From Clostridia bacterium (GTDB lineage: Bacteria; Bacillota; Clostridia; UMGS1810), in assembly GCA_017502845.1 (NCBI GenBank), contig JAFVUE010000007.1:1-64000 (forward strand): a DNA stretch of 64,000 nucleotides, given 5' to 3'. A program made the position numbers and the translations under genes. Positions 1 to 64,000 of the stretch are shown here, one piece after another. Every line of letters starts with the position of its first letter. Within the stretch, counting starts at the first letter, position 1. The notes beneath the pieces are model-generated. The model ran no database searches. It had not been told where the DNA came from and saw only the letters and a program-made list of their open reading frames with translations.

Positions 1-2
1 AT

Positions 3-455
3 ATGCTTTTAGTTGAGGTGGATGACCAATCAAAAGTACATATTAAGATAATGGACGTTGTTGCAGGAGAATTTTTCGAAGAAGAATATCTTGTAGAAAA
101 TGTTTCCGATAAGAGAAAATATAAATACACTCTGCAGAGAGTTGCAAATGCTCCCATACCTTATTTTGGCGAGGACGCAGAGGTTTCCGTTTCCGAAACA
201 GAAAACGGATTATCCATTTCGTTTCCACGTGCATTTTGCGATGAGGAAAGAGTCTTTGAATACACCGTGTGTATAGAGGATTCAAAAGGCAATGTTATAG
301 CTCAGAAGAGTATGGCTTCGGACTATCCCTGTTTTAAGCAGATGGACGCCTACACCGTAACAATGGATAAGGCAGAGGATGCCGCAACCGTAGTTGTATA
401 TGCAGTTGGATTCTGGGATAATTATTCCGTACCCATAAATTCACAAATAAAATGA
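3..455 (+). CDS. C-terminal part of a probable metallophosphoesterase (partial)
   Basis: The open frame reaches the left edge of the window, so the first visible ATG is probably internal and only about 150 C-terminal residues are seen. The segment is soluble and beta-rich, and ends in a pattern (SDY, then a VYAVGFWDNYSVPI tail) that resembles the C-terminal domain of Firmicutes calcineurin-like phosphoesterases. No catalytic motif is inside the window, so this is recognition of an accessory domain only. It is followed at once by a hairpin terminator and is not co-transcribed with the transporter genes. It could instead be the end of another secreted or surface beta-sandwich protein. Confidence 0.4.
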   Translation: MLLVEVDDQSKVHIKIMDVVAGEFFEEEYLVENVSDKRKYKYTLQRVANAPIPYFGEDAEVSVSETENGLSISFPRAFCDEERVFEYTVCIEDSKGNVIAQKSMASDYPCFKQMDAYTVTMDKAEDAATVVVYAVGFWDNYSVPINSQIK

Positions 456-458
456 CAA

Positions 459-487
459 AAAAGGCGCTTAAAAGCGTCTTTTTTTAT
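459..487 (+). terminator. Rho-independent terminator
   Basis: GGCGCTT/AAAGCGTC arms at about 462-477 are followed by seven T residues, four bases after the stop of the partial first gene. It separates that gene from the polyamine transporter operon. Confidence 0.8.
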
Positions 488-557
488 CCAAAAACCTTGC
501 AAAATTATGCGAATTATACGAAAAACCTCCTAATTCGATAAAATTACAAAAAAAATA

Positions 558-586
558 TTGAAATTTGATAATTTTAATAATATAAT
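558..586 (+). promoter_or_regulatory. SigA-type promoter of the potABCD operon
   Basis: TTGAAA at 558-563, a 17-nt spacer and TATAAT at 581-586. Transcription should begin near 593, leaving a short leader before the potA ATG at 621. This rules out the upstream in-frame TTG at 558 as the start codon, since it is the -35 box itself. Confidence 0.75.
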
Positions 587-620
587 TAGAGTTACTATGA
601 TAAAGGGAGGGATAGGCGAA

Positions 621-1739
621 ATGCATAATTATCATCTGATTGAGTTTAAGAACGTCAGTAAAACTTTTGACACCACGGAGGCATTAAGCAACATTAATCT
701 GTATGTAGATGAAAATGAGTTTTTAACTCTTTTGGGCCCGTCAGGATGTGGCAAATCTACGTTGCTTCGTATTATTGCGGGTTTTGAATTACCCACCGAA
801 GGTCAGCTTTTGTTTGAAGGACAGGATCTGACAGTCATTCCCCCTTATAAGCGCAAGGTAAATACTGTTTTCCAGAAGTATGCGCTTTTCCCCCACCTGA
901 ATGTTTATGATAATATTGCATTCGGTATGAGAATACAGAAAAAGACGGAGAAAGAGATAGAGTACGAGGTAGGCAGAGTACTTGAACTCGTTAACCTTAA
1001 AGGTTTTGACAAACGAAGTGTTGACTCTCTTTCAGGCGGTCAGCAGCAGAGAATTGCCATTGCACGGGCTATTGTAAATAAACCCCATGTGCTTTTGCTG
1101 GATGAACCTCTTGCGGCACTTGACCTTAAACTTCGTAAGGATATGCAGATAGAACTTAAGAATATGCAGAGGGAACTTGGTGTTACATTCATATACGTAA
1201 CACACGATCAGGAGGAAGCCCTCAGTATGTCTGATACTATTGTTGTTATGAACGAAGGTAAGATTCAGCAGATAGGTGCTCCCTGTGATATATATAATGA
1301 ACCGAAGAACGCATTCGTTGCAGACTTTATCGGCGAGAGTAATATTATCGACGGTGTTATGCTTGAGAACTATAAGGCGAGGTTTTCAGGTCATACCTTC
1401 CAGTGCCTTGATAAAGGTTTTGCAGAGGGCGAACCTGTTGATGTTGTAGTACGTCCCGAGGATGTTGATATAGTTCCCGTTAATAATGGTATGCTTTCCG
1501 GTAATGTTACTCAAGTTACATTTATGGGAGTGCACAATGAGATTATCGTAGATATCGGTGGCTTCAAATGGATGATACAGACAACAGATTCCGTAAATGT
1601 GGGCGAGAGAATCGGCATCTCACTTGATCCCGATGCTATTCATATTATGAAAAAATCCGAATATTCAGGTATGTTCGGCGATTATTCTTCATATTCCAAC
1701 GAACTGGATGAACTCTCTGATCCGGGGAGGGAAGAATAA
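621..1739 (+). CDS. potA: Spermidine/putrescine ABC transporter ATP-binding protein PotA
   Basis: ATPase that powers polyamine uptake at the inner face of the membrane. The 372-residue protein has Walker A GPSGCGKST (about 39-47), the ABC signature LSGGQQQR (about 137), Walker B VLLLDEP (about 157) and the switch THD motif (about 193), followed by a TOBE-type C-terminal domain. The length fits the family. ATG 621 is chosen because a GGGAGG ribosome-binding site lies 10 bases upstream and the longer in-frame TTG start overlaps the promoter. It is the first gene of a potA-potB-potCD operon and is separated from potB by two bases. Confidence 0.93.
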   Translation: MHNYHLIEFKNVSKTFDTTEALSNINLYVDENEFLTLLGPSGCGKSTLLRIIAGFELPTEGQLLFEGQDLTVIPPYKRKVNTVFQKYALFPHLNVYDNIAFGMRIQKKTEKEIEYEVGRVLELVNLKGFDKRSVDSLSGGQQQRIAIARAIVNKPHVLLLDEPLAALDLKLRKDMQIELKNMQRELGVTFIYVTHDQEEALSMSDTIVVMNEGKIQQIGAPCDIYNEPKNAFVADFIGESNIIDGVMLENYKARFSGHTFQCLDKGFAEGEPVDVVVRPEDVDIVPVNNGMLSGNVTQVTFMGVHNEIIVDIGGFKWMIQTTDSVNVGERIGISLDPDAIHIMKKSEYSGMFGDYSSYSNELDELSDPGREE

Positions 1740-1741
1740 TA

Positions 1742-2626
1742 ATGAAAAAAACTGAACCAATCAGCAGAAAAGGCGGATTCGGCATTTCGCTGATGCCCTA
1801 TTCTGCATGGTCGCTTCTTTTCGTTATAGTACCGCTCATTTTTGTGGCATATTATGCTTTTACAGATGACAATTTTCGTTTTACCACGGAAAATATTACC
1901 CGTTTCTTTACGGCGACAAGCGCTGTTGAGGGGGATAACGGTACTGTGAGCGAAGTGAAAACGTATGTGGTTATATTTATGCGTTCGTTAAAACTTGCGG
2001 CCATTTCCACAGTAATATGCCTTGTGATGGGCTATCCACTTGCGTATATTATGTCAAGGGCAAAGCCCAGAGCACAAAAGATGCTCGTTACTCTTATTAT
2101 GATTCCTATGTGGATGAACTTCCTTATCCGCACTTATGCATGGATGACAATTTTGCAGGACACAGGAATATTCAACAGTATTCTTTCGTGTGTAGGACTT
2201 GGTCCTGCACGTATTATCGGAACGGAGACAGCAGTTGTGATAGGAATGGTGTATGACTATTTCCCCTATATGGTGCTGCCTATCTATTCTATAATGACGA
2301 AAATGGATGTAAAACTCTTCGAAGCTGCCAGAGACCTGGGTTGTAACAGCTTTGGCGTTTTGAAGCGCGTTATTTTTCCGTTGAGTTTGCCCGGCGTACT
2401 GTCCGGCATCAATATGGTTCTTATCCCGTCAGTAAGCACTTTCTATATCTCACAAAAACTCGGTAACGGAAAGTTCTTTTTGATAGGTGATGCTATAGAG
2501 GGCCAGTATATTGCAAATAATCTTCACTTCGCAGCTGCCATTGCCTTTATTCTGATGGTAATATTGCTGGTGTTTATGGGACTCATTAAATATTTTGCGG
2601 CAAAATTTGTTTATGGGGGTGAGTGA
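1742..2626 (+). CDS. potB: Spermidine/putrescine ABC transporter permease PotB
   Basis: Integral membrane permease of the polyamine importer, 294 residues with about six hydrophobic spans. The permease-family cytoplasmic EAA loop is seen as EAARDLGCNSFGVLKRV, near residues 197-213, and docks on PotA. A large extracytoplasmic loop rich in Thr and Asp lies between the first two helices, as usual for PotB. The ribosome-binding site, GGGGAGGGAAG, lies inside the end of potA. The 3' end overlaps the potC-potD gene, which suggests translational coupling. Confidence 0.92.
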   Translation: MKKTEPISRKGGFGISLMPYSAWSLLFVIVPLIFVAYYAFTDDNFRFTTENITRFFTATSAVEGDNGTVSEVKTYVVIFMRSLKLAAISTVICLVMGYPLAYIMSRAKPRAQKMLVTLIMIPMWMNFLIRTYAWMTILQDTGIFNSILSCVGLGPARIIGTETAVVIGMVYDYFPYMVLPIYSIMTKMDVKLFEAARDLGCNSFGVLKRVIFPLSLPGVLSGINMVLIPSVSTFYISQKLGNGKFFLIGDAIEGQYIANNLHFAAAIAFILMVILLVFMGLIKYFAAKFVYGGE

Positions 2627-4583
2627 TACGAAACTTTCTTCTAAAATTTATACTGCACTTGTATTCGCGTTTCTGTTTGCTCCCATAGTTATACTTCTTG
2701 TGTTTTCTTTTAATGAATCCAAGAGCTTGTCTGTTTTTTCAGGGTTTTCGCTTAAGTGGTATAAGGAACTGTTTAACGACAGAATAACTTTAGAAGCACT
2801 TAAAAATTCTATTGTCCTTGCAATTTCTGCAACTGCAATATCCACCGTTATGGGTACTGCGGCAGCAATCGGTATTAACCGTTTGCGCAACAAGTGGCAT
2901 AAGGCGGCAATGAATACAGTTACCAATATTCCTATGGTAAACCCCGATATTATAACAGGTATTTCAATGATGTTGGTTTTCGTATTTGTGGGACGTCTTT
3001 TTGGTGCGGCAACGAGTTTGAATTTTGGTACATTGCTTATAGCCCATGTTACATTCTGTACGCCATATGTTATACTTCAGGTGTTGCCTAAACTCCGACA
3101 GATGGACAGTGCGTTGATTGAAGCGGCACAGGATTTGGGTTGCACAGCCACACGTGCATTTTTCAAGGTTACCTTGCCAACTATTCTTCCGGGAGTTATA
3201 ACCGGCGCGATAATGGCGTTTACTCTGTCTCTTGATGATTTTGTAATCAGTTATTTTACATCCGGTCCCGATATGCAGACTCTTCCCATACACATTTATT
3301 CTATGACGAAGAAAACTGTTACTCCCAAGATGTATGCTCTTGCGACCATTATATTTTTTGTTACACTTGCACTTTTGGTGCTCAATAACCTTACAGACAG
3401 TGATGATGACAATAATATCCGTAAGAACGGTAAGAATGTCAATAAAACATCATCGCTTAAAAGCAGACAACTTAAAAAGAGAGTCTTTGCTCTGTTTGTA
3501 GTTGTAGTGATCCTTGTCAGCATGTGCCTTACCTGCACAATAGGGGAGAAGGAACTTGTCCTCAATGTATATAACTGGGGCGAATACATCTCCGACGGCA
3601 GTGAAGACACTTATGATACCATAAAAGAATTTGAAATATGGTATGAGAAAACCTATGGCAAGAAAGTAAGGGTAAATTACACCACATTTTCGTCCAATGA
3701 GGATATGTACAGTAAGATATCAAGCGGTGCAGTAAGTTATGATGTTATTATCCCTTCCGACTATATGATTGCGCGTATGGCGAATGAAGGTATGCTTCTC
3801 CCTCTGAATTATGATAACATCCCCAACTATCAGTATATTGATGAGGACTTCAAGCACCTGTATTACGATCCTCAGGGACAGTATACAGTTCCCTATGCTT
3901 ATGGCGTTATCGGTATCATATACAACGCCAATGTCGTTGACCCTGCCGATGCCAAAGATTGGGATCTTATGTGGAACGAGAAGTATGCCAATAACATTCT
4001 TCAGTTCAATAACTCCCGCGATGCTTACGGCGTTGCTATGTATAAGCTTGGTCTTGATGTAAATTCCACCGATAAAGCAACATGGGATGAAGCCCATCAG
4101 GAACTGCTTATTCAGAGACCGCTTGTAAAGAGTTACGTTATGGATGAGATATATAATATGATGGAATCCGGTGAAGCGGCAATCGGCGCATACTATGCGG
4201 GAGACTATTTCACAATGGTTGATGCCCAGGCAGAGGATGTTGATCTTCAGTTCTACTATCCTGAACGCACTAACTATTACGTTGATGCTATGTGCATCCC
4301 ATCTTGTTGTGAGAATAAGGAACTTGCAGAGATATTCATTAACTTTATGCTTTCTGAGGACGCGGCAGTTGCAAATGCAGAGTATACTTATTATGCATCG
4401 CCTAACCGCATTGTTTATGAGAACGAAACCTATATAGAAAATATGGGCGAAGAAGTCATGGATATTCTCTACAGACATTCGGGTAATTTTGCAGAAAATT
4501 ACGAGAAAAATGCATATCGCAGTTTGTCTCCGGAAATGCTTGACTATATAAACAGTAAGTGGGAGACGCTAAAAATCAATTAA
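2613..4583 (+). CDS. Fused polyamine permease PotC and substrate-binding protein PotD
   Basis: One open frame encodes both remaining parts of the importer. Residues 1 to about 265 form a PotC permease with hydrophobic spans and an EAA loop (EAAQDLGCTATRAFFKV). A polar Asp/Asn/Lys-rich linker follows. A hydrophobic segment at about 291-310 comes next, then a PotD-type periplasmic-binding domain from about 313 (NVYNWGEYISDG near its start). The binding domain is thus tethered by a membrane helix rather than a processed lipoprotein signal. The start is uncertain: ATG 2613 or GTG 2619, both overlapping the end of potB. The ORF has no internal stop or frameshift, so the fusion looks real. Confidence 0.9.
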   Translation: MGVSDTKLSSKIYTALVFAFLFAPIVILLVFSFNESKSLSVFSGFSLKWYKELFNDRITLEALKNSIVLAISATAISTVMGTAAAIGINRLRNKWHKAAMNTVTNIPMVNPDIITGISMMLVFVFVGRLFGAATSLNFGTLLIAHVTFCTPYVILQVLPKLRQMDSALIEAAQDLGCTATRAFFKVTLPTILPGVITGAIMAFTLSLDDFVISYFTSGPDMQTLPIHIYSMTKKTVTPKMYALATIIFFVTLALLVLNNLTDSDDDNNIRKNGKNVNKTSSLKSRQLKKRVFALFVVVVILVSMCLTCTIGEKELVLNVYNWGEYISDGSEDTYDTIKEFEIWYEKTYGKKVRVNYTTFSSNEDMYSKISSGAVSYDVIIPSDYMIARMANEGMLLPLNYDNIPNYQYIDEDFKHLYYDPQGQYTVPYAYGVIGIIYNANVVDPADAKDWDLMWNEKYANNILQFNNSRDAYGVAMYKLGLDVNSTDKATWDEAHQELLIQRPLVKSYVMDEIYNMMESGEAAIGAYYAGDYFTMVDAQAEDVDLQFYYPERTNYYVDAMCIPSCCENKELAEIFINFMLSEDAAVANAEYTYYASPNRIVYENETYIENMGEEVMDILYRHSGNFAENYEKNAYRSLSPEMLDYINSKWETLKIN

Positions 4584-4691
4584 AGCCCTTGAAAAACCTC
4601 AAAAAGTGCCCTGTGTTTTGGGCAAACTGTGTAATAAAATCTGGTTTTTTTGGGAAAAAGCAACAAAATGAAAAGTTTGTTGCAAAAATGA

Positions 4692-4720
4692 TTGAAATAT
4701 CGGAATTTATTTGATATAAT
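4692..4720 (+). promoter_or_regulatory. SigA-type promoter of the HU gene
   Basis: TTGAAA at 4692-4697, a 17-nt spacer and TATAAT at 4715-4720, about 45 bases before the start codon. The rest of 4584-4764 is AT-rich, with only a weak TGCCC/GGGCA hairpin near 4608-4624. Confidence 0.8.
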
Positions 4721-4764
4721 CAAGTTATTCCGTAGTATTTATATTATCAGGAGGTAATGTTAAA

Positions 4765-5037
4765 ATGAAAAAAAGTGATTTGATCGCAAAAATCGCAGAC
4801 AAAGCAGGAATGACAAAGAAAGACGCTGAGAAAGGTTTGAACGCTTTCATCGAAACAGTTACAGAAGCACTCAAAGCTGATGACAAAATCGCTCTCGTTG
4901 GCTTCGGTACATTCGAAACAAAGAAACGTGCAGCTAGAAAGGGTAAGAACCCCAGAACTGGCGAAATCATCAACATTCCCGCAGCTAAAGTACCTGCTTT
5001 CAAAGTAGGCCAGGGTTTGAAGAACGCAGTTAAATAA
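4765..5037 (+). CDS. hup: DNA-binding protein HU
   Basis: Small histone-like protein that bends and compacts DNA. The 90 residues match the HU/IHF fold along the full length: an N-terminal helical dimer region (KKSDLIAKIADKAGMTKKDA), the GFGTFE beta turn, and the RKGKNPRTGE DNA-binding arm with its conserved RNP-type proline tip. A strong AGGAGGT ribosome-binding site lies 8 bases upstream. The gene is monocistronic, with its own promoter and terminator. Codon choice is markedly biased (AAA, GAA, GCA/GCT), as expected of a highly expressed gene. Confidence 0.95.
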   Translation: MKKSDLIAKIADKAGMTKKDAEKGLNAFIETVTEALKADDKIALVGFGTFETKKRAARKGKNPRTGEIINIPAAKVPAFKVGQGLKNAVK

Positions 5038-5059
5038 TTAAACCACAACTTAATAAAAG

Positions 5060-5092
5060 GGCCTTGCTTTGATTTCAGAGCAAGGTTTTTTT
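5060..5092 (+). terminator. Terminator after the HU gene
   Basis: CCTTGCT (5062-5068) pairs with AGCAAGG (5079-5085), followed by seven T residues. The T tract is also the left end of a second, longer hairpin listed separately. Confidence 0.85.
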
Positions 5093-5131
5093 ATTAGCGG
5101 CAGAAGAGACCTTGTGCCGCTAATAAAAAAA
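5086..5131. repeat. Perfect 17-bp inverted repeat after the HU terminator
   Basis: TTTTTTTATTAGCGGCA at 5086-5102 is the exact reverse complement of 5115-5131, with a 12-nt loop. It is T-rich on the left and A-rich on the right, so it is not a classical terminator on either strand. It shares the T tract of the HU terminator and lies 40 bases before proC. Confidence 0.7.
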
Positions 5132-5171
5132 TCAACCAGATTATATCAATATAAGGAAAGAGGTATGTGTT

Positions 5172-5984
5172 ATGAGTACAATAGGTTTTATCGGTGCCGG
5201 TAATATGGGTGGTTCCATCATTTCCGGTATGGTTATAAGAGGCGGAGTAAATGCAGAGGATGTTTATGTAACTGATCCCCGTGTTGCAGATGATATTAAA
5301 GCACTTGGTGTAAATGTTTGTGAGCTTGAAGACACAGTAAGAAAATCTGATTATATCGTTCTTGCGGTTAAACCCAATATTATGGGAGATGTACTTGATA
5401 AGATTTCCAAGATAACACAGACAGACGATAAAGTGTTTATCACAATAGCTGCAGGTATCGATATTGCATATATGAAACTTGGTATTGGTAAGAAGAAAAA
5501 GATTGTGCGCGTTATGCCTAACCTTCCTATGAGCGTAGGCGAGGGTATGTCTGTTATCTGCAGTAGTGATGAGGTTGAGGAGAATGAACTTGCCGCAGCA
5601 GTCAAGATTTTTTCATGCGTAGGTAAGACTGCTGTTTCTGCTAATGAAGATATGATTGATAAATGTATTGCAATCAACGGCAGCGCACCTGCTTATGTGT
5701 TTATGTTCATTGAGGCACTTGCCGACGGTGCGGTCAAGAACGGTGTTCCGAGAAAGGATGCTTATGAACTTGCTGCACAGACAGTTCTCGGTTCTGCCAA
5801 GATGGTGCTTGATTCCGGCAAACATCCCGGTGTGCTGAAAGATATGGTTTGCTCACCCGGTGGTACAACTATTGAAGCAGTTTGCTCACTTGAGGCAGAC
5901 GGTTTCAGAAATGCAGTTATAAATGCAGTTGAGGCATGTACGAAGAAAGCCGAGGCAATGAAAACTGATATCAGTAAAAAATAA
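5172..5984 (+). CDS. proC: Pyrroline-5-carboxylate reductase
   Basis: Catalyses the last step of proline synthesis, NAD(P)H-dependent reduction of pyrroline-5-carboxylate. The protein has 270 residues, the usual length. The N-terminal Rossmann motif GFIGAGNMGGS is at residues 5-15, the VKPN segment follows near residue 65, and the C-terminal dimerisation domain contains the family pattern SPGGTTIEAV near residue 226. The ribosome-binding site AAGGAAAGAGG precedes the ATG. It stands alone between the HU terminator region and its own terminator. I could not find a convincing promoter directly upstream. Confidence 0.93.
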   Translation: MSTIGFIGAGNMGGSIISGMVIRGGVNAEDVYVTDPRVADDIKALGVNVCELEDTVRKSDYIVLAVKPNIMGDVLDKISKITQTDDKVFITIAAGIDIAYMKLGIGKKKKIVRVMPNLPMSVGEGMSVICSSDEVEENELAAAVKIFSCVGKTAVSANEDMIDKCIAINGSAPAYVFMFIEALADGAVKNGVPRKDAYELAAQTVLGSAKMVLDSGKHPGVLKDMVCSPGGTTIEAVCSLEADGFRNAVINAVEACTKKAEAMKTDISKK

Positions 5985-5993
5985 GTAATTAAA

Positions 5994-6043
5994 TATCCCC
6001 CTTCCTCATATGCTTTATTAACTTGAGGACAAGGGGGATTTTT
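5994..6043 (+). terminator. Terminator after proC, overlapping the spoIIM-like leader
   Basis: CCCCCTTCCTCA at 5997-6008 pairs with TGAGG-AC-AAGGGGG at about 6024-6037 with a two-base bulge, followed by five T residues. The right arm contains the only Shine-Dalgarno-like sequence before the next gene. Confidence 0.75.
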
Positions 6044-6045
6044 AA

Positions 6046-6639
6046 CTGAAAAGATCGGGTATATTAAGGAAACATATTGCTGATAACCGTGTAAAGTATA
6101 TTTGCGGCATAATTTTGTTTGTGGCCGGTATAGTCTGGGGATGTATTGCCATGTCAAAACTCCCCACCGAAGATGTATCATCACTTGCCGCTTTTTTTAC
6201 ATCCTCGGCAGAACAGGGAAGAGGCGCTGCATTTGTATCTGTGTACAAGCGTTGCCTTTTGGATAATCTTAAGATTATAGTTGTCTTCTTTATATTATCC
6301 CTTACGCTGTACACCTGTTGGCTCTGCTATGCACTTCCGTTGCTGAAGGGTTTTACGGCAGGATTTACAGCAATGTTTCTTATAAAGAATTATGGTGTGC
6401 ACGGTTTGGTCTATACACTTCTTGGTATATTGCCGTCATCACTTATTCAGATTCTTGTCCGTGTATTTGCAACTGTTGTTTGCATCAACTTTTCCCATGA
6501 CCGTATGAAACGAAGGGACCTTGGCGCCCGTGCGGCACTTGGTATTACACCTTCTCTTGCTGTTGTTTACGGTATTATGGCGGTTTTTTCCCTGTATGAT
6601 GCCCTTGTAGCACCGACGCTTTTCAAAACATTGTTCTAA
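6046..6639 (+). CDS. SpoIIM-like membrane protein (stage II sporulation protein M family)
   Basis: SpoIIM is a membrane component of the machinery that remodels septal peptidoglycan during engulfment. The frame opens after a stop at 6043 and gives up to 197 residues with about five hydrophobic spans. The first is at about 16-35, and PLLKGFTAGFTAMFLIKNYG is typical of the family. There is no ATG or GTG start upstream of the first helix. Candidates are CTG 6046 (AAGGGGG 9 bases upstream, inside the proC terminator arm), ATT 6076 (AAGGA upstream) or TTG 6115, which would cut into the first helix. No promoter was recognised. The protein identification is fairly sure; the start is not. Confidence 0.78.
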   Translation: MKRSGILRKHIADNRVKYICGIILFVAGIVWGCIAMSKLPTEDVSSLAAFFTSSAEQGRGAAFVSVYKRCLLDNLKIIVVFFILSLTLYTCWLCYALPLLKGFTAGFTAMFLIKNYGVHGLVYTLLGILPSSLIQILVRVFATVVCINFSHDRMKRRDLGARAALGITPSLAVVYGIMAVFSLYDALVAPTLFKTLF

Positions 6640-6756
6640 CCCCCACGAGAATGTATAATACTGCACAGTTTATAAAGCATATATAACCCATGTGTTGTAC
6701 AATTTTCACGAATTTTCAAAAAAAGCCGATTTTTCGAAAAAAATTTCAAAAAACCC

Positions 6757-6785
6757 TTGCAAACCTTGATAAATTGTAGTAAAAT
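6757..6785 (+). promoter_or_regulatory. SigA-type promoter of the S10-spc-alpha ribosomal operon
   Basis: TTGCAA at 6757-6762, a 17-nt spacer and TAAAAT at 6780-6785. Transcription would start near 6792, leaving a leader of about 230 bases before rpsJ. No other strong promoter was recognised down to 22903. Confidence 0.75.
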
Positions 6786-7020
6786 TAGTTCTGTGTGATA
6801 TGACAGACGATGATGCGGGAGGTTAAGTATCGTAAGGGATACAATTTCCGCGGAGAATGTCCGAATCATGAATTTGGGCGTCAGAACACAGGATAGGTGT
6901 ATTATGCCCAGTTCTTGTGAACTGGGATATTTAATGCACTGATCACGACACACCCGGCGGGGTGTGAAGTTTTTCTGGCTGTCAAGCACAAAAATACTTA
7001 TTATGATAGGAGGGTATTAA
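6786..7020 (+). ncRNA. Structured 5' leader of the S10 operon, probable r-protein-controlled attenuator
   Basis: This is most of the only gap over 300 bases (6640-7021). It holds a CTGTGT/ACACAG pairing that may close the structure. A perfect hairpin follows: CCCAGTTC 6907-6914, loop TTGT, GAACTGGG 6919-6926. It is extended by GTGTATTA/TTAATGCAC. A last hairpin, CACACCC 6949-6955 with GGGTGTG 6960-6966, is followed by AAGTTTTT, so it looks like an intrinsic terminator about 50 bases before rpsJ. S10 leaders regulated by L4 are known in bacteria; the match here is by position and structure only. Confidence 0.6.
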
Positions 7021-7021
7021 A

Positions 7022-7336
7022 GTGGCTAATAGTCAAAAACTCAGAATCAAACTCAAAGCTTATGATCATCAGCTCATCGACCAGTCGGCTCAGAAGATCG
7101 TAGAAACAGCACAGCGTACAGGCGCAAAGGTTTCAGGTCCCATTCCGCTCCCGACAAAGAAGGAGATCGTTACAATCCTTCGAGCAGTTCATAAGTACAA
7201 GGATTCCCGTGAGCAGTTCGAAATGAGAACTCACAAAAGACTCATCGACATCCTTGAACCCACACAGAAAACAATTGAGACTTTGCTTAAGATTTCTTTG
7301 CCTGCCGGCGTAGATATCGAGATCAAACAGATCTGA
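7022..7336 (+). CDS. rpsJ: 30S ribosomal protein S10
   Basis: First gene of the ribosomal operon. The 104-residue protein has the S10 signatures [15 protein letters not shown] and the loop [13 protein letters not shown], and ends at the usual length. S10 sits in the 30S head and is also the NusE partner of NusB in antitermination. The start is GTG 7022, placed after the ribosome-binding site TAGGAGGG. Downstream, 88 bases separate it from rplC. Confidence 0.96.
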
Positions 7337-7424
7337 TAGCAAACGTTTCCGATAGCCAATCGTAAAATGGCGGTCATGTTGGAGCAGATGCTTCAACCAA
7401 TAACCTAAATAGGAGGAAAGAAAA

Positions 7425-8054
7425 ATGCAGAAAGCAATTTTAGGCAGAAAGATCGGCATGACACAGGTTTTCACAGAAGACGGCGTAGTAATCCCCGTTA
7501 CTGTAATCGCAGCCGGTCCCGTATCCGTTGTACAGAAGAAAACTGTTGAGAACGACGGTTACGAAGCAATCCAGGTTGGTTTTGAAAATGCTAAAGATAA
7601 GCACACAACAAAACCCCTGAAAGGTCACTTCGCAAAAGCAGGTGTAGCACTTAAGAAGGTGCTCCGCGAGTTCAGATTGGAAGATTGCGCTTCATATAAT
7701 GTGGGCGACGAAATCACAGCTGAAATCTTCGCAGCAGGCGACAAAGTAGACGTTACAGGTACAAGCAAGGGTAAGGGCTTTGCTGGTTCCATCAAGAGAT
7801 GGGGCAGCCACAGAGGTCCTATGACTCACGGTTCCGGTTATCACAGAAGACCCGGTTCACTGGGTGCTTGTTCAACTCCTTCAAGAGTTATGAAGAACAA
7901 GAAGCTCCCCGGTCACATGGGTGTTGAGAGAGTTACAATCCAGAATCTGGATGTTGTAAGAGTAGATACCGAGAAGAACCTCATCCTTGTTAAGGGTGCA
8001 GTTCCCGGAGCCAAAGGCGGCTTGTTAATTGTTAAAGATACAGTAAAAGCATAA
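7425..8054 (+). CDS. rplC: 50S ribosomal protein L3
   Basis: One of the early assembly proteins of the 50S subunit, near the peptidyl transferase centre. The 209 residues begin [15 protein letters not shown], the classical L3 opening, and contain the basic extension with [12 protein letters not shown] and [19 protein letters not shown] precedes ATG 7425. The order rpsJ-rplC-rplD-rplW-rplB is that of the S10 operon. Confidence 0.97.
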
Positions 8055-8082
8055 ATAACGGTTGGAAAGGAGGACAATTATT

Positions 8083-8706
8083 ATGCCTAACGTAGCATTG
8101 TATAACATGGAAGGCAAACAGATCGGTGAAATCACACTGAACGACGCAGTATTCGGTCAGGAAGTGAACAAGTCTGTATTGCATCAGGTTGTAGTAAATT
8201 ACCTGGCTAATCAGAGACAGGGCACACAGAGCACAAAGACTCGTTCTGAAGTTCGTGGCGGCGGCATTAAACCCTGGAGACAGAAGGGTACAGGCCGTGC
8301 TAGACAGGGTTCAATCCGTGCTCCCCAGTGGATTAAAGGCGGTATCGCACTTGGTCCCAAGCCCAGAGATTATAGCTATACACTTAATAAGAAAGTTAAG
8401 AGACTCGCTCTCAAATCAGCACTTTCAAGCAAGGTTGCTGAGCAGGAGATTATCGTTGTTGACGATATCGCTATGACAGATATCAAGACAAAGACAATCG
8501 CAGCTATGCTCAAGAACTTCAATGTAGATTCTAAAGCACTTATCGTTACATGCGATAACAATAATAATGTAGTAAAGTCCGCAAGAAACATCCCCGGAGT
8601 TGACGCTGCATTTACAGGAAGTCTTAATGTATATGAGATTCTCGGTCACGACAAACTCATCATTACAAAAGACGCTGTTACAAAACTTGAGGAGGTGTAT
8701 GCATAA
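8083..8706 (+). CDS. rplD: 50S ribosomal protein L4
   Basis: L4 binds 23S rRNA at the exit tunnel and in several bacteria represses the S10 operon through the leader, which makes it the likely regulator here. The 207-residue protein has the tunnel loop [20 protein letters not shown] (about residues 47-66). ATG 8083 is preferred over in-frame starts upstream because AAAGGAGG lies 9 bases before it. The stop overlaps the rplW start by one base. Confidence 0.96.
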
Positions 8707-8996
8707 TGACTATGCACGATATCATCATAAAACCCATCGTTTCTGAAAAGAGCATGGATCAGTTGGCGGATCGCAAGTACACCTTTAAGGTAGCCCTTAA
8801 CGCAAACAAGATTGAGATCAGAAAAGCTGTAGAGCAGATCTTCGGCGTTAAAGTTGAGAAGGTAACTACTTCAAGAGTTCGCGGAAAAATGAAGAGAATG
8901 GGTGTTCACATCGGCAAGAGAGCCGATTGGAAGAAAGCTACAGTTAAATTAACAGCTGACAGCAAAACCATTGAATTCTTCGAAGGCATGGCTTAA
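8706..8996 (+). CDS. rplW: 50S ribosomal protein L23
   Basis: Exit-tunnel rim protein that docks trigger factor and SRP. The 96-residue protein has the L23 opening IIKPIVSEKSMDQL and the VEKVTTSRVRGKMKRMG extension. The ATG shares its A with the TAA stop of rplD, so translation is probably coupled. A second ATG two codons later is an alternative start. The ribosome-binding site is GAGGAGG inside rplD. Confidence 0.95.
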   Translation: MTMHDIIIKPIVSEKSMDQLADRKYTFKVALNANKIEIRKAVEQIFGVKVEKVTTSRVRGKMKRMGVHIGKRADWKKATVKLTADSKTIEFFEGMA

Positions 8997-9029
8997 TTAA
9001 ACAGAAAAAGCAAAAGGAGTGAATAAGGA

Positions 9030-9863
9030 ATGGCATTAAGAAGTTTTAATCCTACCTCACCCGCTCGCAGATTTATGACAGTATCAACCTTTGAGGAATT
9101 ATCCAAGGTTGCTCCCGAGAAATCTTTGCTTGAACCCTTAAAGAAACATTCAGGCAGAAACTCATACGGTAGAATCACTGTTCGTCATAGAGGCGGCGGC
9201 AATAAGAGAAAATACAGAGTAATTGATTTTAAGAGAAATAAAGACGGTATCAACGCTACAGTTCTTTCAATCGAATACGATCCCAACCGTAGCGCAAACA
9301 TCGCTCTTATCCAGTACACAGACGGCGTAAAGAGCTACATCATCGCTCCCAACGGTCTTAAAGTTGGCGATACAGTATGCTCAGGTGCTGATTGCGATAT
9401 CAAACCCGGTAACGCACTCTTCATCCAGAATATCCCCGTTGGTACACTTATCCACAACATCGAGTTGTTCCCCAACAGAGGCGGTCAGTTAGTTAGAGCA
9501 GCAGGAAATTCAGCGCAGCTCATGGCTAAAGAGAACGGCTATGCACAGGTAAGACTTCCTTCCGGTGAAGTTCGCCTTATCCGTCTTGATTGCAAAGCAA
9601 CAATCGGTGAAGTTGGTAACGGCGATCATGAGAACATGTCAATCGGTAAAGCAGGTAGAAAAAGACACATGGGTTGGAGACCTACCGTACGTGGTGTAGT
9701 AATGAACCCCTGTGATCACCCCCACGGTGGTGGTGAAGGTAAATCACCTATCGGTAAACCCGGACCTGTTACCCCCTGGGGTAAACCTACCCTTGGACAT
9801 AAGACACGTTCCAAGAAGAAAGCAAGCAACAAATTCATCGTTAAACGCAGAAACGGTAGATAA
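9030..9863 (+). CDS. rplB: 50S ribosomal protein L2
   Basis: Peptidyl-transferase-associated 23S rRNA-binding protein. The 277 residues include the [20 protein letters not shown] segment and the catalytic-region pattern [13 protein letters not shown] near residue 226, which contains the conserved histidine. Length and order are normal. AAAGGAGTGAA precedes the ATG. A hairpin lies between this gene and rpsS. Confidence 0.97.
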
Positions 9864-9882
9864 TTGCTTAACACATAATCGC

Positions 9883-9913
9883 CGGTCGGTTTGTGCTTCG
9901 GCACAAACTGCCG
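9883..9913 (+). other. UUCG-capped hairpin between rplB and rpsS
   Basis: GTTTGTGC (9889-9896), loop TTCG and GCACAAAC (9901-9908), extended by CGG/CCG after an internal loop. No T run follows, so it is not an intrinsic terminator. It may be an RNA-processing or stability element inside the operon. Confidence 0.6.
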
Positions 9914-9948
9914 CGTAAAACCTAAAAGTTTTGGAAGGAGGTTCACTA

Positions 9949-10221
9949 ATGTCAAGATCAATTAAAAAAGGACCTTATGTGGAAGAACGTCTTTTGAAAA
10001 GAATTATTGATATGAACAATGCAGGCGAGAAGAGAGTTATCAAGACTTGGTCTCGTGCATCTACAATATTCCCCGATATGGTTGGTCATACAATCGCTGT
10101 ACACGACGGCAGAAAGCACGTGCCGGTATATGTAACAGAGGATATGGTAGGACACAAACTGGGAGAATTTGCTCCTACACGTACCTTCAAAGGTCATGCA
10201 GGTTCAAAAACATCCAAATAA
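9949..10221 (+). CDS. rpsS: 30S ribosomal protein S19
   Basis: 30S head protein near the A-site tRNA. The 90 residues begin [18 protein letters not shown] and end with the family pattern [20 protein letters not shown] 9949 follows AAGGAGG at a good spacing, so the longer in-frame form beginning at 9931, which includes the ribosome-binding site, is rejected. Confidence 0.96.
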
Positions 10222-10267
10222 TCAATCATAAAGGATAATTGAAATTCCACGAGAGGAGGAAACACTT

Positions 10268-10612
10268 ATGGAACAGAATGTTGCAAAAGCTAAGATTAGC
10301 TATGCGCGTATTTCATCCAGAAAAGTTAAGGTTGTAGTAGACCTTATCAGAAATAAATCCGTAGGCGAAGCACTTGCTGCACTTAAGTTTACACCTAAGG
10401 CAGCTGCTGAGTTAGTAGAGAAGCTTTTGAAATCTGCAATTGCAAATGCTGAAAACAACCATGGTATGGATGTTGAGAAGCTTTACGTAGCAGAGATCTA
10501 CGCTACTCAGGGACCTACACTTAAGAGAATCAGACCTAGAGCTCAGGGTAGAGCATTCAGAATTAGAAAAAGAACTTCACACATCACAGTTGTGCTGAAG
10601 GAAAAGAACTAA
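10268..10612 (+). CDS. rplV: 50S ribosomal protein L22
   Basis: The extended loop of L22 lines the exit tunnel. The 114 residues begin with the conserved [20 protein letters not shown] region and end in the beta-hairpin sequence [20 protein letters not shown], shortly before the C terminus. GAGAGGAGG precedes ATG 10268. Eighteen bases separate it from rpsC. Confidence 0.96.
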
Positions 10613-10630
10613 GCAAAGGAGGTAACGATT

Positions 10631-11389
10631 TTGGGTCAGAAAGTAAATCCGCACGGATTAAGAGTTGGCGTTATCAAAGATTGGGATTCCAAATGGTACG
10701 CTAACAAGAAAGATTTCGGTAATAATCTCGTAGAAGATTACAACATAAGAAAATTCTTGAAGAAAGAACTTTTTGCTGCCGGCGTTGCTGTTATTGAGAT
10801 CGAAAGAGCAAATAACAGAGTAGTAGTTAACGTTCACGCCGCTAAACCCGGTATCATTATCGGCCGCAGTGGTGCAGAGAAAGAAAAAGTTCAGGCAAAG
10901 GTTGAGAACCTTATCAATAAGAAGGTTGTTCTCAATATCATCGAAGTTAGAAATGCTGATGTTAATGCACAGTTGGTTGCAGAGAACATTGCTGCTCAGC
11001 TCGAGCGCAGAATTTCATTCAGACGTGCTATGAAGCAGTGCATGCAGCGTGCAATGAAGATGGGTGCTAAAGGTATCAAAACTTGCGTATCCGGTCGTCT
11101 TGGCGGTGCTGAAATCGCTAGAAGTGAGCACTATCATGAGGGTACAATCCCGCTTCAGACATTAAGAGCTGACATCGATTACGGTTTCTATGAAGCCGAC
11201 ACAACATACGGCAAAATCGGCGTTAAGGTTTGGATTTATAAAGGTGAGATCCTCAATGCAAGTGCACAGTTCGGCAGAGAGCGCAAAGAAGAAAGAGCGC
11301 CCAGATCAAACAGAGCACCCAGACAGGGTCAGAGACCTGCAAGAGCTCCCAGAGCCGCTAAACCTGCAAACGGTGAAGGAGGTAAATAA
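10631..11389 (+). CDS. rpsC: 30S ribosomal protein S3
   Basis: mRNA-entry protein with an N-terminal KH domain ([15 protein letters not shown] near residue 75) and a C-terminal S3 domain ([19 protein letters not shown]). The protein is 252 residues, with a basic tail rich in Arg, Ala and Pro repeats ([19 protein letters not shown]), a common variable extension. The start is TTG 10631, seven bases after AAAGGAGG, and the next residues [12 protein letters not shown] are the invariant S3 opening. Confidence 0.96.
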
Positions 11390-11392
11390 TCA

Positions 11393-11830
11393 ATGTTATT
11401 ACCAAAAAGAGTTAAATACAGAAGAGTAATGCGCGGTCGCATGAAAGGTAAGGCACTCCGCGGCAATACTGTTTCTAATGGTGATTTTGGTATCCAGGCA
11501 CTTGAGCCCGGATGGATTACAAGCAACCAGATCGAAGCTGCCCGTATCGCTATGACACGTTACACAAAGCGTGGCGGTCAGGTTTGGATCAAAATTTTCC
11601 CGGATAAACCTGTTACAGAGAAACCTGCTGAAACTCGTATGGGTAGCGGTAAAGGTTCACCCGAATATTGGGTAGCAGTTGTTAAACCCGGCAGAGTATT
11701 ATTTGAGATTGGCGGAGTTGATGAGGAAGTTGCAAGAGAAGCATTGCGTCTTGCTATTCACAAGCTTCCTGTTAAATGTAAGATTATTTCTGCCGCTCAG
11801 GAAATGGACGGTGATTTGAATGAAGGTTAA
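11393..11830 (+). CDS. rplP: 50S ribosomal protein L16
   Basis: Central-protuberance protein near the A site. The 145 residues begin [19 protein letters not shown] and contain the conserved [19 protein letters not shown] segment around residue 83. The ribosome-binding site GAAGGAGG is in the 3' end of rpsC. It overlaps rpmC by 11 bases, indicating coupled translation. Confidence 0.96.
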
Positions 11831-12005
11831 TGAAATCAGAGATTTTACAGACGTAGAGCTTAATCAGAAGTTAGACGAGCTGAAAGCTGAACTCTTCAAT
11901 CTCAGATTCCAGCACGCTACAAATCAGCTTGATAACCCTCAGAGAATTACAGAGGTTAAGCGTACAATTGCAAGAGTTAAAACAGTCCTTCGCGAGAGAG
12001 TTTAA
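11820..12005 (+). CDS. rpmC: 50S ribosomal protein L29
   Basis: Small two-helix exit-tunnel protein of 61 residues. It begins [20 protein letters not shown] and carries the L29 pattern [19 protein letters not shown], followed by the conserved [11 protein letters not shown] end. The ATG lies inside the last codons of rplP. Confidence 0.95.
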
Positions 12006-12029
12006 TCATTAAGAGAGGAGGAAATGTAA

Positions 12030-12284
12030 ATGGAACGCAATTATAGAAAGACCCGTATAGGTAAAGTTGTAAGCGACAAAATGGACAAGACCATCGTTGT
12101 TGCTATTGAATATAACGTTAAGCATCCGCTTTACGGCAAAATCATGAAAAGAACTTACAAGCTGAAAGCTCATGATGAAAATCAGGAGGCAAGAGTAGGC
12201 GATAGAGTAAAGGTTATGGAGACAAGACCCCTTTCTAAGGACAAGAGATGGAGATTGGTTGAAATTACCGAGAAAGCTCAGTAA
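12030..12284 (+). CDS. rpsQ: 30S ribosomal protein S17
   Basis: OB-fold protein that binds 16S rRNA early in 30S assembly. The 84 residues include the signatures [17 protein letters not shown] and [27 protein letters not shown] precedes ATG 12030. Position between rpmC and rplN is canonical. Confidence 0.96.
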
Positions 12285-12310
12285 TCTTTTAATGGAAGGA
12301 GAGAGTTTAA

Positions 12311-12679
12311 GTGATTCAACAGCAGACTTTATTGAAAGTTGCCGATAATACAGGCGCTAAAGAACTTATGTGTATCAGAGTTCTCGGCGGTAGCCGCAGA
12401 AAGTATGCCAACATAGGCGACGTAGTAGTTGCTTCTGTTAAAAAAGCAACACCCGGCGGTGTTGTTAAAAAAGGTGATGTAGTTAAAGCAGTTGTAGTAA
12501 GAAGTGTTAAAGGTCTCAGAAGATCAGACGGCACATACATCAAATTTGATGAGAACGCAGCTGTTATTATTAGAGATGATAAGAACCCCACAGGTACTCG
12601 TATCTTTGGCCCTATCGCCAGAGAACTTCGTGAGAAGGAGTACATGAAGATATTGTCTCTCGCACCGGAAGTACTTTAA
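12311..12679 (+). CDS. rplN: 50S ribosomal protein L14
   Basis: Intersubunit-bridge protein and docking site for the silencing factor RsfS, whose gene lies at 60153-60500. The 122 residues match L14 throughout: [18 protein letters not shown] at the start, then [20 protein letters not shown] at the end. The start is GTG 12311 after GGAAGGAGAG. Confidence 0.97.
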
Positions 12680-12693
12680 GGAGGTGTCGATAA

Positions 12694-13020
12694 ATGAGAA
12701 ACAGAGTAAGCATTAAGAAGGGTGATAACGTAGTAGTTATCTCCGGTAAAGATAAAGGCAAAAAAGGCAAAGTTTTATCAGTAGACGCCGCTTCAAGAAA
12801 AGTAATCGTTGAAGGTGTAAACATGGCTACAAAGCACACTCGTCCCAGAAAGCAGGGCGACCAGGGTGGTATCATCAGCCAGGAAGCAGCAATTTATGCT
12901 TGCAAGGTTATGCATGTATGCCCCTCATGTGGTAAAGCCACACGTATCGGTTACAAATTACTGGACGACGGTTCCAAAGTAAGAATTTGCAAACACTGCT
13001 CAGAAGTATTTGAGAAATAA
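12694..13020 (+). CDS. rplX: 50S ribosomal protein L24 with C-terminal zinc-ribbon cysteines
   Basis: Assembly-initiating 50S protein with an N-terminal KOW motif ([18 protein letters not shown]). The 108-residue protein keeps two CxxC pairs near the C terminus, CPSCG and CKHC, a zinc-ribbon form that many bacterial L24 proteins have lost. AAGGAGGTG precedes ATG 12694, 14 bases after the rplN stop. Confidence 0.95.
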
Positions 13021-13048
13021 TTTTTGATCGAAAGGAGGATTTTTGGCA

Positions 13049-13591
13049 ATGGCAAGATTTAGAGATAAGTATGAAAACGAAGTTAGAAGTGCTATGATGG
13101 AAAAGTTCGGTTACAAAAGTCCCATGCAGATTCCTAAGTTCGATAAGATCGTTGTAAACATCGGTGTAGGCGAAGCAAAGGATAATGCAAAAGCACTCGA
13201 AGCTGCCGTTTCAGACCTTGCTGCTATAACAGGCCAGAAACCCGTTATTACTAAAGCAAAGAAATCTGTTGCTAACTTTAAGCTCAGAGAAGGCATGAAT
13301 ATCGGTTGTAAAGTTACACTTAGAAGCGACAAGATGTATGAATTCATGGACAGACTGTTCTCAGTAGCTCTTCCCCGTGTAAGAGACTTCCATGGTATCA
13401 GCGCTAATTCTTTCGATGGCCGCGGCAACTATGCCCTCGGTATCAAAGAGCAGCTCATCTTCCCTGAGATTGACTACGATAAGATTGACAAGATCAGAGG
13501 TATGGATATTATATTCGTTACAACAGCAAACACAGACGAGGAAGCAAGAGAGCTTCTTTCACTGATGGGTGCACCGTTTATAAAGGCTTGA
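13049..13591 (+). CDS. rplE: 50S ribosomal protein L5
   Basis: 5S rRNA-binding protein of the central protuberance. The 180 residues contain [19 protein letters not shown], the basic [17 protein letters not shown] region and [10 protein letters not shown] 13049 is chosen over the in-frame TTG at 13043 because AAAGGAGG (13031-13038) lies 10 bases before the ATG and only four before the TTG; the ATG form also has the usual family length. Confidence 0.95.
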
Positions 13592-13607
13592 GGGGAGGTA
13601 ACAATAC

Positions 13608-13793
13608 ATGGCTAAAAAAGCAATGGTATTAAAACAGCAGAAGAAGCAGAAGTTCAGCACCAGAGAGTATAACAGATGCAAGATCTGCGGCAGACCCCAC
13701 GCATACCTGAGAAAATACGGTATTTGCCGTATCTGCTTCAGAGAATTGGCTTATAAGGGTCAGATTCCCGGTATCAGAAAAGCAAGCTGGTAA
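13608..13793 (+). CDS. rpsZ: 30S ribosomal protein S14, zinc-binding type Z
   Basis: Short 61-residue S14 with the zinc-binding pattern [20 protein letters not shown] (two CxxC pairs), followed by the invariant [18 protein letters not shown] end. This is the C+ (zinc-requiring) form rather than the longer cysteine-free paralogue. AGGGGAGGT precedes the ATG. Confidence 0.96.
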
Positions 13794-13847
13794 TCCCGGA
13801 CGAAATAATATAGGTAGAACTACAGACTACAAAAAGGAGGTAGCAAA

Positions 13848-14246
13848 ATGCAGATAACAGATCCTATCGCTGATATGCTTACACGTATCAGAAATGCGAA
13901 TTCTTCCAAACATGAAACTGTGAACATTCCTTCATCAAAGATCAAAGTTGAGATCGCTAAGATCCTGCTTGAAGAAGGTTACATCGCAGGTTATGAAATT
14001 ATAGAAGACGGACTGCAAGGTGTTATTAAAGTTACTCTTAAATACGGCGCTAACAAGCAGAAGGTTATCACAGGCCTTAAGAGAATTTCCAAGCCCGGTT
14101 TGAGAGTTTACGCAAGTAAAGAAGAACTCCCGAGAGTATTAAAAGGTCTCGGTATCGCTATCATTTCCACTTCCAAAGGTATTATGACAGATAAGAAAGC
14201 AAGAAGTGAAAACGTTGGTGGCGAAGTATTAGCGTTTATCTGGTAA
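13848..14246 (+). CDS. rpsH: 30S ribosomal protein S8
   Basis: 16S rRNA-binding protein and known translational repressor of the spc operon in other bacteria. The 132 residues begin [22 protein letters not shown] and end with the S8 signature [36 protein letters not shown] precedes ATG 13848. Fifty-four bases separate it from rpsZ. Confidence 0.96.
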
Positions 14247-14265
14247 TCACTTGGAGGTGAGATAA

Positions 14266-14811
14266 TTGTCGAGAATAGGAAATATGCCTATCAACGTTCC
14301 TGCAGGTGTTGAGGTTAAAATCAGCCCCGAGAACGAAGTAGTAGTTAAGGGCCCCAAAGGCACATTAACCAAAAAATTCCGTAAGGAAATCACAATCACA
14401 CAGGATGGTGCACAGATCGTTGTAACCAGACCTAACGATAAAAAAGAAAACAGATCTTTCCACGGCCTCACAAGAACACTTTTAAACAACATGATTGTTG
14501 GTGTTACAGATGGCTTCGAGAAAAAGCTTGAGATCAACGGTGTTGGTTATCGTTGCGCAAAAGCAGGAAAGAAATTAACTCTGAACCTGGGCTTTTCACA
14601 TCCCGTAGAGTTTGAAGATACTGACGATTATACATTGGAGGCACCCGATGCCAACACAATTATCGTTAAAGGTATCGATAAGCAGATCGTAGGACAGATC
14701 GCAGCGCAGATTCGTGAGAAACGTCCCCCCGAACCCTACAAGGGCAAAGGTATCAAATATGCTGATGAGCATATCAGAAGAAAAGAAGGTAAAACAGGCG
14801 GTAAGAAATAA
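14266..14811 (+). CDS. rplF: 50S ribosomal protein L6
   Basis: L6 binds 23S rRNA beneath the GTPase centre. The 181 residues show both L6 repeats and the C-terminal motif KRPPEPYKGKGIKYADEHIR. The start is TTG 14266, nine bases after TTGGAGGTGA, giving the standard opening SRIGNMPINVPAGVEVKI. Confidence 0.96.
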   Translation: MSRIGNMPINVPAGVEVKISPENEVVVKGPKGTLTKKFRKEITITQDGAQIVVTRPNDKKENRSFHGLTRTLLNNMIVGVTDGFEKKLEINGVGYRCAKAGKKLTLNLGFSHPVEFEDTDDYTLEAPDANTIIVKGIDKQIVGQIAAQIREKRPPEPYKGKGIKYADEHIRRKEGKTGGKK

Positions 14812-14862
14812 TTCTATATTTCTTGAAACCCATGTTGTTTTATCATATTCTGAAAGAGTTAA

Positions 14863-14879
14863 TCCCACACGATGTGGGA
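14863..14879 (+). other. Small hairpin between rplF and rplR
   Basis: TCCCACA (14863-14869), loop CGA, TGTGGGA (14873-14879), without a T run. It lies in the 102-base gap before rplR. Confidence 0.5.
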
Positions 14880-14913
14880 ATACAGTTTTACTTTTTAAGA
14901 AAGGAGTATGGTC

Positions 14914-15282
14914 ATGGTTAATAAAAAGAGCAGTAACGATCAGAGAATTAAAAGACATTACCGCGTAAGAAGCACAGTTAGCGGTACTGCTGAACGTCCC
15001 AGACTGAACGTATTCAGAAGTTCCAGCAATATATACGCCCAGATCATTGATGATACCGCAGGTATCACTTTAGTATCAGCTTCAACACTCGATGCCGATG
15101 TAAAGGCAAAGGTTGCCAACGGTGGCAATAAAGAAGCTGCAAAAGAAGTAGGTATCGCAGTAGCAAAGAAAGCTATCGAGAAAGGTATTACAAAGGTAGT
15201 TTTCGATCGTGGCGGTTATATCTACCACGGTAGAGTTGCAGAACTTGCCGCCGGCGCAAGAGAAGGCGGATTAGATTTCTAA
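14914..15282 (+). CDS. rplR: 50S ribosomal protein L18
   Basis: 5S rRNA-binding protein. The 122 residues contain RRLKR-like basic N terminus ([20 protein letters not shown]) and the conserved [26 protein letters not shown] end. ATG 14914 is chosen because AAGGAG ends seven bases before it; the earlier ATG at 14908 is almost on top of that site. Confidence 0.95.
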
Positions 15283-15306
15283 GAAAAAGGAGGTTTGGCC
15301 AGTTTT

Positions 15307-15807
15307 ATGGAAAGAATAGATGCAAGTACTTTAGATTTACAGGAAAAGATTGTCGACATCAACCGTGTTGCTAAAACTGTAAAGGGCGGTAGAACAATGC
15401 GTTTCAGCGTATTGATGGTTGTCGGAGACGGTAACGGCCACGTTGGTGCCGGTACAGGCAAAGCTGCTGAAATCCCCGATGCTGTTAGAAAAGCTATCGA
15501 AGACGCAAAGAAAAATATGATTACCGTTCCCATGGTAAATACAACAATTCCTCACGAGGTAATCGGTGAGTTCGGCGCAGGCCGAGTATTGCTGAAGCCC
15601 GCAGGCGAAGGTACAGGAGTTATCGCAGGTGGCGGTGTAAGAGCCGTATTGGAACTTGCCGGTATCCGCGATATCAGAACCAAGTCATTGCGCAGCAACA
15701 ATCCTCGTAATATGGTAAATGCGACAATAGTTGGACTTAAGAATCTCATGGTTGCTGAAGAAGTTGCAAAACTTCGCGGCAAGACAGTAGAAGAGATTTT
15801 AGGTTAA
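15307..15807 (+). CDS. rpsE: 30S ribosomal protein S5
   Basis: Decoding-fidelity protein with the N-terminal double-stranded RNA-binding domain ([36 protein letters not shown]) and the C-terminal [19 protein letters not shown] region. It has 166 residues from ATG 15307. The start is not fully certain: AAGGAGG is 13 bases before this ATG but only one base before an in-frame TTG at 15295. Confidence 0.93.
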
Positions 15808-15846
15808 TCTTAATTGAGCGTTTTAATATTTGAGGAGGAAGAAAAA

Positions 15847-16026
15847 ATGGCTAATTTGAAAGTTACTTTAGTCAAGAGCACAATCGGTTGCAAGAAAGAT
15901 CAGATTGCAACAGTTGCTGCTTTGGGTTTGACTAAAATAAGAAGCGAAAAAATTCATAACGACACACCTCAAATAAGAGGTATGGTTAAAAAAGTTAATC
16001 ACTTGGTAAAAGTGGAAGAAATCTAA
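15847..16026 (+). CDS. rpmD: 50S ribosomal protein L30
   Basis: Small 59-residue protein with the L30 sequence [20 protein letters not shown] and the [25 protein letters not shown]-type end. ATG 15847 follows GAGGAGGAAG; the longer in-frame reading from 15814 includes this ribosome-binding site and is rejected. Confidence 0.95.
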
Positions 16027-16046
16027 TTATAAAGGAGGTGCCTTGC

Positions 16047-16487
16047 ATGAAATTATATGAACTTGCACCCACTGCCGGTACTACAAAAGACTCTAAGAGA
16101 AAAGGTAGAGGACACGGCTCCGGTAATGGTAAAACAGCAGGTCGCGGCCACAAAGGTCAGAACGCTCGTTCAGGCGGCGGTGTAAGACTGGGCTTTGAAG
16201 GTGGTCAGATGCCTATCTACAGACGTCTGCCTAAACGCGGTTTTACAAACATTTTTGCAACAGAATATGCGGAAGTCAAGGTTTCCGATTTTAATATTTT
16301 CGACGACGGCGCAGTAGTTGATGCAGCAGCTTTGAAAGAAGCAGGCGTTATCAAGAAAGTATGCGATGGAATTAAAGTTTTAGGTAATGGTACACTTGAG
16401 AAAAAGGTTACCGTTAAGGCTTCAAAATTCACCGCCGGTGCGAAAGAAAAGATTGAAGCTGCCGGTGGAAAGGCAGAGGTGATATAA
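16047..16487 (+). CDS. rplO: 50S ribosomal protein L15
   Basis: Late-assembly 50S protein of 146 residues. It begins [20 protein letters not shown] and has the glycine-rich [19 protein letters not shown] and the [17 protein letters not shown] motif. ATG 16047 follows AAAGGAGGTG. The stop is one base before the secY start, so the two are probably coupled. Confidence 0.96.
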
Positions 16488-16488
16488 A

Positions 16489-17766
16489 GTGTTTCACATA
16501 ATTAGAGATGCTTGGAAAATCCCTGATCTGAGAAAGAAAATGCTTTACACACTTATGATGTTGGTTGTTTTCAGACTTGGTACATTTATTCCTGTTCCCG
16601 GTCTTGATAAAACAGTTCTTGCTAATTTAGTTAGTGGCGACAATGCCAACTCATTGTTTGCACTTATGAACTCTTTCTCCGGTGGTGCCTTTGCAAACGC
16701 AACAATCTTTGCAATGAGTATCACTCCCTACATCAACAGCTCTATTATTCTTCAGTTGTTGACTGTAGCTATCCCTGCTCTTGAACGTATCTCAAAAGAA
16801 GGCGAAGAGGGCAGAAAGAAGATTGCAGCATGGACACGTTATGGTACAATTATCCTGGCGATTATTCAGGCAACTGGCTTGTACTTTGGTATCAAAGGTG
16901 CGGTTGTTTCAACACAGCACTGGTTGTTATCTTATATCACAATCGTTGCATCGTTCACAGCAGGTACAGCATTCCTTATGTGGCTTGGTGAAAAGATTAC
17001 TGAGAAGGGTGTAGGAAACGGTATTTCAATGATTATCTTTGGTGGTATCGTTTCAGGTATTCCCAATGGTGTATATGGTCTGTATGAGAACTTCAAAGCA
17101 GGTTCACTCAATATATGGGCTCTTATCGCAATCGCAGTACTCGCACTTGCAATGGTTGCATTCGTTGTATTCATCAACGATGCTGAGAGACGTGTTCCTG
17201 TTCAGTACGCTAAGCGTATGGTTGGCCGTAAAATGTACGGCGGTCAGAGCACACATATTCCGATTAAAGTTTCTATGGCAGGTGTAATCCCGATCATCTT
17301 CGCTATGTCGATTATGTCATTCCCTGCAACAATTATGAGCTTTATCAATACAACACCCACCGGATTTTGGGCATGGCTCCTTAAGGTGCTTTCACCCACT
17401 CACTGGTTCTATGTTGTAATGTATGTGCTTCTCATCGTGTTCTTCACATATTTCTACACAGCAATCCAGTTCAATCCTATTGAGATTGCAAACAATATGA
17501 AGAAGAACGGCGGTTTCGTTCCCGGTATTCGTCCCGGAAAACCCACCAGCGACTATATCAGCAGAATCCTGTCCAAGATTACTCTTACAGGCGCTCTGTT
17601 CTTAGGTCTTATTGCTGCACTGCCCCTGATTCTCGGAATGTTCCTGAACTTCCAGATTTCTATCGGCGGTACATCAATGCTTATCATGGTTGGTGTTGCA
17701 CTTGAAACCGTTAAACAGATTGAGTCTCAGATGTTAATGCGCCACTACAAAGGATTTCTTGAATAA
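16489..17766 (+). CDS. secY: Preprotein translocase subunit SecY
   Basis: Central channel of the Sec translocon in the cytoplasmic membrane. The 425 residues form about ten helices; the opening RDAWKIPDLRKKMLYTLMMLVVFRLG and the plug-proximal PYINSSIILQLL segment are characteristic. The start is GTG 16489, preceded by GGCAGAGGTGATAT within rplO. Its place between rplO and adk is the classical spc-operon arrangement. Confidence 0.97.
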   Translation: MFHIIRDAWKIPDLRKKMLYTLMMLVVFRLGTFIPVPGLDKTVLANLVSGDNANSLFALMNSFSGGAFANATIFAMSITPYINSSIILQLLTVAIPALERISKEGEEGRKKIAAWTRYGTIILAIIQATGLYFGIKGAVVSTQHWLLSYITIVASFTAGTAFLMWLGEKITEKGVGNGISMIIFGGIVSGIPNGVYGLYENFKAGSLNIWALIAIAVLALAMVAFVVFINDAERRVPVQYAKRMVGRKMYGGQSTHIPIKVSMAGVIPIIFAMSIMSFPATIMSFINTTPTGFWAWLLKVLSPTHWFYVVMYVLLIVFFTYFYTAIQFNPIEIANNMKKNGGFVPGIRPGKPTSDYISRILSKITLTGALFLGLIAALPLILGMFLNFQISIGGTSMLIMVGVALETVKQIESQMLMRHYKGFLE

Positions 17767-17793
17767 TCATTTTTAGAACGTAGGTGGTAATCA

Positions 17794-18435
17794 ATGAAAC
17801 TTATTATGTTAGGTGCACCCGGTGCGGGTAAAGGAACACAGGCAGCAGAGCTTAAAGATAAGCTTTCAATACCTGCGATTTCTACAGGCGCAATAATAAG
17901 AAATGCTATTAAGAACGGCACACAGGTAGGTATAGAAGCCAAGGCATATATCGATAACGGTCAGCTCGTTCCCGACGATACGATGATTCGTCTTTTGGGC
18001 GAACGCCTTTCTATGCCTGACTGTGTAAACGGATTTATTTTAGACGGATTTCCCCGTACAATAGCACAGGCAGTTGCACTTGACGAGATGGTTGTTGATC
18101 TTGATTATGTGATTTCACTTGAAGTGGATGACGATGTTATTGTAGAGCGTCTTTCCGGTAGGAGAGAGTGCCCGAAATGTGCATCGACATATCATGTAAC
18201 CAATAACCCCTCAGCCAAGGGCGACAAATGTGAAAAATGCGGTGAACCTCTCGTTACCAGAGCAGATGATACACCTGAAACAATCCTTAAGAGATTGGCG
18301 GTGTACCACGAGCAGACCGAACCTCTTATAGATTACTATAAGAAATCAGGTAAGCTCGTTTCTGTAGAAGGTACAAGCGATGTACACAGCACAACGGTGG
18401 AAATGTTCAGAGCTATCGGTTTAGAAATAGCTTGA
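17794..18435 (+). CDS. adk: Adenylate kinase, zinc-binding form
   Basis: Interconverts ATP plus AMP with two ADP. The 213 residues begin with the P-loop GAPGAGKGTQ (7-16). The LID domain carries four cysteines, C126, C129, C146 and C149, the structural zinc site typical of Gram-positive adenylate kinases. DGFPRT lies near residue 84. TAGGTGG precedes the ATG. Confidence 0.96.
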   Translation: MKLIMLGAPGAGKGTQAAELKDKLSIPAISTGAIIRNAIKNGTQVGIEAKAYIDNGQLVPDDTMIRLLGERLSMPDCVNGFILDGFPRTIAQAVALDEMVVDLDYVISLEVDDDVIVERLSGRRECPKCASTYHVTNNPSAKGDKCEKCGEPLVTRADDTPETILKRLAVYHEQTEPLIDYYKKSGKLVSVEGTSDVHSTTVEMFRAIGLEIA

Positions 18436-18454
18436 GTGATGGAGAACAAAGATT

Positions 18455-19207
18455 ATGGTTTATATAAAATCAGCATCAGAAGTTGAGAAAATGCGTCGTG
18501 CAGGTAAAGTCGTGTACGGAACATTTGAAGCACTCAAACCCTATATAAAAGCCGGAGTTACTACTAAAGAACTTGACACGATTGCAAGAGAGTTTATTTT
18601 AAGTCAAGGAGCGAAGCCATCATTCCTTAATTATAATGGCTTCCCCGCAAGTATCTGTGCTTCTGTAAACAATGTGGTTATCCATGGTATCCCCGGAGAT
18701 CTCAAGATCAATGATGGCGATATCATTAGTTTGGACATAGGTGCTGAAGTAGACGGATATCATGGTGATGCAGCAAGAACTTATGCAGTAGGTAATATTT
18801 CAGATGAAGCGAAAAAGCTGATGGATGTTACACAGCAGAGTTTCTTCGAAGGTATTAAGTACGCTCGTCATGGAGAAAGACTTTTCTCAATATCTGCCGC
18901 AATTCAGGAATATGTTGAAAGTAACGGTTACAGCATTGTCAGAAATTACTGTGGGCATGGAATAGGCAAAAAACTTCATGAGGATCCCGAAATTCCCAAT
19001 CACGGAAAAGCGGGACATGGAATACGGCTCGTCAAGGGTATGACTCTTGCCATAGAGCCAATGGTTAACCAAGGCGGGTATGCAACTAATGTGTTAAAGG
19101 ACGGTTGGACTGTCATCACGGCAGATGGATCCCTTGCAGCGCATTATGAGAACACCATCTTAATCACAGACGGTGAACCCGAATTGCTTACTGATTTGCA
19201 GAGGTGA
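18455..19207 (+). CDS. map: Methionine aminopeptidase, type I
   Basis: Removes the initiator methionine from nascent proteins. The 250 residues have the pita-bread metallopeptidase ligands in order: D in SLDIGAEVDGYHGD, H in NYCGHGIGKKLHEDP, E in LAIEPMVNQGG and E in HYENTILIT. It lacks the N-terminal zinc-finger extension of type Ib/c forms. It lies 19 bases after adk and six before the KOW gene. Confidence 0.96.
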   Translation: MVYIKSASEVEKMRRAGKVVYGTFEALKPYIKAGVTTKELDTIAREFILSQGAKPSFLNYNGFPASICASVNNVVIHGIPGDLKINDGDIISLDIGAEVDGYHGDAARTYAVGNISDEAKKLMDVTQQSFFEGIKYARHGERLFSISAAIQEYVESNGYSIVRNYCGHGIGKKLHEDPEIPNHGKAGHGIRLVKGMTLAIEPMVNQGGYATNVLKDGWTVITADGSLAAHYENTILITDGEPELLTDLQR

Positions 19208-19213
19208 TAAACA

Positions 19214-19492
19214 TTGAGCATAAAGCCCGGTGATTTTGTGATTGCCACATCCGGAAGGGATATGGGTAAATGCTTCGTGGTTTTATCAGTTGAAAACCAA
19301 TTTGTATATTTATGTAACGGTAAAAACAGAAAAGTTGATACACCGAAGAAAAAGAAGATAAAGCATATTGAGTATCAGGACAGAGCAAATGATAAAGTTT
19401 GTCAGGCACTTGAGAAAAACGAACTGACTGATAAAGCAGTTCGCAGAGCAATATCTGAATTCCAAGGGTATATCACAGCGGAGAGCAATTAA
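19214..19492 (+). CDS. KOW-domain RNA-binding protein (L14e/L6e-like)
   Basis: A 92-residue basic protein with a KOW-type beta-barrel start ([20 protein letters not shown], residues 4-23), a central lysine-rich stretch ([12 protein letters not shown]) and a helical end. Such proteins are often found between map and infA in Clostridia; their exact function is not established, but the domain and the operon suggest binding to ribosomal RNA. The start is TTG 19214 after GCAGAGGTGATA. It is not L24, which is present separately in this operon. Confidence 0.75.
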
Positions 19493-19514
19493 GATTTCAA
19501 AGGAGGTTTTTCTC

Positions 19515-19733
19515 TTGGCTAAAGAAGATGTATTAGAACTTGAGGGCACAGTCATAGAGGCACTGCCCAATGCAATGTTTCAGGTAGAATTTGAAAACGG
19601 GCACAGGGTTCTTGCTCATATTTCGGGCAAACTCAGGATGAATTTTATCAGAATTTTGCCCGGTGATAAAGTGACAGTAGAACTGTCACCCTATGACCTT
19701 ACAAAAGGCCGCATTACTTGGAGGGCAAAATAA
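19515..19733 (+). CDS. infA: Translation initiation factor IF-1
   Basis: OB-fold factor that blocks the A site of the 30S subunit during initiation. The 72 residues match IF-1 end to end: [39 protein letters not shown], and [11 protein letters not shown]. The start is TTG 19515 after AAAGGAGG. Confidence 0.97.
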
Positions 19734-19766
19734 TCCACGATAAAATTAAATGGAGGTAATGTAATT

Positions 19767-19880
19767 ATGAAAGTAAGACCATCTGTTAAACCGATTTGCG
19801 AGAAATGCAAAATTATCAAAAGAAAAGGTAACATCATGGTTATCTGTGAAAATCCCAAGCACAAACAGAGACAGGGTTAA
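19767..19880 (+). CDS. rpmJ: 50S ribosomal protein L36
   Basis: A 37-residue zinc-ribbon protein too short for many gene finders. It reads [20 protein letters not shown] and continues with a CxxxxH pair, so the C-x2-C...C-x4-H zinc ligands are intact and this is the zinc-requiring form. TGGAGGTAATG lies upstream at proper spacing. Position between infA and rpsM is canonical. Confidence 0.95.
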
Positions 19881-19931
19881 TTCCTTATCTGCTTAGGATA
19901 ATATATTGTTTATAGCTTACAGGGGCGGCTG

Positions 19932-19956
19932 TACAAAGCACGTAAAGTGCTTTGTA
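19932..19956 (+). other. Ten-bp hairpin between rpmJ and rpsM
   Basis: TACAAAGCAC (19932-19941), loop GTAAA, GTGCTTTGTA (19947-19956). No T run follows. It lies in the 144-base gap before rpsM; S4-regulated leaders occupy this site in other Firmicutes, but no closer match can be claimed. Confidence 0.55.
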
Positions 19957-20024
19957 ACCTTGTAGTTATTTATAATAAATAATAAACAAGGAAAGCAAAC
20001 ATTCACAGGAGGTGTGAAAATTCA

Positions 20025-20393
20025 ATGGCGAGAATAGCAAGTGTTGACTTACCAAAAGAGAAAAGAGTTGAGATCGGCCTTACCTATATTTTCGGAATTG
20101 GCCTTAGCAGCTCAAAGAAAATTTTAAGCGAAGCCGGTGTTAATCCGGATACAAGAGTAAAAGATCTCACAGATGATGAAGTTGCAAAACTCAGAGAGAT
20201 CATCGACAGAGATTACACAGTTGAGGGTGATCTTCGCAGACAGACAGCTCTCGATATCAAACGCCTTATCGAAATCGGTTGCTACCGTGGTACACGTCAT
20301 AGACGCGGTTTGCCCGTAAGAGGCCAGAATACTAAAAACAATGCTCGTACCAGAAAAGGTCCCAAGAGAACCATCGCTGGTAAGAAGAAATAA
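20025..20393 (+). CDS. rpsM: 30S ribosomal protein S13
   Basis: Head protein contacting the P-site tRNA and the 50S subunit. The 122 residues include the helix-two-turn-helix ([20 protein letters not shown]) and the basic tail [30 protein letters not shown] precedes the ATG. It opens the alpha-operon part (rpsM-rpsK-rpsD-rpoA-rplQ). Confidence 0.97.
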
Positions 20394-20410
20394 TTAGGGA
20401 GGGATAAGAA

Positions 20411-20800
20411 TTGGCTCAACCAAAAAGAACACGTAAAAGACGTGAAAAGAAAAATATTGAACGTGGAGCAGCTCATATCCGTTCCACTTTCAACAACACT
20501 ATCGTAACCATTACTGATACAGCAGGTAATGCACTTTCATGGGCAAGTTCCGGTGGTCTCGGCTTCCGTGGTTCCAGAAAGAGCACTCCTTTTGCTTCAC
20601 AGATGGCTGCAGAAACAGCTGCAAAAGCTGCTATGGAGCATGGCTTGAAGACAGTAGAGGTTTATGTAAAAGGCCCCGGTGCTGGTAGAGAAGCGGCTAT
20701 CCGTGCACTCCAGACAGCAGGTCTTGAAGTAAGCATGATCAAAGATGTAACTCCCATTCCTCATAACGGTTGCAGACCGCCAAAGAGAAGAAGAGTGTGA
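20411..20800 (+). CDS. rpsK: 30S ribosomal protein S11
   Basis: Platform protein near the Shine-Dalgarno helix. The 129 residues contain [20 protein letters not shown] and finish with [17 protein letters not shown], the invariant S11 C terminus. The start is TTG 20411, preceded by TAGGGAGGGATA. Confidence 0.97.
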
Positions 20801-20820
20801 TTTAAGGAGGTGTATGTATA

Positions 20821-21447
20821 ATGGCAAGATATACCGGCGCAGTTTGCCGTCTTTGTCGTAGAGAAGGTCAGAAGTTGTTTTTGAAAGGCGACAGATGCTA
20901 CAGCGACAAATGTGGTATAGCAAAGAGAGCTTACGCTCCCGGTCAGCACGGTCAGGGCAGAAAGAAACTTTCTGAATACGGCCTGCAGTTGAGAGAAAAG
21001 CAGAAAGCAAAGAGATTCTACGGCGTATTGGAAGGTCAGTTCGAGAAATACTTCGAAATGGCTACAAAGAGAAAGGGTATCACTGGTGAAAACCTTCTCC
21101 AGATCCTTGAGAGCCGTTTGGATAACGTAATATACAGACTTGGATTTGGTATGTCAAGAGCAGAAGCAAGACAGCTCGTTGTACACGGACATTTCCAGGT
21201 AAATGGACACAAGGTTGATATCCCCTCATACCTTATTAAAGAGGGCGATGTTATCACTTTGAAAGAAACAAGCCGTTCACTTCCCAAGATTAAAGCAATC
21301 CTGGAAGCAAATGACGGAAAGGTAATTCCTAAGTGGCTTGATCTTGATGCTAACACCTTACAGGGTAAGGTAGTAGCTCTGGCTCAGAGAGACGATATTG
21401 ATTTAGATATTAAAGAACACCTCATCGTTGAGTTGTACTCTAAATAA
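20821..21447 (+). CDS. rpsD: 30S ribosomal protein S4
   Basis: Primary 16S rRNA-binding protein and a known translational repressor. The 208 residues have the N-terminal cysteine pattern CRLCRREG...CYSDKC, consistent with a zinc-containing S4, and a C-terminal S4 RNA-binding domain ([20 protein letters not shown], residues about 98-117). AAGGAGGTGTA precedes ATG 20821. Confidence 0.97.
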
Positions 21448-21480
21448 TAATTATCTCGAATATAGCAATGTGGTTGGACT

Positions 21481-21502
21481 TCTCTGCCGCCTAAGGCAGA
21501 GA
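21481..21502 (+). other. Hairpin between rpsD and rpoA
   Basis: TCTCTGCC (21481-21488), loop GCCTAA, GGCAGAGA (21495-21502), without a T run. It lies in the 102-base gap before the rpoA start. Confidence 0.55.
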
Positions 21503-21549
21503 ATACCGATTGCGTATGTTATCAATAAGCCGGAATGGAGGATTATAGC

Positions 21550-22503
21550 ATGATTGAAATGGAAAAGCCAAGGGTTGAATGTGTGGAGAAAAGTGAAGAC
21601 AACACTTTTGCCAAATTCGAAATCGAACCTTTAGAGCGTGGCTACGGTACCACAATCGGTAACGCTTTGAGAAGAGTTCTTCTTTCGTCTTTGCCCGGAA
21701 GTGCTGCCACCAGCATCAAGATTGACGGCGTTCTTCATGAGTTTTCCACTATCCCCGGAGTTAAAGAAGACGTTACTGAAATAGTTCTTAATGTTAAGAA
21801 ACTTATAACCAAAGTTCATTCCGATACACCTAAGACCGTTTATATCGAAGCAAATACTCCCGGTGAGGTTTGTGCTAGAGACATCCGTTGCGACCACGAG
21901 GTTGAGATTTATAATCCCGACCTTCACATCGCCACATTGGATGAAGGTGCTAAGTTGTATATGGAAATCACTCTTTCCAACGGCAGAGGTTATGTTACCA
22001 GCGAGAAGAACAAAGAGAAACTCGCAGCGGCTATCGGTCTTATTCCCGTAGACTCTATCTATTCTCCCATCGAGAAGGTAAACTACTACGTAACCGATAC
22101 ACGTGTAGGACAGGTTACTGATTATGATAAGCTCACAATCGAACTTACATCAAACGGTACCATTACTCCTGAGGAAGCTCTTTCACTCAGTGCAAAGGTA
22201 ATCAATGACCATATGAGCTTGTTCATTGACCTCACAGATGAGATCAAGAATACAGATATCATGGTTGAAAAAGAGGATAATAAGAAGAACATGGTTCTTG
22301 AAATGACTATAGAAGAGCTCGATCTCTCTGTACGTTCATTCAACTGCCTCAAGCGTGCCGGCATCAATACAGTTGAGGATCTGGTAAACAAATCCGAAAG
22401 CGAAATGATGAAGGTAAGAAATCTGGGCAGAAAGTCCCTGGAAGAAGTTGTTGGCAAACTTGCAGCCCTCGGTTTCTCGTTTGCTAAGGACTACGACGAA
22501 TAA
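21550..22503 (+). CDS. rpoA: DNA-directed RNA polymerase alpha subunit
   Basis: Assembly platform of RNA polymerase; the C-terminal domain binds UP elements and activators. From ATG 21550 the protein has 317 residues. The N-terminal domain includes [21 protein letters not shown]-type sequence and the C-terminal domain the [17 protein letters not shown] and [11 protein letters not shown] helices. The in-frame ATG at 21535 is rejected because the ribosome-binding site GGAGG lies just after it and eight bases before 21550. Confidence 0.97.
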
Positions 22504-22508
22504 TTAAA

Positions 22509-22529
22509 AAACGCTGATAATCAGCGTTT
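22509..22529 (+). other. Nine-bp hairpin between rpoA and rplQ
   Basis: AAACGCTGA (22509-22517), loop TAA, TCAGCGTTT (22521-22529). It begins five bases after the rpoA stop and no T run follows, so termination is unlikely. Confidence 0.6.
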
Positions 22530-22561
22530 CAGATAACTTATTGTAAAAAGGAGGTACTGAT

Positions 22562-22903
22562 ATGCCCGGAACAAGAAAATTAGGCAAAGCAACAGATAAT
22601 AGAATGGCTATGCTTCGTAACCTCGTTACTTCACTTCTGGAGAACGGTAAAATCGAAACAACTCTTGCAAAGGCAAAGGAAGTAAGATCCCTTGCAGAGA
22701 AGATGATTACATTGGGCAAGGATAATACGCTCCATTCAAGACGTCAGGCGCTCGCTTTTATCACAAAAGAGGACGTTGTGACCAAGGTATTCGCTGAGAT
22801 CGCACCTAAGTATGCTGATCGTAACGGTGGATATACGCGTATTTTGAAGATGGGCCCCAGACGCGGCGATGCTGCTGAAATGGCTATTATCGAATTAGTT
22901 TAA
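22562..22903 (+). CDS. rplQ: 50S ribosomal protein L17
   Basis: Exit-tunnel-side 50S protein and last gene of the operon. The 113 residues begin [20 protein letters not shown] and end with [25 protein letters not shown], both invariant in L17. AAAGGAGGTACTGAT precedes the ATG. Confidence 0.97.
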
Positions 22904-22918
22904 TCTTAAACACAAATC

Positions 22919-22953
22919 AAAAGAGAGTTGTTTAATAAACAACTCTCTTTTTG
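22919..22953 (+). terminator. Terminator of the ribosomal operon
   Basis: AGAGAGTTGTTTA (22922-22934) and TAAACAACTCTCT (22936-22948) form a perfect 13-bp palindrome around one base, followed by a T run. It ends the 16-kb transcription unit. Confidence 0.9.
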
Positions 22954-22986
22954 TATGCCTTGTTTTATATGCCTTATTTAACCTTG

Positions 22987-23011
22987 TAGGGAATGCATTT
23001 ATGCATTCCGG
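22987..23011. repeat. Short palindromic element, copy 1
   Basis: TAGG then GGAATGCAT (22990-22998), loop TT, ATGCATTCC (23001-23009), then GG. The flanks TAGG and CCG match the two other copies at 23061 and 33364, but the arms differ in sequence. Confidence 0.55.
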
Positions 23012-23060
23012 CTTTGCAGTACACCATTTCGTTTACGTATTGTATTCCCATTTATGTTCG

Positions 23061-23086
23061 TAGGGGCTGGCGTCCCCGACAGCCCG
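23061..23086. repeat. Short palindromic element, copy 2
   Basis: TAGG followed by GGCTGGCG and CGACAGCCCG (about 23065-23086). The arms pair GGGCTG/CAGCCC and CG/CG with one mismatch and a TCCC loop. It lies between the ribosomal operon and the convergent DUF3006 gene. Confidence 0.5.
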
Positions 23087-23092
23087 TTGTTT

Positions 23093-23287
23093 TCACTTAA
23101 ATAACTTATCCATTAACCCTTTTACACTTTCACGGCGTTTTTTTGTTTCTTCTTCGTCAAATTCAAGTGTGAGGACATCGCCCTCACTGCAGCAGTGAAA
23201 AAGCCCTTTCGGTACATTGTAAGTGTTGCCGTCTTCTGCTTCGATTACGGCGTATTCCCCCTCAAACCTGTCAATGATAATCTTCAT
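23093..23287 (-). CDS. DUF3006 family small protein
   Basis: A 64-residue acidic protein beginning MKIIIDRFEGEYAVIEAEDG, with the family pattern of an N-terminal beta strand pair and a GDVLTLEFDEEET segment, ending in a charged helix. The function of DUF3006 is not known to me; it is typically encoded next to ComEC-like metallo-beta-lactamase proteins in Clostridia, as here, where it lies seven bases downstream of one. The start at 23287 is the only ATG that gives the family N terminus. Confidence 0.75.
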   Translation of the reverse strand: MKIIIDRFEGEYAVIEAEDGNTYNVPKGLFHCCSEGDVLTLEFDEEETKKRRESVKGLMDKLFK

Positions 23288-23294
23288 ATCCACT

Positions 23295-24140
23295 TTACCT
23301 TTCTGTATGAATCTCAATATTATTACCGTCAGATACAACTTCTATAGTACCGTTTATGTCGGTTCTGTATACAATAACACCTGCTTCTTCGAGACGTTTT
23401 AAGACTTTGTCGTGTGGGTGGTTGTAATCATTTTCCTGTGCGCATGATATTATAGCATAAGTCGGCTCTGTTTTCTTAAGGAAATTCTTTGTGGTGGAAG
23501 TGTTGCTTCCGTGGTGTCCTACCTTTAATACATCGCATTTGATGTTTGTTCTGATTTCATCCTCTGCTTTCTTTTCAGCATCTCCTGCAAATACAAAGGA
23601 ATTGTTTCCGTATGTGAGTTTTATAACAGCAGAATAGTTATTCAAATCCTCATATTCGTCGGAGTTGGGGGCTACGAAAACTGCACTCAAATTATCGTCG
23701 GACAATATTTCGACACCTGCTTTTGCCTGGGTTACAGGGCAACCTTCTGCATCTAATGCAATCAGCATGTTTTCAAATGTTTTTGTGTTGTTTACGGCGT
23801 TTGTCATATATACATTCCTGATTTCAAACGCGTTTATTACATCAACCATTCCGCCTATATGGTCGGCGTGAGGGTGCGTTGCGACCAGGTAATCAATACT
23901 CTGCACACCTGCATTTTTAAGATAATTAACTATCTTTCCGCCACTTTCTTTTTCACCTGCATCAATAAGCATTGTTTTCCCGTCGGGCAATTTTATAAAT
24001 ATAGAATCGGCGTTGCCCACATCCAGATAATATATGTGGAGTTTTCCGTCGATTGCCACTTGTTCTGTATTGAGTGGTTTACAACCCACCGTGCACAGGA
24101 GCATACATAATATTGATATGATGCATATAAATTTTTTCAT
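23295..24140 (-). CDS. ComEC/Rec2-like metallo-beta-lactamase lipoprotein
   Basis: A 281-residue exported hydrolase. Residues 1-20 are a lipoprotein signal ending in a cysteine (SILCMLLCTVGC). The rest is a metallo-beta-lactamase fold with THPHADHIGG (metal ligands) and the late GHHGSNTST motif, as in the beta-lactamase-like domain of ComEC. It lacks the ComEC membrane channel. The substrate may be nucleic acid or another phosphoester outside the cell; this is inference. The start at 24140 follows AAAGGAGTG. It forms a two-gene unit with the DUF3006 gene. Confidence 0.82.
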   Translation of the reverse strand: MKKFICIISILCMLLCTVGCKPLNTEQVAIDGKLHIYYLDVGNADSIFIKLPDGKTMLIDAGEKESGGKIVNYLKNAGVQSIDYLVATHPHADHIGGMVDVINAFEIRNVYMTNAVNNTKTFENMLIALDAEGCPVTQAKAGVEILSDDNLSAVFVAPNSDEYEDLNNYSAVIKLTYGNNSFVFAGDAEKKAEDEIRTNIKCDVLKVGHHGSNTSTTKNFLKKTEPTYAIISCAQENDYNHPHDKVLKRLEEAGVIVYRTDINGTIEVVSDGNNIEIHTER

Positions 24141-24162
24141 ATTCCAAACACTCCTTTCTTTT

Positions 24163-24191
24163 AATATATCATACAATTTTATCAGTGTCAA
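24163..24191 (-). promoter_or_regulatory. SigA-type promoter of the ComEC-like gene
   Basis: On the minus strand: TTGACA (24191-24186), a 17-nt spacer and TATATT (24168-24163), about 25 bases before the start codon. Confidence 0.72.
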
Positions 24192-24199
24192 TTTTCATA

Positions 24200-24227
24200 A
24201 TATTTCGTGTATTTGAATACATTTAAT
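24200..24227 (+). promoter_or_regulatory. Possible SigE-type sporulation promoter
   Basis: ATATT at 24200-24204 and CATTTAAT at 24220-24227 are separated by 15 bases, resembling the mother-cell sigma-E pattern (ATATT, about 14 bases, CATACAAT). The genes that follow resemble SpoIVFA and SpoIVFB, which are sigma-E genes in Bacillus. No good SigA promoter was seen here. Confidence 0.35.
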
Positions 24228-24253
24228 ATAAGCAACATTCTGAAAGGGAGGAT

Positions 24254-25075
24254 ATGATGAACAGCAAGGTTGTAAGATACGGCAGACGAAAAACTTCCGC
24301 TACGGTTAAAGATACATTCAGATTCGGTAGGAAGGTATGTTGGCAGACTGCAATTTCCGTTATGGTGTTTCTCATATGTCTGCCTGTGTCAAAGACCGAA
24401 ATTCCTTTAAGAAAATATATTTCACGTTCCCTTACGGTAAACAGTGATATAGAAACGGCAAAAGTCCATTTTAAGGATATGTGCGGCCGTCTTGACGGTA
24501 AATATCCATTGCTTTCGAATAATGCCGTGTGGAGCGGTTTTATGGAACTCATCCGTGATGAGAAAGCAACGCTTCCTGCTCCTGTAGAGACATTGAACTC
24601 TGCAGAACACGCTCTCGATCTTGTTGTAAATGCCGAATCGGCAGATAAGAGCGTGGGCGAGTTTATATATCCGGAAAATATAAATATGATTATGCCTCTG
24701 AATGGTCCTGTTACATCACCGTTCGGAATCCGAGTGCACCCTGTAACGGGAGATGATGCAAGTCATTACGGTGTAGACATTGCGGGAGACAGGGGAGATA
24801 ACATTATATCCACGGCACCCGGAAAAGTTATAGAAGTAAAAGTTCATGATATATATGGAAACTGTATACTCATACAACATACAGAACGGATAAAATCTTT
24901 CTACGCTCATCTTGACAGTGTTCATGTAGCAGAGGGAGATATTGTTGGAGAAAACACGATAATTGGCACTGTTGGTTCAACAGGATTAACTACTGGGCCG
25001 CATCTGCACTTTGGTGTCCGTGTTGATGATGAACCTACTGATCCGGAAAAATATATTAAGATGGAACACAGGTAG
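24254..25075 (+). CDS. SpoIVFA-like membrane protein with M23 peptidase domain
   Basis: Membrane-anchored M23 (LytM) protein of 273 residues. A basic N terminus is followed by one hydrophobic span (about 35-52), a linker, and an M23 domain from about 145. The metal-binding motifs are HYGVD (H171, D175) and HLHFG (H250, H252). SpoIVFA in Bacillus stabilises SpoIVFB and carries a degenerate M23 domain; here the listed ligands look intact, so it could also be an active cell-wall endopeptidase of the SpoIIQ kind. Its position three bases before a SpoIVFB-like gene favours SpoIVFA. A second ATG one codon later is an alternative start. Confidence 0.75.
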   Translation: MMNSKVVRYGRRKTSATVKDTFRFGRKVCWQTAISVMVFLICLPVSKTEIPLRKYISRSLTVNSDIETAKVHFKDMCGRLDGKYPLLSNNAVWSGFMELIRDEKATLPAPVETLNSAEHALDLVVNAESADKSVGEFIYPENINMIMPLNGPVTSPFGIRVHPVTGDDASHYGVDIAGDRGDNIISTAPGKVIEVKVHDIYGNCILIQHTERIKSFYAHLDSVHVAEGDIVGENTIIGTVGSTGLTTGPHLHFGVRVDDEPTDPEKYIKMEHR

Positions 25076-25078
25076 GAG

Positions 25079-25927
25079 TTGTCTCATATCAGAATATCGA
25101 GGTATATCTATATTGACAGTACAGTAATACTCATAGGTTTTCTTGGATTCTGTACGGGTAATCTTTCGCGTCTGCTCATACTTTATGGGGCAGTTCTTCT
25201 TCACGAACTTGCTCATCTGGTTGCCTGTATATTCGCAGGAGAAAAACCTGAAGAACTTCGTTTTATGCCTTACGGGGTGAATCTTCGTATCGGCTATGTT
25301 GAAAACCCTGTCCATGCCATGATAATTGCTTTTGCCGGTCCTGCAGCCAGTTTGGCAATCTCGTGGATATCGGGGATATTTGGCGGAGAGAATATGTGGT
25401 TTTTCCGCATTTCAAATATAGCGGTGTTCACTCTTAATGTGTTCCCGGCATTGCCTCTTGACGGTGGTGTTTTTGTAAAGAATCTCCTTACATATAAACT
25501 CGGATATGTCAGAGCATATCGCATATCGTTGGAATTAACCCGTTTAACCTCAGCAGTTTTCGCTGTATTCGGAACAATTTTCTTTATATTGAGCAAATAT
25601 AACATTTCTCTTCTTGTTATATCAGGATTTTTGATGTATAATCTAAATAGGGAAAGAAAGCAACTGATTTTCTTAAAGCAGATGATATATACAAAATCTT
25701 TTGACTATAGCAGTAAATCCGTTAAAATCAGGCATCGTGCAGTAAAAAGCGGAATACCTGCCAATTCCCTTACCGACTATTTCGGATATAATTTTATATG
25801 TCATTTTTTTGTTTATGACAAGGATATGAATCTTCTCGGTACTCTTGAGCAGGGAGAGATTGTCGATAGTATAATCGCTTACGGCTCAGACGTAACTGTG
25901 GGAGATTTGATTAGGAGGAACAAATGA
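25079..25927 (+). CDS. SpoIVFB-like intramembrane metalloprotease (M50)
   Basis: Site-2-protease-family membrane peptidase, 282 residues. HELAH (H42, E43, H46) is the zinc-binding motif, and NVFPALPLDGG (about 120-130) supplies the third ligand. A soluble C-terminal part (about 195-282) resembles the CBS-like domain of SpoIVFB. In Bacillus SpoIVFB cleaves pro-sigma-K in the mother cell. The only normal start is TTG 25079, which nearly touches the ribosome-binding site TAGGAG; ATC at 25088 has better spacing but is a rare initiation codon. It overlaps the next gene by an ATGA. Confidence 0.83.
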   Translation: MSHIRISRYIYIDSTVILIGFLGFCTGNLSRLLILYGAVLLHELAHLVACIFAGEKPEELRFMPYGVNLRIGYVENPVHAMIIAFAGPAASLAISWISGIFGGENMWFFRISNIAVFTLNVFPALPLDGGVFVKNLLTYKLGYVRAYRISLELTRLTSAVFAVFGTIFFILSKYNISLLVISGFLMYNLNRERKQLIFLKQMIYTKSFDYSSKSVKIRHRAVKSGIPANSLTDYFGYNFICHFFVYDKDMNLLGTLEQGEIVDSIIAYGSDVTVGDLIRRNK

Positions 25928-27757
25928 ACGTCAAGGATAAAGTTTACAAAATATTGCCGAAAGTATCCAAACCCACAAGGTATATTGGTAATGAATATAA
26001 TAGTGTCCACAAAAACGCTAATGATGTGGATATCAGGTTTGCATTCTGCTTTCCTGATCTTTATGAGGTAGGTATGTCCCATCTGGGATTGAAGATTCTC
26101 TATCATCTCTTAAACTCCCGCGAGGATACGTGGTGCGAAAGAGTGTTTGCGCCTTGGGTGGATATGGAGGAGCAAATGAGGGAGAATAATATTCCTCTTT
26201 ACGGAATGGAATCTTTTGACGAACTGAAAGATTTCGATTTTCTCGGGTTCACTCTTCAGTATGAGATGAGCTATACCAATATTCTTAATATGCTTGACCT
26301 TGCAGGTATCCCTAAATTGCAGAAAGACCGCACAGACGGAGATCCTTTTGTCGTAATGGGCGGTCCCTGTGCATACAGTTCCGAGTGCCTTGCAGATTTT
26401 GTTGATTACTATATGCTCGGCGAGGGCGAAGAAGTAATGATGGAAGTTATGGACGCTTACGCCCAATGGAAGAAAAGCGGTGCTCCAAGAGAAGAATATC
26501 TTCGTGCCGTTTCAAAGATAGAGGGCGTGTATGTTCCGAGTTTTTATGAGATAGAGTATAATGAAGACGGCACAGTTGCTGCTATAAATACAATTGACGA
26601 AACCGTTCCCAAAACTGTCCGCAAAAGGGTGGTGGAGGATTTAGATAAGATGTTTGCTCCCGATGAGGTTATAGTTCCTTTTATGGAGGTTGTTCACGAC
26701 CGTATTATGCTTGAGGTTTTCCGTGGCTGTATCCGTGGTTGCCGTTTCTGTCAGGCAGGTATGATCTACCGCCCTGTAAGAGAAAAAAGCCCTGCTACAT
26801 TGGTTGAGAATGCGAAAAATCTCCTTAAATCAACGGGCTTTGAGGAAATCTCCCTTTCATCACTTTCCACAAGCGACTACAGAGGTCTTAAAGAACTTAC
26901 GGACAAGCTTATTGATATGACAGAGAGCGAATGTGTAAGTTTGTCTCTTCCCTCACTCCGCCTTGATTCGTTCTCAATGGACCTTATGCAAAAGGTGCAG
27001 AAAGTCCGCAAGAGCAGTCTTACCTTTGCTCCCGAGGCAGGAACACAGCGTATGCGTGATGTTATAAATAAGGGTATCACAGAGGAAGACCTTATGAATG
27101 CATCCACAATGGCATTTGAGGGCGGTTACAGTAGCATAAAACTGTATTTCATGATTGGTCTCCCTTATGAAACTCTTGACGATGTCCGTGGAATAGGCGA
27201 CCTCTCCAAAAAGGTTGTTGATTGCTATTTCAAGGTAGATAAGGAAAAACGTGGCAAAGGACTTCGTGTAACCACAAGTGTTTCTTCATTCGTTCCAAAG
27301 GCATTTACTCCTTTCCAGTGGGCAAGACAGAATACTATGGACGAGCTTCGTGCAAAGCAACAGGCACTTAAAGAGAATATAACAGACCGTAAGATTAAGT
27401 ATAACTACCACGAAGCACCTGTAAGTGTGCTTGAGGGTGTGTTTGCCCGAGGAGACAGACGACTTTCAAAAGTGCTCCTAAAGGCAGTTGAGAGAGGTAT
27501 CCGTCTTGATGGCTGGAGCGAGGTTTTTGATTATGATAAATGGATGGGCGTATTTGAAGAATGTGGAATAGATCCGTTCTTCTACACACGTGAGCGCTCA
27601 TTTGATGAAATTCTCCCCTGGGATATGATAGATGTAGGGGTTAAGAAAAGTTTTCTTATAGAAGAGGCAAAGAGAGCCGAGCAGGGTATAGTAACACCTA
27701 ATTGCCGTGAGAAATGTTCTGCTTGCGGTGCCGCTTGTTTCAAAGGAGGGGTATGCT

Positions 27758-27765
<8 letters not shown>
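25924..27765 (+). CDS. B12-binding-type radical SAM protein (TIGR03960 family)
   Basis: A 613-residue iron-sulfur protein. An N-terminal Rossmann-like domain of the cobalamin-binding type (about 40-200) precedes the radical SAM barrel with CxxxCxxC at C269, C273 and C276. The last 20 residues are cysteine-rich (CREKCSACGAACFKGG). The reaction is not established. The family is nearly always adjacent or fused to a DUF2344 protein, as here, where the genes overlap by eight bases. An ATGA overlap joins it to the SpoIVFB-like gene. Confidence 0.88.
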
Positions 27766-30387
<2,622 letters not shown>

Positions 30388-30388
30388 A

Positions 30389-30427
30389 AAAAATACTGAA
30401 CGGGTTTAATAACCGTTCAGTATTTTT
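30389..30427 (+). terminator. Terminator after ligA
   Basis: AAATACTGAACGG (30391-30403) pairs with CCGTTCAGTATTT (30413-30425) with a T run, directly after the ligA stop. It closes the 24254-30387 gene string. Confidence 0.85.
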
Positions 30428-30467
30428 GAACTAAAGATTTGCAAAATTGCGGAAAGGAGTATCGTAA

Positions 30468-32213
30468 ATGAAAAAAAGAATATTGGCAATTGTTTTATGT
30501 GTGTTGATTTTCGCGTCAAACAATATATCCATTTTTGGTGCACCGATGGATGAAGAAACAAATACACAAAGTGATAATACTATCAAGTATATAAAAGCAG
30601 AAGAAGGTTATGATTATGGTAGTAATACCGTGTATATTGCAAGGGATAAAGAAACAAAACAGATTATACCTCTTTCAATAGGTCCTCTTGATGGATACAG
30701 TTATGCTTATCTACCTGCTGATAGCGATTTTATAGTTGAAAAAGTACAAAAATATAATACTCCATTCAATGATTTGGGCGAGAAATATATATACGATTTT
30801 TACATACATGAAATTTCGTCAAGAGAAGTGGTTTCGGGGTATGAAGATGGAAGTTTCAGACCTGATAAGAAACTTACAAGAGCAGAAATGGCAGCAATTT
30901 TTGTAAGAATGTTTAATATCCCGAAAACACAATCAGCGTCTTGCTTTGAAGATGTTCCCGAAAACCATTGGGCAAAAGCGTATATAATGGCACTTGTGGA
31001 TAAAGGTGTGTTTATGAAAGATGCAAATTTTAATCCCGATTCGGTTATCACTCGTGAACAACTTGTTGCCATGACATTTCGTATGCTTTCTGATATGGGG
31101 GAAATTGACACACAAGAAAAAGAAACAGATTTTTCCAAATATAAGGATATGAATAAAGTGTCTGATTATGCTGTAGTTTCTTACAAGACATTAACCCAGG
31201 AAAACTATATTCTTCCTAAAGAACTTGTGGAACACGATTTTATGGATTCTGCTGATGATGAATTATTCTGGCATCCTCAGCAATCTGTAACAAGATATGA
31301 ATGTTGTGAATTTTTATATCAGTTTATCCGCGTATTCTTTAATAATAACGCACCGGCAATTAAACGTGAGGATGCTCCGCAAGTTGACATACCCATTTTG
31401 GATGGTTCCACATCAACCTATGCAATAACACAAAACATATATAGTTCGTATTACCAAAATCACGGAAATCATCCTGATTTCCCCAAATCACACAGCAAAA
31501 CAGTTGCGTCTTATAAACGCCTGATTGATGGGGAAGTAGAAATGATATTTGTTCCTGATGCAGGGGAAGATGTATTAAAGTATGCAGAGGAAAAGAATGT
31601 GAAACTCAAGTTTATACCGATTGCAAATGAGGCACTTATTTTCTTTACGGGAACAAATAACAAGGTTGATAATATAACGACAGAACAACTTCACGATATT
31701 TATGTAAATAACGGTATAACCAATTGGAAATATCTTGGCGGAGATGATACTACACTTGCTGCTTATTGCAGAAATGAAGATAGTGGCAGCCATGCTCAGA
31801 TGGAACAGTTTATTCTCGACGGGAAAGAAATAAACGAGAATATATCCAGAGAACGTACTTCTATTATGATGTCCAGCATCCTTACTGATGTTGATGATTA
31901 TAACCGAACTAATGAAGGAGAATATGCTATAGGGTATAGTTTGTTCTACTATTATTTGGTTAATTCATCTGTACTTGGACCCGTTGATTTGAAATTTATG
32001 AGTATTAATGGTATAGAGCCAACTGAAGAAACAATTTCTGATGGAACATATCCATATACAACCAACTACTATGCTGTAATTCGTGATGGCGAAGATAATC
32101 CAAAGGTTGATGCTTTTGCAGAGTTGATGCAGGGGAAATATGGTCAAATGATAGCTACACAAAGTGGACTGGGTGTCAGAAGATACTATGGAGAGTTTGA
32201 TATTGCTGAATAA
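30468..32213 (+). CDS. SLH-domain protein fused to a PstS-like phosphate-binding domain
   Basis: Exported protein of 581 residues. A signal peptide (about 1-25) precedes SLH-type repeats that hold proteins to the cell wall: VVSGYEDGSFRPDKKLTRAE (about 118-137), FEDVPENHWAKAYIMALVDK (about 160-179) and a weaker third repeat. From about 307 a PstS-like periplasmic-binding domain begins with DGSTSTYAIT and contains NEDSGSHAQME. PstS proteins normally bind phosphate for an ABC importer, but no pst transport genes are nearby, so the ligand is uncertain. Genes with this binding domain and wall anchoring may act as phosphate sensors or scavengers. Confidence 0.82.
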   Translation: MKKRILAIVLCVLIFASNNISIFGAPMDEETNTQSDNTIKYIKAEEGYDYGSNTVYIARDKETKQIIPLSIGPLDGYSYAYLPADSDFIVEKVQKYNTPFNDLGEKYIYDFYIHEISSREVVSGYEDGSFRPDKKLTRAEMAAIFVRMFNIPKTQSASCFEDVPENHWAKAYIMALVDKGVFMKDANFNPDSVITREQLVAMTFRMLSDMGEIDTQEKETDFSKYKDMNKVSDYAVVSYKTLTQENYILPKELVEHDFMDSADDELFWHPQQSVTRYECCEFLYQFIRVFFNNNAPAIKREDAPQVDIPILDGSTSTYAITQNIYSSYYQNHGNHPDFPKSHSKTVASYKRLIDGEVEMIFVPDAGEDVLKYAEEKNVKLKFIPIANEALIFFTGTNNKVDNITTEQLHDIYVNNGITNWKYLGGDDTTLAAYCRNEDSGSHAQMEQFILDGKEINENISRERTSIMMSSILTDVDDYNRTNEGEYAIGYSLFYYYLVNSSVLGPVDLKFMSINGIEPTEETISDGTYPYTTNYYAVIRDGEDNPKVDAFAELMQGKYGQMIATQSGLGVRRYYGEFDIAE

Positions 32214-32340
32214 TTAATAGTTGATTATAGATAGACACGCTTTAGGCGATTTATCCCTATGAAGCACCACCTTTGTTGTATGAATTTGTTTTTTAGTCTT
32301 GACACCAAAATAGAATATCAAACAAAAGCACGATATTGTA

Positions 32341-32369
32341 TTGACATTTCAATAATATTCCATTAAAAT
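32341..32369 (+). promoter_or_regulatory. SigA-type promoter of the DMT transporter gene
   Basis: Consensus TTGACA at 32341-32346, a 17-nt spacer and TAAAAT at 32364-32369. The preceding bases from 32214 hold nothing recognisable. Confidence 0.8.
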
Positions 32370-32427
32370 CAATATGGTTGTTTTAATTATACATTTGTTC
32401 AGGAAGGAAATACAATATGGTTGTTTT
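32370..32427. repeat. Direct repeat spanning the DMT transporter start
   Basis: CAATATGGTTGTTTT occurs at 32370-32384, near the predicted transcription start, and again at 32413-32427, where it contains the start codon. The first copy lacks a ribosome-binding site. Confidence 0.6.
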
Positions 32428-33304
32428 TCTTTGGGTAATGGCATATACTCTGCTCTTTATGTCCACCAACGGCATAATGAAAAAGGTACAGCAGGGAATC
32501 CCTCAATCTTTTCCTTATGTTGTGGGTGTCAATCTTATAAACAGTGTATTCGGTGCTATTGCCTTTTATTTTATAGGTAAGTTGCATATTGGTGTAGACG
32601 GTTATATACTTGGTTACGGTCTGATATTCTCACTTTTTGTTTCAAGTTGTATTATTCTTCAACTTGTGATGTACTCCAAAGTTTCCGTGGCACTTACAAC
32701 GCTTCTTTCAACCTGCGGCAGTATTATCACATCTATTGTTTACGGTATTGCTTTTTTGGGCGAACCCTGTACATGGCAACTTGTTGTTGCGGCGGTGCTT
32801 TTACTTGTAGCGGCAATATTGCCATGCCGTAAGATGCTCTCTGTAAAGTCAGGAGCAAGTGCGGTTGTCCTTTGTATCGTATGGTTTGCTATATGGGGCG
32901 CAAGGGCAATTTTCCAGAATACCTTTTCCAACGATCCCAATCTTCCCGATACAAACAGTATGTTTTTCTTTACCAATACATTTTCAATCGGTTGGTGTCT
33001 GATACTGTTCATTTTCTGCCGTGTTAAATACGGTAAGGACGAAATCCATAATATGCGAAAAGAAGTTTTCCGTCCAAAAGTTGTTCTTACAATGGCGGTA
33101 AACACACTTCCCTCAAACCTTGTTACGGTGGTAACTGTTATTCTTCTTCAGTTACTTCCTCTTTCCGTAAACAGTATCATAACCTCGTCTATGGGACTTA
33201 TAGGAACAGCCGTACTATCCGTATTTATTTTCCGTGAGAAACTGAGTAGAGACAACTACATAGCACTTGTACTTGCAATTATAGCGATTATATTAAAACA
33301 TTGA
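32417..33304 (+). CDS. DMT-superfamily (EamA-like) membrane transporter
   Basis: A 295-residue integral membrane protein with about ten hydrophobic helices and an internal two-fold repeat (about 1-140 and 150-295), the layout of drug/metabolite transporters. Each half ends with the family-type pattern of a helix rich in Gly and Ala (the second, GLIGTAVLSVFIFREKLSRD). The substrate cannot be told. AGGAAGGAAA precedes the ATG. It stands alone between its own promoter and a terminator. Confidence 0.8.
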   Translation: MVVFLWVMAYTLLFMSTNGIMKKVQQGIPQSFPYVVGVNLINSVFGAIAFYFIGKLHIGVDGYILGYGLIFSLFVSSCIILQLVMYSKVSVALTTLLSTCGSIITSIVYGIAFLGEPCTWQLVVAAVLLLVAAILPCRKMLSVKSGASAVVLCIVWFAIWGARAIFQNTFSNDPNLPDTNSMFFFTNTFSIGWCLILFIFCRVKYGKDEIHNMRKEVFRPKVVLTMAVNTLPSNLVTVVTVILLQLLPLSVNSIITSSMGLIGTAVLSVFIFREKLSRDNYIALVLAIIAIILKH

Positions 33305-33312
33305 TAAAGAAT

Positions 33313-33342
33313 AAAGGCAGAGCCATTCGGCTCTGCCTTTTC
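33313..33342 (+). terminator. Terminator between convergent DMT and M20 genes
   Basis: GGCAGAGCC, loop ATTC, GGCTCTGCC with T residues on the right and AAA on the left, so it can serve both the DMT gene (plus) and the M20 operon (minus). Confidence 0.8.
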
Positions 33343-33363
33343 GTATGTCTTATAATTTTATCA

Positions 33364-33389
33364 TAGGGGACGATGCCTACATCGTCCCG
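33364..33389. repeat. Short palindromic element, copy 3
   Basis: TAGG, then GGGACGATG (33367-33375), loop CCTA, CATCGTCCC (33380-33388), then G. It has the same TAGG...CCG frame as the elements at 22987 and 23061 with different arms. It lies just after the stop of the M20 gene. Confidence 0.6.
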
Positions 33390-33393
33390 TTTT

Positions 33394-34533
33394 TTAATCT
33401 TCCAATATTGTTGCCGTTATAAGTTTTGTTCTTCTCTCCAAAGAATCAATATAGGAAAATTCCTTTTCCGTGTGGCAGAAATCTCCTGTAGTACCGATTC
33501 CGCAAACAGTAGGCACACCTGCTATAACAGTATATGCTGCATCAGAACCTCCGCCGCTTTCTTTGTATTCGCCGATATCTTCAATGCCGTACTTTTTGCC
33601 GACGCTTTGAATCTTCTTAAATAATGCTATGTTTCCGTCGTTTTTCTCCATTGGCATTCTTTCGCTGTCAACTGTAAATGTAGAATTACTTCCACCTGTG
33701 TAATCTGTGTTTACAATCTCGCTTATTTTTGTGATCGCCTTTTCTTTGTCGGATGCACATTTCACACGGATATCAACCTGAAAACTGCACTTCGGAGCAA
33801 CAATGTTGATTCTCTCGCCACCGCTTATAAGGTTGCAACTGTATGTGATTCCGCCTCTTTCGCTTTGCTTTTGTATTCGGATAATCTTCTCTGCCGCCTC
33901 GCCAATGGCATTCACACCCTCGAAATACGCTATTCCCGAGTGAGCTGCCTTTCCGCAGACGTCAACGGTTAAACGGATAATTCCGCTTCGTGCCACAAGA
34001 ATTTCTCCCTCAACACCAACTTCGCAACAGAATGCACTTTCAAACCCACGGCTCATATCTTCTATAAGATTGATGCCGTCTTCTTTTGCAAGTGAATTGT
34101 CAATTTCTTCGTCGGATGTGATTATAAGCCGCAAAAGTTTTTTGTAACCGCATTCGCACAGTGCTTTCATAGAAAGGAGTGCAACGGCGATACCGCCTTT
34201 GCAGTCAATAACACCGGGACCGTATATTTTGTCTCCGTCGATTTTAACGGGCGGTTCTCCGAAAGCACCTTTGTCAAATACAGTATCGGAATGCGCGATG
34301 TATATGTGTCCTTTCTCGCCATCGGGATTGGCATCTACTATAAGATAATCAGCCGCACCGCCGAAAGAATATCTGTGTGCTTCAAATCCCTCGGAGATGG
34401 CAAATTTCTCGATAAAGTCAACAACGCTGTTGACAGAATCTGTGTCAACGCTGTTGCCCTCAAGATTACATACATCTTCCCAGAATTTTATGTATCTTTC
34501 TTTGTTGCTTTCGATGTAGTCAAATTCTTCCAT
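33394..34533 (-). CDS. M20-family metallopeptidase/amidohydrolase
   Basis: A 379-residue zinc-dependent hydrolase of the ArgE/DapE/carboxypeptidase G2 group. Ligands are visible in order: H and D around IAHSDTVFD, D in GPGVIDCKGG, the catalytic glutamate pair in ITSDEEID, and H in CHTEKEF near the C terminus. A dimerisation domain is inserted in the middle (about 180-290). The substrate is probably an N-acyl or peptide bond in the compound handled by the upstream operon genes. The start at 34533 follows the Gfo/Idh stop by one base and GGAGAAC lies upstream. Last gene of the operon. Confidence 0.88.
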   Translation of the reverse strand: MEEFDYIESNKERYIKFWEDVCNLEGNSVDTDSVNSVVDFIEKFAISEGFEAHRYSFGGAADYLIVDANPDGEKGHIYIAHSDTVFDKGAFGEPPVKIDGDKIYGPGVIDCKGGIAVALLSMKALCECGYKKLLRLIITSDEEIDNSLAKEDGINLIEDMSRGFESAFCCEVGVEGEILVARSGIIRLTVDVCGKAAHSGIAYFEGVNAIGEAAEKIIRIQKQSERGGITYSCNLISGGERINIVAPKCSFQVDIRVKCASDKEKAITKISEIVNTDYTGGSNSTFTVDSERMPMEKNDGNIALFKKIQSVGKKYGIEDIGEYKESGGGSDAAYTVIAGVPTVCGIGTTGDFCHTEKEFSYIDSLERRTKLITATILED

Positions 34534-34534
34534 A

Positions 34535-35488
34535 TCAGTTCTCCGCATATACTTTTTCAATTGTTTCTATAACTTTTCTACCGTAATATCCGTCAGGAGA
34601 AATACTTTCCTCGCCACGTATTGCCTTTGCAAATTCTATTAACTGATATTCGAAAGGACCGTATTCGGGTTCGGGAAGTTCAAGTTTTCTGAATGTTCCG
34701 CCTTTTTCATCGCATATGTGAAGTCCGCTATTGTCCGAACGGAGTGCGCCGTGAGTGAATGTATACGTTATCTGGTTCGAGAAGAATGTCTCATATCCGC
34801 ACAAGGATATGGTGCAGGGGATGCCATTGGCTCTGAATGAAATATTTGCGTGTCCCTCTACGTCAAACTCCTCTCTGTAGAAGTTGCCGCATTCTCCGTG
34901 AACATTGGTTATGTCTTCTCCAACGGTATAGAGTATTTTGTCAATCCCGTGAGCACCGTGGTTGATAATAATGCCACCACCCGCAAGTTTCTTATCAAGG
35001 AACCAACGGGGACGTGCATCAGCGAAATAATATTCGTTTCGCACTTCACTTATTGTAACGAGTTTTCCGAGAGTGCCGTTGTCTATATATTCCTTGATGG
35101 CACCAATGCCCTGAAAAAATCTCTGTATGTGCCCTATGATAAGCTTTGCACCGCTTTTCTCCGATGCGGCAATCATCTTGTCGCATTCTTCAACTGTGTT
35201 CGCCATGGGCTTTTCACAAAGTACGTGAATTCCTTTTTCAAGACAGAAAACCGTAGATTCACAATGGAGAAAATGAGGAAGGTTAATTATAACCGCATCG
35301 GGTTTTTCCTTTTCGCACATTTCTTTGTAATCTGTGTAATAGGGAACACCTAAATCTTTAGAATATTCCTTTGCTCTTTCTTCGTTAATTTCAGAGATTG
35401 CCACAAGTTCAAAATCCGAAATTTTGCTAATTGCCTTGGTGTGCGCCGAGGCGATTATTCCCATGCCTATTATTCCAATACGAATCAT
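34535..35488 (-). CDS. Gfo/Idh/MocA-family oxidoreductase
   Basis: NAD(P)-dependent sugar-type dehydrogenase of 317 residues. The N-terminal Rossmann fold has GIIGMGIIASAHTKAI (4-19) and the conserved CEKPMANTVEE (about 91-101) with the catalytic-loop lysine. The C-terminal domain contains GGGIIINHGAHGIDKILY, with a conserved histidine. The substrate is unknown; the family oxidises or reduces sugars, sugar acids and cyclitols. It overlaps the epimerase gene by one base. Confidence 0.88.
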   Translation of the reverse strand: MIRIGIIGMGIIASAHTKAISKISDFELVAISEINEERAKEYSKDLGVPYYTDYKEMCEKEKPDAVIINLPHFLHCESTVFCLEKGIHVLCEKPMANTVEECDKMIAASEKSGAKLIIGHIQRFFQGIGAIKEYIDNGTLGKLVTISEVRNEYYFADARPRWFLDKKLAGGGIIINHGAHGIDKILYTVGEDITNVHGECGNFYREEFDVEGHANISFRANGIPCTISLCGYETFFSNQITYTFTHGALRSDNSGLHICDEKGGTFRKLELPEPEYGPFEYQLIEFAKAIRGEESISPDGYYGRKVIETIEKVYAEN

Positions 35489-36504
35489 CAGTATTTTCCG
35501 CCTCTTTCTTCAAAGTGGGTAGGTTTGCCCAAGGCCCTGCCGCCGTCTTTAATCCATTCTGCCTGCCACTTGATAAGTGTGGATGCAGGTACATCGGGAT
35601 AACCGAATGTATCTATCATCTTACCTGCGTTTGAGAAGTATGCAATGTCGCTTTCTTCGCCACAGTAGATGGGTTCTTTGCCAAGGAGTGCACCCAGTTC
35701 TTCAGCAACTGCTTTTACAGAGAGAACTTCAGGACCTGTTACATTCATAATCTCAACATCTTCACTTGCATAGAGCAGACCACGGATAGCAATCTCGTTT
35801 GCGCTTCCCTGCCAGATAATGTTGAATACAGGTGTTGTAACACTAATAGGTTCGCCATTCATCAATCTTTCTGCAATGTCGTAGAGGACGCCGTATCTTA
35901 AATCAACAGCAAAGCTTAAACGGTACATAAATACTTTTGTGCCGAATTTCTTTGCGGCGTATTCGAATGAACGCTCTCTTGCGAGACAACTTGTAGCATA
36001 CTCGCCGATAGGACCTGTGGGTTCGGTTTCTTTGCTTCCGCCACAGTTGAGGGGAACGAGGGGATAGATGTTTCCTGATGAGAAAACAACTATTGAAGAA
36101 TTTTTGAACTTTTCGCAAACAAGTGCGGGGAGAACGCTGTTCATACCCCATGTCTGCCATTCGTTTCCGTTTGTACCGAATTTTCTACCTGCCATGTAGA
36201 TAATGTTCTTAACATCAGGCAGAGCGTTGAGCTGTGCACTGTCCTGCAGATCGCACTTTATAATCTCAACACCGTTGTCTGTTAAAAGTTTTGTAGCAAA
36301 TTCGTCTGTAAATCTTGATACTGCAATAACTTTTTTGTCAATACCTGCGGCTTTAACTGCATTCTGTGCAAGGAGTGAAAGGGTAGGGCCCATCTTGCCA
36401 CCTGCACCGAGAATCATAATGTCGCCGTCAATCTTTTTAATATCTTCAATCAGTGCTGCTGACGGGGTTGTCAGCATTTCGTTAAGTTTATCTTCTGTCC
36501 ACAT
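35488..36504 (-). CDS. NAD-dependent epimerase/dehydratase-like protein
   Basis: Extended SDR-type protein of 338 residues. The cofactor motif is MILGAGGKMGP (about 35-45). The usual catalytic tyrosine is seen in GEYATSCLAR, but the lysine expected four residues after it (YxxxK) is replaced by cysteine. It may therefore be non-enzymatic as an SDR, or use different chemistry. The start at 36504 follows GGAGGAAG at good spacing; upstream ATG codons are rejected for that reason. It lies between the DHDPS-family and Gfo/Idh genes. Confidence 0.8.
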   Translation of the reverse strand: MWTEDKLNEMLTTPSAALIEDIKKIDGDIMILGAGGKMGPTLSLLAQNAVKAAGIDKKVIAVSRFTDEFATKLLTDNGVEIIKCDLQDSAQLNALPDVKNIIYMAGRKFGTNGNEWQTWGMNSVLPALVCEKFKNSSIVVFSSGNIYPLVPLNCGGSKETEPTGPIGEYATSCLARERSFEYAAKKFGTKVFMYRLSFAVDLRYGVLYDIAERLMNGEPISVTTPVFNIIWQGSANEIAIRGLLYASEDVEIMNVTGPEVLSVKAVAEELGALLGKEPIYCGEESDIAYFSNAGKMIDTFGYPDVPASTLIKWQAEWIKDGGRALGKPTHFEERGGKY

Positions 36505-36506
36505 AA

Positions 36507-37556
36507 TCAATCTTCCTCCCATTTTGCAAGGTTTTCTTTTACAAATTCGTCATCTGTCAGGTAGGGGTACATAGCACAAACTCTGTCAAGTTCCTCTGCC
36601 TGTCCTGCTGATAATTTCTCGTCGGGGTTGATGCAACGAACAGACTTCATAAGTCCCTGACGGTAGAGAATTTCGTGAACACCGGGGATAGCACCTGCAA
36701 AACCGTTTGCCGCATCAAAGAGTGCAGCATTTGCATCAGTAATCTGTGCCGCAAGAGTGAGCCATTCGTCGTCTGCTTTTGCACCTTTGACTTTTTTGAA
36801 GAGGTCGCAAACGCTCTTTGTCCATACAGACCAATGACCAAGTAAACCGCCGTCAAAACCTCTTTCGATAATCTTGCCGTCTACTTTGAATTTATATGTG
36901 GTGAGGAGGTCAACGATGATGTTGTCGTCGTTACCTGTGTAAAGACCGATGTCGTTGTTTCTTGAAGACAAAGCAAGTGCTCTTACGACATCGCATGTGC
37001 TGTAACGGTTAAATGATGCGCACTTTATTGCAACAACATTTTCAATCTCGCAAATCTGTTTCCAGTAGTCGTAGCCAAGAACTCTGCCGCCACAAGCTGT
37101 CTGGAGATAGAAACCGATTACGGGCATGATTGCCGCAACTTTCTTTGTCCTTTCGATAAGGTAATCGTCGTCGTAATCAGCGAGACCGCCGGGGCTCAAA
37201 AGCACCGCATCAAAGCCGAGTGATTTTGCAATCTCTGCCTCTGCACAAACCTGCTCAATAGGACCGCAAACACCTGAAACCTTAACTATTGTTTTACCTG
37301 TCTTTGCTTCGTATTTTGAAATCTCGTCTGCCGCGATTTCAAGTACGGGTTTGAAAAGGTTTACTTTTGGATCTCTTATCTCAAACTGTGTTGTGTGTAC
37401 TGCGATTGCAATACCGCCTACACCGGCGTCAAGATAGTATCTGCAAAGTACTCTCTGACCGTGTTCGTTAAATGTTCCGTCGTCATTGAGTGCCAACGGA
37501 ATAGCGGGGATAACAGTACCGCCTTTAAGAATTTCTATTGCTTTTTCTCTGCTCAT
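36507..37556 (-). CDS. Dihydrodipicolinate synthase/N-acetylneuraminate lyase-family protein
   Basis: A 349-residue TIM-barrel class I lyase/aldolase. The Schiff-base lysine is visible in VVAIKCASFNRY and the conserved tyrosine in VIGFYLQT. The pocket motif GTTGE of DapA and NanA is not kept: the aligned segment reads AVHTTQFE. It is thus a family member of unknown reaction, perhaps cleaving or dehydrating a keto-sugar acid. The ribosome-binding site GGAGG lies ten bases upstream. It is the first gene of the operon, directly downstream of the TetR gene. Confidence 0.85.
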   Translation of the reverse strand: MSREKAIEILKGGTVIPAIPLALNDDGTFNEHGQRVLCRYYLDAGVGGIAIAVHTTQFEIRDPKVNLFKPVLEIAADEISKYEAKTGKTIVKVSGVCGPIEQVCAEAEIAKSLGFDAVLLSPGGLADYDDDYLIERTKKVAAIMPVIGFYLQTACGGRVLGYDYWKQICEIENVVAIKCASFNRYSTCDVVRALALSSRNNDIGLYTGNDDNIIVDLLTTYKFKVDGKIIERGFDGGLLGHWSVWTKSVCDLFKKVKGAKADDEWLTLAAQITDANAALFDAANGFAGAIPGVHEILYRQGLMKSVRCINPDEKLSAGQAEELDRVCAMYPYLTDDEFVKENLAKWEED

Positions 37557-37568
37557 AATACGCCTCCG

Positions 37569-37580
37569 AACTAATTAGTT
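37569..37580. promoter_or_regulatory. Candidate TetR operator
   Basis: AACTAATTAGTT is a perfect 12-bp palindrome between the predicted transcription start (near 37590) and the ribosome-binding site of the lyase gene. Its position suits roadblock repression by the neighbouring TetR protein. Confidence 0.5.
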
Positions 37581-37596
37581 ACTTTTTGATAATACT

Positions 37597-37625
37597 ATTC
37601 TATCACTAAAAAACGCATATGTCAA
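37597..37625 (-). promoter_or_regulatory. SigA-type promoter of the DHDPS-epimerase-Gfo-M20 operon
   Basis: On the minus strand: TTGACA (37625-37620), a 17-nt spacer and TAGAAT (37602-37597). The -35 box starts four bases after the tetR stop. Confidence 0.75.
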
Positions 37626-37628
37626 TAT

Positions 37629-38234
37629 TTACTTTTTAAGATAGCCGATTATCATATCCGCAACCATTTCACTTCTCTTTTTTGTTGCTTCTGTGTCTTT
37701 GAGGTCAATTTCAATAAGTTTTGGCATAGTGTATTTGTTTGAGAAGTAGGCAAATGCGAACATATTTATTGCAAACACAGTTTCGTTTATATCAATATCT
37801 TTTCGGAATAATCCCTCGTCAATACCTCTTTGCAATACTTTCTGCATGGCAACAACAGAACGGCTTTTAATGGGAACAATACCTGCCGAATCCACATAAG
37901 ATGCACCGTTTAAGTTTTCGTGCATAACGAGAGAAACGAAGTTGGGGTTGTTGCTTAAAAATTCAAATGAATTTGCAATTGTTTCTCTTAACACTTCGTC
38001 AGCAGGACGATTCATATCCTGACTGTTTTCCATATCGGCAAGTCGTCCGTAGACGTTGCCAAGTATAATTTTGTAAAGGTTCTCTTTGCTTTCGTAATGA
38101 GCATAGATAAGGCGCTTGTTGACTCCTGAAACCTCTGCGATTTCGTCAACTCTCGCTCCTGCAAAACCTTTCTTTGCAAATATATCCTCTGCGGCGGTAA
38201 GTATTTTTTCTCTTGTAATATCACTCTTTTTCAT
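37629..38234 (-). CDS. TetR/AcrR-family transcriptional regulator
   Basis: A 201-residue regulator with an N-terminal TetR helix-turn-helix (ILTAAEDIFAKKGFAGARVD, then YAHYESKENLYKII, residues about 11-55) and a helical ligand-binding half. It is transcribed in the same direction as the four-gene operon beginning 72 bases downstream and has its own promoter. A palindrome in that gap is the likely binding site. The inducer is unknown. Confidence 0.88.
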   Translation of the reverse strand: MKKSDITREKILTAAEDIFAKKGFAGARVDEIAEVSGVNKRLIYAHYESKENLYKIILGNVYGRLADMENSQDMNRPADEVLRETIANSFEFLSNNPNFVSLVMHENLNGASYVDSAGIVPIKSRSVVAMQKVLQRGIDEGLFRKDIDINETVFAINMFAFAYFSNKYTMPKLIEIDLKDTEATKKRSEMVADMIIGYLKK

Positions 38235-38265
38235 ATGGGTAAATCCTTTCGGTTAATATGTATTT

Positions 38266-38294
38266 ATTATACTTTATCAGCCGTGAAAAATCAA
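38266..38294 (-). promoter_or_regulatory. SigA-type promoter of the tetR gene
   Basis: On the minus strand: TTGATT (38294-38289), a 17-nt spacer and TATAAT (38271-38266). Confidence 0.7.
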
Positions 38295-38296
38295 CA

Positions 38297-38325
38297 TTGA
38301 CTTCATATTGTGTTGTTGATATAAT
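38297..38325 (+). promoter_or_regulatory. SigA-type promoter of the lipoprotein gene
   Basis: TTGACT at 38297-38302, a 17-nt spacer and TATAAT at 38320-38325. Its -35 box is only two bases from the -35 box of the divergent tetR promoter. Confidence 0.75.
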
Positions 38326-38356
38326 TTAGGTAGTAAACAGGGAGAGGAGTGTTAAT

Positions 38357-38998
38357 ATGAAAAGATTATTTGTATTATTTTCGTTAGTACTATCGTTGAT
38401 ACTTTCAGGTTGCAACACTTCACAACCCCAACAGGCAGAAAAAGGCGATTTTAAGTTCTGCTCTCTCGAATGGGGAACTGATTGGGAAACTGTGCAAAAG
38501 AGCGATATATTCAAAGATGCTCAATATGAGGTAACTGAAAACGGACACAGACAGGTAGTGTGGGTAGATGGATTGGAATATTTGGGTGTAAAATCAGAAA
38601 TGGCAGGACTGGTGTTCGATGTTGCCAATGTAACAACGGCAAACGGATTGAGCAGTATCTTTTTTCAGTTTTCCGAAGAGGATGAAGAAGTTCTGTTGTC
38701 TGAATTAACAGAATTGTACGGTGAACGAAAAACCGCATATTTAGATAAAAACGGAGTTGAAAATCCGATCAATCCTGCCGGCTGGGTGAGCGAAGATACT
38801 GTTGAGAGTGTTTTGACAGAAGAGGGACGAGCATATTACATAAGTATGTTCCCGGAGGATTATGAGCAAACAAGATTAGATGCAAATTTGCGTTCGCCTC
38901 TTGTATCAATCAGATTTGATGAAGAACGTAATTTTGTTGAATTTAATGGAAGTGTTGCATCGGTTGTGTCATTTGTGCAGTCGGAAATGAAAAAGTAA
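38357..38998 (+). CDS. Lipoprotein of unknown function
   Basis: A 213-residue exported lipoprotein. Residues 1-19 are a signal peptide with lipobox LILSGC. The mature part is acidic, with alternating strands and helices (FCSLEWGTDWETVQKSD after the lipidated region), and no catalytic motif that I recognise. GGAGAGGAGTG precedes the ATG. It has its own promoter, divergent from tetR, and no close partner downstream. Confidence 0.75.
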   Translation: MKRLFVLFSLVLSLILSGCNTSQPQQAEKGDFKFCSLEWGTDWETVQKSDIFKDAQYEVTENGHRQVVWVDGLEYLGVKSEMAGLVFDVANVTTANGLSSIFFQFSEEDEEVLLSELTELYGERKTAYLDKNGVENPINPAGWVSEDTVESVLTEEGRAYYISMFPEDYEQTRLDANLRSPLVSIRFDEERNFVEFNGSVASVVSFVQSEMKK

Positions 38999-39075
38999 AC
39001 AGATATCAGAAATGGGCAAGGGAACTCCTTGTCCATTTTATGTTAATAAAAAACCGCAGGAAACAATATATATTA

Positions 39076-39104
39076 TTGCAAATCGGCAAAAAATGGTGTA
39101 TAAT
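39076..39104 (+). promoter_or_regulatory. SigA-type promoter of the gatCAB operon
   Basis: TTGCAA at 39076-39081, a 17-nt spacer and TATAAT at 39099-39104, about 30 bases before the gatC start. Confidence 0.78.
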
Positions 39105-39136
39105 AGTATAGATTTCTAACTGAAAGGATGATTTTG

Positions 39137-39418
39137 ATGAAAGTTAGTGCAGAACAGATTAAGCACGTGGCAGAACTTGCTCGTCTTAAACTGACTGATG
39201 AGGAAATTGAATCTTTGGGTATGGAGGCGGTTATTGAGTTTGCCAATAAACTCTCCGAACTTGATGCGGAGCAGATAGCGCCTACAAACCATGTTTCCGA
39301 TATATATAATGTTTTCCGTGAGGATGAGATAGTTCCGTCTTATGACAGAGATGATATCTTGAAGAATGCACCTGCCAAGGCAAGAGGATGTGTCCTTGTG
39401 CCCAAGGTAGTAGAGTAA
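39137..39418 (+). CDS. gatC: Aspartyl/glutamyl-tRNA amidotransferase subunit C
   Basis: Small linker subunit of the GatCAB amidotransferase. The 93 residues begin [20 protein letters not shown] and contain APTNHVSD and the DIL...[15 protein letters not shown] end typical of GatC. ATG 39137 is chosen because AAAGGA lies eight bases upstream and overlaps the earlier ATG at 39128. Confidence 0.95.
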
Positions 39419-39431
39419 GGAGGAGAGTATA

Positions 39432-40892
39432 ATGAGCTTATATGAAAAAACAATCCACGAACTCTCCCATATGCTTAAAGCAAAGGAAGTTTCAAGCGTT
39501 GAGATTACAGAGAGTGTCCTTGAGAGAATAGATGCAGTAGAGGATAAAGTAGGCGGTTATGTAACCGTTTCAAAAGAATCTGCGCTGGAGATGGCAAAAG
39601 CCGTTGATGCATTGATCGCATCAGGCGAGAGTTTGTCAGATATTGCAGGTATCCCCGTTGCAGTTAAGGATAATATCTGCACCAAGGGTATTGCTACAAC
39701 CTGTTCATCAAAGATGCTTGAGAATTTCGTTCCCCCTTATGACGCTTTCGTTTCAAACAAACTGAAAGAAAACGGCGGCGTTATCATCGGTAAAACCAAT
39801 ATGGACGAGTTCGCTATGGGTGCATCTACCGAAACATCATATTTCCACCTTACAAAGAACCCCTATGACCTTACCAAAGTTCCCGGCGGTTCATCAGGCG
39901 GTAGTGCGGCAGTAGTTGCGGCAGATGAAGCAATATTCTCATTAGGTAGTGATACAGGCGGTTCAATCCGTCAACCTGCATCATTCTGCTCTGTTGTCGG
40001 TTTGAAACCCACCTATGGTCTTGTTTCCCGATTCGGTCTTGTGGCGTTTGCATCATCACTTGACCAGATCGGCCCTATGACAAAGGATGTTACTGACTGC
40101 GCAATCGTTATGAATGCAATCGCAGGTCATGATAAGATGGATTCCACATCTGCAAATATAACTCTCCCTGATTATAAATCAGCATTGGTTGACGATGTCA
40201 AGGGAATGAAAATCGGTATCCCCAGAGAATATATGGGCGAGGGTATTGCTCCCGATGTTAAGGCAATCATCTTAAATGCCGCAAAGAAATACGAAGAGAT
40301 GGGCGCAATCGTTGAAGAGTTCAGTTTGCCAATGACAGACTATGCCTTGAGCGCTTACTATATTATTTCTTCTGCAGAGGCAAGTTCCAATCTTGCACGT
40401 TTTGACGGTATCAAATACGGTTACCGCACAAAAGAATTTGAGGACCTTACCGATATATATGCAAAATCCCGTACAGAGGGATTCGGCAGTGAAGTTAAGC
40501 GCCGTATAATGCTCGGTACTTATGCACTTAGTTCTGGCTACTATGATGCATATTATAAGAAAGCACAGCAGGTTCGTACACTTGTTAAGCAGTCATTTAA
40601 TGATGCGTTTGCAAAGTATGATATGATACTTTCTCCTGCATATCCCAATACGGCATTTGAAATAGGCGGAAAGATAACCGATGCCGTTCAGATGTATCTC
40701 GGTGATATCTGCACAGTTTCAGTAAATATTGCAGGACTTCCCGGCATAGTAGTTCCTGCCGGATTTGACAGTAACAATATGCCCGTAGGCGTTCAGCTTA
40801 TCGGTAAGGCATTTGATGAGATGACACTTATCCGCGGAGCATATGCATTTGAGAAGAATACGGATTTCCACACAATCCGTCCCAGTTTATAA
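39432..40892 (+). CDS. gatA: Aspartyl/glutamyl-tRNA amidotransferase subunit A
   Basis: Glutaminase subunit that supplies ammonia to convert mischarged Glu-tRNA(Gln) or Asp-tRNA(Asn). The 486 residues show the amidase signature: [11 protein letters not shown] with the catalytic lysine, [15 protein letters not shown] and [13 protein letters not shown] with the Ser-cis-Ser-Lys triad. AAGGAGGAGAG precedes the ATG. Full length. Confidence 0.97.
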
Positions 40893-40910
40893 GAGAGGAG
40901 GCAGGAAAAT

Positions 40911-42353
40911 ATGAATTACGAATCAGTCATCGGTCTTGAAGTTCACGCAGAACTTGCCACCAACACCAAGATATATTGCTCTTGCAGAAACGAGTTTGGT
41001 CTTGATGTTAATACCTCCTGTTGTCCTATATGTACAGGTATGCCCGGCACACTACCTGTTCTTAATAAAAAAGTTGTGGAGTATGCTATCAAGGCGGGTC
41101 TTGCACTTAATTGCTCTATTACCCGTGAGGGTAAGCAGGACAGAAAGAACTATTTCTATCCTGACCTTCCCAAGGCATATCAGATTTCACAGTTTGATCT
41201 TCCTCTTTGCACAGACGGTTACCTTGATATAGAGGTTAACGGCGAGAAAAAGAGAATCGGTATCACAAGAATCCATATAGAGGAGGATGCAGGTAAACTC
41301 ATCCACTCTGTAATGGGCGATGAATCCTATGTAGATTTTAACCGTTGCGGTGTTCCGCTTATTGAGATAGTTTCAGAACCTGACCTCCGAAGTGCCGAGG
41401 AAGCAAAGATTTATCTTGAAACATTAAAATCAGTTCTTCAGTATATAGAAGTTTCCGACTGTAAGATGGAGGAGGGTTCACTCCGTTGCGATATCAACGT
41501 ATCACTCCGTCCCGTCGGCAGTGATAAATTCGGTACAAGAACCGAGATGAAGAATGTTTCCACATTAAGCGGTACACAGAGAGCAATTGATTATGAGATT
41601 GGCAGACAGACAGTTATCCTCGATAATGGCGGTACTATTGATCAGGAAACACGCCGCTGGGATGACGGTAAGGGCGAGAATGTTCTCCTCCGCAGTAAGG
41701 AAGAGGCACATGACTATCGCTACTTCCCCGAACCCGATCTTATGCCGATTGTAGTAAGTGATGAATGGATTGAAGAGATCCGCGCCACACTCCCCGAAAT
41801 GCCTGATGTTAAGAAAGCCCGTTACACAGGGGAACTCGGTCTCGGCGATTATGAAGCAGGTATTATTGTAGGCAATAAGAGTATGGCAAGATTTTTCGAC
41901 AGGTGCGTTGAACTCGGCGGTAATGTGAAAGCCGTTGCTAACTGGCTTCAGGGCGATATAATGAAAGTTGTAAAGGATAAGGATATTACCTTTGATGATA
42001 TTAACTTCACACCCGAGGACCTTAATGAACTTGCAGCAATTGTTGACAAAGGAACTATCAGTATCACAGCAGCGAAGAAAGTTCTTGCAAAGATGTTTGA
42101 GACAAGTGATAAACCCTCCAAGATTGTAGACGAACTCGGTCTTGCGCAGATAAGCGATGAGGGTGCTATTGAGGCGATGGTAAATGCTGTTCTTGATCAG
42201 AATCCACAGTCCTTTGAGGATTATAAGAACGGTAAGACAAGAGCCCTCGGTTTCCTTGTTGGTATGGTAATGAAAGAATCCAAAGGCAAGGGCAATCCGC
42301 AGATTATCAATAAGATGATACTCGAACGCCTTGAAGCATATAAAAATTCGTAA
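40911..42353 (+). CDS. gatB: Aspartyl/glutamyl-tRNA amidotransferase subunit B
   Basis: Kinase/transferase subunit that binds the mischarged tRNA. The 480 residues begin YESVIGLEVHAELATNTKIYC, with four zinc-type cysteines early on (CSCRN and CCPIC), and carry the DRKNYFYPDLPKAYQISQFD motif. The C-terminal Yqey-like tail domain is complete. AGAGGAGG precedes the ATG. Confidence 0.97.
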   Translation: MNYESVIGLEVHAELATNTKIYCSCRNEFGLDVNTSCCPICTGMPGTLPVLNKKVVEYAIKAGLALNCSITREGKQDRKNYFYPDLPKAYQISQFDLPLCTDGYLDIEVNGEKKRIGITRIHIEEDAGKLIHSVMGDESYVDFNRCGVPLIEIVSEPDLRSAEEAKIYLETLKSVLQYIEVSDCKMEEGSLRCDINVSLRPVGSDKFGTRTEMKNVSTLSGTQRAIDYEIGRQTVILDNGGTIDQETRRWDDGKGENVLLRSKEEAHDYRYFPEPDLMPIVVSDEWIEEIRATLPEMPDVKKARYTGELGLGDYEAGIIVGNKSMARFFDRCVELGGNVKAVANWLQGDIMKVVKDKDITFDDINFTPEDLNELAAIVDKGTISITAAKKVLAKMFETSDKPSKIVDELGLAQISDEGAIEAMVNAVLDQNPQSFEDYKNGKTRALGFLVGMVMKESKGKGNPQIINKMILERLEAYKNS

Positions 42354-42365
42354 GAGGAGAATACT

Positions 42366-42563
42366 ATGGTAAAACTCAATGCTGACGAGAATGTAGTTAA
42401 AACAATTCGAGAAGGACTTAAGCGTACAGGCGGTTACTGCCCCTGTAAACTTCAGCATACAGAGGAGAATATCTGTATGTGCGAAGAGTTCAAATCCCAG
42501 ATAGCCGATCCGGAATTTGAGGGATACTGTCATTGTATGCTTTATTATAAAACGAAAGATTGA
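42366..42563 (+). CDS. Ferredoxin-thioredoxin reductase catalytic-chain-like protein
   Basis: A 65-residue protein with three C-x-C pairs: CPC at 25-27, CMC at 37-39 and CHC at 55-57. The spacing and HC pair match the catalytic (beta) subunit of ferredoxin-thioredoxin reductase, which binds a 4Fe-4S cluster next to a redox disulfide. It lies ten bases before thioredoxin, so a ferredoxin-to-thioredoxin electron path is likely. No variable (alpha) subunit is nearby. AAGAGGAGAA precedes the ATG. Confidence 0.85.
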   Translation: MVKLNADENVVKTIREGLKRTGGYCPCKLQHTEENICMCEEFKSQIADPEFEGYCHCMLYYKTKD

Positions 42564-42572
42564 GGTGTTTTT

Positions 42573-42884
42573 ATGGCAGAGATTAAGATTACAAAAGATA
42601 ATTTTGAAGCAGAGGTTCTTGCATCCGATATTCCCGTTTTAGTAGATTTCTGGGCGACATGGTGTGGACCATGCCAGATGCTTTCTCCTATTATAGGGGA
42701 GATTGCGGCAGAGTATGAGGGCAAGATTAAAGTAGGCAAGATCAATGTGGACGAAGAGGGCGAACTTGCTATGGCGTTCCGTGTTATGAGTATACCTACA
42801 CTTATGCTTTTCAAAGACGGAGAAGCCGTAGATACTATGGTTGGCTTCCGTTCAAAAGCAGATATAGTTAAAATGTTTGATTAA
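42573..42884 (+). CDS. trxA: Thioredoxin
   Basis: A 103-residue thioredoxin with the active site WCGPC at residues 30-34 in FWATWCGPCQM, a cis-proline in SIPTLMLF, and the GFRSKADI end. It should reduce disulfides in the cytoplasm. Encoded directly after the FTR-like gene. TTGAGGTG precedes the ATG. Confidence 0.95.
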   Translation: MAEIKITKDNFEAEVLASDIPVLVDFWATWCGPCQMLSPIIGEIAAEYEGKIKVGKINVDEEGELAMAFRVMSIPTLMLFKDGEAVDTMVGFRSKADIVKMFD

Positions 42885-42890
42885 TTTTTT

Positions 42891-42926
42891 GGGGGCAATC
42901 TTCGGATTGCCCCTGTATATTTTTAT
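42891..42926 (+). terminator. Probable terminator after trxA
   Basis: GGGGCAATC (42892-42900), loop TTCG, GATTGCCCC (42905-42913), followed by the T-rich sequence TGTATATTTTT. The stem is strong, but the T run is broken, so some read-through into the flavin reductase gene is possible. Confidence 0.7.
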
Positions 42927-42939
42927 AAGGAGAGATATT

Positions 42940-43500
42940 ATGCGCAAAAATTTCGGTGCTAAAACATATGTGTTCCCTATGCCTGTTTTCGTTGTTGGCA
43001 CATATAATGCGGACGGCTCTGCCAATGCAATGACTGCTGCCTGGGGTGGAATTAGCGGAGAGAGGGAAATTTCCGTTTGTGTAAGCGGTACACATAAAAC
43101 TGCAGAAAACATCATAAGATGCGGTGCGTTTACCGTCAGCGTAGCCGATAGCGATAATGTTGCCGAAGCAGATTATGTAGGCATCGTTTCTGCTAATCGA
43201 GATAATGATAAGATGACAAAAGTGGGTTGGAAATCCATTGCATCGGAATTCGTGGATGCTCCTCTTTTTGACAAATTGCCCTTTGCTCTTGAATGTGTGG
43301 TGAAAAGTTACGATCCCGAAACCAATAAACTCATAGGAGAAATTGTCAATATCTCCGCAGACGAGAGTATTATCGGTGCAGACGGAACGGTTGACCTTGA
43401 TATATTCCGTCCCATAACTTATGTTTCTCCCCACCATACATACCGTGTAATGGGCGAAGTGGTAGGCAAAGCGTATGGCGAGGGAAATAAATTGAAGTAA
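42940..43500 (+). CDS. Flavin reductase-like/FMN-binding protein
   Basis: A 186-residue protein of the flavin reductase-like fold, beginning RKNFGAKTYVFPMPVFVVGT, with NAMTAAWGGI and the CVSGTHKTAENI segment typical of FMN-binding split barrels. Activity is probably an FMN-linked reductase or nitroreductase-like step; the substrate is not known. AAGGAGAG precedes ATG 42940, which rejects a longer reading that starts inside trxA. Confidence 0.82.
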   Translation: MRKNFGAKTYVFPMPVFVVGTYNADGSANAMTAAWGGISGEREISVCVSGTHKTAENIIRCGAFTVSVADSDNVAEADYVGIVSANRDNDKMTKVGWKSIASEFVDAPLFDKLPFALECVVKSYDPETNKLIGEIVNISADESIIGADGTVDLDIFRPITYVSPHHTYRVMGEVVGKAYGEGNKLK

Positions 43501-43503
43501 TAA

Positions 43504-43556
43504 AAAGAGGCATAATCTGTCTATATTTTTGATGACGATTATGTCTTGTTTTTTGC
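43504..43556 (+). terminator. Possible terminator after the flavin reductase gene
   Basis: AGGCATAATC (about 43507-43516) pairs with GATTATGTCT (about 43537-43546, one G-T pair), followed by GTTTTTT. The loop is long (about 20 bases). Confidence 0.5.
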
Positions 43557-43567
43557 ATAAAAGTCGA

Positions 43568-43596
43568 TTGAAATAATTTCGGAAATATACTACAAT
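43568..43596 (+). promoter_or_regulatory. SigA-type promoter of the FGGY kinase gene
   Basis: TTGAAA at 43568-43573, a 17-nt spacer and TACAAT at 43591-43596, about 30 bases before the start codon. Confidence 0.7.
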
Positions 43597-43625
43597 AACA
43601 GTATAAATTGTTGTGAGGTGATGGT

Positions 43626-45092
43626 ATGCATTTTATGGGTGTTGATGTAGGAAGTTCCGGATGTAAAGTATCGGTAATAGACGAAAAAGGTCTTTCAGTA
43701 TGCTTTGCTTCAAGGGAATACTCTTTCGTATATGGGGATACCGGTTCTTACCTCGATCCGAATCTTGTAATAAAAAGTGTTTTTTCAGCGATAAAGGAAC
43801 TTTCGGACAATAATGACCTTTCCGATGTGAAAACTGTCAGCGTAACATCTTTTGGAGAGATGTTCGTTCTTATGGATAAAGATAAAAAAGTTATCTGCGA
43901 CAGTATCACATACGATGATACCCGTGGTAAGGATGAGGCGGCATACATCAGGGATAATTTTGGTGAGGACAAACTTTATGGTATCACAGCAACCTCTTGC
44001 GATGCTATGTATTCTCTGCCGAAACTTATGTGGATTAAGAAGCATCAGCCCGAAATATATGCTAAAGTAAGATATATGAATCTTTTTGCAGACTATGTTC
44101 TCTTTATGATGGGAGCGAAACATCATACTGATTATTCACTTGCGGCGAGAACTATGATGTTTGATATTGCATGTAAATGCTGGTCAAAAGAGATAATTGA
44201 CTTTGCAGGTATTGATGATTCTGTTCTCGGAGAACTTGTGCAGACAGGAACTATTGTAGGGGAGATAGACAGCAGTATTGCCGATGAACTCTCTCTGCCC
44301 CGTGATGTAAAACTTCTTGCAGGTGGTCATGATCAGCCATGTGCAGCACTTGGTGCAGGTATTGCAGAGGATGGTGTTGCTCTTGACGGTATGGGTTCTA
44401 ATGAATGTATCGTACCTGCATTTGATAACCCTATGATAAACAAGACAATGAAAGGATCAAACCTCGTTTGCGTTCCTCATATTGTATCGGGTAAATTCGT
44501 TACATATGCATTCTGCAGAACTGCAGGGAGCTTATTCAAATGGTATAATAAAGTAACGGGCGATGAGGGTTATCCTGCTCTCACTTCTGCTATGCCTGAT
44601 GAGCCAACAGATATTTATGTGCTTCCTCATTTTATGGGAGCAACCACACCTTATATGGACGATGAATCTGTAGGTGCTATGATAGGCCTTAAAGTAAGTC
44701 ATACAAAGGGCGAAATCACAAGAGGGATTATAGAGGGACTTAATTACGAGATGCTCGTAAACCTCAAATGCCTTGAGGAAGCCGGTTTCAAAGTAAAACT
44801 TCTCCGTGTATCCGGCGGACTGTCCAAAAGTGAGGAGATTTTGCAGATTAAGGCGGATGTTTTGGGCATTCCTGTTCAGACACTTGAGATTTCCGAAACG
44901 GGAACAGTAGGTATAGCCATTATGGGAACAGTTGCTATGGGTATTTATAAGGATATCAACGAAGCGGTTGCCAATATCGTTTCTGTCAAAAAAACATTCT
45001 ACCCCGATATGGCAAAACACGAGATTTATAAAGAACGTTTTGAAAGATATAAGAAACTGTATAACACAGTAAAAGGTTTTTACAAAGATTGA
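43626..45092 (+). CDS. FGGY-family carbohydrate kinase
   Basis: A 488-residue sugar kinase with two actin-like domains: the N-terminal phosphate loop DVGSSGCKVSVIDEKG (about 6-21), the catalytic-region DDTRGKDEAAYI, GGHDQPCAALGAG near residue 237, and the C-terminal LRVSGGLSKSEEILQIKADV with the ATP-binding glycines. It is closest in style to xylulokinases and gluconate-type kinases, but the sugar cannot be named. It is monocistronic with its own promoter and terminator; GTGAGGTGATGGT precedes the ATG. Confidence 0.88.
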   Translation: MHFMGVDVGSSGCKVSVIDEKGLSVCFASREYSFVYGDTGSYLDPNLVIKSVFSAIKELSDNNDLSDVKTVSVTSFGEMFVLMDKDKKVICDSITYDDTRGKDEAAYIRDNFGEDKLYGITATSCDAMYSLPKLMWIKKHQPEIYAKVRYMNLFADYVLFMMGAKHHTDYSLAARTMMFDIACKCWSKEIIDFAGIDDSVLGELVQTGTIVGEIDSSIADELSLPRDVKLLAGGHDQPCAALGAGIAEDGVALDGMGSNECIVPAFDNPMINKTMKGSNLVCVPHIVSGKFVTYAFCRTAGSLFKWYNKVTGDEGYPALTSAMPDEPTDIYVLPHFMGATTPYMDDESVGAMIGLKVSHTKGEITRGIIEGLNYEMLVNLKCLEEAGFKVKLLRVSGGLSKSEEILQIKADVLGIPVQTLEISETGTVGIAIMGTVAMGIYKDINEAVANIVSVKKTFYPDMAKHEIYKERFERYKKLYNTVKGFYKD

Positions 45093-45184
45093 TTGCGATC
45101 AATGATCAACAGTATGAGCCAACAGATTATGTTGAGATGATTGATAAGAGAAAAGACATTCAAAGTAATCATCGAAGTAAATAA
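45089..45184 (+). pseudogene. Possible gene remnant or 31-codon small ORF
   Basis: A frame different from the kinase reads, from TTG 45089, thirty-one residues containing NDQQYEPTDYVEMIDKRKD and stops at 45184. The composition looks protein-like, but there is no good ribosome-binding site. It may be the relic of a longer gene whose start has been lost. Confidence 0.2.
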
Positions 45185-45190
45185 TTGATA

Positions 45191-45223
45191 AAAAACCGCA
45201 ATGCACTAAGCATTGCGGTTTTT
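45191..45223 (+). terminator. Bidirectional terminator between FGGY kinase and LRR genes
   Basis: AAAAACCGCAATGC (45191-45204), loop ACTAA, GCATTGCGGTTTTT (45210-45223). With A residues on the left and T residues on the right it can end both convergent genes. Confidence 0.85.
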
Positions 45224-45315
45224 GCTATAGTAAACGGATAATAGGTTGAAAAATGAAATAGTAATACAATGAATTTGAGAGGTGCGCGGGATGGATATGT
45301 TAAAAACAGATTGGG

Positions 45316-46920
45316 TTATTGCTGGGCGGGAAAACTTACTGAATTGCTCATAGGAATCATGGAACCAAATGATTCCCAACAAAATGCTTTTAGTGTTGTA
45401 ATGTCACCGGATGAATTATCAACAGGTATAGAAAGTTTTATTGTTGAACCTGTTGGAACATCTTCTGTTTGTATATACATTATTCCCTTAAAAGTATTAT
45501 CACCTGTGTATTGCGCAAGTGCAATTATAGTATCTTTACCTGAATTTACATTGGTAAATGAAATGGTTGTGAGGAACATTCCTATCGGAATTTCTTGCAA
45601 ACTGTTTCCTGACATATCTTTTATTGTGATTTCGTTTATATTATATTTTTTGATAAAATGAATGGTTGCATTTGTAAGGCGTTCGTTATCTGAACCAATA
45701 GATATTGCCCCCCAATCCTCTTCTGTTCCTGTATAATAAACATCTTTCAGATAAGAGCAAGCATAAAATGCTCTATCACCAATGCTTGTAACGCTGTCGG
45801 AGATTGTTATATCTTTAAGGTTTTGGCAATAACTAAACGCAGAACGACCGATGTTTGTTACATTATGGGGGATTGTTATATTTTCAAGTTTATAGCAATC
45901 GTAAAACGCCAAACTACCAATGCTTGTAACGCCATCGGGGATTGTTATGCTTTTAAGGTTGCTGCAGCTATTAAATGCTCCATCACCAATAATTGTAATG
46001 CTACCGGGGATTTTAACACTTTCTAGACTTGTGCAATAGTAAAACATATTAGTGCCAATGCTTGTAACGCCATCGGGGATTGTTACGCTTTTAAGGCTTG
46101 TGCAATAGTTAAATGCATAATTGCCGATGCTTGTAACACTGTCGGGGATTGCTATGTTTTCAAGATCACTGCAAAGATTAAATGCGTACTCACCTATGGC
46201 CGTCACACCCTCGGCAATTGTTATACTTTGAAGGTTGCTGCAAGTGGCAAAAGCATAACTGCTAATGTTTTTTATACTGCCGGGGATCGATATGCTGGTA
46301 AGGCTGTTGCAGCCAGAAAAGGCAGAAAGTCCAATGCTTGTTACATTATTGGGGATTGTTATGCTTTGAAGGTTAACGGAACCATTAAATGCAAAATTAC
46401 CAATGCTTGTGACACTATCGGGGATTACATAATTAGTGTCTGTTTTCCCACCGGGATAAATGATTAATTCTGTCTTATCTTTATTAAAAACAACGCCATC
46501 GGTGTTGGAATAGTAGTTTGAATTATCTGGATCCACATCTATTCTGGTTAAGCTGCTACATCCGTAAAACACAGACTCGCCAATACTTGTTACACTTTGG
46601 GGGATTGATATGTTGGTAAGACTTTTACAATCACAAAAAGCTTGATTGCCAATGCTTGTAATACCATTTCTTAATGTTATATTTGTGAGGTTACTGCAAG
46701 TATAAAATGCGGCATCACCAATGCTTGTTACAGGATACCCGCCAAGTGTGGAAGGAATTACAATATCACCACTTACAGAAGTATCACAATCTGTTATAGT
46801 CGCTTTGTTGTCTAAAACAATATATGTATATATTCCTTCGGTAGCAGCTGATGCATTAATTAAGCTAAAAACAGAGATACCGATTGCAACTATCAATACT
46901 AATAAAATTTTCTTTTTCAT
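45316..46920 (-). CDS. BspA-like leucine-rich-repeat surface protein
   Basis: A 534-residue exported protein. Residues 1-26 are a signal peptide (LLVLIVAIGISVFSLINASA). About 14 tandem LRR_5 repeats of 23 residues follow, pattern VTSIGxxAFxxCxxLxxITIPDS, interrupted once by an island (GGKTDTNYVIPDS, about 140-160). The last 115 residues are a different beta-rich domain (IKDMSGNSLQEIPIGMFLTT). No sortase motif or transmembrane anchor is seen, so it may be secreted or held non-covalently. Such proteins bind host proteins or other bacteria in some species; that is inference here. Start at 46920 after AAGGTGATATGA. Confidence 0.85.
   Translation of the reverse strand: MKKKILLVLIVAIGISVFSLINASAATEGIYTYIVLDNKATITDCDTSVSGDIVIPSTLGGYPVTSIGDAAFYTCSNLTNITLRNGITSIGNQAFCDCKSLTNISIPQSVTSIGESVFYGCSSLTRIDVDPDNSNYYSNTDGVVFNKDKTELIIYPGGKTDTNYVIPDSVTSIGNFAFNGSVNLQSITIPNNVTSIGLSAFSGCNSLTSISIPGSIKNISSYAFATCSNLQSITIAEGVTAIGEYAFNLCSDLENIAIPDSVTSIGNYAFNYCTSLKSVTIPDGVTSIGTNMFYYCTSLESVKIPGSITIIGDGAFNSCSNLKSITIPDGVTSIGSLAFYDCYKLENITIPHNVTNIGRSAFSYCQNLKDITISDSVTSIGDRAFYACSYLKDVYYTGTEEDWGAISIGSDNERLTNATIHFIKKYNINEITIKDMSGNSLQEIPIGMFLTTISFTNVNSGKDTIIALAQYTGDNTFKGIMYIQTEDVPTGSTIKLSIPVDNSSGDITTLKAFCWESFGSMIPMSNSVSFPAQQ
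45757..46757. repeat. Tandem 69-bp DNA repeats encoding the leucine-rich repeats
   Basis: The units begin at intervals of exactly 69 bases (for example 45779, 45848, 45917, 45986, 46055 and 46124), each carrying a version of CCAATGCTTGTAAC. The DNA is similar enough for recombination between units, which could change repeat number. Confidence 0.8.
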
Positions 46921-46954
46921 TCATATCACCTTCAAGACATAAATTTTAATTATT

Positions 46955-46972
46955 AACAGATAGGCATCTGTT
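46955..46972. promoter_or_regulatory. Inverted repeat at the LRR gene transcription start
   Basis: AACAGAT (46955-46961), loop AGGC, ATCTGTT (46966-46972). It lies directly downstream of the -10 box of the LRR promoter, where an operator or a leader hairpin would be expected. Confidence 0.4.
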
Positions 46973-46979
46973 GTTTTTT

Positions 46980-47008
46980 AGTATATCATTTCTGAATTGA
47001 AAAAGCAA
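46980..47008 (-). promoter_or_regulatory. SigA-type promoter of the LRR gene
   Basis: On the minus strand: TTGCTT (47008-47003), a 17-nt spacer and TATACT (46985-46980), giving a leader of about 53 bases. Confidence 0.6.
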
Positions 47009-47027
47009 GGTAATGCGTTGTTTTCAT

Positions 47028-47057
47028 TTCTATTTCCACTCATTCCTGCATATAGAT
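47028..47057 (+). promoter_or_regulatory. Possible SigE-type promoter of spoIIID
   Basis: TTCTATTT at about 47028-47035 and CATATAGAT at 47049-47057, 13 bases apart, resemble a sigma-E promoter. spoIIID is a sigma-E gene in Bacillus. The match is weak. Confidence 0.3.
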
Positions 47058-47085
47058 ATACAAACTATATGTTTTGGGGTGAATT

Positions 47086-47337
47086 ATGAGAGATTATATT
47101 TCAGAACGGGTACTCGAACTTGCACATTATATGATTGACCATAAGGCAACAGTTCGTGCCACAGCAAAAAAATTCGGAATATCAAAATCCACCGTACATA
47201 AAGATATAAGCGAGAGATTGCAGAGGATAAATCCGGCGCTCTTTTCAGAAGCGAAAGAGATACTTGATGAAAATAAATCTCAACGTCATATACGTGGCGG
47301 TCTTGCCACAAAGATAAAATACGCCAATATGAAATGA
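47086..47337 (+). CDS. spoIIID: Sporulation transcriptional regulator SpoIIID
   Basis: Mother-cell DNA-binding regulator of sporulation, 83 residues. The sequence is close to Bacillus SpoIIID throughout: DYISERVLELAHYMIDHKAT, then TAKKFGISKSTVHKDISERL (helix-turn-helix, about 28-47) and the basic C-terminal tail SQRHIRGGLATKIKY that adds a second DNA contact. GGGGTGA precedes the ATG. It lies alone between the divergent LRR gene and the convergent DUF554 gene. A strong indicator that the organism forms spores. Confidence 0.95.
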   Translation: MRDYISERVLELAHYMIDHKATVRATAKKFGISKSTVHKDISERLQRINPALFSEAKEILDENKSQRHIRGGLATKIKYANMK

Positions 47338-47366
47338 AAAAGAGTCTGCATAAGCAGACTCTTTTT
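47337..47366 (+). terminator. Bidirectional terminator between spoIIID and DUF554 genes
   Basis: AAAAAGAGTCTGC, loop ATAA, GCAGACTCTTTTT. The symmetric A and T tracts suit termination from both sides. Confidence 0.85.
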
Positions 47367-47368
47367 AG

Positions 47369-48079
47369 TTATATAATTGATATTATCCAGTCATATATGG
47401 GATAGTATATAAGCGGGATGAATATGGCAGGGAGCATATTTCCTGCACGTATTTTTTTGATACCGAGCATATTGATTGCAAGTGCAATGATAAGTATTCC
47501 GCCGACTGCAGACATTTCGTTTATCATAAGAGGTGTCATAAATTTCCCTGCATACATAGCGATTAATGTGATACCACCCTGATATACAAGTACAAATAAT
47601 GCAGAGAAGAGTACCCCCACACCAAGTGTTGCCGCAAGAGATATTGCAGTAACGCCGTCGATGATGCTCTTTGAGATTATTATGGAATAATCCCCGTTTA
47701 TACCTGCTTCCATAGATCCCATCACAGCCATACTTCCCACGCAGAAAAGGAGAGAAGCTGACAGGAAGCCGTCTGTGAACGTAGATGAATCTTTGCTGCC
47801 GAATTTTTGCTTTAGTTTTTCACCGCAACCGTATATACGGTCTTCGATTTTAAGTGCTTCGCCGATAGCAGTGCCAATTACCATGCTGATTATGGCAAGT
47901 GTCATATTGGTTGTAGTAATTGCGCTCTGAACACCGATAACCAATACACACAGCGCAAGTGCTGTAACTATCGCTTTTGAGAAGTTCTCGTTTATCTTAT
48001 TTTTGAAAATCAATCCCAATGCTCCGCCAATTAAGACAAGCACGACGTTTATAAAAGTCGCTAACATAAGATAATTCAT
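47369..48079 (-). CDS. DUF554 family membrane protein (YdfK/YqgA-like)
   Basis: A 236-residue integral membrane protein with six to seven helices. It opens with LATFINVVLVLIGGALGLIF and carries the family pattern GTAIGEALKIEDRIYGCGEKLKQKF near residue 75. The function of DUF554 is unknown; some relatives are proposed transporters. The start is uncertain: 48079 has AGGG six bases upstream, but 48067 gives the family-like opening, and 48100 would be nearly leaderless given the promoter at 48109-48137. Confidence 0.82.
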   Translation of the reverse strand: MNYLMLATFINVVLVLIGGALGLIFKNKINENFSKAIVTALALCVLVIGVQSAITTTNMTLAIISMVIGTAIGEALKIEDRIYGCGEKLKQKFGSKDSSTFTDGFLSASLLFCVGSMAVMGSMEAGINGDYSIIISKSIIDGVTAISLAATLGVGVLFSALFVLVYQGGITLIAMYAGKFMTPLMINEMSAVGGILIIALAINMLGIKKIRAGNMLPAIFIPLIYYPIYDWIISII

Positions 48080-48108
48080 ACCTTTCCCTGATGTTTTCAT
48101 GCTATAAC

Positions 48109-48137
48109 AATATAACACAAAACCTAAAAAAGTGCAA
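48109..48137 (-). promoter_or_regulatory. SigA-type promoter of the DUF554 gene
   Basis: On the minus strand: TTGCAC (48137-48132), a 17-nt spacer and TATATT (48114-48109). Confidence 0.6.
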
Positions 48138-48180
48138 CAAAATTTTTATGTTACAATTGTGTAGTGATTTGCGATAACAG

Positions 48181-48209
48181 TTGAAATTTTTCGCATCAAA
48201 TGGTATAAT
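48181..48209 (+). promoter_or_regulatory. SigA-type promoter of the recJ-recG gene string
   Basis: TTGAAA at 48181-48186, a 17-nt spacer and TATAAT at 48204-48209, about 35 bases before recJ. The next five genes have gaps of 12 bases or fewer, so this promoter may serve all six. Confidence 0.78.
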
Positions 48210-48243
48210 GAATTATTAAACTATGCAAAGGAGGGCGATTCCA

Positions 48244-50202
48244 ATGAGACAGAAAAAATGGATAATATCAGAATTCACAGCAGAGCATACGGAAGAACTT
48301 GCCCGACTTTATGGTGTGCCGAAATTTGTAGCCGCCACATTACTTTCCAAAGGTATTACCGACAGGGAAGATATAGAGCGGCTTACCCGCAAAGATGCAT
48401 CGTCATTTCATAACCCTTACTTGCTTAAAGATATGGATAAAGCGGTGGAGCGTATTGACGAAGCAATTGATAATGATGAGAAGATTACGGTTTACGGAGA
48501 TTATGATGCCGATGGCATTACTGCGTCCTATATACTCTATACATATCTTAAAACTAAAACCGACAATGTCGATTATTATATTCCAGACCGCCTTGATGAG
48601 GGATATGGATTGAGTGAAAGTGCAATAGACGCTCTTACCGATACTGACCTTATCATAACGGTTGATACAGGCATTACCGCCTGTGAACAGGTTGAATACG
48701 CAAAGTCAAAAGGAATAGATGTAATCATCACCGACCACCATACACCGCTTGATGAGATACCCGATGCGGTTGCGGTAATCGACCATAAGCAGACAGATTG
48801 CCGTTATCCTTATAAAGAACTTGCGGGTGTTGGCGTTGCATTAAAACTTGCCTATGCTCTTTCGGATTGTGATGAGAGTATTTTTGAAAAATACTGCCAT
48901 ATAGCAGCAATCGGAACGGTTGCCGACCTTGCAGAACTCACGGGAGAGAACAGATATATAGTTCAGCGTGGTCTTGATATGCTCCGTTGTACCAGAAATA
49001 TCGGACTTAAATCCCTTTTCAAAGTAGCAAATATCGACCATACCGCAATTTCGGCATCGACTATCGGTTTTTCTATAGGCCCTATGCTCAATGCCGCAGG
49101 TAGAGTTGCCTCTGCTTATATGTCAATGGATCTTTTGCTTTCGGACAACCCTGCGGAGGCATTTGAAATGGCACAGCGTCTTTGTGATGAGAATAATAAA
49201 CGTAAAAATGAAGAGAAAACAATTGCCGATCAGGCGTTTGAGATTATAGATAATTCTTCACTTGCTGATGACGGGGTTATAGTTGTAAGTGGCGAGGGTT
49301 GGCATCATGGGGTTATAGGAATAGTTGCTTCGAGAATAACAGAGCGATATTATAAGCCCTCTGTTGTTATATCCACCGACGGAGAATTCGGTAAGGCATC
49401 ATGCCGAAGTGTTGAGGGCTTTAATCTTTTTGAGGCAATCGGTGCATGTAGCAATGATCTTGTAAAGTACGGCGGTCATAAGATGGCGGCAGGACTTACG
49501 TTGGAGCAGGGTAAGATAGAAGATTTCCGTAATCATATAAATGAATATGCAAAGGAACTTCTTACAGAGGATGTTCTCACACCAAAACTCCATATTGACT
49601 GTGAACTCGATATGGATGAGTTCACTCCCGAAAATATCGAAAAATTAAGGATTTTCGAACCATACGGCATTGGTAATAAAACACCTGTGTTTTGTATAAA
49701 AGGTGCAGTCATCCGCAGTATACGTATATCAAAGACACACGCATTTGTTAATCTTGAAAAAGACGGTATAATGTTCACTGTTCCTGCTTTCAATAAGGCA
49801 GAACTTTTCGAATCTGCAGGAAGCGGAGATATGATAGATGTAGCCGGAACGCTTAATATAAATGAATATAATGGCGCAGTAACTGCCCAGATGATATTAA
49901 ACGACTGGCGTTATTCCGATAATTTTTGTGTGAAGAGGGAAGATGTTGCCGCAAGTTACAGAATTCTTTCTGCAGTAGAAAATACGGTTGAGAAAGATTT
50001 TGTCAAGGCGGCGCTTGACGGCATAAGTCTTCACAAATTCTATATATGCCTGAATATAATGGAAGAACTGGAAATTATAAAGAACGCAAAAACAAACGGC
50101 GAATGTATAACATTTGAACGTGGTGTAAATTTTAAGGGTAAAACAGAACTTGAAGATTCGCCTTTGTACAGACAGTACAGAAGTGAAGAAAGGAGGCGGT
50201 AA
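48244..50202 (+). CDS. recJ: Single-stranded-DNA-specific exonuclease RecJ
   Basis: 5'-to-3' exonuclease used in recombination and mismatch or base-excision repair. The 652 residues include the DHH phosphoesterase motifs DYDADGITA (86-94) and ITDHHTPLD (163-165 for the DHH), the DHHA1 domain with GGHKMAAGLT near residue 412, and an OB-fold segment later. A C-terminal extension of about 90 residues ends in a charged tail. ATG 48244 follows AAAGGAGGG. Confidence 0.95.
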   Translation: MRQKKWIISEFTAEHTEELARLYGVPKFVAATLLSKGITDREDIERLTRKDASSFHNPYLLKDMDKAVERIDEAIDNDEKITVYGDYDADGITASYILYTYLKTKTDNVDYYIPDRLDEGYGLSESAIDALTDTDLIITVDTGITACEQVEYAKSKGIDVIITDHHTPLDEIPDAVAVIDHKQTDCRYPYKELAGVGVALKLAYALSDCDESIFEKYCHIAAIGTVADLAELTGENRYIVQRGLDMLRCTRNIGLKSLFKVANIDHTAISASTIGFSIGPMLNAAGRVASAYMSMDLLLSDNPAEAFEMAQRLCDENNKRKNEEKTIADQAFEIIDNSSLADDGVIVVSGEGWHHGVIGIVASRITERYYKPSVVISTDGEFGKASCRSVEGFNLFEAIGACSNDLVKYGGHKMAAGLTLEQGKIEDFRNHINEYAKELLTEDVLTPKLHIDCELDMDEFTPENIEKLRIFEPYGIGNKTPVFCIKGAVIRSIRISKTHAFVNLEKDGIMFTVPAFNKAELFESAGSGDMIDVAGTLNINEYNGAVTAQMILNDWRYSDNFCVKREDVAASYRILSAVENTVEKDFVKAALDGISLHKFYICLNIMEELEIIKNAKTNGECITFERGVNFKGKTELEDSPLYRQYRSEERRR

Positions 50203-50204
50203 AT

Positions 50205-52400
50205 ATGGCAGAATCATACGAAAAACTTTATTCCAGATTAATAGAAACAATTAAGAAATATGCGCCGAATACTAATTTTGATATGATACAGAAAGCATAC
50301 GAGATAGCACTTGATGCCCATAAGGATCAGAAACGTCATTCGGGAATGCCTTATGTACTGCATCCTTTGAGTGTTGCTGTTACGGTTGCGGAGATGGAAC
50401 TTGATTGGCACGCAATATGTGCGGCACTTCTTCATGATGTTGTAGAAGATACGGACTATACCGCAGAGGATATTCAGGAGATGTTCGGCACACAAGTTGC
50501 AGAACTCGTTGACGGTGTAACAAAACTTGATAAAATTCAGTACACATCCAAGGAAGAACGTGAGATGGAAAATCTCCGTAAGATGTTCCTTGCTATGGCA
50601 AAGGATATCCGTGTTATTATCATCAAGTTTGCGGACCGACTTCATAATATGACAACTTTAATCAGTATGACCGAGGAGAAACAGAGGGAAAAAGCGAGAG
50701 AAACTCTTAATATCTTCGCACCTCTAGCACATCGCCTTGGTATGTATAAGATTAAATGGGAACTTGAAGATCTTTCTCTTAAATATATCGATCCCATAGC
50801 GTATTATGAGATCGTAGAGGGTATATCCCAGAAACGTCAGGAGAGGGAAGCTTTTATTGCCCATGTAAAATCTGACCTTATGGATAAACTTAACAGTATC
50901 CATATAGATTGTACAATTGATGGCAGAGCAAAACATTTTTACAGTATATACCGTAAGATGTTTACACAAAATAAGACTCTCGACCAGATATATGACCTTT
51001 TTGCAGTGCGAATTATAACCGACAGTGTAGGGGATTGTTATGCGGCACTTGGTGCGGCACACGAACTCTATATCCCTATGCCCGGAAGATTCAAGGACTA
51101 TATTGCTATGCCCAAGCCCAATATGTATCAGTCTTTGCATACAACGGTTATCGGTCCCGAGGGTATACCTTTTGAGATACAGATCAGAACAAAAGAAATG
51201 CACGCCATTGCAGAGAACGGTATCGCGGCGCATTGGAAATATAAAGAGGGAACATCAGGCGGAGATGCCGAACTTGAGCAATCTCTTGCATGGGTAAAAC
51301 AATTACTTGAAATTCAGCAGGATGCAACAGATGAGGAAGAATTCATTTCTGCTCTTAAGATAGACCTCTTTACCGATCAGGTGTTTGTGTTTACACCAAA
51401 GGGAGATGTTATGAGTTTCCCTGCAGGTGCAACGCCCATAGATTTTGCCTTTGCGGTTCATAGTGCCGTTGGTTGTAAGATGCAGGGTGCCAAAGTAAAT
51501 GGAAAGATTGTACCTCTTGATTACGCTATGCAAAACGGCGATATCATAGAGATTATCACATCTTCCGCAATCCACGGACCAAACCTTGACTGGCTGAAAA
51601 TCGTTAAGACAAGTCAGGCACGAAATAAGATAAATCAGTGGTTCAAGAAAGAAAACAGGGAAGAGAATATCCTTAAGGGTAAGGAAATGCTTGAAAAAGA
51701 GATTAAGCGACAGACACTCACTTCCCTTAACCTTATGCGCACAGAGTATATGGATCCTCTTATCAAACGCTACGGTTTCCGTTCCCACGACGATATGTAT
51801 TCTGCAATCGGCTTTGGTGGAATGCCTGTTAATAAGGTTATTTCCCGACTTAAGGAAGAATACAGAAAAGATTCAGCAACACCTGATATTATCACACCTG
51901 CAGAGATTGTCGATGCATCGCCTAAAGCGAAGAAATCTTCGGGTAACAGCGGTATCGTTATTGAGGGTATAGATTCCTGCCTTATCAGATACGCCCATTG
52001 CTGTAATCCTGTTCCGGGGGATAAGATTATCGGTTATATCACACGTGGCAGAGGCGTTTCTATCCACCGTCAGGATTGCGCAAATATTGCCAATGCTTAT
52101 ACGGATGAGGAAGAAAAGGCACGGCTGATAGACGTTTCATGGGAAATCAATAAAGAGGTTGCATATCTTTCCAACCTCAAAATCGTTGCCAACGACAGAA
52201 ACGGTATGCTTTTGGATATTGCCAATATTATCGGCGATGCGAAAGTTCCCCTTAAAGGTATGAATGCCCGTACAACAAGAGACGGCCTTGCCATTGTTGA
52301 AATTACACTTGAGATTACCAACATAGACCAGCTCGAAAAAATTATAAATAAACTTTCTGCCGTAAGCGGCGTTATAGATGTTGCCAGAAGCAGACAGTAA
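50205..52400 (+). CDS. relA: Bifunctional (p)ppGpp synthetase/hydrolase RelA/SpoT
   Basis: Controls the stringent response. The 731 residues contain the HD hydrolase domain (HPLSVAVTVAEM and LLHDVVEDTDY, about 47-80, intact HD), the RelA synthetase domain (about 230-340, with YQSLHTTVIGPEG), a TGS domain (about 390-450, with DFAFAVHSAVG) and a C-terminal ACT domain (about 655-730). All domains are present, so it is likely the main long RSH enzyme. AAGGAGGCGG precedes the ATG, two bases after recJ. Confidence 0.96.
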   Translation: MAESYEKLYSRLIETIKKYAPNTNFDMIQKAYEIALDAHKDQKRHSGMPYVLHPLSVAVTVAEMELDWHAICAALLHDVVEDTDYTAEDIQEMFGTQVAELVDGVTKLDKIQYTSKEEREMENLRKMFLAMAKDIRVIIIKFADRLHNMTTLISMTEEKQREKARETLNIFAPLAHRLGMYKIKWELEDLSLKYIDPIAYYEIVEGISQKRQEREAFIAHVKSDLMDKLNSIHIDCTIDGRAKHFYSIYRKMFTQNKTLDQIYDLFAVRIITDSVGDCYAALGAAHELYIPMPGRFKDYIAMPKPNMYQSLHTTVIGPEGIPFEIQIRTKEMHAIAENGIAAHWKYKEGTSGGDAELEQSLAWVKQLLEIQQDATDEEEFISALKIDLFTDQVFVFTPKGDVMSFPAGATPIDFAFAVHSAVGCKMQGAKVNGKIVPLDYAMQNGDIIEIITSSAIHGPNLDWLKIVKTSQARNKINQWFKKENREENILKGKEMLEKEIKRQTLTSLNLMRTEYMDPLIKRYGFRSHDDMYSAIGFGGMPVNKVISRLKEEYRKDSATPDIITPAEIVDASPKAKKSSGNSGIVIEGIDSCLIRYAHCCNPVPGDKIIGYITRGRGVSIHRQDCANIANAYTDEEEKARLIDVSWEINKEVAYLSNLKIVANDRNGMLLDIANIIGDAKVPLKGMNARTTRDGLAIVEITLEITNIDQLEKIINKLSAVSGVIDVARSRQ

Positions 52401-52410
52401 GGAGTATGCT

Positions 52411-53037
52411 ATGTTCTTAAAGAGATTGCCTCTTGGCAGTATGCAGACAAATTGTTATATACTTGCGGATGAAGACACAAAAGAGTGTGCGATTTTCGAT
52501 CCCTCTGCGGAGGCGGACAGGATCATGTCTGTTGTGGAAGAAAACGGTTTTGATGTAAAATATATTATCTTAACTCATGTTCACGCAGATCACGTTATGG
52601 CACTTGATAAAGTGAAACGCCTGACGGGTGCAGATATAGTTGCACACAGATGCGATGCGGAAATGTTAAATGACAACGGCTACACCTTGTCCGGTCTTTT
52701 TTTCACATCTGCACCTCAATCAAAAGCAGATGTTGTTGCAGAGGACGGAGATACTTTAACTATCGGAAACCTTGAATTCAGATTCATTCACACACCCGGT
52801 CATACTCTTGGGGGAATGTGTATTCTCTGCGGAGATACGCTTATATCGGGAGATACGCTTTTTGCCGGTTCTGTGGGAAGAACAGATTTTCCCGGTGGCG
52901 ACCATAAGAAACTTATAGATTCAATCAAAGATAAACTTATGGTTTTAGATGATGATATCAATGTTTATCCGGGACACGGTCCATCCACAACCATAGGATA
53001 CGAGAGGGAAAACAATCCCTATTTGGAGCGCTTATGA
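52411..53037 (+). CDS. Metallo-beta-lactamase-fold hydrolase (glyoxalase II-like)
   Basis: A 208-residue cytoplasmic hydrolase with the metal motif THVHADHVMAL (about 59-69), a second ligand in HTPGHTLGGM, a bridging aspartate in GDTLF and the last histidine in YPGHGP. This is the small YcbL/glyoxalase II-like type that acts on thioesters in other bacteria; the substrate here is unknown. ATG 52411 follows AAGGAG, so the longer form that begins inside relA is rejected. It overlaps hemZ by an ATGA. Confidence 0.9.
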   Translation: MFLKRLPLGSMQTNCYILADEDTKECAIFDPSAEADRIMSVVEENGFDVKYIILTHVHADHVMALDKVKRLTGADIVAHRCDAEMLNDNGYTLSGLFFTSAPQSKADVVAEDGDTLTIGNLEFRFIHTPGHTLGGMCILCGDTLISGDTLFAGSVGRTDFPGGDHKKLIDSIKDKLMVLDDDINVYPGHGPSTTIGYERENNPYLERL

Positions 53038-54461
53038 AAATATGCCTTGTAAACCATAACGAACGGTATGCCGTGTGCGAGATTGCCATGGCATATTTTC
53101 CGCGCACAAAATTTGAGGATGCGGATACCGTTCCTGAATGTGGCGACTATGTTGTCAGCGAACTTGCATATGACGGCAGTATATACAGTTATATCACAAT
53201 CCTTTCCTATAACGGCGAAGTCCGTACGAATACCGTAACCTCGAAAGAATATAATAAAACATATTTCAAGCAATCTTTCCACACCATTGCAAAGGAACTT
53301 ATCGGCGGTTTTCTTCCCTGGGGAGTGCTTACGGGGATACGCCCCGGTAAGATTGCCCGTGAACTTATGGAGCAGGGTATGAGCGAAAGTCAGGTAAAGG
53401 ACAAGTTCCTTGATTTTTATCTCACTACTCCGAAAAAAGCGGAACTTGCCATAGAAGTTGCCAAAAACGAGATGCAAACTCTTTCCAATATTGATAAAGA
53501 CGCAGTCAGTTTGTATGTGGGAATTCCCTTTTGCCCCACAAGATGCCTGTATTGTTCATTTACATCGCAATCAATAAAATTTACTTCAAAGTTTGTAGAA
53601 CCATATCTTGAGGCGCTTTATAAAGAAATTGAATACACCGCCGCAAAACTCCGTGAAACTCCATATCATATTGAAACAATATACATAGGCGGCGGAACGC
53701 CAACATCCCTTACTCATACTCAACTTGACGGACTTATAAAGAAAATGTACGCTGAGTTTGATTTGAGGCGTATTAAGGAGTTTTCTGTTGAGGCAGGCAG
53801 ACCTGATACTATTACCCGTGAGAAACTTCAGGTTCTTCGCGAAAATAATATATCAAGGATAAGCATCAACCCACAGACAGCAAATGATAAAACTCTTAAG
53901 GTTATCGGCAGAAACCATACAGTAAAAGAGTTTGAAGAGAGTTACGCTCTTGCGATGGATTGCGGACTTACTAATATAAATACAGATATCATTGCAGGTT
54001 TACCCGGCGAGAGTGTAGATGATTTTATGAATACGCTTGATTGCATAGAACGTCTTAACCCCACCAACGTAACCGTTCACACAATGAGTATCAAGCGCAG
54101 TTCTTTCCTTGCACAGGAATACGATGCATATTCCGTTACAAGTGCAGAGGCGGTCAACAGTATGCTTGATGCATCTTATGACAGAATGAAATCAATGGGC
54201 AAGATTCCCTATTATATGTACAGACAGAAGAATATGCTCGGTAATCTTGAGAATGTTGGCTACTGTGATGAGGGCTTTGAAAACCTTTATAATATCTATA
54301 TTATGGAAGAGGTACAGTCCATTGTTGCTCTTGGAACAGGTGCATCGTCCAAGATAGTTAAGGGTAGTGAGATAAACCGTGTATTCAATGTGAAAGACGT
54401 GTACGAATATATCACACGCCACGACGAAATGCTCAAACGAAAAGATCAGATATTTATGTAG
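53034..54461 (+). CDS. hemZ: HemZ-like oxygen-independent coproporphyrinogen III oxidase-type radical SAM protein
   Basis: A 475-residue radical SAM protein of the HemN/HemZ family. The cluster motif IPFCPTRCLYCSF gives C167, C171 and C174. GGGTPTSLT follows near residue 222, as in coproporphyrinogen oxidases, and the first 160 residues form an extra N-terminal domain typical of HemZ. HemZ of Bacillus is associated with anaerobic haem synthesis, but no other haem genes are near, and related proteins include haem chaperones (HemW), so the role is probable rather than certain. Confidence 0.85.
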   Translation: MKICLVNHNERYAVCEIAMAYFPRTKFEDADTVPECGDYVVSELAYDGSIYSYITILSYNGEVRTNTVTSKEYNKTYFKQSFHTIAKELIGGFLPWGVLTGIRPGKIARELMEQGMSESQVKDKFLDFYLTTPKKAELAIEVAKNEMQTLSNIDKDAVSLYVGIPFCPTRCLYCSFTSQSIKFTSKFVEPYLEALYKEIEYTAAKLRETPYHIETIYIGGGTPTSLTHTQLDGLIKKMYAEFDLRRIKEFSVEAGRPDTITREKLQVLRENNISRISINPQTANDKTLKVIGRNHTVKEFEESYALAMDCGLTNINTDIIAGLPGESVDDFMNTLDCIERLNPTNVTVHTMSIKRSSFLAQEYDAYSVTSAEAVNSMLDASYDRMKSMGKIPYYMYRQKNMLGNLENVGYCDEGFENLYNIYIMEEVQSIVALGTGASSKIVKGSEINRVFNVKDVYEYITRHDEMLKRKDQIFM

Positions 54462-54473
54462 GAGGAGATTGTT

Positions 54474-55556
54474 ATGGCTCCCATAAAAATATTACATATG
54501 GCAGATATTCATTTTGGCAGACCTGCTACAGGGCTGCCTGAAAATCTCCGTGAGATCCGCCGTCAGGAAGTGCGTTCAACATTTTCCAGGGCGCTTTCCC
54601 TTGCCAATGATGAGAATGTGGATGCGGTGCTTATAGCGGGAGATTTGTTTGACACATCTGATACAGATAAGAGTACTCTTAATTTCCTCGCAGGGGAGTT
54701 TAATAAGATATCCCATATCCCTGTTTTCGTCTCTCCCGGTAACCACGATCCCCTTGGAAGTGCATATAACGAACTCAATGCATTGGATTGTCCTAATCTT
54801 ACGGTGTTTGGCAGTGAATGTTCCGTTAAAACTTTCCCTGACAAGAATTTTGCGGTGTATGGCGTTGGTTTTGATAATGAAGTGGTAACGGAACATCTTC
54901 TCGGCAAAATTAAAGCAGAGGATGAAAATGCCGTTAATATTGCCGTTGTCCACGGCGAACTTGTTGCAAGTGGCGTCTATAACCCTATAACCGAAACAGA
55001 TATTGCTTTGAGCGGTATGGACTATGTGGCACTTGGTCATGTTCATACACATCTTGGTATTAATAAATCAGGTAATACATATTACGCATACAGCGGCACC
55101 CTTGAGGGTGGCGGCTTTGACGAGTGTGATGAAAAAGGCGTTATCCTCGGCACCGTTTCAAAGGACGGCTGCGACCTTAAACTCGTTCCTATAAGTAAGC
55201 GTAAGTACCGTACCATTGAGGTGGATGTAACCGACACCGCCACACTTCAGGAGATTATAGAGAAAGTAAAATCTGCAGTTGATAATGCAGATGACCTTTA
55301 TAAGATAGTTCTCACGGGTTGCAGACCTGAAAGAATCCCTCCCGATGTTATAGAGAATGAGATTGATGCATTCTTTGTGAAGACAAAGGATCAGACCCGT
55401 GGTGCATATAACCTTGAGGAACTTTCTGCTGATTACAGTATCGGCGGGATATTTGCAAGAAATGTTTTAGAGAGAATGGCATCCGCTACCGATGACGAGA
55501 AGAACGACCTTCTTCGTGCGGCGGATGTAGTGTTTGATATATTAAATGATAAGTAA
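54474..55556 (+). CDS. Metallophosphoesterase, SbcD/Mre11-like (YhaO type)
   Basis: A 360-residue calcineurin-like phosphoesterase with the five motifs: HMADIHFGR (about 7-15), AGDLFDTSD, VSPGNHDPLG, VVHGELVASG and LGHVHTHLG. It resembles the nuclease subunit of SbcCD/YhaO complexes. No SbcC- or YhaN-like ATPase gene follows, and the next gene is recG, so it may act alone or with a partner elsewhere. GGAGGAGA precedes the ATG. Confidence 0.88.
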   Translation: MAPIKILHMADIHFGRPATGLPENLREIRRQEVRSTFSRALSLANDENVDAVLIAGDLFDTSDTDKSTLNFLAGEFNKISHIPVFVSPGNHDPLGSAYNELNALDCPNLTVFGSECSVKTFPDKNFAVYGVGFDNEVVTEHLLGKIKAEDENAVNIAVVHGELVASGVYNPITETDIALSGMDYVALGHVHTHLGINKSGNTYYAYSGTLEGGGFDECDEKGVILGTVSKDGCDLKLVPISKRKYRTIEVDVTDTATLQEIIEKVKSAVDNADDLYKIVLTGCRPERIPPDVIENEIDAFFVKTKDQTRGAYNLEELSADYSIGGIFARNVLERMASATDDEKNDLLRAADVVFDILNDK

Positions 55557-55568
55557 GAGGAAAGGTTT

Positions 55569-57623
55569 ATGAGTGAGAATAAACTTATAAACTCGCCCAT
55601 CCGTTTTGTGAAAGGAGTGGGCGAGAAACGTGCCGCTCTTTTTAATAAAATCGGCATATTCGATATAGAGGATCTGGTACACTATTTTCCGAGAGAATAC
55701 GAGGACAGACGGCATATATTCAGTATTTCTGCCCTTGCAGAGGGTATGACTTGCTGTATCAAAGCACCTGTGCTCACTATGGCGGCAGAACGCCGTTTCA
55801 AGTACAATCTTTCTGTTTTCTCCCTTGCTATTGATGACGGAACGGGAAGCATAAATGTTTTCTGGTTTTCTTCCCCTAAATATAAACGAAAATTTGAACG
55901 TGGCACAGAATATATTTTCTACGGCAAAGTTGTGAGCCGAAACGGTTGGCTTCAGTTTGAACTTATAGAGGCAGAGGTTGCCAATAAGAATGCAAAGACA
56001 GGTAAGATACTCCCTGTGTACCCTCTCACCAAGGGTATCAATCAGACCAACCTCCGTTCTATGATGGCGTCTGTTATGGATAGCATTGACCGTTTTGAGG
56101 ATGTTCTTCCCCCGTCTGTACTTGCCAAGAATAATCTTATGGATTATGATAAGGCACTTCGCTGCATACATTTTCCTGATGATATGGACGATTTTGAGGC
56201 AGCAAGACGGAGATTCGTATTCGAAGAACTTTTCATTCTCCAACTGTCTCTTAACTATATGAAAGATATCCGTGCCGATGCAGATGGTATAATCTTTCCC
56301 GATATTTCCTGCGGCAGAGAATTTGTTGACTCCCTGCCGTATGAACTGACTTCCGCACAGAAACGTGCTATCCGTGAGATATGCGATGATTTCCAGAGTG
56401 GAAAGCCAATGAACCGCCTTGTTCAGGGCGATGTAGGTAGCGGTAAGACAGTTGTCGCTGCATGTGCTATGCATATTGCGGTCCGTAACGGTTATCAGGC
56501 AGCGCTTATGGCGCCTACGGAAATCCTTGCGGCACAGCATTATAATACGTTCCAAAAATTCTTCGGCGATAAGTTTAAGATAGCACTCCTTACCGGCTCG
56601 GTTTCAGGTAAGAAGAAACTTCTTGATGGCATTGCTAACGGAGAATATGATATAGTTATCGGCACTCACGCCATAATAGAGGATAATGTAGAATTCAAAA
56701 ATCTTGGCTTCTGCGTAACTGACGAACAGCACCGATTCGGTGTAAGTCAACGTTCAAAACTCAGCAGTAAAGCAGAATTCTGCCACGTTCTCGTTATGAG
56801 TGCAACCCCAATTCCGAGAACACTTGCCCTTATCCTTTACGGCGACCTTGATATTACAATTATCGATAGTAAACCTGCAGGCAGACAGGATATTGACACA
56901 TTCTGCGTCAACGATTCTGTACGTGGCAGGGCATACGGATTTGTCCGCAAACAACTTGAAGAGGGCAGACAGGCGTATGTGGTGTGTCCTTTGGTTGAGG
57001 AATCCGAATCCCTTGATGCAGTTGCCAGTGTTCAGTACGCCGAGAAACTGCAAAAGGATGTTTTCCCCGAATACACTGTGGGACTTCTTCACGGTAAGAT
57101 GAAACCAAAGGAAAAAGACGAGGTTATGACGAGGTTCAAAAACGGCGAGATAAATCTTCTCGTTTCCACTACTGTTATTGAAGTAGGTGTGGATGTGCCA
57201 AATGCCAATATTATGGTTATAGAAAACGCCGAACGCTTCGGACTTTCACAACTTCATCAGTTAAGGGGAAGAGTCGGCAGAGGCAATTTCAAATCCTACT
57301 GTGTGCTTATTACCAATAGTCAGAACGATGCTACAAAACAGCGTATGCAGGTTATGACCTCAACCAATGACGGATTCAAGATTTCCCAAAAAGACCTTGA
57401 ACTCCGTGGATGCGGTGAATTTTTCGGCACACGTCAGCACGGACTTCCCGAACTTAAAGTAGCCAATCTCTTTACAGATATTGATATCTTAAAGGATGCA
57501 CAGACACAATGCGAAGAACTTCTGCAAGAGAACCCCCATCTTTACGGCCCCGACTGTGAACGGCTTAAAGAGAGGATAACACATATGTTCGATAAATTTG
57601 ACGGAGCAGATATATTCAATTAA
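55569..57623 (+). CDS. recG: ATP-dependent DNA helicase RecG
   Basis: Branch-migration helicase that reverses stalled replication forks. The 684 residues have an N-terminal wedge (OB) domain, Walker A GDVGSGKT (about 287-294), the DEQH box (about 385-388) in TDEQHRFGVSQRSKL, and helicase motifs ERFGLSQLHQLRGRVGRG near residue 556. The C-terminal TRG motif region is present. GAGGAAAGG precedes the ATG, 12 bases after the phosphoesterase gene. Confidence 0.96.
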   Translation: MSENKLINSPIRFVKGVGEKRAALFNKIGIFDIEDLVHYFPREYEDRRHIFSISALAEGMTCCIKAPVLTMAAERRFKYNLSVFSLAIDDGTGSINVFWFSSPKYKRKFERGTEYIFYGKVVSRNGWLQFELIEAEVANKNAKTGKILPVYPLTKGINQTNLRSMMASVMDSIDRFEDVLPPSVLAKNNLMDYDKALRCIHFPDDMDDFEAARRRFVFEELFILQLSLNYMKDIRADADGIIFPDISCGREFVDSLPYELTSAQKRAIREICDDFQSGKPMNRLVQGDVGSGKTVVAACAMHIAVRNGYQAALMAPTEILAAQHYNTFQKFFGDKFKIALLTGSVSGKKKLLDGIANGEYDIVIGTHAIIEDNVEFKNLGFCVTDEQHRFGVSQRSKLSSKAEFCHVLVMSATPIPRTLALILYGDLDITIIDSKPAGRQDIDTFCVNDSVRGRAYGFVRKQLEEGRQAYVVCPLVEESESLDAVASVQYAEKLQKDVFPEYTVGLLHGKMKPKEKDEVMTRFKNGEINLLVSTTVIEVGVDVPNANIMVIENAERFGLSQLHQLRGRVGRGNFKSYCVLITNSQNDATKQRMQVMTSTNDGFKISQKDLELRGCGEFFGTRQHGLPELKVANLFTDIDILKDAQTQCEELLQENPHLYGPDCERLKERITHMFDKFDGADIFN

Positions 57624-57628
57624 GATAA

Positions 57629-57663
57629 AAACCCCCGTGATTTTCAAAATCACGGGGGTTTAC
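57629..57663 (+). terminator. Bidirectional terminator between recG and leuS
   Basis: AACCCCCGTGATTTT (57630-57644) and AAAATCACGGGGGTT (57646-57660) form a 15-bp palindrome around one base, with A residues to the left and a T-rich right side. It separates two convergent genes. Confidence 0.85.
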
Positions 57664-57674
57664 TTTTGTAATTA

Positions 57675-60131
57675 TTATTTTACAACAATATTTAAGAGGC
57701 GTCCTTTAACAAGGATAGTTTTAAGGATTTCCTTACCCTCTGTGAACTTTAAGATGTTCTCATTTGCGAGAGCAATCGCCTTGATGTCATCTTCTGTAGC
57801 AGAAGCGGCAACATTGATCTTATCCTTAACTTTACCGTTGATCTGGAGTACGATTTCGATTTCGTCTTTAACCAATGCATCTTCGTCGTATTTTACCCAA
57901 TCCTGATTGTGAACGCTTTCCTTACCGCCAAGCATAGCCCAGAGTTCTTCTGTAACGTGGGGGATAAAAGGCGCAAGCATAATAACAACCTTTTCCATAC
58001 ACTCGTTTACAAGTGCAGTGTTGTCGCCTGTGTAAGCGTACATAGCGTTTACAAGCTCCATAATGCTTGAAATTGCTGTGTTGAAGTTGAAACGTGTTCC
58101 GATGTCGTCAGTTGCACGTTTAACTGTGTTGTTGAGTACAAAACGGAGATCCTTGTCGGCAGATGTGAGAGCCGATACATCATATTTATCGCCGAATCTG
58201 AATGTATCTTTTCTGTCGTCGATAAATCTGAATACACGGTTAATAAATCTGTGTGAACCCTCAACTGCAGTATCGCTCCATTCAAGGTCTCTTTCAGGTG
58301 GAGCTGCAAAGAGAATGAAAAGTCGTGCTGTGTCAGCGCCATACTTGTCAATGATTTCGTCAGGGCTTACTACGTTGCCGATAGATTTACTCATCTTTGC
58401 GCCGTCTTTTAATACCATACCCTGTGTGAGCAGGTTTTCAAAGGGCTCGTCGCAGGAAAGATGACCGAGGTCGTGCATTACCTTTGTAAAGAATCTTGCA
58501 TAGAGCAAGTGGAGAATAGCGTGTTCAACACCGCCGATGTACTGGTCAACGTTCATCCAGTAGTCAGCCGCTTCTTTAGAGAATGCTTCGTCAGCGTTTT
58601 TAGGATCGCAATAACGGAGGAAATACCAGGATGAGCAAACGAATGTGTCCATTGTGTCAGTTTCTCTGTGCCCCATTTTGCCACAGATGGGGCAGGGGGC
58701 ATTTACGAAACTTTCGGATGATTTAAGGGGAGATTCGCCCTGACCTGTAAACTTAACATCTTCGGGGAGAAGAACGGGGAGATCGCTCTCGGGAACGGGA
58801 ACTGCACCGTGTTCTTCACAGTAGATAATCGGGATAGGAGCACCCCAGTATCTCTGACGTGAGATGAGCCAGTCGCGGAGACGGAAATTAACTTTCTGTT
58901 CGCCCATTTTGTTTTCGTTGATAAATTCGATAATCTTGGGCATTGCCTCTTTGTTTGTGAGACCGTTGAATTTATCGGAATTAATCATTATACCCTCGGC
59001 TTCAAATGCTGCTTCAAGAGTAGAACCGTCGATGTTGTTGCCGTCGGGGGAGATAACCGCCTCGATGGGGAGATTGTATTTTTTTGCGAAATCAAAGTCT
59101 CTCTGGTCGTGAGCGGGAACAGCCATAACAACGCCTGTGCCGTAGTCGAGGAGAACGTAGTTTGCAAGGTAGAGAGGAATCTTCTTACCTGTTAAGGGGT
59201 TAATCACATACTTGCCTGTGAATACACCCTCTTTTTCAGTATCGGTAGATGTACGTGCAATTTCGTTGAGGAACTGCATCCTCTTGATAAATTCCTTGCA
59301 CTCCGCCTCTGTTTCACTTCCTGCGATGAGTTCGGGAACAATGGGGTGTTCGGGAGCGATTACCATGTATGTAACGCCATAGATGGTATCAGGACGTGTT
59401 GTGAATACTGTGAGTTCTTCGCCTGAACCGTCAACTTTGAATTTAACTTCAGCACCAATGCTCTTGCCAATCCAGTTGGTCTGCATTGTACGAACTTTTT
59501 CGGGCCATCCTTTAAGACGGTCAATGTCTGTAAGGAGTCGGTCAGCATAGTCAGTAATCTTGAAGAACCACTGTTCAAGGTCTTTCTTACCAACTTCTGC
59601 TTTACATCTTTCACAGTGTCTGCCGACAACCTGCTCGTTAGCAAGTACAGTCTGGCAAGATGGACACCAGTTTACATAAGATTTTTTCTTGTAAGCCAGA
59701 TTGTTTTTGAAAAGTTGCAAGAACATCCACTGGGTCCATTTGTAGTAATCCCTGTGGCATGTGGCAACTTCTCTGTCCCAGTCGTAGCTGATACCCATGG
59801 CTTTAAGCTGCTCACGCATATTGTCAATGTTTGCCCAGGTCCAGTTGTTGGGAGCAACACCGTTTTTGATAGCGGCATTCTCTGCGGGGAGACCGAATGA
59901 ATCCCAACCCATAGGGTGGAGAACGTTGAAGCCGTTCATCTTTTTATAACGTGCAACCACATCGCCTATGGAGTAGTTACGAACGTGTCCCATGTGGAGT
60001 TTACCTGAGGGGTAGGGAAACATCTCCAGAGTGTAATACTTGGGCTTGTCGTTGATTTCTGTTTTGAAAGTTTTGGAATCATCCCATACTTTCTGCCATT
60101 TCTTTTCGATTTCGGAAAAGTTGTAGTTCAT
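57675..60131 (-). CDS. leuS: Leucyl-tRNA synthetase
   Basis: Class I aminoacyl-tRNA synthetase, 818 residues. The HIGH signature is seen as HMGH in [15 protein letters not shown] (about residues 45-48) and KMSKS as MSKSIGNVV near 577. The editing domain (CP1) with [11 protein letters not shown] is intact, and an early zinc-type cysteine cluster CPSCQ...CERC is present. The gene ends a six-gene minus-strand string. The start at 60131 agrees with the family opening [17 protein letters not shown]. Confidence 0.97.
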
Positions 60132-60152
60132 AGCTATTACCTCTTTAATAGA

Positions 60153-60500
60153 TTATAAATTTTCAATACTGATCTCCTGTGCATCTGACCACAGACGCTC
60201 AATGGAGTAAAATTCTCTTGAGTTTTCGTTGAATATGTGCACGATCACGTCGCCGTAATCAAGAAGCACCCAACCGGGATTTCCGAGTCCCTCTCTTGCG
60301 GCAGGTTTTATACCCTGTTCAGAGAGTTTCATATCAATTTCTTCGTATATTGCATTCATGTGGGGAGTAGATGTACCCGAGCAGATTATAAAATAATCGC
60401 ATAAGGTAGTCAGTTCTTCAACATGGAGTATCTGTATATTAATGGCTTTTCTGCCGTCAGCGGCGAGTGCCGCAGTTTTCATCAGTTCGTAAGAATTCAT
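60153..60500 (-). CDS. rsfS: Ribosomal silencing factor RsfS
   Basis: Binds L14 and keeps ribosomal subunits apart when nutrients are scarce. The 115 residues include ELTTLCDYFIICSGTSTPHM and GNPGWVLLDYGDVIVHIF, diagnostic of the RsfS/Iojap family. ATG at 60500 follows AAGGAGC. Adjacency to nadD and yqeK is common in Firmicutes. leuS follows after 21 bases. Confidence 0.94.
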   Translation of the reverse strand: MNSYELMKTAALAADGRKAINIQILHVEELTTLCDYFIICSGTSTPHMNAIYEEIDMKLSEQGIKPAAREGLGNPGWVLLDYGDVIVHIFNENSREFYSIERLWSDAQEISIENL

Positions 60501-60520
60501 ATTTTGCTCCTTGGATAATA

Positions 60521-61807
60521 TCATTTCATGTCGCTGCCCACAATAATGGTAACAGAAGTTCCCGTGCGTTTTTCAGCATTGACCAGATAATTGCTGAGGC
60601 CTATTGCTTTGGCAATCTTGGCACCGTCGCCGTTGTCTTTCTTGGCAACTACCACGGTTTGCTCGAACCTTACAGTTGCGGCTTTGTCAACGCTTTTAAC
60701 GTTAAATCCGTATGCTTCAATGTCAGCGACTATTTTATCTATATTGGCAGTTCCGCCGGAACCGTCTATAACATCAACGGATAAAAATCCGTTTCCAAAG
60801 TTTTTCTTGAGTTCAAGGTTTGCAGGTACTGTAAGCATCTGACTGTTGTTACCGATAAGCTGATTGCGGATGGCGAGTTCCTGTGTGCTTATTTCGGCAC
60901 GTTCGGGAGTGAGATACTCCTGTATCATTTGTGCAGTAGCTGCCTTGTCGTTTATAAAGTACCAGGGTCCCAGCGCATTTGTGTCTTCGCCGGGGAGTTC
61001 CATAATCCTGATTGAATCGGGATTTATGCTCAGTATAATCGGCGCATAAGTGAGGAAGTCATCATATTCAAAATTCGTGGTTACGTTGTCTGTAGCGATG
61101 GAAACAAATTCCGGTGCTTTCATCACATTTTTAAGGTCAAGTATCTGGTCGATGGTAGTGCTGATAAATTCTCTCTGTATACCTGTTCTCGAATACTTGC
61201 CGTTTGTGAGAGTCTGTATGTCAACTTCATTATTGTCTTTGCGGAATCTAACAAGTTGTTCCGCTTTGTTGCCGTCAAGTTTTTGCGGACCTTGTTTGAG
61301 ATGGATGTGCAGATCCTGCTCGGGGTCGTCATAATCCATATCAATCGGCACGTTGTATTCAACACCGCCGATAGCGTCTATAATGTCGCGGAACCCCTGT
61401 AAATCTACCAGTATAAACTTATCGACTTCCACACCGGGGAGTATCTGATGTACTTCTTTGAATAACTGTGTTTCTTTATTGTAGCCGTATGCAGAGTTGA
61501 TTTTTTTATCGGATCTTCCGTTGTTTTCTACGTAAGTGTCTCTCGGTATCTGTACAAGAGTGAGAGAATTGTCTATCAGGTTAAGATGAGCAAGTATCAG
61601 TACGTCTGTACGGTAACCTTCTTTGTCAACGCCGCAAAGTAATGTGTTAACGTATGATTTTTGCATGGTTGTATTCTGCAGGTCGGCAAGGTCGCCGTAT
61701 AGCACACGGTTAACCCATGTGATACCTATAAATATAGCGGCAATCAGCGAAAATATTAATGTAAAAAGAAGCGTGAACGATATGTATACTCTTGCTTTGC
61801 GTGACAA
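60521..61807 (-). CDS. LytR-CpsA-Psr (LCP) family protein
   Basis: Membrane-anchored transferase that attaches wall polymers to peptidoglycan. The 428 residues start with a cytoplasmic segment and a helix (about 8-31), then the LCP domain: GVDKEGYRTDVLILAHLNLI, VQIPRDTYVE and the DRR/FVDL-type region DLQGFRDIIDAIGGVEY, with RFRKDNNEVDI. A C-terminal LytR-like domain (about 330-428) is present. The start is TTG 61807 after AGGTGATT. Which polymer it transfers is unknown. Confidence 0.92.
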   Translation of the reverse strand: MSRKARVYISFTLLFTLIFSLIAAIFIGITWVNRVLYGDLADLQNTTMQKSYVNTLLCGVDKEGYRTDVLILAHLNLIDNSLTLVQIPRDTYVENNGRSDKKINSAYGYNKETQLFKEVHQILPGVEVDKFILVDLQGFRDIIDAIGGVEYNVPIDMDYDDPEQDLHIHLKQGPQKLDGNKAEQLVRFRKDNNEVDIQTLTNGKYSRTGIQREFISTTIDQILDLKNVMKAPEFVSIATDNVTTNFEYDDFLTYAPIILSINPDSIRIMELPGEDTNALGPWYFINDKAATAQMIQEYLTPERAEISTQELAIRNQLIGNNSQMLTVPANLELKKNFGNGFLSVDVIDGSGGTANIDKIVADIEAYGFNVKSVDKAATVRFEQTVVVAKKDNGDGAKIAKAIGLSNYLVNAEKRTGTSVTIIVGSDMK

Positions 61808-61812
61808 TTAAA

Positions 61813-62379
61813 TCACCTCTTTTGTTCTATATAAAAATTCCTCGTATCCACCGTGTTGGTGTGAAGTAAAGTTCCTTTTTTCAGCACTGATCTTATAGTA
61901 TTGTCAAGTTGGATAATAAGTGCTTTGTCAATGTCTTCGCAGACAGTGTTTCGTATTTCGTCAACCCACTCGGCTTTTCTCGATGGCTCTGTGCAGTCGG
62001 CGATGAATATAATCTTCGTAAGTAGCGGCATATCAGGTTTGCCTATTGTGTGGTAGTATACCGCATCAAATATTTCTTCGTCGTCAATTCCGTATTCTTC
62101 TTTGAGTAAGTAGGCACCAACAAACCCATGAATCAATCCCGCCTCTTTCTTTGCGGTTTCGTTTAAGCAGATGCCAAATTTGTCGCACATTGCGTACAAT
62201 TCCTCTTTTGGGTAGTTCTTGGCGCAATCGTGCAGAAGTCCTGCGATACGTGCTTTTTCCACATCAGCACCATAGTGATTTGCTATTCTTACGGCTTCTT
62301 CCATCACATTCAGGGAATGGTTAAACCGTTTTTCTTCTAAAGTATTGCGAAGTTTTTCGGTCATTTGCTCAATGGTCAT
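61813..62379 (-). CDS. yqeK: HD-domain phosphohydrolase YqeK
   Basis: A 188-residue HD-fold enzyme with H in KRFNHSLNVMEEAV, HDCAK in GLLHDCAKNYP and further histidines downstream (HGFVGAYLL, YYHTIGKPDM). YqeK enzymes hydrolyse Ap4A and related dinucleotides. Its place between nadD and the LCP/rsfS genes is the normal Firmicutes order. GAGGATT lies upstream of the ATG. Confidence 0.93.
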   Translation of the reverse strand: MTIEQMTEKLRNTLEEKRFNHSLNVMEEAVRIANHYGADVEKARIAGLLHDCAKNYPKEELYAMCDKFGICLNETAKKEAGLIHGFVGAYLLKEEYGIDDEEIFDAVYYHTIGKPDMPLLTKIIFIADCTEPSRKAEWVDEIRNTVCEDIDKALIIQLDNTIRSVLKKGTLLHTNTVDTRNFYIEQKR

Positions 62380-62394
62380 GTTGATAATCCTCTT

Positions 62395-62979
62395 TTATAA
62401 ATAGAGTCCGTTGTTTTTAATATAATCAATCACGTCGGGAGTGGTATATCCGCTTATGTCAAGTCCGTTCTTCACTCTTTCACGGATTGAGGTAGAATCG
62501 ATTTCTACGAGTGGCATATTCACCATAGTTATACGGCAACCCTCATTTTTAAGACGTTCAACCTCTTTTGCGGTGTTTCCCTGATTGGCTCTGTCGCAAA
62601 CGATGAAAGAACAAATCTTTTTAAGTTCGTCCGCATCTTTCCACCTTGATAACTGAAAAAGCGAATCTGCACCGATTATAAAACTGTACTCGTCATCCAA
62701 CGAATTAAAATACTTTATAGTGTTAATGGTGTAGCAATGCTTCTCCTGTAATATTTCATAGGTTGACACAAAAAAAGCAGGATTATTCGCTATTGCAAGT
62801 TCAACCATCTTAAGGCGGTGAACTTTGTCTGTGATGATGTCGCCTTTTTTGTGTGGCGGCTGACCGTTTGGCAGGAAACAAATCTTCTCTGCATCAGTCT
62901 GCTCAAGTACACACTCTGCCATGGCGATGTGTCCCAGGTGAATAGGGTTAAATGTACCTCCGAGGATTGCAATCTTCAT
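62395..62979 (-). CDS. nadD: Nicotinate-nucleotide adenylyltransferase
   Basis: Makes deamido-NAD in NAD synthesis. The 194 residues begin KIAILGGTFNPIHLGHI, with the T/HxGH motif, and carry the C-terminal SSTSIRERVKNG-type signature (IDSTSIRERVK) that binds the nucleotide phosphates. It follows yhbY by two bases. Family length is normal. Confidence 0.95.
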   Translation of the reverse strand: MKIAILGGTFNPIHLGHIAMAECVLEQTDAEKICFLPNGQPPHKKGDIITDKVHRLKMVELAIANNPAFFVSTYEILQEKHCYTINTIKYFNSLDDEYSFIIGADSLFQLSRWKDADELKKICSFIVCDRANQGNTAKEVERLKNEGCRITMVNMPLVEIDSTSIRERVKNGLDISGYTTPDVIDYIKNNGLYL

Positions 62980-62981
62980 AA

Positions 62982-63275
62982 TTATTTCACCAGAACTATC
63001 TGTGGATTTTCTTCCGATCTGCGATATATAATGAATTTTCTGCCGATAACCTGTACGGGATCAGCACCGGTTGCCTCAGCCATTTCGCCACAAGCTTCCC
63101 GAACTTCCAGAGGGCAGTTTTCAAGCACGTGAACTTTAACAAGCTCGTGCATTTCAAGAGCATCGCTTATCTGTTTTACCATATTTGGAACTATGCCAGA
63201 TTTGCCTATTTGAAATGTTGCATTGATGGGGTTGGCAAGACCTCTTAACTGTGCTCGTTGTCTGCTGTTTAACAT
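62982..63275 (-). CDS. yhbY: RNA-binding CRM-domain protein YhbY
   Basis: A 97-residue single CRM-domain protein associated with 50S maturation. It reads LNSRQRAQLRGLANPINATF, then QIGKSGI, and ends VIGRKFIIYRRS, the family pattern with the GKSG loop near residue 24. It is the first gene after the promoter at 63306-63334. GAAAGGAATA lies upstream of the ATG. Confidence 0.93.
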   Translation of the reverse strand: MLNSRQRAQLRGLANPINATFQIGKSGIVPNMVKQISDALEMHELVKVHVLENCPLEVREACGEMAEATGADPVQVIGRKFIIYRRSEENPQIVLVK

Positions 63276-63305
63276 ATGATTATATTCCTTTCAGAACTAC
63301 CTTTT

Positions 63306-63334
63306 ATTATACAATTTTTAGGGGGAGTTGTCAA
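63306..63334 (-). promoter_or_regulatory. SigA-type promoter of the yhbY-nadD-yqeK-LCP-rsfS-leuS string
   Basis: On the minus strand: TTGACA (63334-63329), a 17-nt spacer and TATAAT (63311-63306), both perfect consensus. The -35 box is two bases from the left end of the inverted-repeat element. Confidence 0.85.
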
Positions 63335-63336
63335 CT

Positions 63337-63496
63337 TAGCCGAAACAAAATAATCTGAACCCGCCTAAAACCACGGAATTTCGTCATCTTTCGGATTGTT
63401 GTCATTGACAGGCGTCAGGATTACCGAGTATTTTAACGAAGCAAAAGCGGAAATCCGCCACTGAAAATCGTGGTTTGGATTATGTTGCTTCGGCTA
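63337..63496. mobile_element. 160-bp inverted-repeat (MITE-like) element at the obg 3' end
   Basis: The 25-base ends at 63337-63361 and 63472-63496 are reverse complements at 21 of 25 positions, both beginning TAGCCGAA. Inside, CCACG and CGTGG continue the pairing and a GCGGA/TCCGC hairpin lies nearer the centre. The right end supplies the TAG stop of obg. There is no transposase and no clear target duplication, so a large 3' UTR hairpin is an equal possibility. Confidence 0.45.
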
Positions 63497-64000
63497 TTCT
63501 ATATATTCAAATTCAAGTTCGTAAATCCTTATAAGGTCGCCTTCACCTGCACCTTTTTCAATAAGTGCTTTGATGACACCTTTCTTGCGGAGGGCATTCT
63601 GGAAATACTGCAATGACTCGTTGTCTTCAAAGTTTGTTGAATTGATAAGACGTTTGAGCCATTCGCCCTCTACAACGTATGCCTCGTTGTCTCTGCGAAT
63701 TGTGAATGGATCCTCCTCCTCGAATGTGATAACTGTTACATCGTCTTCACTTTCGTCATAGAGAACAGGAACGGGGATGCTGTCCAAGATACTGCTTACG
63801 TAGAGCATCAGTTCGTTGACACCTGCTTTTGTTGCGGCAGAAATCTTAAATAACTTGTATCCGCGATTTTCAATCTCTTTGCAGAAATCTTCGTATACCT
63901 TTTCGTCTGTTATAATATCAGTTTTATTGGCAACCACAATCTGCTGTTTTTCTGCGAGAGTGGGGTTGTACATTTCTATTTCGTAATTTATGCTGTCAAA
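63494..64000 (-). CDS. obgE: GTPase Obg, C-terminal part (partial)
   Basis: The gene runs off the right edge of the window and its 5' part is not seen. The visible 168 residues cover the end of the G domain, with VANKTDI (the NKxD guanine-specificity motif) and KISAATKAGVNEL (G5 SAA motif), then the Obg C-terminal OCT domain (FTIRRDNEAYVVEGEWLKR). It ends EFEYIE, the expected family end. The stop is the first triplet of an inverted-repeat element. Obg is a ribosome-assembly and stress GTPase; yhbY follows on the same strand after 218 bases. Confidence 0.93.
   Translation of the reverse strand, partial: FDSINYEIEMYNPTLAEKQQIVVANKTDIITDEKVYEDFCKEIENRGYKLFKISAATKAGVNELMLYVSSILDSIPVPVLYDESEDDVTVITFEEEDPFTIRRDNEAYVVEGEWLKRLINSTNFEDNESLQYFQNALRKKGVIKALIEKGAGEGDLIRIYELEFEYIE

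Follow-up and report, generated by a model that had tools for sequence, protein, structure and literature searches.

Layout and control of the operon

The window analysed here is a 64,000-nucleotide stretch of contig JAFVUE010000007.1 from a Clostridia bacterium (assembly GCA_017502845.1). Its minus strand carries five open reading frames between positions 33394 and 38234 (Table 1). Their positions agree with the single strand, starts and gene order given in an initial annotation of the sequence, and Pfam matches each of the gene types named there (TetR, DHDPS-type, Epimerase, GFO_IDH_MocA and Peptidase_M20). For EPI, the ATG at 36504 with ribosome-binding site GGGAGGA was chosen as the start, the longest open reading frame beginning at 36522. 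For the M20 gene, the ATG at 34533 has a good ribosome-binding site and was chosen over the longest frame from 34560. With these starts, LYA and EPI are separated by two bases, EPI and GFO overlap by one base and GFO and M20 are one base apart, in keeping with the tight spacing first described.

Table 1 Genes and regulatory features of the operon
Feature	Position	Strand	Characteristics
TetR	37629..38234	-	TetR_N + TetR_C_29: Pfam PF00440 4.6e-12, PF17938 1.7e-27
LYA, DHDPS/NAL-fold class I lyase	36507..37556	-	K178 (Schiff base), Y150, VHTTQ loop, R184
EPI, extended-SDR-like protein without YxxxK Lys	35488..36504	-	Pfam Epimerase 34.7 bits
GFO, Gfo/Idh/MocA oxidoreductase	34535..35488	-	PF01408 1.1e-31, PF22725 1e-16
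M20 hydrolase, carboxypeptidase G2-like	33394..34533	-	PF01546 1e-20
Promoter of enzyme genes, TTGACA-17-TAGAAT, extended -10	37597..37625	-	11/12 matches
Predicted operator GTAACTAATTAGTT, perfect palindrome AACTAATTAGTT at 37569-37580	37569..37582	-	

The promoter claimed for the enzyme genes is borne out. It shares first place among promoter-like matches in the region, and it is present with equal spacing in two same-genus relatives (L061 and L018). As also noted at first, no transporter or kinase is found among the operon genes. An EamA-type transporter gene (32417-33304, plus strand) lies downstream of the operon and outside it, in convergent orientation.

The predicted operator palindrome sits in the LYA leader, directly 5' of the LYA ribosome-binding site. 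AACTAATTAGTT occurs only once in the host assembly (820 kb), allowing up to 1 mismatch, and AGTAACTAATTAGTTCGGAGG is unchanged across three same-genus species. In other phyla, too, the palindrome precedes homologous operons that carry TetR. We compared 92 homologous loci, with gene content determined by HMM search on all open reading frames; locus counts in this set are inflated by related genomes. TetR is a same-strand neighbour in 16 of the 92 loci. The motif AACYnnnnRGTT occurs upstream of operon genes in 13 of these 16 loci as compared with 4 of the 76 others (Fisher 5e-10). The operon thus has both a repressor gene and a conserved palindrome at the target promoter, as a TetR-regulated operon should. 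From these sequence features, TetR is predicted to be a genuine local regulator of the operon, and the early view of a self-contained, locally regulated unit is retained.

The EPI-LYA pair

In 85/92 loci EPI and LYA are same-strand neighbours. They are joined in one gene in 3 further loci, lie 373 bases apart in 1 and only 3 of the 92 loci are devoid of EPI. Pairwise identities among EPI sequences track those among LYA sequences (Mantel r 0.80, 0/2000 permutations). The pair spans seven or more phyla, with carriers from gut, soil and marine habitats, among them the cultivable Bacillus timonensis and Fredinandcohnia quinoae, and the literature and curated families that we searched contain no description of it. 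EPI and LYA are the two-gene core of the operon, and this core is a real, widespread and uncharacterised module, probably catabolic. The term "orphan", used at first for the operon, is therefore not appropriate for a pair conserved so widely. Conservation of gene order holds for the adjacent pair but not for the complete set, since other genera do not show the full order.

Because a PDB search with the single LYA sequence gave no match, and that with EPI one weak match only, profiles were used. LYA scores 22.1 bits with Pfam DHDPS, exactly equal to the cut-off of 22.1, and its profile retrieves NAL/DHDPS structures in the PDB with an E value of 3e-9. The AF2 model of LYA (pLDDT 93) resembles the NAL/DHDPS fold (Foldseek TM 0.68-0.75, VIA Z 33.6). 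The Schiff-base residue K178 is present in 92/92 sequences and Y150 in 91/92. Thus, from profile, TIM-barrel fold, lysine and tyrosine, LYA belongs to the DHDPS/NAL superfamily (PF00701). The lyase had been said to lack the standard active site, but only the carboxylate-binding loop is changed. Residues aligned with this GxxGE-type loop are V53-H-T-T-Q57; H54, T56 and Q57 are kept in 91/92 sequences and the VHTTQ loop in nearly all members. R184 and a GND motif are invariant in the family. LYA falls short of the 5-dehydro-4-deoxyglucarate dehydratase model NF002958 (18.6 bits, cut-off 278). In the fold search no structure of one particular activity came ahead of the others, so that the fold of LYA alone leaves its reaction unsettled.

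EPI scores above the Pfam Epimerase cut-off of 20.9 bits and has a Rossmann fold. Its model is TerB/GalE-like, with TerB first (TM up to 0.75), followed by UDP-sugar epimerases. The structure alignment of EPI used a smaller sequence set, with one plasmid-record row left out. S148 and Y175 are present in 89/89 sequences, whereas position 179, that of the YxxxK lysine in extended SDRs, is a lysine in 0/89; it is mostly Cys, else Ala, Thr, Val or Ser. The initial annotation was thus right that the epimerase-like protein departs from the standard active-site pattern. The family conserves K43 and K114, the latter in a KFG motif (114-116). A redox role of EPI is uncertain because the standard SDR catalytic lysine is missing.

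Partner genes

Both domains of an M20 metallo-hydrolase, catalytic and dimerisation, are recognised in the M20 protein of the window (PF01546, 75 bits; PF07687, 65.5 bits). Its nearest structure is carboxypeptidase G2 (1cg2, E 2e-35), and the metal-ligand-type motifs HSD, DCKGG, DEE, E and H are present in the sequence. It scores below the cut-off of the glutamate carboxypeptidase subfamily PRK06133 (NF004788; 183.9 bits against 349). Enzymes of this carboxypeptidase G2 type are found only in the genus of the window; other lineages have TIGR01891-type enzymes. M20 genes lie no more than 2.5 kb from the pair in 15 loci, against 3 loci in which they are more distant (only P 0.005 when taken alone). 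L-serine ammonia-lyase genes are near the pair in 7 loci and far from it in none (P 0.014 when taken alone). All 7 of these loci also carry M20 (P 9e-6), and the linked serine enzymes score above the TIGR00720/TIGR00719 cut-offs. SDH_alpha (serine ammonia-lyase) was not found in the host genome assembly, which is 72% complete. Since most stretches have neither M20 (72/92 without) nor the serine enzyme (85/92 without), the EPI-LYA core does not of itself entail amide removal.

The two closest operons, both from same-genus relatives, lack the Gfo/Idh gene, which is therefore dispensable to the operon. A need for all four enzymes, implied at first, is not sustained, as other genera also lack an M20 of the window type. 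Sugar ABC transporters recur in the homologous neighbourhoods, as do amino-sugar and carbohydrate genes. Glycan-type neighbours (GH20, NagA-, NagB-, AGE-, ROK-, GH88- and heparinase-type) vary from lineage to lineage. The recurring amino-sugar and carbohydrate genes agree with the earlier idea of an amino-sugar-acid-type substrate. Taken as a whole, the partner genes (M20, Gfo/Idh, sugar ABC, amino-sugar enzymes and L-serine ammonia-lyase) suggest that the compound broken down is probably a sugar or sugar acid bearing an amide.

Proposed function and comparison with known systems

We lean towards a TetR-controlled catabolic operon built on the EPI-LYA core, with an amide-bearing sugar or sugar acid as its most likely substrate. 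This compound would be imported from the gut. TetR bound to the leader palindrome would block transcription until freed by a substrate-derived ligand. The M20 hydrolase would strip off an N-acyl or amino-acyl group. Several other lineages would probably free L-serine in this way, and the linked L-serine ammonia-lyase would convert it to pyruvate. Gfo/Idh, if present, may oxidise a hydroxyl on the sugar or sugar acid. EPI could use NAD(P) for a redox or isomerisation reaction, with the catalytic lysine either relocated (K114 and K43 are candidates) or absent. LYA would then form a Schiff base with a 2-oxo acid, leading by retro-aldol cleavage to pyruvate and an aldehyde, or to dehydration. It is from these proposed M20, Gfo/Idh, EPI and LYA steps that the nature of the substrate is suggested. 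More tentatively, and as a rather doubtful extension, EPI and LYA may represent an undescribed many-phyla pathway for an amino-acid-amidated (e.g. serinyl) sugar or uronic acid, using an SDR-fold enzyme that dispenses with the YxxxK lysine, together with a class I lyase whose carboxylate pocket is new.

The association of M20 with the serine enzyme in 7/7 loci would also fit a route for dipeptides or N-acyl-amino acids, in which these two enzymes form the main pathway and EPI-LYA serves only the released acyl acid. In Nitratireductor, the pair adjoins dipeptide-type ABC and D-serine ammonia-lyase genes. However, the scarcity of M20 and serine enzymes among the loci, together with Gfo/Idh and sugar importers being equally common, makes this route unlikely. 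LYA could also be an ordinary N-acetylneuraminate/nonulosonate lyase in a diverged sialate route, with M20 as deacetylase and an epimerase nearby. C. glutamicum N-acetylneuraminate lyase is indeed its top Foldseek match, some loci contain ROK kinases and BNR-repeat proteins, and in the relative L160 an AGE-family N-acylglucosamine 2-epimerase adjoins LYA. Yet VIA places DHDPS structures at least level with NAL, the AGE gene adjoins the pair in that one locus only, the GxxGE-type loop is replaced and the operon has no NanK/NanE set. Moreover, LYA reaches only 19.3 bits with the NanA model TIGR00683 (cut-off 382). None of the curated models for sialate or DAP enzymes is matched, as the initial annotation had anticipated for these routes, and we regard a sialate lyase as quite improbable.

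A biosynthetic role appears just as improbable. Here LYA would catalyse the condensation of pyruvate and an aldehyde, and the resulting compound would be reduced or epimerised by EPI on the way to a small natural product or a surface sugar. DHDPS is itself a condensing enzyme, and TerB, the nearest solved fold of EPI ahead of the UDP-sugar epimerases, is an oxidoreductase of terfestatin biosynthesis. Nevertheless, no recurrent glycosyltransferase or nucleotidyltransferase pattern is seen among the operon clusters. Importers, hydrolases, ammonia-lyases and solute-binding proteins are the partners that recur, and local regulation by TetR, GntR or LacI is patchy, as is typical of catabolism.

The EPI-LYA core stays together across seven or more phyla, and neither curated families nor the literature searched assign it a function, which makes it a good entry point to a nutrient route still missing. 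The conserved predicted operator allows a direct reporter assay for the inducer, and the altered SDR site of EPI is a testable mechanistic puzzle.

The catabolic trans-4-hydroxyproline route also employs a DHDPS-superfamily member, a deaminase (PMC4113996), and shares this with the present operon. It was discarded as a candidate, the operon having no proline racemase family member, D-amino acid oxidase or aldehyde dehydrogenase. With the NAL/DHDPS superfamily, LYA shares the TIM-barrel fold, the Schiff-base lysine and the active-site tyrosine. It differs from solved members by its greater length (349 residues), by identities of about 13-21%, by the VHTTQ loop, the invariant R184 and the GND motif, and by its failure to reach the NanA cut-off. 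EPI resembles TerB, GalE and UDP-glucuronate 4-epimerase in fold, in its GxxGxxG-type loop and in the catalytic Ser and Tyr, but the YxxxK lysine is replaced in 89/89 sequences and K43 and KFG (114-116) characterise its family. Finally, the M20 hydrolase of the window has its nearest match among carboxypeptidase G2/M20 amidohydrolases, and here adjoins a lyase-SDR core.

Layout and predicted control of the operon

As the initial annotation proposed, the window carries five minus-strand genes coding for a TetR regulator, a DHDPS/NAL-fold lyase (LYA), an extended-SDR, "epimerase"-like protein (EPI), a Gfo/Idh/MocA oxidoreductase (GFO) and an M20 amidohydrolase (M20). The tight packing of the four enzyme genes holds (+2, -1 and +1 bases) with starts chosen by their ribosome-binding sites, as does the promoter between TetR and LYA, TTGACA-17-TAGAAT with an extended -10. 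Pfam assigned a superfamily to all five proteins; none of the five reached an NCBIfam cut-off. A predicted secreted protein is also encoded in the window. Judged from sequence, it fuses S-layer-homology-type repeats to a phosphate-binding-protein-like domain.

Coordinates of the operon and of other features, in the window and in homologous loci
Feature	Locus	Position	Strand
Five-gene operon	window	33394-38234	-
EPI start	window	36504	-
M20 start	window	34533	-
Predicted secreted protein	window	30468-32213	+
Hairpin between TetR and enzyme promoter	L061	8860-9000	
Hairpin between TetR and enzyme promoter	L018	850-930	
Neutral-ceramidase-like protein	L061	5521-6912	
Neutral-ceramidase-like protein	L029		
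NRAMP-family transporter	L172	5721-6965	
NRAMP-family transporter	L022	5455-6669	
NRAMP-family transporter	L027, L032, L147, L156, L157, L177		

The palindrome AGTAACTAATTAGTTCGGAGG directly precedes LYA in three species of the window's genus, downstream of the conserved promoter, in a spacer whose remainder has diverged among the three. A search of the 820 kb host assembly for GTAACTAATTAGTT, with up to one mismatch allowed, found a single copy. Of the 16 loci with this TetR, 13 have the relaxed motif AACYnnnnRGTT upstream of operon genes, against 4 of the 76 without it (Fisher 5e-10); the loci bearing the motif include Pseudomonadota (L041) and Planctomycetota (L136, L144). Operator conservation and this association mark TetR as a local regulator of the module, probably a repressor acting through the putative operator. 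Two loci of the same genus show an intrinsic-terminator-like hairpin that the window does not have.

The EPI-LYA pair

The EPI-LYA pair is the real unit of the operon. LYA homologues were gathered from the class to which the window belongs and from Bacilli, Bacteroidota and Planctomycetota genomes, plus named contigs and plasmids. In 85 of 92 stretches EPI directly adjoins LYA, both on one strand; because some stretches are close relatives, locus counts give the maximum number of independent cases. One gene separates the two in three stretches (gaps of 725-853 bases). In L064, 373 bases intervene and LYA carries an internal stop codon. EPI was not seen in three LYA stretches (L137, L145 and the Acidobacteriota locus L033). 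EPI usually lies upstream (80 of the 85 adjacent loci); the reversed order is found in the window's genus and on Actinomycetota plasmids of Rhodococcus and Glaciihabitans. Pairwise identity in EPI is correlated with that in LYA (Mantel r 0.80; none of 2000 permutations as high).

Loci with the pair come from Bacillota, Bacteroidota, Planctomycetota, Armatimonadota, Verrucomicrobiota, Actinomycetota and Pseudomonadota, and its distribution is patchy: 27/391 genomes of the window's class, 23/250 of the class of Bacillus timonensis, 21/199 Planctomycetota and 4/247 Bacteroidota. In the window the operon is flanked by ligA-side genes and gatCAB, and in L061, from a genome of the same genus, its neighbours are ROK, ceramidase-like and malic-enzyme-like genes; no copy was seen in another assembly of the genus (G002, 83% complete). 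These differences point to a mobile or repeatedly lost cassette.

Genes around the pair

The neighbours of the pair are catabolic and carbohydrate-oriented. The two nearest operons (L061 and L018, the contig of the latter ending inside M20) lack GFO and read TetR-LYA-EPI-M20, so GFO is accessory; elsewhere the order EPI-LYA-TetR-GFO is found. M20 lies within 2.5 kb of the pair in 15 loci and farther out in 3 (P 0.005), and two or more subfamilies are represented: a CPG2-like one in the window's genus, TIGR01891-type enzymes elsewhere. L-serine ammonia-lyase, whose tested members score above curated cut-offs, is near the pair in seven loci and far in none. All seven contain M20 (P 9e-6; 3e-5 with close relatives removed). 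In L158 a single operon encodes, in this order, EPI, LYA, SdaAB, SdaAA, M20, Gfo/Idh, a solute-binding protein and two sugar permeases. Part of the lineages thus has an amide-hydrolysis branch, probably for serine release. Further partners are LplA/B/C-like sugar ABC transporters, GH20, NagA, NagB-like, AGE-family, ROK, GH88 and heparinase II/III-like proteins.

Two alphaproteobacterial plasmids and one planctomycete plasmid (L038, L041, L043) encode a GNAT acetyltransferase between EPI and LYA or beside them. A neutral-ceramidase-like protein, recognized by eye and matching no Pfam family, is encoded near the pair in one Clostridia and one Bacteroidota genome. Eight operons from Bacteroidota, Planctomycetota and Bacilli include an NRAMP-family transporter. 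DPGN is the metal-binding motif of NRAMP transporters; all eight have GPGS in its place, and the transporter's cargo is probably not a metal ion.

Proposed reactions and relation to known enzymes

Beyond what was observed (linkage, the operator sequence, active-site residues and partner enrichment), we lean slightly towards a general catabolic reading. M20 would remove an acyl or amino-acyl group, GFO and EPI would perform NAD(P)-linked steps, and LYA would form a Schiff base, then release pyruvate or dehydrate its substrate. Our confidence in any named substrate is considerably less. We found no description of the EPI-LYA pair in the literature covered; most subscription journals lay outside it and may hold an earlier account.

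The lyase had been described as lacking the standard active site. This was not borne out: the Schiff-base lysine K178 is kept in 92/92 LYA and the tyrosine Y150 in 91/92, which makes catalysis plausible. VHTTQ replaces the usual carboxylate loop (H54, T56 and Q57 in 91/92), and R184, N209 and D210 are invariant. The same description was correct for EPI, where the lysine position of YxxxK is never lysine in 89 sequences (Cys in 66, otherwise Ala, Thr, Val or Ser). Ser148 and Tyr175 never vary; K43 and K114, the latter inside an invariant KFG, are conserved, and either could stand in for the missing lysine.

By fold EPI is an extended SDR whose closest matches are TerB and UDP-sugar epimerases, but it departs from the superfamily at YxxxK. 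LYA belongs to the DHDPS/NAL superfamily: its family profile matches NAL and DHDPS structures (E 3e-9), and its AlphaFold2 model (pLDDT 93) resembles their chains (Foldseek TM 0.68-0.75; VIA Z up to 33.6, 2.2 A over 293 residues). It nevertheless fails both the NanA and the 5-dehydro-4-deoxyglucarate dehydratase models.
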